Positions 1 to 33,212 of a stretch of DNA of 33,212 nucleotides are shown in pieces. The notes beneath the pieces were generated by a model that did no database searches, was not told the DNA's origin, and worked only from the letters and a program-made list of their open reading frames with translations. Each line of letters starts with the position of its first letter. Position 1 is the stretch's first letter. The DNA lies in the IMG/VR virus record IMGVR_UViG_3300009160_000101, positions 1-33,212 of that record. The stretch is one strand, 5' to 3'. Both the position numbers and the translations under genes were made by a program. Origin of the DNA: a virus.

Positions 1-1
1 A

Positions 2-2350
2 TTGAGAAAAATGATTCTGTATCCAAAAGAAAATGATATCTATTCTGTAGAAACAGACTTATTAGATAATAAAGGTTCTGTAGGAAGATCCGGGTTATTC
101 ATACCTGAGCAATGGTCTATGCCTCCCTATATTGATAACTTTGGTAATTCTCAAGTAGCAGAAGCCTTAGAAGCATTAGATGATCAGTTTGAAAAATGGA
201 AAAAAGAACTTGCTCCAGAAACTTACCAGTTAAGGATCTCTCAGCACCCAAGAAATATTGAAGAAGCTTTTGCTAACAGAACTATATCTAAGTTCCCAAT
301 GCATCTTGTAACAGCACAACAAAGAAGAATTGAAGATAAAGAATATGCTTATGAATTCTTAGATTTAGGCAGAGATGCCAACGGTAAAATACTTCCTGAG
401 CACAGTAACAAAAGACCTATTATAGAATTTCCAATTACAAAAAATACTGAAGATAAAACAGGAGTTCTTGTAGTATGGGAAAGACCAGTAGAGAATCCTA
501 CATTTGGAATGTACTATGCAAGTATTGACCCCGTAGCTGAGGGTAAAGCTGAATATGTTGATAATATGTTATATACACCAACAGGTAGAAAAAGAATAGG
601 TGATATACAAATAGGAGATAAAGTGATTGGTTCTGATGGTCAACCTATAAATGTAATTGGTGTATATCCTCAAGGTATTAAAGAATTATGTAAAATTACA
701 TTTAGTGATGGACACAGTATTAAAGTATGTGAAGATCACTTATGGAATGTAAAATTGAATGGTGGTACAAAAGGATACATTACTCTTTCTGTAAAAGATT
801 TATTAGACAATACTAAAACAATTACTTATACAGGCACGGGTAAAAATATTAAAAAAGAATACACAATTTCTACTTATTATAAGGATAAGCAAAATAGAAA
901 TAAATGGTCTATCCCTATTACTAAACCAGTTTTCTTTAAGGGTTCAGCAAAGTTATCTATTCATCCTTACTTGTTAGGTTTACTTTTAGGTGATGGAGGG
1001 TTATCACAAAAATCTATTAGATTTAGTACAGTTGATGAAGAATTAATTACTTATATTGAACACCTGTTAGATGATGATCTATTAATAAAAAAAGTAAAAA
1101 ATTCAAATTGTGATTATACAATTGTAAAAAAAACTGGTTCAAGAAATTCATTAACACAAAAATTAAAAGCCTTAGATTTAAAAGGTAGAAGATCTGAAGA
1201 TAAACATATACCTCATCAATATATGTATTCAACTATATACTCAAGATTTCTTTTATTGCAAGGTTTAATGGATACAGATGGTTCTTATTCAAATCATGGT
1301 GCTGAATTTTATTCATCATCAAAAATAATGGCTTATCAAGTTGTTGAATTAGTACAATCACTTGGAGGAATAGCAAAAATAAGATGTAAAAAAACAACTC
1401 ATCTAAATTCATATATTGTAAGAGTTTTATTACCTGAAGGCTTGACACCTTTTAGATTGAAAAGAAAAAGAGATATATACAAACCATCAAAAGTATTTAG
1501 CAGATACATAACAAATATAGAATGCATTAATGATGGAGAAGCGATTTGTATATCAGTTGATGCACCAGATAATCTTTATGTTACAGAACATGCTTTGGTT
1601 ACACATAATACAACCACATCTGAATCATTATGTTCTATCTATATTATGAAAGCTCCTGTAGAAGTAACAAAGGTTACCGGTATAGAAACTGAAACATACA
1701 TAGAACCAGATAAGATTGTAGCTGCATGGTGCGGAAGGTTTGATGATATTAACAAAACACACCAAAGACTGGAGACAATTATTGAGTGGTATAATGCCTG
1801 GACAGTAATTGAGAATAACATCTCATTATTTATTCAGTATATGATCTCTAGAAAGAAGCAGAAGTACTTAGTACCAAAAAGTCAAATAATGTTCTTAAAA
1901 GACCTGGGATCTAATAATTCAGTGTATCAGGAGTATGGTTGGAAGAATACTGGAACATTATTTAAAGCTCACTTACTAAGTTATGCTATTGAGTACACTA
2001 AAGAAGAACTTGATGTAGAAACTAAATCTGATGGTACTATTGTAAGAACTAAATATGGTATTGAAAGAATACCAGACATTATGTTATTAAAAGAAATGGC
2101 TGCATACTCAGATGGAGTCAATGTGGATAGACTTGTTGCCTTCTGTGCAATGGTTGCTTTCATGAGAATTCAGCAAGCTAATAGAGGTTATAGTAAAAGA
2201 GTTATCATGGATGATACGGCTAAAAACTTGCAAAAGTCAGAAAATTTGTATAAATTAAGTAGTAGTCCTTTCCGTCACATGGGTAGGAGTGCAGGTAGTT
2301 CATCAGGAGGAAAGAATATAAATAGATCTCCATTTAAAAATATAAGATAG
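2..2350 (+). CDS. terL: Terminase large subunit with intein (5' partial)
   Basis: TerL is the packaging motor: an ATPase plus an RNase-H-like nuclease that cuts concatemeric DNA and drives it through the portal. The reading frame is open to the left edge, so the start and the Walker motifs lie upstream. The first ~180 visible residues are the end of the ATPase domain and the linker (HPRNIEEAF). The nuclease begins at YYASIDPVAEGK, with Asp176 as the likely first metal ligand. The frame is then interrupted by a 354-residue intein (residues 183-536) and resumes with TTTSESLC. Downstream, RIPDIMLLKEM and NVDRLVAFCAM look like the last acidic motif of the fold. Without the intein the junction reads EGK-TTT and the nuclease is continuous. 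The gene ends in TAG, two bases before a homing endonuclease gene. Identification is supported by the portal and capsid genes that follow. Confidence 0.88.
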   Translation: MRKMILYPKENDIYSVETDLLDNKGSVGRSGLFIPEQWSMPPYIDNFGNSQVAEALEALDDQFEKWKKELAPETYQLRISQHPRNIEEAFANRTISKFPMHLVTAQQRRIEDKEYAYEFLDLGRDANGKILPEHSNKRPIIEFPITKNTEDKTGVLVVWERPVENPTFGMYYASIDPVAEGKAEYVDNMLYTPTGRKRIGDIQIGDKVIGSDGQPINVIGVYPQGIKELCKITFSDGHSIKVCEDHLWNVKLNGGTKGYITLSVKDLLDNTKTITYTGTGKNIKKEYTISTYYKDKQNRNKWSIPITKPVFFKGSAKLSIHPYLLGLLLGDGGLSQKSIRFSTVDEELITYIEHLLDDDLLIKKVKNSNCDYTIVKKTGSRNSLTQKLKALDLKGRRSEDKHIPHQYMYSTIYSRFLLLQGLMDTDGSYSNHGAEFYSSSKIMAYQVVELVQSLGGIAKIRCKKTTHLNSYIVRVLLPEGLTPFRLKRKRDIYKPSKVFSRYITNIECINDGEAICISVDAPDNLYVTEHALVTHNTTTSESLCSIYIMKAPVEVTKVTGIETETYIEPDKIVAAWCGRFDDINKTHQRLETIIEWYNAWTVIENNISLFIQYMISRKKQKYLVPKSQIMFLKDLGSNNSVYQEYGWKNTGTLFKAHLLSYAIEYTKEELDVETKSDGTIVRTKYGIERIPDIMLLKEMAAYSDGVNVDRLVAFCAMVAFMRIQQANRGYSKRVIMDDTAKNLQKSENLYKLSSSPFRHMGRSAGSSSGGKNINRSPFKNIR
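548..1609 (+). mobile_element. Class 3-type intein with LAGLIDADG endonuclease, inside TerL
   Basis: This in-frame element of 354 residues should excise itself from TerL by protein splicing. The N-terminal block (MLYTPTGRKRIGDIQIGDKV) is a Hint block A, but residue 1 is Ala instead of Cys or Ser. The C-terminal block ends in LVTHN followed by Thr, the His-Asn/+1 Thr junction. The three class 3 marker residues are all present: Trp in block B (HLW, codon 743), Cys in block F (AICISV, codon 1547) and Thr before the terminal His-Asn (codon 1601). A homing endonuclease occupies the middle, with LAGLIDADG-type motifs LLGLLLGDGG (around 971-1000) and LLQGLMDTDG (around 1253-1282). It is inserted directly after the Asp motif of the TerL nuclease, a conserved site typical for inteins. 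The exact N-terminal junction (Lys182/Ala183) comes from block spacing and is slightly less certain than the C-terminal one. Confidence 0.87.
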
Positions 2351-2352
2351 TT

Positions 2353-3030
2353 ATGCAAGAAAATGTATACTATATATACAGACATATAAGACCTGATAAA
2401 AATGAGGTTTTTTATATCGGTATAGGTAAATATCAAAAAAAATGGAAATATAATAGAGCCTATCATAAAACTGGTAGAAATAATTATTGGTTGAATATTG
2501 TTAAAAATAATCCTGAATATAAAATTAAAATAGTTTTAGAAGACTTGACAAAAGAAGAATGTGTTTCTAAAGAAATTGAGTTTATTGCTCTATATGGAAG
2601 AAAAGATATAGGTAAGGGTACACTTGTTAATTTAACTGATGGTGGTGAAGGAGTTTGCAATATAAGCAATGAAACAAGAAATAAAATATCCATATCTAGA
2701 TTAGGTAGTAAAAATCCAATGTATGGTAAAAAAATCACACCTGAAAGAAAACAAGCAATGTCTTTATTAATGAGTGGTGTAAATAATCCTAACTATGGTA
2801 AAAAAATACCTAACTGGCATAAAGAGATAAATAGAAACACTCAGTTAGGTAAAAAACAAAGCGAGAATCAAATTAGTCATAGAATTCAATTTTTAAAGAA
2901 AAAAGTTATTGATTTAAAAAATAATGTTATCTATGATTCAATCAAAGATGTAGCTTTGGTATTTAAAAAGTCACCATCACACATGACAAGATTAATTAAA
3001 CAAAATAAATTTAATTTAAAATTTTTATAA
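2353..3030 (+). CDS. GIY-YIG homing endonuclease with NUMOD motifs (1)
   Basis: A 225-aa free-standing homing endonuclease. The GIY-YIG core is visible near the N-terminus (YYIYRH ... VFYIGIGK, residues ~5-26). A Glu-bearing helix follows (KEIEFIALYGRK, residues ~73-84), then the sequence LVNLTDGGEG common to this subgroup, so the nuclease looks intact. Two NUMOD3-like DNA-binding motifs follow (GSKNPMYGKK and GVNNPNYGKK). The C-terminus is a NUMOD1-like helix-turn-helix (VIDLKNNVIYDSIKDVALVF). It is squeezed between terL and the portal gene: its ATG is two bases after the terL stop, and its TAA is one base before the portal ATG. It is presumably translated by coupling from the late message and nicks or cuts an intein/intron-free allele nearby to copy itself. 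Codon use is even more A-rich than in its neighbours. Confidence 0.88.
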   Translation: MQENVYYIYRHIRPDKNEVFYIGIGKYQKKWKYNRAYHKTGRNNYWLNIVKNNPEYKIKIVLEDLTKEECVSKEIEFIALYGRKDIGKGTLVNLTDGGEGVCNISNETRNKISISRLGSKNPMYGKKITPERKQAMSLLMSGVNNPNYGKKIPNWHKEINRNTQLGKKQSENQISHRIQFLKKKVIDLKNNVIYDSIKDVALVFKKSPSHMTRLIKQNKFNLKFL

Positions 3031-3031
3031 T

Positions 3032-5773
3032 ATGCAAGTATATAATAGTTTGCAACTCAAAAAGGGAGCTAAAGCATCTCATAATAGAATGGGTTCAATC
3101 ACCCAACCACTTCAATTTATACTACGTGTTGAAAAGGATGAGGAGTGGGCAGCATGGTGCTTGGATTGGTTAGAATGGAATGGACTGAAACAGATCCGTA
3201 GAAATGCCCGCAGACTTATGAAAAACTATAAGTTGGCTAAAGGTATTATTGATAAGTCTGACTATATAGTTGAAGAAAACAATGAGATGAAAGATATTGT
3301 TGATGTATTAACTAGAGAAGACTGGTCTGCACTTGAATTAAAGTTCTATCCTATTATCCCAAATGTTATTAATGTTCTAGTAGCTGAATTTGCAAAAAGA
3401 ACTACCAAACTTTCATACAGAGGTATTGATGAATTCTCCTATAATGAAATGTTAGAGCAAAAAAGAAAGCTAGTTGAGGATACATTAATGGATGATGCTA
3501 AAATGAAAATTCAAGCAGCAATGCTTGAGCAAGGTTTAGATCCTGAATCAGAAGAAGCACAACAACAATTGTCTCCTGAAAATTTAAAGTCTCTTCCTGA
3601 GATTGAAAAATATATGCAGAAAGATTATAGATCCATGATAGAACAATGGGCTATACATCAACATCAAGTGGATAGTGAAAGATTTCATATGGATGAGCTT
3701 GAAGAAAGAGGATTCAGAGATATGCTTATTACAGACAGAGAATTTTGGCACATGAGAATGATGGAAGATGATTATGAAGTTGAACTTTGGAATCCTCCAG
3801 TAACTTTCTACCACAAATCTCCTGATGCAAGATACATTTCACAAGGTAACTGGGTTGGTAAAGTGGATATGCTCACCGTAGCTGATGTTATTGATAAGTA
3901 TGGTTACATGTTGACAGAAGAACAGCATGAAGGTCTTGAAGCAATTTATCCAATCAGATCTGCAGGTTATACTATTGGAGGGCAAAATGATGGTACATTC
4001 TATGATGCTACTAAGTCTCATGAATGGAATACTAACATGCCTTCATTAGCATACAGACAGTATACTAGTATGATGGCTGGTTCAGTTTATGATGGTGGAG
4101 ATATTGTTAACCAAATACTTTCTGAAGGAGAAGATTATTATGATCAAGGTACAGCTTACTTATTGAGAGTAACTACAGCGTACTGGAAGTCTCAAAGAAA
4201 AATTGGACATCTTACAAAAATTGCTGAAAGCGGTGAGGTGATCAATGAAATAGTAACAGAAGATTACAAGATTACTGATAAACCAATCTATGATAATAGA
4301 TTATTCAAAAACAAAACAAAAGACACTTTGCTTTTTGGAGAACATATTGACTGGATTTGGATTAATGAAGTTTGGGGTGGTGTTAAAATTGGTCCAAATA
4401 TTCCTTCATTCTGGGGTATGAACAATCCTGGAGGTTTCTCTCCAATCTATATTGGTACAGATAAGAATCATATTGGTCCATTAAAGTTTCAATTTAAAGG
4501 TGATAACAGTTTGTATGGATGCAAGCTTCCTGTAGAAGGAGCAGTATTCTCTGATAGAAATACTAAGTCAACAGCTTTGTTAGACTTAATGAAGCCATAC
4601 CAGATTGGATACAACATTGTAAACAATCAGATTGCTGATATACTAGTTGATGAGTTAGGAACAGTAATTTTACTTGATCAGAATTCACTACCAAGACACT
4701 CAATGGGTGAAGACTGGGGTAAGAACAATTTATCAAAAGCATATGTGGCAATGAAGAATTTCCAGATGCTTCCTTTGGATACCTCAATAAGCAATACAGA
4801 AAACCCTCTTAACTTCCAGCACTTTCAGAAATTAGATCTTTCACAAACAGAAAGGCTAATGTCAAGAATCAAATTAGCAGAGCACTTTAAACAACAAGCT
4901 TATGAAGTAATTGGTATCAACCCTCAAAGATTAGGACAAGAGTTAACACAAACTACAGCTACAGGTGTAGAACAGGCTAAGAGTGCTTCTTATGCACAAA
5001 CTGAGATGTTCTTCATGCAGCACTGTGATTACTTAATGCCAAGAGTACACCAGATGAGAACTGACTTAGCTCAATACTATAATTCAACAAAACCATCTGC
5101 AAGACTTACATACATGACATCTCAGGATGAAAAAGTAAATTTTGAAATAAATGGTACTGATTTATTAATGAGAGATCTTAATATCTTCTGTAGTACAAAT
5201 GCAAATAACAGAGCTGTATTAGAGCAATTGAAACAAATGGCTTTAACAAACAATACAACTGGAGCAACAATCTTTGATCTTGGTAAAATTGTTCAAGCTG
5301 ATAGTATATCTGAAGTTACAGGTACACTTAAAGCTGCTGAAGAAAAAATGAACAAGCAAAAACAAGAGGAGCAACAACATCAACAAGAAATGCAACAGCA
5401 ACAACTTGATTCTCAAGAGAAACAAAAGAAAATGGAACTTGATGCAGCTGAATTGAGAGATGAGAAAAATAGACAAAAAGATATTCTTGTTGCTGAAATA
5501 CGCGCGGCAGGTATGGGTGCTATGACTGATGTTAATGAAAATAAACAATCAGACTTCTTAGATGCTATGAAAGAGATCAGAGCTACTGAAGAGTTTCAAG
5601 ATCAAACAAACTTACAGAGAGAAAAGGAAACTAATAGAATGAATAATGATTCTCAGAAAGCTCAAATTGAAAGAGAAAAGATCCAAGCTCAAAGAGAAAT
5701 AGCAGATAAACAATTGCAGGTTGCAAGAGAAAATAAAACAAAAAGTGAATTAAAAGCAGATAAAAAAATATGA
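3032..5773 (+). CDS. Portal protein
   Basis: A 913-aa protein placed directly after terL, at the position and approximate size of crAss-like portals. It would form the dodecameric ring at the unique capsid vertex through which DNA enters and leaves. The N-terminal ~250 residues are helical and charged. The central part has mixed sheet with tryptophan-rich segments (DWIWINEVWGG). Residues ~560-690 include PRLGQELTQTTATGVEQA and then FFMQHCDYLMPRVHQ, which look like the portal stem/wing helices. Residues ~770-913 are a long Gln/Glu/Lys-rich coiled-coil tail with almost no hydrophobic core, probably the barrel or a flexible extension. Its ATG follows the preceding endonuclease stop by one base, and its TGA overlaps the next ATG (ATGA). 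The assignment rests on position, size and pattern recognition, not on a database hit. Confidence 0.82.
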   Translation: MQVYNSLQLKKGAKASHNRMGSITQPLQFILRVEKDEEWAAWCLDWLEWNGLKQIRRNARRLMKNYKLAKGIIDKSDYIVEENNEMKDIVDVLTREDWSALELKFYPIIPNVINVLVAEFAKRTTKLSYRGIDEFSYNEMLEQKRKLVEDTLMDDAKMKIQAAMLEQGLDPESEEAQQQLSPENLKSLPEIEKYMQKDYRSMIEQWAIHQHQVDSERFHMDELEERGFRDMLITDREFWHMRMMEDDYEVELWNPPVTFYHKSPDARYISQGNWVGKVDMLTVADVIDKYGYMLTEEQHEGLEAIYPIRSAGYTIGGQNDGTFYDATKSHEWNTNMPSLAYRQYTSMMAGSVYDGGDIVNQILSEGEDYYDQGTAYLLRVTTAYWKSQRKIGHLTKIAESGEVINEIVTEDYKITDKPIYDNRLFKNKTKDTLLFGEHIDWIWINEVWGGVKIGPNIPSFWGMNNPGGFSPIYIGTDKNHIGPLKFQFKGDNSLYGCKLPVEGAVFSDRNTKSTALLDLMKPYQIGYNIVNNQIADILVDELGTVILLDQNSLPRHSMGEDWGKNNLSKAYVAMKNFQMLPLDTSISNTENPLNFQHFQKLDLSQTERLMSRIKLAEHFKQQAYEVIGINPQRLGQELTQTTATGVEQAKSASYAQTEMFFMQHCDYLMPRVHQMRTDLAQYYNSTKPSARLTYMTSQDEKVNFEINGTDLLMRDLNIFCSTNANNRAVLEQLKQMALTNNTTGATIFDLGKIVQADSISEVTGTLKAAEEKMNKQKQEEQQHQQEMQQQQLDSQEKQKKMELDAAELRDEKNRQKDILVAEIRAAGMGAMTDVNENKQSDFLDAMKEIRATEEFQDQTNLQREKETNRMNNDSQKAQIEREKIQAQREIADKQLQVARENKTKSELKADKKI

Positions 5774-6108
5774 TAACTTATATTTATACTTTAGTAGATC
5801 CTGAAACTGATAAAGTAAGATATGTTGGTAAAACTAATGTGAAACCTCAAAACAGGTATAATCAACATATTTACCAATGGAAAAGATCTATAAGACTTAC
5901 TAAAGTAAATAGTTGGATTAAACATCTTTCATTAAAAGATAAAAAACCTGTTTGTAATATAACTAAGGAAGGTGTAGTATTATTTGAATTTAAAAGTGTT
6001 ACTGAAGCAGCAAGGTTTTTTAAAATTGAACCTACACATATAACAAGAGTGTGTAAAGGTAAATCTAAATCAGGTTTAACAAAAGGTCATTATTTTAAAT
6101 ATTTATAA
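5770..6108 (+). CDS. Shrunken GIY-YIG endonuclease remnant fused to NUMOD1
   Basis: A 112-aa protein starting inside the portal stop codon (ATGA overlap), so it is translationally coupled to the portal. Residues 3-60 are the first half of a GIY-YIG nuclease (YIYTLVDPETDKVRYVGKT, then the Arg/His helix and VNSWIKHL). After LKDKKPV the sequence jumps straight into a NUMOD1-like DNA-binding tail (LFEFKSVTEAARFFKI ... GHYFKYL). The second half of the nuclease, which should carry the catalytic Glu, and any NUMOD3 repeats are missing. The frame remains open, so it is either an in-frame deletion derivative or a small DNA-binding protein made from one. Nuclease activity is unlikely. It could act only as a DNA-binding repressor or be dying baggage. 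Confidence 0.8.
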   Translation: MITYIYTLVDPETDKVRYVGKTNVKPQNRYNQHIYQWKRSIRLTKVNSWIKHLSLKDKKPVCNITKEGVVLFEFKSVTEAARFFKIEPTHITRVCKGKSKSGLTKGHYFKYL

Positions 6109-6196
6109 GAAGAAAAGAATAATACTTAGCTATATAGTGTGAAAAATTTTATAAGCTGCTTTAAATTTATCAAGTTTAATTAGTATATTAAATTAT

Positions 6197-6213
6197 AAAC
6201 CAAAACCAACAAA
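6197..6213 (+). promoter_or_regulatory. A/C-rich translation leader before scaffold-like gene
   Basis: AAACCAAAACCAACAAA sits one base upstream of the ATG at 6215. Near-copies precede the starts at 10073 and 18117. There is no Shine-Dalgarno, as expected for Bacteroidota, where A-rich leaders favour initiation. The rest of the 106-base gap (6109-6214) contains only a weak TTTAAT/ATTAAA inverted repeat at 6175-6192 and no convincing promoter. Confidence 0.45.
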
Positions 6214-6214
6214 G

Positions 6215-7483
6215 ATGACTGATGAAACAAAAAACCTCAATGAGGATGTTCAAGAAACTACAGCGGTAGGACAAATAGACATAAACATTGATGAGCTTTT
6301 TGGTAACCCTGGTGCAGAAAGCATTATGCTTCCTGAAGATGGAGAACCAGAAAAACCAAAAGGTATGTTCTCAAAGGAGAACATTGACACTTCGTTCCTT
6401 GACAACAATCCATTAACCTCTGCTGAAAGAAAGGAAAAGGAAGAAGCTAAAGCTGAAACAGAAGAAACAATTGCAGAACTTGACAATCTTATTTCACAAG
6501 TAGAAGACAACAGTGGAAAAGGTAGATCGAAAGTAGACAAGAGTGGTCTTTTAGACTTAGCACAAAAAATGATTGAAGAAGGGTCTTTAATGCCTTTTGA
6601 TGATGACAAACCATTAGAAGAATACACCACTAAAGATTTCAGAGAATTATTTGAAGCTAACTTCCAAGAGAAAGAGAATAAGATTAAGGAGGATACTCCA
6701 AAAGAATTCTTTAACTCTTTACCTGAAGAACTTCAGATTGCTGCAAAATATGTAGCAGATGGTGGACAAGATTTAAAAGGTCTTTTCAGATCATTAGCAC
6801 ATGTAGAAGAAATTGTGCAATTAGATCCTAGTAATGAAGGAGACCAAGAAGAAATTGCTAGACAATATCTTTGGGCTACTAACTTTGGTACAGCAGAAGA
6901 AATTGAATCAGAGATTCAAGATTGGGCTGACATGAATAAGTTAGAGCAAAAAGCAAATCAGTTTAAGCCTAAGCTAGACAGAATGCAAGAAGAGATTATT
7001 GCAAGACAGTTAGCAGAGCAAGAACATAAAAAAGAACAGCAACAAAAGCAAGCAAAAGCATATACTGATAATGTATATAATACACTTGCTACTGGTGAGC
7101 TAGGAGGAATTAAGCTTGACAAGAAGATTCAAAGCATGCTTTATTCAGGATTGGTACAACCAAACTACCCTTCTATCTCTGGAAAACAAACTAATTTACT
7201 TGGACACTTGTTAGAAAAGTATCAGTTTGTAGAACCAAACCATGGATTGATTGCTAAAGCTCTTTGGTTGCTTCAAGATCCAGAAGGATTTGAATCAAAA
7301 ATTAGAGAACAAGGTTCTAAAGAAACTGTAGAAAAAACAGTAAGAACTTTGAAAACAGAAGAATCTAGAAAATTATCTAGCTCTTCTACAAACACAGGTT
7401 CATTAGAAGAAAACAGACCTTCTGCTAATAAACCAAAAACAATATCCAGACAGAATACTAACATATTCAGAAGGACTTTTTAA
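6215..7483 (+). CDS. Scaffold-like head protein
   Basis: A 422-aa, strongly acidic protein lying between portal and major capsid genes, the usual place of a scaffolding protein. The N-terminal ~120 residues are low-complexity and Glu/Asp-rich (ERKEKEEAKAETEETIAELD). Residues ~155-240 form a probable helical domain. Residues ~240-290 are a Gln/Lys/Glu coiled coil (RMQEEIIARQLAEQEHKKEQ). The C-terminus is basic and Ser/Thr/Asn-rich (ISRQNTNIFRRTF), like the capsid-binding tail of many scaffolds. No enzymatic motif is visible. The start is supported by the A/C-rich leader directly upstream. An alternative role is an internal core protein, so the scaffold name is an inference from position and composition. 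Confidence 0.6.
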   Translation: MTDETKNLNEDVQETTAVGQIDINIDELFGNPGAESIMLPEDGEPEKPKGMFSKENIDTSFLDNNPLTSAERKEKEEAKAETEETIAELDNLISQVEDNSGKGRSKVDKSGLLDLAQKMIEEGSLMPFDDDKPLEEYTTKDFRELFEANFQEKENKIKEDTPKEFFNSLPEELQIAAKYVADGGQDLKGLFRSLAHVEEIVQLDPSNEGDQEEIARQYLWATNFGTAEEIESEIQDWADMNKLEQKANQFKPKLDRMQEEIIARQLAEQEHKKEQQQKQAKAYTDNVYNTLATGELGGIKLDKKIQSMLYSGLVQPNYPSISGKQTNLLGHLLEKYQFVEPNHGLIAKALWLLQDPEGFESKIREQGSKETVEKTVRTLKTEESRKLSSSSTNTGSLEENRPSANKPKTISRQNTNIFRRTF

Positions 7484-7510
7484 TTAGTAACTAATAAATA
7501 AAATAAATAA

Positions 7511-9130
7511 ATGAGTACTCCAGTTTTAAACAATGGTATATTCCTACGTGATACTGCATACAATGCAAGTTCACATGTGGATTCTTACCACTTAGTAAAC
7601 ATGTTAAAGGATGCGCAACCAATGGATTTAGGTCCAGTTGACTTATGGGCTATGGCTCAAAAAGTTGAGATGCCACTTTATCAAATGTCTTCTTTCGGTG
7701 GAAAGAATGTAATTATGGTTGACAATGCAAGAGGTGAGTATAGATGGCAAACTCCGGTTTCTATTGACCTTCCTTATGTAATTGAAGACATTGAACCAGA
7801 CAATGAATTCAAAGGAATTGAAGGTTCAACATTCCGTATTAAATTGAACAGACGTGAGTTTGGACATGGTGATATCATCACTTATGACAAATACAACGGT
7901 GTTGAGATGTACATTACTGCAGAAGATATTCTTCCAATTGGTGATGGTTTCATCTACACAGTTCAATTAGTGAACAATGACAATTTCAAATTCTTGGATA
8001 ACAAGTATTTGTCTAATGGTACTAAAGTATTCCGTAAAGGTTCTGCACGTGGTGAATATGGAGAAAGATTCTCTGATATCCAAACAAGAGCAGGATTCCG
8101 TGAATTCTACAACTTTGTTGGTGGTGCTGAAGCTCACGTACATTATTCTATCTCTTCTAGAGCAGATTTGATGATCAAAGGAGGAATGAATGCAGATGGA
8201 ACAGTTCCTGTAACTGAAATCTGGAGAACATTTGATTCTAACTTAAATGATCCATCTATTGCTAACTTAGATGACATGGTTAAGAAATTAGGTAAAGACA
8301 AAGTTAAAAAAGCTTTTGACAATGGTGATTTATCTAGAACATTCTTAACTACAATGGAATCTGCTCACTTGTCTAAAATTGCTACAGATATTGAAACTTA
8401 CTTAATGTGGGGTCAAGGTGGTAAAGTTAAACAAGATGGTCCAGATGATTTAAGATTGTCAGTGGGTCTTTGGAAACAGTTGGATAACTCTTTCAAAAGA
8501 ATCTACAACAAAAACAACTTTACATTGGATTTATTCCGTGGAGAGATCTACAACTTCTTTAATGGTAAAGTTGAGTTCCAAGGTCCAGATCCAAAACGCT
8601 CTCTAGTTGTACAAACTGGTATGGGTGGTATGAGAATGGTAAATGAGGCTATCAAACGTGAGGCAGTATCTTCAGGTTTATTGATTCAAGCTGCTGATAT
8701 AGGTGCAATCACTGGTAAAGGTATGGACTTGAACTTTGGATTTGCATACACTTCATATGTTATCCCATTCTTGGCTAACGTGAAATTTGTATTGAATCCA
8801 GCATTTGACAATGTTCACACAAATGATATTGAAAACCCAATTATTGATGGTTTCCCATTATCTTCTTATTCATTCATTATCTTTGATATTACTGATAATA
8901 CTAATGATAACATCTTCTTATTGAAATTATCTTGGGATAATCAATTGAAATGGTGGTATCAAAATGGTACTATGGATTACATGGGTAGAACTCAAGGGTT
9001 CCAATCTTCAGGTCAATTCAATGGATACCGTGTAATGATGTCTCAAACAATGCCAGCTATTTGGGTTAAAGATCCAACTAAAGTATTGAAAATTGTTATG
9101 AGAAACCCTATTACAGGAGGAAGTTTTTGA
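7511..9130 (+). CDS. Major capsid protein
   Basis: A 539-aa protein, similar in size to crAss-like MCPs and located after portal and scaffold genes; it should have the HK97 fold and build the icosahedral shell. The N-terminus (LRDTAYNASSHVDSYHLVNM) is helical, followed by a mixed alpha/beta body. The segments GKGMDLNFGFAYTSY and IIDGFPLSSYSFIIFD lie in the C-terminal third. Codon use differs from nearly all neighbours: CGT arginine and C-ending Phe/Asn/Tyr/Ile codons are frequent, where other genes use AGA and A/T-ending codons, a mark of very high expression. The ATG at 7511 follows a 27-base A/T-only spacer. No Shine-Dalgarno is present. Immediately downstream a homing endonuclease gene with its own promoter is inserted. 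Confidence 0.78.
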   Translation: MSTPVLNNGIFLRDTAYNASSHVDSYHLVNMLKDAQPMDLGPVDLWAMAQKVEMPLYQMSSFGGKNVIMVDNARGEYRWQTPVSIDLPYVIEDIEPDNEFKGIEGSTFRIKLNRREFGHGDIITYDKYNGVEMYITAEDILPIGDGFIYTVQLVNNDNFKFLDNKYLSNGTKVFRKGSARGEYGERFSDIQTRAGFREFYNFVGGAEAHVHYSISSRADLMIKGGMNADGTVPVTEIWRTFDSNLNDPSIANLDDMVKKLGKDKVKKAFDNGDLSRTFLTTMESAHLSKIATDIETYLMWGQGGKVKQDGPDDLRLSVGLWKQLDNSFKRIYNKNNFTLDLFRGEIYNFFNGKVEFQGPDPKRSLVVQTGMGGMRMVNEAIKREAVSSGLLIQAADIGAITGKGMDLNFGFAYTSYVIPFLANVKFVLNPAFDNVHTNDIENPIIDGFPLSSYSFIIFDITDNTNDNIFLLKLSWDNQLKWWYQNGTMDYMGRTQGFQSSGQFNGYRVMMSQTMPAIWVKDPTKVLKIVMRNPITGGSF

Positions 9131-9141
9131 TCAGACAGTAA

Positions 9142-9172
9142 TTGGATTTCTCAAATATTCTTTTTATATTTG
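9142..9172 (+). promoter_or_regulatory. Bacteroidota-type promoter for the LAGLIDADG gene
   Basis: TTG at 9142-9144 and TATATTTG at 9165-9172 are separated by 20 bases. This matches the Bacteroidota primary sigma consensus (TTTG about 20 bases before TAnnTTTG). Transcription would start near 9179, roughly 12 bases before the ATG at 9191. The site lies in the 60-base gap between the capsid gene and the endonuclease, which suggests the mobile gene brings its own host-recognised promoter. Confidence 0.6.
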
Positions 9173-9190
9173 TGTTTTAATTATAAAAAC

Positions 9191-10039
9191 ATGGACAAAA
9201 AGAAAAGAATTTACCCGCATAGACCTTATAATGCGGTAGCTAATTTGAGTAAAATTACAACAGAGCAAAAAGAAACTGTTAAAAGTATGTATCTTCAAGG
9301 GCTTCCTCAAACTAAAATTGAGGAAGTCATGAAGATGACTAGAAAAACTATTAGAACAATACTACAGCAATCTGGGTTAATAAGAGATAAATCTACACAA
9401 TGGAGACTCAGTAGAGGTTCTACGTTAGATGAAACTGTTTTTGATACATTAACACCAGAAGCTTTATATTGGATAGGTTTTCTATATGCAGATGGTCACA
9501 TTAGAAAAGAAAAAGAATATTCTATTGAATTAGAAATTGAGCTAAAGGATAAAGAACATTTAGAAAAGTTTAAACTTTTTTTTAATTGTAATAAAGAGAT
9601 AAAATTTTATGCAGAAAATTCTTGTTCAATTAAAATTTTTTCTAAAGTTTTACATAGTAAACTTAAAGAGTTAGGTTTTAATAATAAAAAAAGTTGGACA
9701 GCTGTACCACATGACTCTTTAAAAAATTCAAAAGATTTTTGGAGAGGTGTTGTTGACGGTGATGGTGGAGTTTATAACTATGACATTAAACCTCAGATTT
9801 CATTATGTGGAACAATTGAAACAATTTTTGAATTTATTATTTTTTGTACTAAGGAACTGGAAATTAAAAGTAAATATCCAAGTCATAGTAATAAAGAAGG
9901 AGGTTTAAAAAATAGCTTATTTCAAGTTCACTATTATTCAAGTGATTGTAAAAAAGTTTTAGAATTATTGTATCAAGATGCAACTATCTATTTAGATAGA
10001 AAATATAACACTTATCTGGAGATGTGCCAGAATAATTAA
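9191..10039 (+). CDS. Free-standing LAGLIDADG homing endonuclease
   Basis: A 282-aa endonuclease gene inserted between the capsid gene and the next head gene. Residues ~25-60 form a helix-turn-helix (QKETVKSMYLQGLPQTKIEE ... TRKTIRTILQ), a resolvase-like DNA-binding domain. Two LAGLIDADG motifs follow: YWIGFLYADGHI at residue 93 (acidic residue D101) and DFWRGVVDGDGGV around residue 182-195 (D189/D191). Both acidic catalytic positions are kept, so it should be an active monomeric double-motif nuclease. I start it at the ATG at 9191 because the upstream TTG at 9170 lies inside the promoter -7 element. It is probably expressed from that promoter in addition to any read-through from the capsid gene. 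The A/T-rich codon use contrasts sharply with the capsid gene. Confidence 0.88.
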   Translation: MDKKKRIYPHRPYNAVANLSKITTEQKETVKSMYLQGLPQTKIEEVMKMTRKTIRTILQQSGLIRDKSTQWRLSRGSTLDETVFDTLTPEALYWIGFLYADGHIRKEKEYSIELEIELKDKEHLEKFKLFFNCNKEIKFYAENSCSIKIFSKVLHSKLKELGFNNKKSWTAVPHDSLKNSKDFWRGVVDGDGGVYNYDIKPQISLCGTIETIFEFIIFCTKELEIKSKYPSHSNKEGGLKNSLFQVHYYSSDCKKVLELLYQDATIYLDRKYNTYLEMCQNN

Positions 10040-10051
10040 TTAAATTTACAC

Positions 10052-10070
10052 AAACCAAAAACCAACAAAA
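10052..10070 (+). promoter_or_regulatory. A/C-rich translation leader before 338-aa gene
   Basis: AAACCAAAAACCAACAAAA lies two bases before the ATG at 10073. It is almost identical to the leader at 6197-6213 and resembles that at 18103-18116. It probably belonged to the original capsid-to-10073 junction before the endonuclease was inserted. Confidence 0.45.
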
Positions 10071-10072
10071 CA

Positions 10073-11089
10073 ATGGATAATTTCACAATGGTTGAGACCG
10101 GTAAGGGCTCAGTTAAAAAAACAGCAATAGCTGTAAGACCTTTCTTTGACAATTCCTCTTCTAACATGGGTTTAGAAGATTATGGGATGAGTTTATTTGA
10201 TGGGGTAACACACTCTGAACAAATTGCTTGTTTAGACAATAATGGTGTAGTAAGATACCTTACTGGACTGAATGAATTTGCACCGGAAATAAAACTTCTT
10301 AATGAAGAAGATAGAGCTGCAAAGGTAAGAGAGATAAGAAGTGCTGTAGCTGAGTTAGAAAAAGAATTAGCTGCAAATGTAATTGATATTGAAGATCCAA
10401 TGTTTTGGAATCAAGTAAAATTACTACAACCAAACAATAAAGATTTTTGGAATAAGATTTCCATTTCTTGTGGTAATGAACCTTTGTTCTTAGACCCAAG
10501 AGATCCTTATGATAGAATCAAACTTTATGCAATTGAAGCAGGAGGATTTTCTCTTGTATCAAAAAGTTTTGATGATGCTAGATCCAAAGCTGTTCCACCT
10601 AAGTTTTACTTAGATAAAGAAGAAGAAACAGTAATGGTAAGAACTGAATACAAAAAGCTGCGTAATAAAGCACTTGCTGAACTTCAGAAATTATTTGACA
10701 AAAACAGTACTAAGTTGTTTTACATTGCTAAGGTGGTGGATATCAACAGTACACAATATAGAAAATCAACTCCTAATGATGTAATCTATGAAAACATGGA
10801 TGTATTCATCAACGGTTTAGGAGGAGAAAGTAACAAAGAAAGAGCAGCTAAATCATTTATGGATGTAGCTAATCTTGATATGGAAACACTAAAAATTAAA
10901 TCAATTGTTAGAGATTCCGTATTTTTTAAGTATATTATAAATAAGGCAGATGGTTATATCTACCACACTAAGTCAGGTGCTATGCTTGGAAGAAATGTGT
11001 CTGATGTAGTTGAGCATATGAAGAACCCTTTAAATGAGGATATCTTAAAAGACTTGAACGCTGCTTGTGAAAAGTATTGGAACTCTTAA
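10073..11089 (+). CDS. Probable virion/head protein of unknown function
   Basis: A 338-aa soluble protein with no signal peptide, membrane segment or catalytic motif that I recognise. Residues ~80-105 form a charged coiled coil (DRAAKVREIRSAVAELEKEL). This is followed by IEDPMFWNQVKLLQPNNKDF, and then a central aromatic region with the phrase DPRDPYDRIKLYAIEAGG. The C-terminal half alternates helices and short strands. Its place directly after the capsid gene (ignoring the inserted endonuclease), the strong A/C-rich leader and the conserved-looking full-length frame suggest a structural or assembly protein. Possibilities include a minor head protein or a protease/scaffold partner, but nothing in the sequence decides between them. 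Confidence 0.5.
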   Translation: MDNFTMVETGKGSVKKTAIAVRPFFDNSSSNMGLEDYGMSLFDGVTHSEQIACLDNNGVVRYLTGLNEFAPEIKLLNEEDRAAKVREIRSAVAELEKELAANVIDIEDPMFWNQVKLLQPNNKDFWNKISISCGNEPLFLDPRDPYDRIKLYAIEAGGFSLVSKSFDDARSKAVPPKFYLDKEEETVMVRTEYKKLRNKALAELQKLFDKNSTKLFYIAKVVDINSTQYRKSTPNDVIYENMDVFINGLGGESNKERAAKSFMDVANLDMETLKIKSIVRDSVFFKYIINKADGYIYHTKSGAMLGRNVSDVVEHMKNPLNEDILKDLNAACEKYWNS

Positions 11090-11101
11090 ACTAAAAATAA
11101 A

Positions 11102-11281
11102 ATGGCAAATTACACAACTGGGAAAATGAATAACCCAAATGCAAAAGTTTCCGCTTCTAAAGTTGCTGGAAGTAAAGGTGTTAAATCTGGAGTTAATCCA
11201 AAAGCATCTGCACAAAAAGTAGCAAAAGGAAAAGTAGGTGGAATATCTAAAGCTCCTAAATCAGCATCTCCTTCTAAATAA
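11102..11281 (+). CDS. Small basic Lys/Ser-rich protein (59 aa)
   Basis: A 59-aa protein (MANYTTGKMNNPNAKVSASK...) made almost only of Lys, Ser, Ala, Gly, Val and Asn, with the repeated pattern SK-VAGSK, ASAQKVAKGK and SKAPKSASPSK. It has no acidic or aromatic core and is probably unstructured and DNA- or capsid-binding. It begins 12 bases after the previous stop with an AAATAAA leader. Its stop codon lies in the loop of a terminator hairpin, so the gene closes a transcription unit. It is the first of seven small basic genes in this area. Confidence 0.6.
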   Translation: MANYTTGKMNNPNAKVSASKVAGSKGVKSGVNPKASAQKVAKGKVGGISKAPKSASPSK

Positions 11282-11303
11282 GGGGATGCTTAATTTTATT
11301 TTA
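11263..11303 (+). terminator. Intrinsic terminator overlapping the 59-aa gene end
   Basis: AGCATCTCC (11263-11271) pairs with GGGGATGCT (11282-11290) over nine base pairs, including one G-T pair. The ten-base loop contains the TAA stop. The tract TAATTTTATTTT follows. This should end part of the capsid-region transcription. Confidence 0.65.
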
Positions 11304-11308
11304 ATATT

Positions 11309-11611
11309 ATGGCAAAGAAAGTAAGAGAAGAAGTTAAAGATGAAACAGTAAAGAAAGTTTCAACTGCTAAAAAAGCATCAGTAAGAAAACCTAGAGTTAA
11401 GAAAGCTAAACCTGTTATAGTTAAAGAAGAGGTTGAACAAGAAGTATTAGCAATAGTTGAAAATGCTACATATGAAGCAACTAAAATTATTTCTGAACAC
11501 AAAGAATTAGTTGAAGAAAAAGCTGAGGAGATTGAAGAAATAGTAATTGAATCAGTATCAACAGCTGCTAAAATTAAATCTTTTTTTAAAAACTTATTTA
11601 AGAAAAAATAA
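11309..11611 (+). CDS. Lys/Glu-rich coiled-coil small protein (100 aa)
   Basis: Residues 1-35 are a basic Lys/Val/Thr-rich stretch (KKASVRKPRVKKAKPVIV) resembling histone-like tails. Residues ~38-85 form an acidic amphipathic helix (EEVEQEVLAIVENATYEATK ... EEKAEEIEEIVIES). The last 15 residues (KIKSFFKNLFKKK) make a basic amphipathic helix that could bind membrane or DNA. No known family was recognised. It sits between a terminator and a 50-aa basic gene, starting 18 bases after the terminator stem with ATGGCAAAG. The bipolar charge layout would suit a packaged DNA-condensing or capsid-interior protein, but this is inference. Confidence 0.6.
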   Translation: MAKKVREEVKDETVKKVSTAKKASVRKPRVKKAKPVIVKEEVEQEVLAIVENATYEATKIISEHKELVEEKAEEIEEIVIESVSTAAKIKSFFKNLFKKK

Positions 11612-11613
11612 TA

Positions 11614-11766
11614 ATGGCAAAGCAAATGCTAAAAAGAAAAGACGGTAGTGTTTCCCAGAGAGGTCTCTGGGATAACATCCGTGATAATAAAGGTTCTGGA
11701 AAGAAACCTACAGCTCAAATGCTGAAACAAGAGAAAAAGATTAAAGCAACTACAAAAAAGAAATAG
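11614..11766 (+). CDS. Small basic protein, LWDNIR-KKPT type (50 aa)
   Basis: A 50-aa protein beginning two bases after the previous stop. It contains SQRGLWDNIRDNKGSGKKPT followed by AQMLKQEKKIK. I recall this LWDNIR...GSGKKPT...MLKQE pattern from tiny uncharacterised proteins in the head regions of other tailed phages, so it is likely a real conserved gene despite its size. It has 15 lysines or arginines in 50 residues and is predicted to be helical at the C-terminus. The next gene starts two bases after its TAG. A virion-packaged or assembly role is inferred only from context. Confidence 0.68.
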   Translation: MAKQMLKRKDGSVSQRGLWDNIRDNKGSGKKPTAQMLKQEKKIKATTKKK

Positions 11767-11768
11767 TC

Positions 11769-12716
11769 ATGGCAAAATTAATTCCTTATGCATTAAAAAA
11801 TCCAAAAACAGATACTGTTGTACCTGGTGCTTTAATTCTTTCTAGTATTAAACCGGTATCAGGAGATTGGTTTCCTGTTGTAGAAGGTATTGAAAGAAAT
11901 ACAATTAATCCTGTAGACTATGATACTACAGTTAAAGTAACTTATCCTGGAGCAGTTAATGTTCAAAGATTTGGTGATTATGCTAAATCTTTTATACAAG
12001 AAAAAGGTTACTTTCCAGATAATATAGTTTTATCAGATTCAATTTGTTCTGATGATATAGATGGTCCTATTTATTCAGATATTTCAAACATTGGTCAGAC
12101 TCCTGCATCTCAGAATCAGTTTTTAGGTGCATTCATGGCAGGTGGTTTAGCTGGTTATCCTCACACAGGTATATTAGGTATACAAGCTTGGGGATCACAT
12201 GTTACAACAAGTACAAATGGTGGTTTGTTTATGATTAATACACCGCATATTGGAATATCAAGAACAGGTAGTGTAGGAAGGATTTGGAGAAGAGGAAAGA
12301 GTGAAACGCAATCTTTAACGGATAATACTTGTGGTGCAGTTGCTACAGCAATTACATGGGTAGCAGCAAATGCTGTTGCTCCAGTTGTAACAAACTTTCC
12401 AAATGATTATCAAAACTATACTCTATGTGCTATACTATTTCCATTTAAAGCGGCTCTTGCAGCTATAACAACTTATGGAGCTAAAATGGTTTATGCTACT
12501 GAAAAAATAAGATTAGCTTCAAATACTTTTTTAACAGGTGCAACAGGAATAATTGATGCTAATGTTGGAACAGAAATTGATGTATTTTATTGTTCGGGAA
12601 CATTTATTAATACAGATGATGGATATAATGCTTATATTAATGTTACATCATTTAAAAAATATAATAGTGTTGGTGGATGGGTAGATTTAACTACATCATT
12701 TTTAGCAGGTTTATAA
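11769..12716 (+). CDS. LCIB-type beta-carbonic-anhydrase-like protein
   Basis: A 315-aa protein with features I recognise from the LCIB/LCIC (theta, beta-related) carbonic anhydrase family. Residues 91-97 read SICSDDI, like the family's Cys-x-Asp zinc-site strand. LGAFMAGGLAGYPHTG (119-134) resembles the Gly-rich loop, and GSHV (142-145) follows. NTPHIGISRTGSVGRIWRRG (157-176) resembles the hallmark PHIGI...G..G...R.G segment, and TCGAV (187-191) the ACGA zinc-binding strand. Candidate zinc ligands are Cys93, His160 and Cys188, with Asp95 next to the site. The N-terminal ~75 residues have the pattern expected of a small lead-in domain. The protein lies between small basic head genes, not near any metabolic gene. 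It might be an active enzyme, or the fold may be reused as a capsid decoration protein. The residue pattern is visible; the fold and activity are inferred. Confidence 0.55.
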   Translation: MAKLIPYALKNPKTDTVVPGALILSSIKPVSGDWFPVVEGIERNTINPVDYDTTVKVTYPGAVNVQRFGDYAKSFIQEKGYFPDNIVLSDSICSDDIDGPIYSDISNIGQTPASQNQFLGAFMAGGLAGYPHTGILGIQAWGSHVTTSTNGGLFMINTPHIGISRTGSVGRIWRRGKSETQSLTDNTCGAVATAITWVAANAVAPVVTNFPNDYQNYTLCAILFPFKAALAAITTYGAKMVYATEKIRLASNTFLTGATGIIDANVGTEIDVFYCSGTFINTDDGYNAYINVTSFKKYNSVGGWVDLTTSFLAGL

Positions 12717-12727
12717 AATTAATAACT

Positions 12728-13456
12728 ATGGCAAAGACAGCAGCACTTTATTCAGTGTATTGTTTTACAAATAATATTAATAATAAAAAGTATATTGGTA
12801 TTACTTCTGATGTAAAAAGAAGATTTAAGCAACATAAAGGAATGAGAAGCAGAGCAGTTGTTTTTTGTTTGGCTATTAAAAAGTATGGGTTTGAAAAATT
12901 TAAATTTGAAATACTAAAAGATAATTTAACTTTAGAAGATGCAAAACTATTTGAAGTACAGTTTATTCAAGAACTAAACTCTATGGTTCCAAATGGATAT
13001 AATAGAACAAAAGGTGGTGACTATTCTGTAAAACATACAATAGCAACTATTGAAAAAATAAAAGAAAAAAATAGACTTTATAGATTAAATAATCCAGACC
13101 CAAGAAAAGGAAAAAAACATTCAGAAGAAACTAAAAAAGTAATGAGTAAGTTAGCATCTGAAAGAACAGATAGACCAAGAGGTGATAGACATTGGAATTA
13201 CGGAAAGAAAACTAGTGACTTATCAAAACAAAAAATGAGTATTAGCCAAACATTAGGTAATAATGGTTTTGCAAAAAAAGTTATAGATTTAAATACTAAT
13301 ATTGTTTATTCTTGTATAAATGAAGCAAAACAAGTATATAACATTAGTCATTCATTTATAAGCATGGTTTGCACTGGAAAAAAAACAAGTGATAAATATA
13401 ATTTTAAATATTTAAAAGATTATGAGCAAGAAAAGTGTGTCACTATCAATTTCTAG
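12728..13456 (+). CDS. GIY-YIG homing endonuclease with NUMOD motifs (3)
   Basis: A 242-aa endonuclease. The GIY-YIG core is clear (YSVYCFTNNINNKKYIGITS, residues 8-27), followed by RRFKQHKG, a KKYGFEKFKFEIL segment and the Glu helix AKLFEVQFIQELNS. GYNRTKGG closes the nuclease domain. NUMOD3-like motifs (PDPRKGKKHSEETKK and HWNYGKKTSDLSKQK) and a NUMOD1-like tail (KKVIDLNTNIVYSCINEAKQ) follow. I start it at the ATG at 12728; an upstream ATG at 12677 lies inside the preceding gene. The start ATGGCAAAG copies the initiation sequence of many genes around it. The last 35 bases overlap the beginning of the next gene, so the element uses the host gene's 5' end as its own 3' end. Confidence 0.88.
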   Translation: MAKTAALYSVYCFTNNINNKKYIGITSDVKRRFKQHKGMRSRAVVFCLAIKKYGFEKFKFEILKDNLTLEDAKLFEVQFIQELNSMVPNGYNRTKGGDYSVKHTIATIEKIKEKNRLYRLNNPDPRKGKKHSEETKKVMSKLASERTDRPRGDRHWNYGKKTSDLSKQKMSISQTLGNNGFAKKVIDLNTNIVYSCINEAKQVYNISHSFISMVCTGKKTSDKYNFKYLKDYEQEKCVTINF

Positions 13457-13697
13457 GGGTGAAAAATCAAAGTCTGGAGGTCTTACAGCAAAAGGGGTAG
13501 CTAAATACAATAATGCTACTGGAGGAAATATGAAGACAGCTGTTACTACTAAGCCATCAAAGCTTGATCCAGATAGCAAAGATGCTAAGAGAAGAAAAAG
13601 TTTTTGTAGCAGGATGTCAGGGGTTGATGGACCTATGAAAGATGAGAAGGGAAGACCAACAAGAAAAGCATTAGCTTTAAGAAAATGGAATTGTTAA
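13422..13697 (+). CDS. Small basic protein, DUF6321-like (91 aa)
   Basis: A 91-aa basic protein whose pattern I associate with a small phage family (DUF6321-like). It has GEKSKSGGLTAKGVAKYNNA near the N-terminus, RRKSFCSRMSGVDGP in the middle and LALRKWNC at the end. The conserved SFC-RMSG and C-terminal W-x-C are both present, which suggests two functional cysteines. Its start overlaps the upstream GIY-YIG gene by 35 bases in another frame. An internal Met lies too far inside the conserved region to be the start. Members occur in head/packaging regions of diverse phages, and a DNA-binding or virion role is plausible but unproven. Confidence 0.7.
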   Translation: MSKKSVSLSISRGEKSKSGGLTAKGVAKYNNATGGNMKTAVTTKPSKLDPDSKDAKRRKSFCSRMSGVDGPMKDEKGRPTRKALALRKWNC

Positions 13698-13709
13698 AAC
13701 TTATATAAT

Positions 13710-14075
13710 ATGGCAAAGTGTATGAAATGTGGTGGATCTAAGATGCAATCTGGTGGAGCTACAAAAGGTGGTAGTAATGCAAAAATGGGAATCTTTGGTA
13801 TTCCTAATGCAGGAGGTACAGGACCTGAAACAATGAAAAAAGGTGGTTCTAAAGTAACTGCTGTTAAACATTCATGCCCTCCAGGTACAGTTAGATCTGC
13901 TACTGGTGGATGTGTATCTGAAAGACCAAGCTTTAAAAAAGGTGGTTCATCTTTTGGTATGTTATCAGTTAAAGCGGGTGTAGATAAAAATCCTAAAGCT
14001 ACTGCTGCTGATAGAATTGCTGGTGCTAAAATGAGCAAGAAAAAAATGGGTGGTGCAACTAAAAAGAAGTGCTAA
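13710..14075 (+). CDS. Gly/Lys/Cys-rich small protein (121 aa)
   Basis: A 121-aa protein of low complexity, dominated by Gly, Lys, Ser and Ala. It begins MAKCMKCGGSKMQSGGATKG, with a CxxC pair, and has two KKGGS units (MKKGGSKVT and FKKGGSSFG). Between them lies the cysteine segment HSCPPGTVRSATGGCVSE, and the tail is KKKMGGATKKKC. Spaced KKGG blocks and paired cysteines suggest a flexible, possibly disulfide-linked or metal-binding polypeptide. No family was identified. It belongs to the run of small basic genes between the capsid and the ring-like gene and starts 12 bases after its neighbour with ATGGCAAAG. Confidence 0.62.
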   Translation: MAKCMKCGGSKMQSGGATKGGSNAKMGIFGIPNAGGTGPETMKKGGSKVTAVKHSCPPGTVRSATGGCVSERPSFKKGGSSFGMLSVKAGVDKNPKATAADRIAGAKMSKKKMGGATKKKC

Positions 14076-14077
14076 TC

Positions 14078-14236
14078 ATGGCTGAGAAAAAAGATAAAAA
14101 CTGGATTCAAAAAGCTACAGCTGATATTAAGAAAAGGGGTACAAAAGGTAAATGCACCCCTATAACTAAACCTGGTTGTAAAGGTAAAGCTAAGCAGTTA
14201 GCTAAGACATTTAAAGCAATGGCTAAAAAGAAATAA
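14078..14236 (+). CDS. Small basic protein with CTP-KPGC motif (52 aa)
   Basis: A 52-aa protein (MAEKKDKNWIQKATADIKKR...) containing the element GTKGKCTPITKPGCKGKAKQ, followed by LAKTFKAMAKKK. The same K-GTKGKCTP---PGC-G-A--L pattern is familiar to me from short phage virion-region proteins, so the frame is likely genuine. It starts two bases after the preceding stop and ends two bases before the next start, a tight operon arrangement. The two cysteines eight residues apart could bind metal or form a disulfide. The function is unknown. Confidence 0.68.
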   Translation: MAEKKDKNWIQKATADIKKRGTKGKCTPITKPGCKGKAKQLAKTFKAMAKKK

Positions 14237-14238
14237 TT

Positions 14239-14634
14239 ATGGCAAAGAAAGAAACACTTAATCCTATTACTGCTTTTAGAAAAGCTAATGAAGCTAGAAA
14301 AGCTGTAGTCATGAAGTCTTTGAAAAAAGCTCAGGCGGGTATTGCACAAGATACAACTGCTGCACAACAACCTGTCAATAAATATTATCCTTGGAAAGGA
14401 AATGTTAAACTTAAAACACCAACTGTTAAAGAAGAAACACCTGATTATTTAAAACCTACTAGAAAATATGCTGATCCTAGAATGGATCCAAATTATAATT
14501 CAAACCCTCCTGCTTCTTCACAGTTTGAAGGGCCAAAATCAATTTCAACAAAATCTGGCAAATCTGCTTCAGATATTTTGAATTCTTATAATAATAGTAA
14601 GAAAAAAGGAGGCGTTGTAAAAAGAAAAAAATAA
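14239..14634 (+). CDS. Basic Pro/Lys-rich small protein (131 aa)
   Basis: A 131-aa protein. The N-terminal ~35 residues form a basic helix (FRKANEARKAVVMKSLKKAQ). The middle is Pro/Tyr-rich and probably extended (KYYPWKGNVKLKTPTVKEET, PDYLKPTRKYADPRMDPNYN). The end is Ser/Lys-rich (SARDILN-like SASDILNSYNNSKKKGG, then VVKRKK). No enzymatic motif is seen. It is the last of the small basic genes, three bases before the ring-like gene. It is probably a structural or DNA-associated virion component, inferred from context only. Confidence 0.6.
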   Translation: MAKKETLNPITAFRKANEARKAVVMKSLKKAQAGIAQDTTAAQQPVNKYYPWKGNVKLKTPTVKEETPDYLKPTRKYADPRMDPNYNSNPPASSQFEGPKSISTKSGKSASDILNSYNNSKKKGGVVKRKK

Positions 14635-14637
14635 GAT

Positions 14638-15336
14638 ATGTTAAACAGTGCAATTGAAATAAAAATTAAGCAGCGTATCAATAAATTAGATTCTCAAGAC
14701 TATGACAACATTCAATGTTGGCAGATTGTTGAGGTATTTAATAAAGCTCAGGTAGAATGGGTAAGAAGACAATTGCATGGTATTAACTTGGTTAAAGAAG
14801 GGGATGAGCAATCTACAAGAAGAAAAGATGATCTTCAAGTATTACTTTCCCTACTTACTTTGAATCCTTTAAAAAGAGAATCTTATTTCCAATGTAATAT
14901 TCCAGGTGATTATCTACAATGGAAAAGGATAGATACTTTTGCAAAAAAGGATTGTTGTGATAAAAGAAGAATGGCTGTATATCTTGCAGAAGAAGGTAAC
15001 CTTACTCAACTTCTAAGAGATAAATCTAAACAACCCAGTTTTGAGTGGGGAGAAACATTTGCAACATTAATAAACAATACAATTCATATTTATACTAATG
15101 ATGAATTTGATGTTGAAAGTGCTTCACTTGTTTATTACAGACAACCAAGAAAAGTACAATTTTTAAATTGTTCTGATCCTTATACAGGAGTTGCATCAAC
15201 AGCTGATATTGAGTGTGAGTTGAAAGATGATATAATTGAATTAATAATTGATGAAGCAGTTTCATTACTTGCTGGAGATATTGAGTCAGGAAACCAATTC
15301 TCTAGAGGTACTCAAGGTGCTGAACGTAACAACTAA
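14638..15336 (+). CDS. Ring/connector-like head-tail protein
   Basis: A 232-aa protein resembling proteins I know from crAss-like phages that stack below the portal. Residues 5-45 are helical (IKQRINKLDSQDYDNIQCWQ). WVRRQLHGINLVKEGDEQST follows, then a beta-rich centre with LLRDKSKQPSFEWGETFATL and a conserved-looking IHIYTNDEF strand. YYRQPRKVQF and DPYTG come next. A C-terminal helix (DDIIELIIDEAVSLLAGDIE) would line the ring. The layout (helices, beta barrel, closing helix) is shared by the proteins at 27160 and 27831. This fits the crAss-like virion, in which several ring proteins form the tail barrel. Which ring it matches cannot be decided here. Confidence 0.62.
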   Translation: MLNSAIEIKIKQRINKLDSQDYDNIQCWQIVEVFNKAQVEWVRRQLHGINLVKEGDEQSTRRKDDLQVLLSLLTLNPLKRESYFQCNIPGDYLQWKRIDTFAKKDCCDKRRMAVYLAEEGNLTQLLRDKSKQPSFEWGETFATLINNTIHIYTNDEFDVESASLVYYRQPRKVQFLNCSDPYTGVASTADIECELKDDIIELIIDEAVSLLAGDIESGNQFSRGTQGAERNN

Positions 15337-15341
15337 AAATA

Positions 15342-15800
15342 ATGGAACCAAGAATGTTAAAAAGAAATCCTGGAACAAGTAAGCCAGCAGCAAGTTATCC
15401 TACTGTAGAAGCAGGTGCATCAGTAGATACTATGACCGCAGCTTGTGTAAGTGAATTAATGAATGCTGCTACTAGTATTCATAAGCTACACTTAAAGATT
15501 ACAGGAGCAGGCTCCTATGCAGCTCATAAAGCATTAAATGAATTGTATGATGCTTTACCTGGACACGCTGATGATTTAGCAGAAGGTTACCAAGGAGCAA
15601 GTGAGAAACTATTATCATACAGTGAGTCATCACCAAGAGTATTAAACAGTGTAGATGATGCATTAAAATACATCCGTGATATTTGTGATATGGTTTGTGG
15701 ATTACAAGATAAGATGCCATATTCAGAAATTGTAAATGATCTTGACACAATTAAGTCTACACTTAATTCAACCAAGTACAAGTTACTTTTCCTTAAATAA
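15342..15800 (+). CDS. Dps/ferritin-like four-helix protein
   Basis: A 152-aa, mostly helical protein with the Dps signature. LHLKITGAGSYAAHKALNEL followed by YDALPGHADDLAEGYQG gives His50, His62, Asp77 and Glu81 in the spacing H-x11-H-x14-D-x3-E, identical to the ferroxidase ligands of Dps proteins. The second-site Asp of Dps (four residues after the second His) is Asn66 here. Residues 28-45 and 100-145 supply the other helices. The first ~25 residues are a disordered lead. Similar short Dps-like or DUF5856-type proteins occur in some phages. It lies between a ring-like and a major structural gene, with five bases to the former. It may oxidise iron or protect packaged DNA, or the helical bundle may simply be structural. 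The motif is directly visible; the role is inferred. Confidence 0.62.
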   Translation: MEPRMLKRNPGTSKPAASYPTVEAGASVDTMTAACVSELMNAATSIHKLHLKITGAGSYAAHKALNELYDALPGHADDLAEGYQGASEKLLSYSESSPRVLNSVDDALKYIRDICDMVCGLQDKMPYSEIVNDLDTIKSTLNSTKYKLLFLK

Positions 15801-15802
15801 TT

Positions 15803-15834
15803 TTGATATTATAAAAACTTTTACTATATTATAT
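15803..15834 (+). promoter_or_regulatory. Possible promoter before abundant structural gene
   Basis: TTG at 15803-15805 (within TTTTG) is followed 19 bases later by TATATTAT at 15825-15832, a weak match to the Bacteroidota -7 box. The overlapping 14-mer TTTTACTATATTAT (15819-15832) recurs at 26567-26580, just before another gene. A start here would give the gene at 15867 a short A/C-rich leader (CTAAAACAAAAACAAA). Confidence 0.4.
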
Positions 15835-15866
15835 AGTATTTATTTATTAACTAAAACAAAAACAAA

Positions 15867-17453
15867 ATGAGTTATTTTAATCATGCCTTTCAAAAAGCCT
15901 TTGTTGGTGTAAATGCTGCAGCTCCAATGGGGCAAGGTTACACTGAATTAAATCAAGGTGTATTGGGAACTACAGGTAACATTTTGGCTACTGGTCAATT
16001 TGCATTTGTAAACCCTAAAGATTGGAAAATCCAATCTACTTCTTATTCTGGTCAAGCATGTTGCCCATTAATTTTGGCTGCTGGATCATTATATGCAAAA
16101 GATAAAATTGGACCTTTCCACGGAGGATACAAAGAGTCTAACAAGTCTAAAGAAATTAATCCTAAGTATGTAAGCAAATTTTATTTTGCTCCTGCTTGTG
16201 CTCCATCAAACAATGTTATTCATGTTGGATATACTCCATACACTGATGACCAAGTATTAACACTTACAATCACTAATGATGGTGCAAACATCGTTGATGG
16301 TGTTTATAATGATGTTGCTTTTTCTGGTGGTGCTGGTGCAGGTTTTATTGCTAAAGTTACTGTTGTTGGTGGTGTTGCTACTGTAGTAGAAATTGCTAAC
16401 GGTGGTACTGGATATTTAGCTAGTGATGTATTAACTTCTATTGCTGGTCAATTATTATCTAATGGATCTCCTGTTACACAAGTTCAATTAACTGTTGCTA
16501 CAGCTGGTGCTAAAGATGGTTGTAAAAAAGACTTCTTATGTGGTGAAACTTATAACTTACGTTTAGATGTTAAAGGTTCTCCTGCATTAAGATTCTTGAA
16601 TCACAATGCTTACTTGACATTAACTGCTAACACAGGATGTTGTCCAGAAGGAACAATTGTTCCAACTGCAGTAGATGCTACTGAAGTATACATCAAATGG
16701 GCTCAACAAATTATTGACTCTCCATTAATTGCTCCATTTATCTATCCAGTAGTTACTGCTGAAGATAATACATTATGGTACAAACCAGGAACTGATACAT
16801 CTGCTTTAGCTGCTCCTGCTGGTTACACAATTGGTGGTACTTGGGATAAATATGTATCTCCAGGACATACTGCTAATCAATATGCAGGTATCACATTATT
16901 TGGTGCTTATGTAGATACTAAATTTGGTGATTGTACATTCCAAGTTTCTGATTTCTATGAAAAAGAGCCAGTAAGATTGTATGCTTCTGAAACTGACTTA
17001 AACGGTGACCCATGTGCATTCCAAGGATTGTGTGTGATTACTGAGTGTCAAGGAAGACAAGCAAATGGTTTAGGTGAAACAGTTCTTAGAGATGTGATTC
17101 TTTCTGAGCGTTACAGCCAAAACTTCTTCCATTCTGACTTCCGTATCCGTGAGATCACTCAAGGAAACCAAGTTTTGAATGCAATTGACAGATCTGCTTC
17201 TTACAACAGATTCTACATTCAACACCATGTTCCACGTTTCAACAATGCATCTAGTACTTTTGACAATGATCAATACTTATTAGAAGTTATCGTTGCATCT
17301 GATGTTACTCCAACAGATGGTGGACAAGGACAATTATTTGCAGAATTTGTAAATGACTGGTTGAATGGTTGTGGTGGTAACTGTGGTGATCTAGAAACTT
17401 TTGCTTGTGGTACTGATTGTACTCCAGTTATTGAGATTCCAGAAACAGTTTAA
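15867..17453 (+). CDS. Abundant virion structural protein, unknown family
   Basis: A 528-aa protein with MCP-like codon use (CGT arginine, many C-ending codons), its own leader and possible promoter, and a strong terminator behind it. These mark a major virion component. The N-terminal 125 residues contain GQACCPLILAAG. Residues ~127-212 look like an inserted beta domain with the motif GAGAGFIAKVTVVGG ... IANGGTGYLASDVL, a Gly-rich repeat type found in phage surface proteins. The remaining part has several cysteines (GCKKDFLCG, NTGCCPEG) and an aromatic, conserved-looking stretch (GETVLRDVILSERYSQNFFH, DFRIREITQG). The end is Cys-rich again (NGCGGNCGD, ACGTDC). No transmembrane segment. Candidates are capsid decoration, head fibre or tail tube/hub protein; I cannot choose. 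Confidence 0.6.
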   Translation: MSYFNHAFQKAFVGVNAAAPMGQGYTELNQGVLGTTGNILATGQFAFVNPKDWKIQSTSYSGQACCPLILAAGSLYAKDKIGPFHGGYKESNKSKEINPKYVSKFYFAPACAPSNNVIHVGYTPYTDDQVLTLTITNDGANIVDGVYNDVAFSGGAGAGFIAKVTVVGGVATVVEIANGGTGYLASDVLTSIAGQLLSNGSPVTQVQLTVATAGAKDGCKKDFLCGETYNLRLDVKGSPALRFLNHNAYLTLTANTGCCPEGTIVPTAVDATEVYIKWAQQIIDSPLIAPFIYPVVTAEDNTLWYKPGTDTSALAAPAGYTIGGTWDKYVSPGHTANQYAGITLFGAYVDTKFGDCTFQVSDFYEKEPVRLYASETDLNGDPCAFQGLCVITECQGRQANGLGETVLRDVILSERYSQNFFHSDFRIREITQGNQVLNAIDRSASYNRFYIQHHVPRFNNASSTFDNDQYLLEVIVASDVTPTDGGQGQLFAEFVNDWLNGCGGNCGDLETFACGTDCTPVIEIPETV

Positions 17454-17474
17454 TAACAAAAATTTAATAACTTT

Positions 17475-17520
17475 AAAGGAGAGTGAGAGTTTCAAACTCT
17501 TCTCTCCTTTTTTTATTTTA
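17475..17520 (+). terminator. Strong intrinsic terminator
   Basis: AAAGGAGAG (17475-17483) pairs perfectly with CTCTCCTTT (17502-17510). An inner stem AGAGTTT/AAACTCT extends it around a one-base C loop, with a small bulge between stems. A T-rich run (TTTTTTTATTTTA) follows. It isolates the abundant structural gene from the adhesin genes downstream. Confidence 0.85.
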
Positions 17521-17528
17521 ATAAAGCT

Positions 17529-18098
17529 ATGGCAAATCATGTATTAAGTTTAGAAGTACCTACAGTAACAAATACCTGTGTAATGAAAATATTTGATACT
17601 AGTGTGTATCAAACATCATCTCCTAATATCCCTATTGTATGTCCTACATTAACAATTACAGTTCCTGGCTTCAGTACCTCAGTAGAACTTATTGGAAACA
17701 GAATGTTAGACTTTGTTGAAACTGGGCATATTAATATAACAGCATGTGATCTAGGATTACAAAAAGAAAATTGTGGTACACAGTTAGCAAATATACCTGA
17801 TGGTATTTATGCAATTAAATATAGTGTTTCACCAAATAATTTAGTATTTGCTGAGTATAATCATTTAAGAATTTCTCAAGCATTGAATAAGTATTATAAG
17901 ATTTTATGTAATGTTGATTTAGCAGCATGTGATCCTCCAGCAAAGATTAAGGAGAAATTAGAGAAGCTAAGATTAATAAAGATGTATTTAGAATCTGCAA
18001 AATCAAAAGTAGAATTTTGTCATGAATCTCAAAAAGGAATGAGTTTATATAACTATGCATTAAAACTTTTGAATAAATTTGAATGTAATAATTGTTAA
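17529..18098 (+). CDS. Cys-containing virion protein (189 aa)
   Basis: A 189-aa protein opening the Cys-rich adhesin block. Residues 1-110 are beta-rich with the phrases SSPNIPIVCPTLTITVPGFS and ITACDLGLQKENCGTQLANI, ending in DGIYAIKYSVSPNN. Residues ~120-189 switch to helices (YYKILCNVDLAAC, KIKEKLEKLRLIKMYLESAK), ending in LLNKFECNNC. A beta head with a helical stem suggests a tail or head-surface protein. I have seen similar proteins in Bacteroidota phage tail regions but cannot name the family. The ATG follows the terminator by eight bases, so it must be expressed by read-through or from a weak upstream element not obvious here. Confidence 0.55.
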   Translation: MANHVLSLEVPTVTNTCVMKIFDTSVYQTSSPNIPIVCPTLTITVPGFSTSVELIGNRMLDFVETGHINITACDLGLQKENCGTQLANIPDGIYAIKYSVSPNNLVFAEYNHLRISQALNKYYKILCNVDLAACDPPAKIKEKLEKLRLIKMYLESAKSKVEFCHESQKGMSLYNYALKLLNKFECNNC

Positions 18099-18102
18099 CC
18101 TT

Positions 18103-18116
18103 AAAAACCAACCAAA
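18103..18116 (+). promoter_or_regulatory. A/C-rich translation leader before 64-aa gene
   Basis: AAAAACCAACCAAA directly abuts the ATG at 18117. It is the third member of the AACCAAA...CCAA leader family in this window (others at 6197 and 10052). Confidence 0.4.
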
Positions 18117-18311
18117 ATGAATTGTAATAATTGTAATGCAAGACTATCTTGTGGATGTCAAAAGAAAACAGCAAGTGATGGAAAATCATGTTGTGCAAAT
18201 TGTTTAAGTCTTTATGAAAAAGGTTTAAGAAATAATAAACCTGTTAGTTCTGCAACAAACACTACAAATAAAAATATCTGGGGATCAGATAGATTTACAG
18301 CTAATAAATAA
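18117..18311 (+). CDS. Small zinc-ribbon-like Cys-rich protein (64 aa)
   Basis: A 64-aa protein with eight cysteines in the first 35 residues: CNNC, then LSCGC, then SCCANC. The CxxC/CxC/CCxxC layout could bind one or two zinc ions. The C-terminal half is Asn/Thr/Ser-rich and probably disordered (SSATNTTNKNIWGSDRFTAN). It may be a tiny virion or chaperone-like protein for the Cys-rich proteins around it, but this is speculative. It starts 18 bases after the previous gene behind an A/C-rich leader. Confidence 0.6.
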   Translation: MNCNNCNARLSCGCQKKTASDGKSCCANCLSLYEKGLRNNKPVSSATNTTNKNIWGSDRFTANK

Positions 18312-18321
18312 ATATTAAACT

Positions 18322-19896
18322 ATGAATGATAATGTAAATACAGTTGAGCCAATAGGTAATCAGTGGTATATTTTATATCCTTGTATTAATGATATTTCAC
18401 AATCTGTATTTTTTACACAGGTAGATTTATTTGGTCAATATGTAAACACAGTAATTGAAGTAGCACTTGATAATGGAGGAACTGATTACTTAGGTTGCTT
18501 TAACGTACAGTTATTTTCAGGTACTCCTCCTGCTTATGGAATAGTACATAATAATGCTTTTTATATAGGAACTGCATGTGGTGACTGTGAAACACATTGT
18601 ATTGCTGTTGGTGGTGGAAATGGTTATGTAACATACATTAACTATGATAACATAGAAGATACTACATCTTTACCAGCTAAAATATGTACTAAGTCAAAAC
18701 CATTTACTTCAATAGCTACTCCGGTAATAACTGAAATTAATCCTAACTGTTCATCAGGAATTGGTTGTGAAATTTCATGTTATGTATTGACGAACTGTGC
18801 AACAGGTCAAATTATCAATTCTAATAATCAAAGTTTATTTTCAGCATATGCTAATCAAAGTACAATAACATTAAATGAATTTGATGGGTGCTGGACCGTA
18901 GCAGTAGGTATTGAATGTATATGTTTTGAAGATGTAAGTATAAATCTTATATACAGTAGTTGTGAAACATGTTTACCTATTGTAGCTTATACCCTTACAA
19001 ATTGTGAAAATGAATCATTAAAAAAATATTCTGAAGAAGATTTATCAGCATATGTTGGTAAAACAGTTTCACTTGATTGTGGAGACTGTTGGTATCTTGA
19101 AGAAATAGATTTTAAGCCACCACAAACACAACCTTTTGTAATTGAACATGTATATGATTCATGTGATCAATGTTCAAGAGCATACTGGGTATTATATGAT
19201 TGTGCTGGTGACTTAGCACCAATTACTACATATACAGATTTAACAGTATATGAAAACAGTATTGTAAAACTTGCAGGATTTTCAAGTTGTTGGTCAATTC
19301 AAAGCTCTCCTACTCCAGATTATGAAAATGCTGTAGGGGTATCTATAAGTAAACAGTTTGAAGATTGTCCAACATGTTTAACTGTTTCAGGATGTATTTG
19401 TACAAAAATTAAAAATACAACAACAGAAACATTAAATTATACATATAAAGATTGTTCAGGCATGCAACAATCTTTTACATTAGCTTCCGGAGCATCAAGT
19501 ACTAAGAATTGTGTTAATCAATGGATTTTAAAACATCCTGCCACAGATATAGTAAATGAGTATGGTGAATGTATAGAAGATCCTAACAATATTTCAGATA
19601 AAGTATGTCCAATAGATATAACTGGTAGAATGATGAAACCAGGTTATACCACACCTAATTGTAATACTGAAAAATTTGAAAGAATTACATGTGCAACAGC
19701 AGAAGTATTATACAAACAAGTTTTACAACAAAGATATGGTATAAGCAACTGTTGTTCGGAAGATGATGAAAACTTAATCCTTAAAAAAGAAGTAATTGAT
19801 TTGCAATCATTACATGATCCAAATTTCAATTGTACTGAGCCTTTGTCTTGTTGTACACCTTCACAATGTAGTTGTGGAAATTGTATAAGTCAATAA
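18322..19896 (+). CDS. Cys-rich repeat protein, probable tail/adhesin
   Basis: A 524-aa secretion-like beta protein with about 40 cysteines. It has no signal peptide, as expected for a virion protein. The core holds three tandem repeats of 65-69 residues starting near Tyr154, Tyr223 and Tyr288. Each has a YxLTNC-like opening (YVLTNC, YTLTNC, YWVLYDC), a middle DLSAYVGKTVSLDCGDCW-like strand pair (present in weaker form in the others) and a closing double-Cys (SSCETC, DSCDQC, EDCPTC). The N-terminal 150 residues form another Cys-containing beta region (ACGDCETHC). The C-terminus is Cys-dense (SNCCSE, LSCCTPSQCSCGNC). Such repeats resemble those of Bacteroidota phage fibres. It is probably surface-exposed in the virion and perhaps disulfide- or metal-stabilised. 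Confidence 0.62.
   Translation: MNDNVNTVEPIGNQWYILYPCINDISQSVFFTQVDLFGQYVNTVIEVALDNGGTDYLGCFNVQLFSGTPPAYGIVHNNAFYIGTACGDCETHCIAVGGGNGYVTYINYDNIEDTTSLPAKICTKSKPFTSIATPVITEINPNCSSGIGCEISCYVLTNCATGQIINSNNQSLFSAYANQSTITLNEFDGCWTVAVGIECICFEDVSINLIYSSCETCLPIVAYTLTNCENESLKKYSEEDLSAYVGKTVSLDCGDCWYLEEIDFKPPQTQPFVIEHVYDSCDQCSRAYWVLYDCAGDLAPITTYTDLTVYENSIVKLAGFSSCWSIQSSPTPDYENAVGVSISKQFEDCPTCLTVSGCICTKIKNTTTETLNYTYKDCSGMQQSFTLASGASSTKNCVNQWILKHPATDIVNEYGECIEDPNNISDKVCPIDITGRMMKPGYTTPNCNTEKFERITCATAEVLYKQVLQQRYGISNCCSEDDENLILKKEVIDLQSLHDPNFNCTEPLSCCTPSQCSCGNCISQ
18781..19380 (+). repeat. Three tandem Cys-rich protein repeats
   Basis: Coding repeats of roughly 195-207 bases within the 524-aa protein, starting at codons 18781, 18988 and 19183. 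They are recognised at the protein level by the opening Y-x-L-x-[N/D]-C, the central C-W and the terminal C-x-x-C. Nucleotide identity between copies is low, so they are old duplications. Confidence 0.6.
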
Positions 19897-19927
19897 TATT
19901 TTGTATATTAAACTAAGAAGTAAAGAT

Positions 19928-21037
19928 ATGAAACCACTTAATTTAGATAATAGTCCTTGCAGTCCAGTATCAAGTAACTGTATTATTTGGCAAGGCCCAA
20001 ATATTTCTTGTATAAAGTTATGTACAGGTGATACTGTTACAGATGTAGTATATGCATTAGCAACACAATTGTGTACTATTCTTGATCAAGTTAATATTTC
20101 TACACTTGATTTATCTTGTTTAGATATTACAACTGGTACACCAACTAATATTAATCAATTACTTCAAATATTAATTGATAAGATATGTGAGTTAAATAAT
20201 GTACCAACACCTAGTGCATTTCCTACTCGTGGAAATAGTTCATGTCCTACAAATTGTATTGTACCGGTTGCTACTTGTTTACAAACAGGTGGCCAAACAA
20301 CAATGAAATTGTTGGACTATGTTCAATTAATTGGTAACACAGTTTGTTCAATCTTAAGTAGTATTGCAACAATTAATAATTCAATTACAAATTTAACAAA
20401 TAGAGTGATTGAATTAGAATCTGTTCCTCCTAATCCTCCATATGTACTTCCTCCAGTTACACCTATTTGTACTTTATCTCCTAGTATTCCTGGAGGTGTT
20501 TCAGCTCCATTAAATTTTGTTCTTGACGCACTTATTAATGATCTTGATCATGGATACTGTGCATTAGTTTCTTCTACAGGACAACCTGCAGTTATTCAAC
20601 AGGCTTACAATTTACAACCAATTAATGGTACGGATGGTTCTTTATCTAATTGTGCATTAACATTAAATCAATTGTTTAGTACAATATGGGTTAATACACC
20701 ACAAAATTTAAGTCAGAGTTTTATTGATTTATGGTTCACTGTTAAAGATATCAGAGATGCCTATAAAAGATATAACGTAGTTTCTGGTAGTTCTAATGTT
20801 ACTGTTACACCAACAACAACTCCTGGAACATGCGGTCCTGAAATTTCATTTTCAATAAGTGTTGATCCAGGAGCTGGTAAATCAGGTAGAGGTATTGCTG
20901 TATTTTCACAATCAATTGCACCAACTCAAGCAAATTTTGATGCTAATTATGCAGGTAAAGAAGGATTTACTGTTAACTTTATACCTGGAAACAATCAAAT
21001 ATTACCTGGTGATATTTGGATTGAACCATGTGTGTAA
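19928..21037 (+). CDS. Cys-containing fibre/adhesin protein (369 aa)
   Basis: A 369-aa protein. The N-terminal ~75 residues contain a motif shared with the proteins at 22724 and 23278: SSNCIIWQGPNISC followed by a helix (TVTDVVYALATQLCTI). A second similar Cys/helix unit follows at residues ~95-165 (PTNCIVPVATC, MKLLDYVQLIGNTVCSIL). The centre includes a proline hinge (VPPNPPYVLPPVTP) and a third LNFVLDALINDLDHGYCAL-like unit. The C-terminal ~60 residues look like a compact beta domain (GRGIAVFSQSIAP, NNQILPGDIWIEPCV). The ATG at 19928 is preferred over a TTG at 19901 because of the A-rich leader. The likely role is a tail fibre or collar adhesin. Confidence 0.58.
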   Translation: MKPLNLDNSPCSPVSSNCIIWQGPNISCIKLCTGDTVTDVVYALATQLCTILDQVNISTLDLSCLDITTGTPTNINQLLQILIDKICELNNVPTPSAFPTRGNSSCPTNCIVPVATCLQTGGQTTMKLLDYVQLIGNTVCSILSSIATINNSITNLTNRVIELESVPPNPPYVLPPVTPICTLSPSIPGGVSAPLNFVLDALINDLDHGYCALVSSTGQPAVIQQAYNLQPINGTDGSLSNCALTLNQLFSTIWVNTPQNLSQSFIDLWFTVKDIRDAYKRYNVVSGSSNVTVTPTTTPGTCGPEISFSISVDPGAGKSGRGIAVFSQSIAPTQANFDANYAGKEGFTVNFIPGNNQILPGDIWIEPCV

Positions 21038-21050
21038 TAAATAACTAAAA

Positions 21051-22691
21051 ATGGGAAAATATAAAGTATTTAATGGTTCTAATTGGGTAGATATATGTGA
21101 TTGCAATGTTCATATAAGAAATGCAAATGATAATTGGCAATTACTTGATCCTGCAAATTGTGTAACAAAATATTGGACAGGTACTGAATGGTGTGAAATT
21201 GTATGCTGTAGCTGTGCAGAAGGTTATACATTAAACACATTAACTAATATATGTGAAAAAGTAGAAAGAATTCCTGCTACAGCAAGTGGTGGTACATTTT
21301 ATCCTATTATTGTAGGTAATAAAGCCGTTGTATATGGAAATCTTGGTGGAGCACTATATCCAAATATTACAGGAGCTACGTTTCCAATCAATGGCTACAG
21401 TAGTCCTACATATATAGTTAAAGATGCTGCAGGTACTGGTCTAACATATTCGCCTACATTATCTGTAGCTGGTAACCAAATATTTAATTCAAATGGTACA
21501 ACTACAGGAGGTAGATTGAATTATAATTCACTATGGGGAACTGATTATCCATTTAATACATGGTTTACTCTTAGATTTTGTATTACAATTACACAAGATA
21601 AAACTTATATTTTTGCATTAGCTGGAGATAATCAAGTAAAGGCTGGTATAACATCAACAACATTTCAGGGAGGTGTAACAAGTTTAAATTTAGTTAATCT
21701 TTGGGCTTCACCTAGTTCTTCAGGAACTCCTCCAGATCCATCAAATACAGGACCTTTTAATTATTGGCATATGTTTCCTATAAATCTACCTGTAGGGGAT
21801 CATGTTTTTGAATTATCTGGTTATAACTTTTTTGATTTATACGGGTTTGCTGCTGAAGTTTATGATATACCTGTTTTAGATTTACAAAATTTAATGGCTT
21901 CAAGTACAGCAACTGTTGATGATCTTGAGCCTTATATAATGTTCAAAACAAAAGATTTAATTGTAGATCCTCCAATTAGATTACCTCAGGCAGGTAGTAC
22001 AGGAATAACCTATTCCTGTCCAAGCGGTTATACGTTTACAGAATGTTATGGAGCACCACAATGTACACTTGATCTTAGTTATCCTTGTGGCGGTACACCA
22101 GATCCTTGTGCTTGTATTACTGGAGAAGTTGTTATTGGAACACAAACTTGGACTTGTAAAAACTTAGATGTTACAACTTACAGAAATGGAGACCCCATAC
22201 CTGAAGTGACGGATCCTACTGCGTGGGCTGCTTTAACTACTGGTGCATGGTGTTACTACGATAATGATCCTGCAAATAATGCCGTATATGGAAAATTATA
22301 TAACTGGTATGCTGTTAATGATCCTCGCGGATTAGCCCCTACTGGTTATCACGTAGCGACAGATGATGAATGGACGGTTTTAATAAATTATGTAGGTGGA
22401 ACAACTGTTGCAGGGGGCGAATTGAAAGAGATTGGAAATACACATTGGAATTCTCCTAATACAGGTGCAATAAATAGCGTGTGTTTTACTGCTCTTGGGG
22501 GTTCACTCCGTTTTGATACTGGAAATTTTAATAGTAACATGAATGAAGTCGGTATGTGGTGGACTTCTACAAATTACAGTTTAAATACGGTCAGTGCTTG
22601 GAGCCACTTCATTTACAGTTACAGTGGTCAGATAAACAGAAGCCCCTATCTTAAAACAGCTGGATTTTCTGTAAGACTTATAAAAGATTAG
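21051..22691 (+). CDS. Adhesin with C-terminal FISUMP domain
   Basis: A 546-aa multi-domain protein. Residues 1-75 hold two short WVDICDCN / WCEIVCCSC modules (KVFNGSNWVDIC, KYWTGTEWCEI), common openings of phage fibre proteins. Residues ~80-335 form a beta-sandwich-like region with many aromatic residues (TWFTLRFCITITQDKTYIFA, PVGDHVFELSGYNFFDLYGF), perhaps carbohydrate binding. A CPSGYTFTEC segment leads into a FISUMP domain at residues 358-546 (VIGTQTWTCKNLDVTTYRNG, GAWCYYDND, GKLYNWYAVNDPRGLAP, ending FSVRLIKD). FISUMP is a lectin-like domain abundant in Bacteroidota lipoproteins. The C-terminal 45 codons use many C-ending codons (10 of 23 pyrimidine-ending ones), unlike most of the gene cluster. 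The likely role is the receptor-contact tip. Confidence 0.7.
   Translation: MGKYKVFNGSNWVDICDCNVHIRNANDNWQLLDPANCVTKYWTGTEWCEIVCCSCAEGYTLNTLTNICEKVERIPATASGGTFYPIIVGNKAVVYGNLGGALYPNITGATFPINGYSSPTYIVKDAAGTGLTYSPTLSVAGNQIFNSNGTTTGGRLNYNSLWGTDYPFNTWFTLRFCITITQDKTYIFALAGDNQVKAGITSTTFQGGVTSLNLVNLWASPSSSGTPPDPSNTGPFNYWHMFPINLPVGDHVFELSGYNFFDLYGFAAEVYDIPVLDLQNLMASSTATVDDLEPYIMFKTKDLIVDPPIRLPQAGSTGITYSCPSGYTFTECYGAPQCTLDLSYPCGGTPDPCACITGEVVIGTQTWTCKNLDVTTYRNGDPIPEVTDPTAWAALTTGAWCYYDNDPANNAVYGKLYNWYAVNDPRGLAPTGYHVATDDEWTVLINYVGGTTVAGGELKEIGNTHWNSPNTGAINSVCFTALGGSLRFDTGNFNSNMNEVGMWWTSTNYSLNTVSAWSHFIYSYSGQINRSPYLKTAGFSVRLIKD
22122..22688 (+). repeat. FISUMP domain, copy 1
   Basis: The 189-codon domain at the end of the 546-aa protein. 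Landmarks are GDPIPEVTDPTAWAALTTGA, YGKLYNWYAVNDPRG, the WWTST strand and the terminal SVRLIKD. It shares the exact 17-mer GATCCTACTGCGTGGGC with copy 3, which points to a common source. Confidence 0.75.
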
Positions 22692-22723
22692 ATGAAATTG
22701 TATAATATAAATAATTAAACATA

Positions 22724-23275
22724 ATGGAAAATAAATGTAAAGATTGTGGATGCCAAGATTGCGGATGCAAGGATACTTTCTTACCGGTAGCACCATGCTC
22801 AGATCCTGCTATATGTCCTTCACCTCAAAAATGTGAAGACACATTTGATTCCTCATGTGTTATATATACAGGACTAGATCTTAAATGTGGTAACACTACT
22901 GTTGTTGCTACTAATACAAATTTACAAGATATATTACAAAACCTTGTTGATGAAGTTTGTTCTTTAAAAGGAGATGGTATAAATATTATAATTAATAATC
23001 AGGGTTACGGTTTATCTGCAACAGTATCAGGTGGTCAAGGCCCATATCAATATTTATGGTCAATATCACAAGGTGCCTTTGTTTGCCATGAAATACAAAA
23101 TAATGAATATACTTTTTCAAGTGTTACTTTACTTCCTATACCTGGTAACTCTTTACAAGTAGGTGGTATCAGTGGTGCTACGGGAGCTGTGTATATGTCA
23201 CATATAAGATTAGATGTTACTGATGCTAATGGTATTAAGAAAACAATATATTATACACTTACTAATTTAGATTAA
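22724..23275 (+). CDS. Small adhesin with SprB-like domain (183 aa)
   Basis: A 183-aa protein. It opens with the Cys repeats CKDCGCQDCGCKD. The paralogous module shared with the proteins at 19928 and 23278 follows (SSCVIYTGLDLKCG, then NLQDILQNLVDEVCSL), and then a beta domain at residues ~88-183. That domain reads LSATVSGGQGPYQYLWSISQ ... LDVTDANGIKKTIYY, the GG-G-PY-Y-W...V-DANG pattern of SprB-type repeats used by gliding flavobacteria in surface adhesins. It is probably a minor fibre or a chaperoning version of the next gene's N-terminal half. The next ATG follows its stop by two bases. Confidence 0.62.
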   Translation: MENKCKDCGCQDCGCKDTFLPVAPCSDPAICPSPQKCEDTFDSSCVIYTGLDLKCGNTTVVATNTNLQDILQNLVDEVCSLKGDGINIIINNQGYGLSATVSGGQGPYQYLWSISQGAFVCHEIQNNEYTFSSVTLLPIPGNSLQVGGISGATGAVYMSHIRLDVTDANGIKKTIYYTLTNLD

Positions 23276-23277
23276 CT

Positions 23278-24630
23278 ATGCCAATTTGTAGAAACTGTGG
23301 TGGTAGTAATAAAAAAGTAGTTTTAAACTATACACCTAAATCATATACAATATGTCCTGATCCTGGAACTTGTCCAGAAGATTATATTTGTTCTGAGATA
23401 CTTGACACAGCATGTATACAATATACTGCTGGAGATATTATGTACTGCGGTACTACATTTAGCGTAGTAGATAATTCTGAAAGTTTAGAAAATGCATTAC
23501 AAAGTGTGTTAGATTTAATATGCAAAAAATGTGAATTAAATGTAAATATAATTACAAATGATGAAGAAGTAGATGGTCCATCTTTATCAACAGAAATTAC
23601 AAATGGACTAGCACCGTATACTTATCAATGGGACATTGCTCAAGGAGAATTTGTTGGTCATTTCATTTCTGGTTCTACAACATTACCTACTTTAACATTA
23701 ACATGTATTGCCGCTAACTCTATTATGACAGGTAATATAGATAAAAATATAAAAGTAACCAATGTTCAATTAACAGTTATAGATGCAAATGGATGTAAAG
23801 AAGTAGTTCATTTTGTATATGCATCAGATTGTTATTCAATGATAGTTGATACACCTCAACCAAGACAAGCATTTTTAGGAGGAAGAAATTTTAAAAATAA
23901 TGGTAAAAAAACTAAATTTGCCAATACACCACTAGACTTTATGGATGATCCATTATATATGCCAACATGTACTGAAATAAAAAACATGTGTTGTATGGAA
24001 TGTTTTGAACCGGGTTATGAAGGTGCTGCTTCAAATTATAGAAGAAATAGAGATGAGTTTCTTAAAAACACAAATGAAAACTTAATGAATGAGTATGTAG
24101 GTACTCCTGTACCTGATGAAGCTCTAAATTACACACAATGGCAACAAGGTAATATAGGTGATCAATTAGTGCTATACAAAGGTGGTTTACAAAATTATAA
24201 TGTTTTATGGGGATGTCCGGAATGTTCATTTAGAATTTGGTCAGAAATTCCTTGGCCTCAATTGAATAATCAAACATTAGCACAAAGATTTCCTACTATT
24301 AATGTAAATACAGGAGCTAAGTTTTATTGGATTCTTGCAGTACCTTTTGGTAATACACCCCCTACTGGACAACCTGGTCAATTAGTAAAATGGGCAACTG
24401 ACCCGTTAGATCCAACATACTTTAGTGAATATGCATGGGATCCAGTCACAAATATGTGGAGTGCAACATTAGGTGGTATAATAAGTGACTTAAATGTTGA
24501 TACTAGAGCAAGAAGAGATGCATGGTACAAAGCACTTGATGAATTTATTTTAGCAAATACACCTTTTGTATGGGCTAATGATTATGCACTATTTCACAGA
24601 TACAAATATGAATTAAAATTTACAGTTTAA
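23278..24630 (+). CDS. Fibre/adhesin protein with SprB-like domain (450 aa)
   Basis: A 450-aa protein whose first ~195 residues parallel the whole preceding protein: a Cys opening (CRNCGG), the module TACIQYTAGDIMYCG plus helix (SLENALQSVLDLICKKC), then a SprB-like domain (LAPYTYQWDIAQGEF ... VQLTVIDANGCKEVVHF). From residue ~205 the protein is different and looks like a tail/fibre-attachment body (DEFLKNTNENLMNEYVGTPV, then W-rich segments WGCPECSFRIWSEIPWPQ and ARRDAWYKALDEFI). The duplicated front half suggests a gene-duplication pair in which one copy is short. Likely a structural fibre protein. The next gene starts one base after its stop. Confidence 0.6.
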   Translation: MPICRNCGGSNKKVVLNYTPKSYTICPDPGTCPEDYICSEILDTACIQYTAGDIMYCGTTFSVVDNSESLENALQSVLDLICKKCELNVNIITNDEEVDGPSLSTEITNGLAPYTYQWDIAQGEFVGHFISGSTTLPTLTLTCIAANSIMTGNIDKNIKVTNVQLTVIDANGCKEVVHFVYASDCYSMIVDTPQPRQAFLGGRNFKNNGKKTKFANTPLDFMDDPLYMPTCTEIKNMCCMECFEPGYEGAASNYRRNRDEFLKNTNENLMNEYVGTPVPDEALNYTQWQQGNIGDQLVLYKGGLQNYNVLWGCPECSFRIWSEIPWPQLNNQTLAQRFPTINVNTGAKFYWILAVPFGNTPPTGQPGQLVKWATDPLDPTYFSEYAWDPVTNMWSATLGGIISDLNVDTRARRDAWYKALDEFILANTPFVWANDYALFHRYKYELKFTV

Positions 24631-24631
24631 G

Positions 24632-26461
24632 ATGGGATTTATTAAGAATATAGAAATTTGGAATAATCAAAGACCAAGAGTTTGTTCTTTTGATTTAGAT
24701 GATTATTGTTATTATTATGGTGCTGTAGGAAACACTTGTACTGAAAATACAGCAGCTCCAGATATGACAGGAAATGGTGATATGTTTACAACTGCTAATG
24801 CAACACATGATGTATGGGCAAAAGCAGTTATAGAATATTTTACAGCTTCAATTGCTTTTTATAGAGAAGCTGATTATCAAGATCCTGTAACTGGAGAAAT
24901 AATTATTCCACAAGTTTTAAATGAAAGGTGTATTCCACGTGATGAATACAATAAATTATGTAATTTATTCTATAATCAAACTGATGGGTTTTACATGAAA
25001 GATATTGCATTTCAAGCAAAGAAAATGCAAATTAGAAACTCATTTAAACTTAATACTGATCCTAATAAACTTACAGGTATTCATTCTTTTACTCAACTTA
25101 TTGAAACTTCACCGCAATCAACAGGTATAATATATACATATACAGTAGATTTTACAGATTATCAAGCACCTGATTATAATCACTATTTAGAATATAGAAC
25201 TGTTTTAGGGGATCTAATGCAACTTGTTAAAAAACTTATGACTGCTACAGCTGATCATCCTTTAACACCTTTTGAGATTCCTCCAATGTGTTCAGGTGAT
25301 GTAGTTATTGGTGATCAAACTTGGAATCAATGTAATTTAGGTGTAACAACATATAAGAATGGTGATCCTATTCCTTATGTGGAAGATCCGGTTGAATGGG
25401 CTGCTTTGACTACGGGTGCTTGGTGTTACTATGACAATAATCCAGATACTGAACCTGCATTTGGTAAGTTATACAATTGGTATGCAATTAATGATTCTAG
25501 AGGTTTAACTCCAGAAGGATATCATATACCAACACGTTATGAATGGCAAACTTTAATTGATACAGTAGGTGGAAATGCAACTGCAGGAATAGCATTGAAA
25601 CAAATTGGTTCATTGGATAGAACTTGTGTTACAGAAATAAATGCTTCATATTGGCAATATGCTTCTATTGATCCTCCAACTAATTCAAGTTTTTTCACAG
25701 CATTACCGGCTGGAGAACGTACACAAAATGGTGATTATCTTTATTCTGGTTATCTTGCTTATTGGTGGACTACTGCAGAAGAAAGTGTAAATAATGCATG
25801 GTATGGTAATTTGAATTATAATACAAATGAAGCTTATAGCACTAATAATTCTAAAAAATTTGGTTTATCAGTTAGAGCTGTAAAAGATCCAACATGTGCT
25901 GATGATGTTACTATTGGATCTCAAGTATGGACTAGATGTAATTTAGGTATAACAACATACAGAAACGGAGATGTAATTCCTCAGGTTACTGATCCTACTG
26001 CGTGGGCATCATTAACAACAGGTGCTTGGTGTTACTATAATAATGATCCTTTAACTGAACCTTTATATGGTAAATTATATAACTGGTATGCTGTAAACGA
26101 TCCTAGAGGTCTTTCACCAGTAGGTTATCATATTCCTACCGATGGTGAAGTTGCTACATTATCAACTTATTTAGGTGGCGATTCAGTAGCAGGAGGTAAG
26201 ATGAAAGAAATAGGTTTAAGTTATTGGATTGCTCCCAATACCGCTGCCACAAATGAATCAGGATTTACAGCACTTCCAGCAGGTTACCGTGTAAATGGTG
26301 GAAATTTTTCAAATATTGGGAAAGTTACTCGTTGGTGGACTTCTACAGAAGTTGATACTCTTGATGCAGGAAGTTATGATTTAGATAATACAAATCCTAA
26401 TTTATTTAGAGGCTCCTATGGAAAAAACTGGGGTCACTCTGTCAGACTTGTTAAAGATTAA
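24632..26461 (+). CDS. Adhesin with two tandem FISUMP domains
   Basis: A 609-aa protein. Residues 1-220 are a unique, mainly helical/aromatic region (FDLDDYCYYYGAVGNTC, HDVWAKAVIEYFTASIAFYR) that may attach to the tail. Two FISUMP domains follow at residues ~222-420 and ~423-609. Both have the motif set VIGDQTWNQCNLGVTTYKNG / TIGSQVWTRCNLGITTYRNG, TTGAWCYY, GKLYNWYA and WWT, and end in SVRAVKD and SVRLVKD. Copy 2 is ~12 residues longer because of an insertion around CVTEINASYWQYASIDPP. The C-terminal copy probably forms the exposed tip. A strong terminator follows 50 bases after the stop, closing the adhesin operon. Together with the 546-aa gene it gives three FISUMP domains per locus. Confidence 0.7.
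   Translation: MGFIKNIEIWNNQRPRVCSFDLDDYCYYYGAVGNTCTENTAAPDMTGNGDMFTTANATHDVWAKAVIEYFTASIAFYREADYQDPVTGEIIIPQVLNERCIPRDEYNKLCNLFYNQTDGFYMKDIAFQAKKMQIRNSFKLNTDPNKLTGIHSFTQLIETSPQSTGIIYTYTVDFTDYQAPDYNHYLEYRTVLGDLMQLVKKLMTATADHPLTPFEIPPMCSGDVVIGDQTWNQCNLGVTTYKNGDPIPYVEDPVEWAALTTGAWCYYDNNPDTEPAFGKLYNWYAINDSRGLTPEGYHIPTRYEWQTLIDTVGGNATAGIALKQIGSLDRTCVTEINASYWQYASIDPPTNSSFFTALPAGERTQNGDYLYSGYLAYWWTTAEESVNNAWYGNLNYNTNEAYSTNNSKKFGLSVRAVKDPTCADDVTIGSQVWTRCNLGITTYRNGDVIPQVTDPTAWASLTTGAWCYYNNDPLTEPLYGKLYNWYAVNDPRGLSPVGYHIPTDGEVATLSTYLGGDSVAGGKMKEIGLSYWIAPNTAATNESGFTALPAGYRVNGGNFSNIGKVTRWWTSTEVDTLDAGSYDLDNTNPNLFRGSYGKNWGHSVRLVKD
25295..25897 (+). repeat. FISUMP domain, copy 2
   Basis: The first FISUMP domain of the 609-aa protein (codons from 25295). 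It keeps GDPIPYVEDPVEWAALTTGA and YGKLYNWYAI-type motifs (here FGKLYNWYAI). Its codons are almost all A/T-ending, unlike copy 1, so it is better adapted to the phage genome. Confidence 0.72.
25901..26458 (+). repeat. FISUMP domain, copy 3
   Basis: The second FISUMP domain of the 609-aa protein (codons from 25901). It ends with WGHSVRLVKD, nearly the same terminus as copy 1, and shares a 17-base exact match with it (GATCCTACTGCGTGGGC). Confidence 0.72.
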
Positions 26462-26511
26462 ATATAATTAGTTAGTTGAAGTTTGTTGGTTTATTCTACA
26501 ACTACGGACAG

Positions 26512-26540
26512 ACCCCTGCACTTGCGGGGGTTTTGTTTTA
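26512..26540 (+). terminator. Strong intrinsic terminator
   Basis: ACCCCTGC (26512-26519) pairs with GCGGGGGT (26524-26531) over eight base pairs, including one T-G pair, around the loop ACTT. TTTTGTTTTA follows. It is by far the most G+C-rich hairpin of the window and separates the adhesin operon from the ring/muzzle operon. Confidence 0.88.
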
Positions 26541-26552
26541 TAGCTATATTTG
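26522..26552 (+). promoter_or_regulatory. Bacteroidota-type promoter for ring/muzzle operon
   Basis: TTG at 26522-26524 and TATATTTG at 26545-26552 lie 20 bases apart, the same boxes and spacing as at 9142-9172. The -33 box overlaps the terminator hairpin, so terminator and promoter are built back to back. Transcription would start near 26559, about 23 bases before the ATG at 26582. Confidence 0.62.
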
Positions 26553-26581
26553 CTAATATCACATATTTTTACTATATTATT

Positions 26582-27163
26582 ATGAAGGAATTTAAGAAAC
26601 CAGATTTAACAGCTCCAAGATTTAGACCAGAAGTTTACAATGTTTTAAATGAAAAGTTCTTTGATAATTTTAGAAAGAAGCATCCTAAATATGCTAAGTT
26701 GACAAATGCAGCTTTAAAGAAAATAGCTAAAACATTTAATCAATATGTATATAATACAGTAATAGATACCAGAGATGGTGTTCAGTTACCGGAACAAATA
26801 GGATGGCTTTTTATTGGAACCTGTCAGCAAAGTAAGAAATATAATGTTGACTTTAATAAATCCAAAACATATGGTGTGCAAGTTTCCAATAACAACTTTG
26901 CCACTGATGGAAAATTAGCAAAGATATTCTATAGCAATTTTGCACCAAAACATAAGATAAAGAATAGAGAGTTTTGGACTTTTGTTGCTTGTAGAGATTT
27001 TAAAAGAAGTGTAGCAAAAACATATCCTGAGAACTGGAACATATATGTTGTAGTTGAAAATGGAAGACAAGTTAAGCTTACTTATAATAAAGAAGTATAT
27101 AAAGATAGAAAAACTAAAGAGCAGTCTGAAGCTTTAAAAACATATAATGAATTTGACCTATGA
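26582..27163 (+). CDS. HU/IHF-like protein (tentative)
   Basis: A 193-aa basic protein starting the last operon. Residues ~26-62 are helical (FRKKHPKYAKLTNAALKKIA, then TFNQYVYNTVID). GVQLPEQIGWLFIG (66-79) follows, resembling the 'G-x-x-V-x-L-x-x-x-G-x-F' strand that follows helix 2 in HU/IHF proteins. A long variable arm region then leads to a last basic helix (FKRSVAKTYPENW). HU/IHF-like genes are known in the structural module of crAss-like phages next to the ring and muzzle genes, which fits this place. The arms are longer than in classical HU (about 90 aa). I start at the ATG at 26582 because any earlier start would cross the terminator. The TGA overlaps the next ATG (ATGA). Confidence 0.45.
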   Translation: MKEFKKPDLTAPRFRPEVYNVLNEKFFDNFRKKHPKYAKLTNAALKKIAKTFNQYVYNTVIDTRDGVQLPEQIGWLFIGTCQQSKKYNVDFNKSKTYGVQVSNNNFATDGKLAKIFYSNFAPKHKIKNREFWTFVACRDFKRSVAKTYPENWNIYVVVENGRQVKLTYNKEVYKDRKTKEQSEALKTYNEFDL

Positions 27164-27831
27164 CAACAATTGGAGAAGCTATATCAAGAGTAAGAAATAC
27201 ATTAAAAGCTGTTAAGGAGGATCCTTTCTTAACTGACAGAACTATATATTATTCTTTACTGAAGTATGGGCAGACTCTCTTAAAGAGAGAGGACAACCAG
27301 TATAGACTTATGAAAATAAGTTCTATATTCACTGTATTACCATATGTAGAACTTATTGATGTAGATAAGATAGAGGCTGGCTGTACTGGTGTATATTCAG
27401 GATGTTACTTTAAGAGAAGTAAAGAAAAAATCCCTGGAATACTATCTGGTATAATGGGTCCTATTATCCGTACTGTGTCTTCTATTGATGGTACAGATAT
27501 TATGTACAGAACTCAACCAGGTACATGGGTATCTATTACAAAATCAACTACTTTTAAATATAATAAAAGAAGATACTTCTGGTTTTCAGAAGGTTACTTA
27601 TATTGTCCTAATATTGATTGGGATGCTATCAGAGTTGAAGCAATATTTGATGCTGATAAAAGTGCTTACTTATGTTCTAAAGAAGATCAATGTAAACTTA
27701 GACAAGATAATGCATTACCATTTCCAGAATATTTATTTTCTGAAATAGAACAATATGTTGTTAAAGAATTAACCATGGCTGCACAGATTCCAACAGATGG
27801 TTCTGATGATGGTCAAAATATCTTAAGATAA
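27160..27831 (+). CDS. Ring/tail-barrel-like protein (223 aa)
   Basis: A 223-aa protein overlapping both neighbours at ATGA/TAATG-type junctions, so it is translationally coupled. The N-terminus is helical (ISRVRNTLKAVKEDPFLTDR), followed by a beta-rich centre (YRTQPGTWVSITKSTTFKYN, then KRRYFWFSEGYLYCP) and a C-terminal helix (PEYLFSEIEQYVVKELTMAA). This helix-barrel-helix plan is the same as in the proteins at 14638 and 27831. It probably forms one of the stacked rings between portal and muzzle in a crAss-like short tail. Exact ring identity is unknown. Confidence 0.58.
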   Translation: MTTIGEAISRVRNTLKAVKEDPFLTDRTIYYSLLKYGQTLLKREDNQYRLMKISSIFTVLPYVELIDVDKIEAGCTGVYSGCYFKRSKEKIPGILSGIMGPIIRTVSSIDGTDIMYRTQPGTWVSITKSTTFKYNKRRYFWFSEGYLYCPNIDWDAIRVEAIFDADKSAYLCSKEDQCKLRQDNALPFPEYLFSEIEQYVVKELTMAAQIPTDGSDDGQNILR

Positions 27832-28889
27832 TGGATTTTAATTACACACTCCGCTTCCGAACATTTGACCAATTGATGGAAGATGTTCAAATTGACTTAT
27901 CAAGTTTTGCTTTAGAAAACATGATAGAGCCTCAACAATTAATCAAACTTGCTAGAAAGATTAATTATGATTTAGGCCTTAGAATCAATCAAACTAAAGA
28001 AGTTGTACTAGATATCTGTCATGGAAGAGTTAAGCTTCCAGATGACTTCTATGTGTGGAATTATGGTATGTCTTGTCATGAAAGAACCGAGCATGTTGGT
28101 TATGATGGTAGAATGGGTGGTACTAATATACAAGAAAGACCATTTCCTGCTCCTGCAAAATACAAAGAATTCCCAGGAGGTATAGATTTATGCACACCAG
28201 AAACAGTAAACTGTAGAACATGTAATTCAAATCCATGTAATCATACAGCAGGTTGTGAATTAAATACTCCAGTTACAAATTCTATTCCGACAGAATATGA
28301 TCCTAATAATCCTTATGGTGATACATGTATTGCTCCAAGAGTATTTATGAATTGTAAAGGAGAATCTTATGAGCTAATACAAGTAGTACATCCAGGACTT
28401 ACAAGAAAATATACTGTGATGACTCAGTTAAGAATGAAAGCTAGTCAGAACATTGATGGTGATTGTCCAAATTTATATCATAATGGTCCAGATGAAGGAT
28501 GGCTTAAAGATGGATTTCTTTTTACTACTTTCCAAGATGGTCATGTGTATGTAAACTACCAAGGAGAATTACAAGATGAGAATGGAAACTTAATGGTTCC
28601 TGATCATCCAAGACTTAATGATTACTATGAGTATGCTTTCAAGAAAAGAATTCTTGAGAATTTATATTTAAATGGTGAGGATGTAGCTCAAAGACTGCAG
28701 GTCATCCTACCTGAGTTAAAAGAATCTAGAGTGAATGCATTAAGTTTAGTTAATACTCCAAACTTTAAAGAGATGGAGCAACTATGGTGGACTAACAGAA
28801 GAGCACAGTATTCTAAATACTATGATATGTTCAAGGCTCCAACAGTTGGTAACTATACAAGATTAAATTATAATACTAAAGTTATATAA
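27831..28889 (+). CDS. Ring protein next to muzzle (352 aa)
   Basis: A 352-aa protein starting at the last base of the preceding stop (TAATG). Residues ~10-60 are helical (RFRTFDQLMEDVQIDLSSFA, MIEPQQLIKLARKINYDLGL). A beta region follows, with KLPDDFYVWNYGMSC and a Cys-rich insertion (CRTCNSNPCNHTAGCE) that may bind zinc. GYDGRMGGTN and HPGLTRKYTVMTQLR come next, then LYHNGPDEGWLKDGFLFTTF and a closing helical part (YYEYAFKKRILENLYLNGED). In PhicrAss001 the ring protein R1 is encoded next to the muzzle gene, as here, so an R1-like role is likely. The muzzle-like gene starts two bases after its TAA. Confidence 0.6.
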   Translation: MDFNYTLRFRTFDQLMEDVQIDLSSFALENMIEPQQLIKLARKINYDLGLRINQTKEVVLDICHGRVKLPDDFYVWNYGMSCHERTEHVGYDGRMGGTNIQERPFPAPAKYKEFPGGIDLCTPETVNCRTCNSNPCNHTAGCELNTPVTNSIPTEYDPNNPYGDTCIAPRVFMNCKGESYELIQVVHPGLTRKYTVMTQLRMKASQNIDGDCPNLYHNGPDEGWLKDGFLFTTFQDGHVYVNYQGELQDENGNLMVPDHPRLNDYYEYAFKKRILENLYLNGEDVAQRLQVILPELKESRVNALSLVNTPNFKEMEQLWWTNRRAQYSKYYDMFKAPTVGNYTRLNYNTKVI

Positions 28890-28891
28890 TT

Positions 28892-31800
28892 ATGGCTGAT
28901 AACAATATGCAAAATAGCTCTCAAGTTATAAATGATAGTTTCATAAAGGGTCTAAATAAAGATTCTGATCCATCATATGTAACAGAAGGAATGTGGACCC
29001 ATGCTGTCAACATGGTTAATAACTCTAAGACAGGTAAAGTAGGTTCTATATCTAATGAATCAGCTAATTACTTATGTTTTAATGCAGGTAATTTTATGCC
29101 TGTTAACGCTACTGAAAAATTAGTAATAGGCGCTATATATCTTTTTTCAGATAAATGGTTAATTTTTACAGCTGGTCATAATACAAATGGTCAACCAGTA
29201 TCATCTGAAATTGGTTTGTTTGAAGAAGAAAATTGTAGTTACAAACCAATTGTTATTGATGTATGTTTAGCTTTTGATAAAAGATATTTAATATCTGGTG
29301 TATCAAGATTAAAAGAGGATTGTACTTGGCAAGTATATTGGTCAGATGGTTTAAACCCTGATAGATACTTAAATATTGGAGATCCTCAAACATGGCCTGG
29401 TCCTGAATATTTTTACGTAACTTCAATTGGAACAAATGCAAATTACTACCAAGGACCTGGAGGAACTAAAATGCTTTGGCCAAATGTACAGTGGATAAAA
29501 AAATGTAAAGATGAAGCTGATGTAATTGTTCCAAAAACTGGTTATACACCAATAGGTTGTATTACATGCACAAATACAAACAAATTAGATTGTGAGCATA
29601 TAAGACTAGCAAGACTTATGACCACTCCTTGTTTAAATTTAACAAGAGGACAACAAGGTGGTACTTTAGCAAACGGAACTTATTTTGCTCTTATTGCTTA
29701 TACAATAAAAGGTCAAAAAGTAACTGATTACTTTGCTCAAAGTAACTACCAATTTATTTATTCTCCACAAGATCTTCAAGGATCTCTTACTTTAAATGTA
29801 TCAGCAGATAATAAAAACTTTGATGAGTTTCAATTAGTTATTGTAAAGTGTGTTAATCAACAGACTGTGGCTCAGTTAATGGGTATATACTCTACTAATA
29901 CATCAACTATAAGTATTGATCAAATTGATAATGGAGGTAATATAACTATACCTCTTGAACAATTACCTTTACAAACTCCAGTATTTGAAACTTCTGATCA
30001 AATGGCAGAGGTTAATAATTATTTATTAAGAGTTGGTCCAAGAAGTAAGTTTGATTTTAATTATCAACCTTTAGCTAACTTAATTAAAACTAAGTGGGCT
30101 TCTGTAGAATACCCTGCTGAGTATTATATGAAAGGTGGTAATAAAACTAACTACATGAGAGATGAAGTATATTCTTTTTTCATTAGATGGGCTTATGACA
30201 CTGGAGATAAAACTTCTACATATCATATTCCAGGAAGACCTCCTAGAAGCTTTAACGTTCCTAATGGAGGATCTCTACTAGAAGATGCTCTATTAGTAGG
30301 TAACCAAAATACACTATACTCAGATGACAAAGTATTTGAAGTGTATAATACTGCTACAATAGATAATGCATCTGCTGTAGTTGGTACTTTTAGTGATGAT
30401 GGTGGAAAAGTTATTGCAACAGGAGACATGGGATACTGGGAATCAACTGAAAAGTATCCAGATAACCGTGATGATATATGGAATACTTCTGCTCATTGTT
30501 GGACAGGAGAGACAAGTACTACTTATGATTTATGTGGTAAGCATATCAGACATCATAAATTTCCTGAAGACTATACTGCAGGAAGTGCCGCAGATACAGT
30601 AACACACTTTAGAAGAAATACAAATCCTCAAAATAACTCTAATGATTACTTTATTAGATTGATGGGGGTTTACTTTGAAAACATTGCATTACCGAAAGAT
30701 AATGATGGTGATGATATTGCTGGTATTGTAGGTTATGAAATTCTAAGAGGATCAAGAGAAGGAAACAAAACCATTGTTGCTAAAGGTATGGTAAATAACT
30801 TTAGAACATATGAAATTCCTGGAACAGGTAATCTTAGTGCTACTGGTTTATATGCAAATTATCCATTTAATACAATTGAACCTTTGAGTAATACACTGGG
30901 TACAAATGTAGCTGGATATAATGATCCATTTATTAAAGCTGGTATAAATTCATTATATAATCAAACTGTACCTAGTGATATTTTTAGTTTCCATTCACCG
31001 GATACTATGATGACAACACCATTTTTATCTACAACAGAATTTAAAACATATGGTCCGTTATCAGGATATAGTCAGCAAAATTTTAATACTCCATCTGATC
31101 ATCCTAAATTCAAACTATTATCAGATGCAGTTATAGTACCAATGATATTTGGTGGTTTAGCTGAAGCTATAATATCAATGGTAGGTAAAAGAAGTTCTGT
31201 GTCTCCAGGGCCTGCTTATCAAGATATTCAGATACCTGATATGACAGGTGAGGCAATTACGGGCGGTGCATCAGGACAAGAAAGTATAAATGGTGCTGGT
31301 ACAGCTACTTCTTATAATGTTAATGTTAATTACTCACTTCCGGGTGCTGAAAGTGGTAAAATAACAACTAAACCTAAACAAGCATCTGAGCCTGGTATAT
31401 TTGCTAATATACTTGCTGACTTTACAAAATCAAAAACAATTTATGGAGTAGGTGGTGTAATAATTGCAGATGCAATGGCTGGTGGTGGTGGTTTAGAAAC
31501 TATATACAGTACCAATGCAGCACTTGGACTATCGGCCGATGGTGGTGTGTACACAGGTTCACAATTAAATACAGAATTTGCACCTTCACAATATTTACCA
31601 ACAGCTCTTGCTGTTCTTAATAATCTTGCAAAAATTGCTTTTTACTTTTCTGAAGGAGCAAGAGTAACATTAGATTTGATTTATGCTGTAGTAGGATATA
31701 AACAATTTGCATTACAGCAAAAAGCATACGGTTTTTATTCAAATATGGATAAAAACTTAAATACAGATATCACAAGATTTAAAATGGAAGATGGTTTTTA

Positions 31801-33212
31801 TTTAAGAGATAATATACAAACTGTTTCTAGATATCAAGATAACACAGGTGCGTGGAGATCTTATAGTCTTAATAATATAAAAAGATCACCTAAAGTAGTT
31901 GTAAGAACAAAAGCTGGTAATAATCAAAATATAGGTCCTAAGTTATTATCTGGTGATAAGTCATTAACAACATTAGGTACTTTGTTACAAGCATCTGATT
32001 TTAATAATTACTTACCTACAGGTACAGTCAAACCAGATTTTACACATCTTGATCGTACTTTTTCATTACCTATTCAAAGTCACTATGGTGCTATAAGAGG
32101 TAGAGTGAGAAACCAGTATGGTCAATTAGATTCTATTAAACAATTACCGGTTGGTACATGTGAGCAAAAGATTGCTAATACTATAGTTAATCCATCAACT
32201 GTAGTTTGTAATGGTGTAAACAAAACTAAGAATACAATTTACAGATCTCCTTTAATGTTTGGAGGTGATACATATATTAATAGATATACTGAAAAAGACA
32301 GCATGTGTTTTTTTTATGATTGGTTATATGATCAACCTGATGGTTTTGAATATAACTATTATTTAAGAAGTATGATTCCTAATCCAAGATTCAGATTGAA
32401 TAGTAGAAAATATGATATTCAAGATTTAGCAGGGGCTGTAGATTTTAAAAACATTGTTACTATTCTTTCTGGTAGTAGTATAACAGCTCCTCCTGGAGAA
32501 GGTGTTACACCTTCTGATTTTTACAATCTTGATTACTATGTAGACGATGGTCAAAAATATAATTATTCTAATGATGTAGCATCAAATTATCCTGGATTAT
32601 TTGTTTGTAAACAATCAGCATTTTATTTAGCTGTTTCTTCTATAAAAGACTTCTTTGTAGAATCTGAAGTTCTTGTAGATTTTAGAACACAACCAGAAGA
32701 AATAGCAAGAAAATATTATAACCCGTATAATTTCACAGATTATAATTCAATGTTTGATACTAACCCAACTATACTTGGTGTAAATAGTTATAATCAATAT
32801 GACTATTCATTAAGTGTATCTAAGTTATATAATCAATACTTTTCATTAAGTACTATACAAAGTAGATATTACAATCCAAATGTAGCTGACTTATGTTATA
32901 CTTATTACCCAAACAGAATTATTTATTCATTGCCACAACAAGATGAGATGGTAAAAGATAGTTGGTTTATTTATTTAGTAAACAACTATAAAACTTTTAA
33001 ATCTAAAGTAAGTGGAGTTAAAGCAATAAACAAATCTGGTATTGTAATTACATTTAAAAATGATAGTCCTATAATGTATCAGGGTGTAGATACTCTTCAA
33101 ACTGATTTAGGTACTAAAGTTACATTAGGTGATGGAGGTTTATTTAGTCAACCACCTCAACAATTAACTAATGCTGATAAACCATATGAGTATGGAGCAT
33201 CTCAAAATAGAC
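28892..33212 (+). CDS. Muzzle-like giant tail protein (3' partial)
   Basis: The frame stays open from ATG 28892 to the right edge: 1440 codons are visible and the end is missing. The N-terminus (VINDSFIKGLNKDSDPSYVT, then EGMWTHAVNMV and GSISNE) matches the GLNKD...P...G-Y--A-N opening that I know from crAss-like muzzle proteins, the large tail-barrel component at the tip of the short tail. The body is Asn/Tyr-rich beta structure. Two hydrophobic helical stretches occur around residues ~745-760 (VPMIFGGLAEAIISMV) and ~860-870 (YGVGGVIIADAMAGGGG), followed by ALAVLNNLAKIAFYF. These may be buried or membrane-interacting during infection. The gene is preceded by ring-like genes and is probably expressed from the promoter at 26522. 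Identity is well supported by context but not proven. Confidence 0.68.
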   Translation, partial: MADNNMQNSSQVINDSFIKGLNKDSDPSYVTEGMWTHAVNMVNNSKTGKVGSISNESANYLCFNAGNFMPVNATEKLVIGAIYLFSDKWLIFTAGHNTNGQPVSSEIGLFEEENCSYKPIVIDVCLAFDKRYLISGVSRLKEDCTWQVYWSDGLNPDRYLNIGDPQTWPGPEYFYVTSIGTNANYYQGPGGTKMLWPNVQWIKKCKDEADVIVPKTGYTPIGCITCTNTNKLDCEHIRLARLMTTPCLNLTRGQQGGTLANGTYFALIAYTIKGQKVTDYFAQSNYQFIYSPQDLQGSLTLNVSADNKNFDEFQLVIVKCVNQQTVAQLMGIYSTNTSTISIDQIDNGGNITIPLEQLPLQTPVFETSDQMAEVNNYLLRVGPRSKFDFNYQPLANLIKTKWASVEYPAEYYMKGGNKTNYMRDEVYSFFIRWAYDTGDKTSTYHIPGRPPRSFNVPNGGSLLEDALLVGNQNTLYSDDKVFEVYNTATIDNASAVVGTFSDDGGKVIATGDMGYWESTEKYPDNRDDIWNTSAHCWTGETSTTYDLCGKHIRHHKFPEDYTAGSAADTVTHFRRNTNPQNNSNDYFIRLMGVYFENIALPKDNDGDDIAGIVGYEILRGSREGNKTIVAKGMVNNFRTYEIPGTGNLSATGLYANYPFNTIEPLSNTLGTNVAGYNDPFIKAGINSLYNQTVPSDIFSFHSPDTMMTTPFLSTTEFKTYGPLSGYSQQNFNTPSDHPKFKLLSDAVIVPMIFGGLAEAIISMVGKRSSVSPGPAYQDIQIPDMTGEAITGGASGQESINGAGTATSYNVNVNYSLPGAESGKITTKPKQASEPGIFANILADFTKSKTIYGVGGVIIADAMAGGGGLETIYSTNAALGLSADGGVYTGSQLNTEFAPSQYLPTALAVLNNLAKIAFYFSEGARVTLDLIYAVVGYKQFALQQKAYGFYSNMDKNLNTDITRFKMEDGFYLRDNIQTVSRYQDNTGAWRSYSLNNIKRSPKVVVRTKAGNNQNIGPKLLSGDKSLTTLGTLLQASDFNNYLPTGTVKPDFTHLDRTFSLPIQSHYGAIRGRVRNQYGQLDSIKQLPVGTCEQKIANTIVNPSTVVCNGVNKTKNTIYRSPLMFGGDTYINRYTEKDSMCFFYDWLYDQPDGFEYNYYLRSMIPNPRFRLNSRKYDIQDLAGAVDFKNIVTILSGSSITAPPGEGVTPSDFYNLDYYVDDGQKYNYSNDVASNYPGLFVCKQSAFYLAVSSIKDFFVESEVLVDFRTQPEEIARKYYNPYNFTDYNSMFDTNPTILGVNSYNQYDYSLSVSKLYNQYFSLSTIQSRYYNPNVADLCYTYYPNRIIYSLPQQDEMVKDSWFIYLVNNYKTFKSKVSGVKAINKSGIVITFKNDSPIMYQGVDTLQTDLGTKVTLGDGGLFSQPPQQLTNADKPYEYGASQNR

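Follow-up and report, generated by a model that had tools for sequence, protein, structure and literature searches.

Results

The locus and its phage

The stretch of DNA analysed here, hereafter the window, is 33,212 nucleotides long and was assigned to a crAss-like phage from its terminase with an intein-like insert, its portal, its capsid protein and a ring-like protein. Its capsid protein matched crAss001 gp32 with E=0.0011 by sequence and with 95.5% probability by profile alignment, and the portal gene precedes the capsid gene on one strand, as in Crassvirales-type synteny. The region coding for the terminase large subunit (window 2-2350) is split by an intein-like Hint/LAGLIDADG region. 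The capsid protein also matched that of Leptolyngbya phage Lbo-JY46. A cyanobacterial host, as this second match might imply, is disfavoured, since a Shine-Dalgarno-like motif was found upstream of none of the 23 window genes, whose leaders are A/T-rich as in Bacteroidota, and since Fib_succ_major domains also point to Bacteroidota. A 251-nt segment occurs in three diverged copies in the genes of two Fib_succ_major proteins (window 21051-22691 and 24632-26461). In Bacteroides phages, domains of this kind are targeted by diversity-generating retroelements; here, between 18 and 33 kb, the three copies were evident but no diversity-generating repeat pair.

Within the head region lies an intact and real open reading frame for a protein of the LCIB/theta-carbonic anhydrase (CA) family (Table 1). 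The longest ORF of the adjoining GIY-YIG gene overlaps its 3' end, an overlap that an internal Met at 12728 would abolish. An earlier note, made from the sequence alone, had described the LCIB gene as embedded among small basic head genes. The gene does lie inside the head gene cluster, but its small basic neighbours, one of which is a DUF6321 protein, are not demonstrated head proteins, and another neighbour is the GIY-YIG homing endonuclease. A DUF6321 protein also adjoins LCIB in L043, L044 and L045, which belong to another phage type, and the GIY-YIG gene of L045 is 69% identical to that of the window while the LCIB proteins are only about 40% identical. Sequence comparison suggests that these two genes are mobile neighbours common to different phage types. 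A DUF5856/Dps-like gene (window 15342-15800) is kept across the crAss-like clade, and in the unrelated L044 group a Dps-like gene is likewise found close to LCIB.

Table 1. Positions of the features discussed, in window numbering
Feature	Position	Strand	Remarks
Portal protein	3032..5773	+	phrog_6547, E=1e-96
Major capsid protein, crAss001 gp32 type	7511..9130	+	Sequence and profile match
Gene in crAss001 gp33 position	10073..11089	+	Conserved synteny; gp33 profile match weak
LCIB/theta-CA family gene	11769..12716	+	315 aa, ATG start; coordinates include stop codon
N-terminal docking-type module, outside LCIB fold	11769..11909	+	Residues 1-47
LCIB-fold domain	11910..12713	+	Residues 48-315; Pfam match 65-296, superposition 48-313
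Cys93, predicted zinc ligand (PtLCIB4 Cys46)	12045..12047	+	64/64 phage homologues
Asp95 (PtLCIB4 Asp48)	12051..12053	+	64/64 phage homologues
Gly99, replacing PtLCIB4 Arg52	12063..12065	+	Gly or Ala in 64/64
His144 (PtLCIB4 His88)	12198..12200	+	62/62 covering sequences
His160, predicted zinc ligand (PtLCIB4 His102)	12246..12248	+	61/61 covering sequences
Arg174 of RRG motif	12288..12290	+	61/61 covering sequences
Cys188, predicted zinc ligand (PtLCIB4 Cys126)	12330..12332	+	61/61 covering sequences
GIY-YIG/NUMOD3 homing endonuclease adjoining LCIB gene	12677..13456	+	Longest ORF
DUF6321 small protein	13422..13697	+	Recurrent LCIB neighbour in unrelated phages
Ring-protein-like gene closing variable site	14638..15336	+	PF25710 below cut-off; phrog_29507 virion structural

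The protein is an LCIB relative

LCIB-type enzymes are known from algal CO2-concentrating mechanisms. A Pfam scan of the window protein gave LCIB_C_CA (PF18599) as its sole match, at 92.6 bits against a cut-off of 25 (E=2.9e-26), and nine further phage records passed the same cut-off. When the sequences of solved structures were searched, only LCIB-family proteins were retrieved, with 6kfs as the best match (E=1.1e-14) and PtLCIB4 at E=4e-11. The four segments from which the earlier note had recognised the LCIB/LCIC family are all present in the order it gave, namely SICSDDI at residues 91-97, AGGLAGYPHTG at 124-134, PHIGISRTGSVGRIWRRG at 159-176, and TCGAV at 187-191.

An AlphaFold model built with 51 homologues reached a pLDDT of 81.9 and superseded an earlier, poor model from 14 sequences (pLDDT 64); loop 99-115 at the active site was predicted poorly. 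Foldseek ranked LCIB proteins first with this model (E about 1e-14), and VIA-align superposed it on 6kfs with a Z of 23.5 over 239 residues at 2.6 A. The corresponding Z values were 23.2 for PtLCIB4, 18.5 for LCIB and 18.0 for LCIC, whereas classical beta-CAs scored about 10. Residues 1-47 are extra to the fold. The comparison with PF18599 and the structural overlay, both proposed in the earlier note as checks of its LCIB/carbonic-anhydrase identification, thus bear it out: the window protein is a genuine LCIB relative, with similarity far past chance. The LCIB fold itself is already known. The protein had no PHROG assigned to it and zero matches among 50,697 phage records, and a search of a viral structure library gave nothing significant.

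The zinc site is conserved among phage homologues

Conservation was assessed over a non-redundant set of 64 phage homologues, which come from five or more phage backgrounds and whose identity goes down to 39%. PtLCIB4 numbering was derived by counting from the S47R and H88A structure entries, and the alignment pairs PtLCIB4 residues with window residues as listed in Table 1. Cys93, His160 and Cys188, the candidate zinc ligands of the earlier note, were correctly numbered there and are kept in all homologues that cover them. Of the 315 columns, 35 are invariant, and Cys93, Asp95, His144, His160 and Cys188 are all among them (chance p=1.3e-5). Pairwise dN/dS was 0.13-0.33 in 14 of 15 pairs and 0.56 in the remaining pair, for which dS was 0.03; the LCIB gene is under purifying selection. 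In the tandem LCIB pairs of L121 (a 202,880-base record) and L123, the zinc site is kept in both copies. These tandem genes lie at L121:9611-11674 and L123:9596-11717, and the N-terminal part of the first copy is longer and different.

One zinc-site position departs from the cellular proteins. The Arg six residues past the first zinc Cys (PtLCIB4 Arg52) is kept in all three of the solved cellular sequences used for comparison, and is replaced in the phage homologues by Gly (n=24) or Ala (n=40). This Arg is not known as family-defining; since it is lost in the whole set, we regard the phage proteins as a distinct subfamily. At the position of PtLCIB4 S47, where the S47R mutant was made, the phage homologues have Ser or Ala. 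Judging from the alignment, the loss of Arg52 together with the gain of His132 could have changed the substrate.

An N-terminal module shared with other phage proteins

We compared the N-terminal ends of the LCIB proteins with all other ORFs and found their first ~45 residues again on other phage proteins. A scan with this module gave 234 matches. The kept loci contain 125 ORFs with the module, and in 120 of these it starts no later than residue 15; of the 125, 10 are LCIB proteins, and the other 115 fall into about 49 passenger clusters. In all, at least 119 non-LCIB phage proteins carry it, and more than 100 phage proteins with it lie in loci L208-L283, L030, L031, L044 and L068-L103. A model derived from 119 non-LCIB modules recovered 18 crAss-like LCIB N-termini (E 5e-7 to 0.07) and matched no shuffled N-terminus; it recognised the window's own N-terminus weakly (E=0.012). 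In L103, three consecutive genes begin with the module, the third being LCIB. Among the crAss-like relatives the module was found on LCIB proteins only.

The recognisable passengers are BspA-type LRR, Fib_succ_major, ice-binding-like, PKD and Lcl_C domains and Thr-rich stalks, which by their sequences are extracellular adhesion or display types. At L281:3400-4281 the module is fused with an ice-binding-like domain (PF11999, E=5e-51), a passenger that is unusual for a phage. In L034-L038, whose phages have T4 Gp23-type capsids, the LCIB N-terminus is unrelated to the module and matches the TASYV-repeat fibre-like protein of the same phages. The LCIB domain has thus been joined to two N-terminal parts, each of which occurs on display-type proteins of the same phages. 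No significant similarity was detected between the module and crAss001 gp21/gp29, the scores lying inside the shuffled-control range, or between the module and solved structures. Annotated phages gave no match to the LCIB protein, the module or the module consensus, and two weak ones to the different, fibre-type N-terminus. From its sequence distribution, the module would seem to be a display tag in general use among phages.

Display by such a tag could also be reconciled with a protein that does not catalyse anything, in which the zinc would be structural or bind a ligand and the LCIB fold would serve as an adhesin or decoration. Most of the passengers that can be recognised are binding domains, Arg52 is missing from every phage member, and recombinant LCIB and LCIC show no CA activity despite keeping the zinc motif (PMC5876011). 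However, that inactivity was ascribed to disorder of His162/161 and Arg194/193 (PMC5876011), and window His144 and Arg174, which look equivalent to these residues and align with conserved positions of the active site, do not vary among the covering phage homologues. Moreover, a mere binding surface would need no retention of every zinc-site residue across 40% identity. On these sequence grounds we consider non-catalytic display unlikely, and an enzymatic use of the conserved site more likely than a pure scaffold.

The LCIB gene is accessory

In crAss001 and Lbo-JY46 the counterparts of the window genes at 10073 and 14638 are adjacent, whereas in the window LCIB, homing endonucleases and small proteins lie between them. 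A capsid-first scan kept 80 loci, two of which (L006 and L023) were already known as LCIB carriers; among the 44 loci unselected for LCIB that spanned this interval, none had LCIB. The gene is therefore accessory and the interval a variable site. Nor does LCIB identity follow capsid identity: the capsid and LCIB values are 69% and 68% in L015, and 82% and 54% in L019. In the LCIB tree, several nodes of which have low support, the two crAss-like groups are not united in a single clade. The mismatch and the split groups together indicate exchange or replacement between phages.

The L121 and L123 records contain further homologues, as do the L031 group, marked by a very large tail-type protein cluster, the L044 group, whose phages have RIIA/RIIB genes, and phages that have T4 Gp23-type capsids; in these last (L034), LCIB lies a short way past the capsid gene. 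In four of five lineages the genes with which LCIB lies are structural, fibre-like, anchored or lysis-type. A supposed homologue in L048 proved to be a spurious short match. No cellular relatives were confirmed in two pattern scans of genome contigs, and none were found in plasmids.

This distribution bears on two other explanations. The earlier note had offered, as one of two alternatives, an enzyme fold recruited as a capsid protein. The position in the head cluster would fit a core structural protein, as would the short distance to the capsid gene in two phage types that are unrelated; however, the gene is accessory in its own clade, the viral structure library holds nothing similar at a significant level, and the zinc-site residues are kept except at PtLCIB4 Arg52. 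This alternative loses support, and we rejected it on distribution as very improbable. The protein could instead be an intracellular auxiliary CA, made late, which would provide bicarbonate for pyrimidine or fatty-acid synthesis or act on pH, the head operon being a convenient late transcription unit. Its accessory, patchy and apparently horizontally exchanged occurrence resembles that of auxiliary metabolic genes, and the conserved zinc site agrees with such a role. However, a module common to adhesion-type Thr-rich proteins has no obvious use inside the cell, and the structural and fibre-like company of the gene also argues against it. We regard an intracellular function as quite unlikely.

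Discussion

Our preferred reading, to which we give a probability of about one half, is that the LCIB protein is a module-docked, outward-displayed and exchangeable passenger whose CA-like zinc site is most likely catalytic. The protein would be made late, together with the other head genes. Residues 1-47 would form a small, beta-rich module by which passengers are anchored on a phage-made particle or surface structure; docked in this way on the head or tail, the LCIB domain would face outward, and its predicted zinc site would come near the host surface, where it would most likely catalyse the interconversion of CO2 and HCO3- or some other, closely related CA-like reaction. The gene would accordingly be a swappable passenger and not a core part of the capsid.

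We favour display with an enzyme because of the family and fold match, the kept zinc site and the purifying selection. The display part is favoured because of the modularity of the N-terminus, its adhesion and display passengers, the gene triplet of L103 and the fibre-type N-terminus in L034-L038, and because the head fibres gp21 and gp29 of crAss001 provide a precedent (PMC10172136). Against the reading as a whole we counted the absence of a match to gp21/gp29 or solved structures, the restriction of the module to LCIB in crAss-like phages and the weak score of the window's own N-terminus. Against its enzymatic part we counted the loss of Arg52 in all 64 homologues, the zinc-motif LCIB homologues without CA activity (PMC5876011) and the poor prediction of loop 99-115. 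The other alternative of the earlier note, a virion-carried enzyme, gains indirect support from the N-terminal module, which the LCIB protein shares with many phage proteins that bear extracellular adhesion-type domains.

In the open-licence papers searched we found no previous description of an LCIB/theta-CA protein encoded by a phage, and none of a phage LCIB subfamily that is encoded among structural genes and has a common N-terminal dock. The statement of the earlier note that this family has no established role in phage virions likewise agrees with the open-licence papers, phage records and PHROGs searched. To our knowledge, no virion-borne CA has been known before, and a virion-carried CA-like enzyme, if true, would be the first. 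That a phage LCIB clade whose zinc site is intact occurs in at least five backgrounds, joined to a common display-type module, raises the question of whether particles carry an enzyme for CO2/bicarbonate or a similar substrate, and what it is for. The module is also of use in its own right: more than 100 phage proteins that otherwise have no annotation are marked by it as probable passengers at the surface, and it would allow cargo to be predicted from sequence. We propose tentatively, and with some doubt, that unrelated aquatic phages share a dock with interchangeable passengers, one of which would be a working virion-carried CA-like zinc enzyme.

Comparison with known systems

The closest known proteins are the theta-type CAs LCIB, LCIC and PtLCIB4 (PDB 6kfs, 5b5y, 5k5w, 5b5x). 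The phage protein shares with them the fold (Z 18-23.5), the Cys-His-Cys ligands, an Asp two residues past the first Cys, the His equivalent to PtLCIB4 His88, the RRG motif and the Gly-rich loop. Unlike them, it has the additional 47 N-terminal residues and an insertion, NIGQxPxSxNxFLG; the first Cys of CCGS is Thr or Ser in the phage homologues, and these are encoded in phage structural gene regions. PtLCIB4 differs further in Arg52, as described above, and in Phe76, which corresponds to His132 in 61 of 63 phage homologues. The classical beta-CAs of E. coli and H. influenzae resemble the window protein in a distant fold and a site of the Cys-His-Cys type, but their Foldseek E-values are weak, and the window protein has CSDDI in place of CxDxR.

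For the layout, the nearest parallel is found in the crAss001 head fibres gp21 and gp29, which bind the capsid through their first 38 and 58 residues while the remainder projects (PMC10172136). Homologues of these fibres are absent from most crassvirus groups, in which uncharacterised proteins might act analogously (PMC10172136). A short N-terminal part followed by a C-terminal domain is common to both, with capsid binding known for gp21/gp29 and docking on the particle presumed for the LCIB protein; however, their N-termini have no detectable homology, and the C-terminal part is an LCIB fold in one case and a small beta domain in the other. Finally, the phage Fib_succ_major, BspA-LRR and ice-binding-like proteins begin with the same N-terminal module as the LCIB protein, but their passenger is of the adhesion type, whereas that of the LCIB protein is an enzyme fold.
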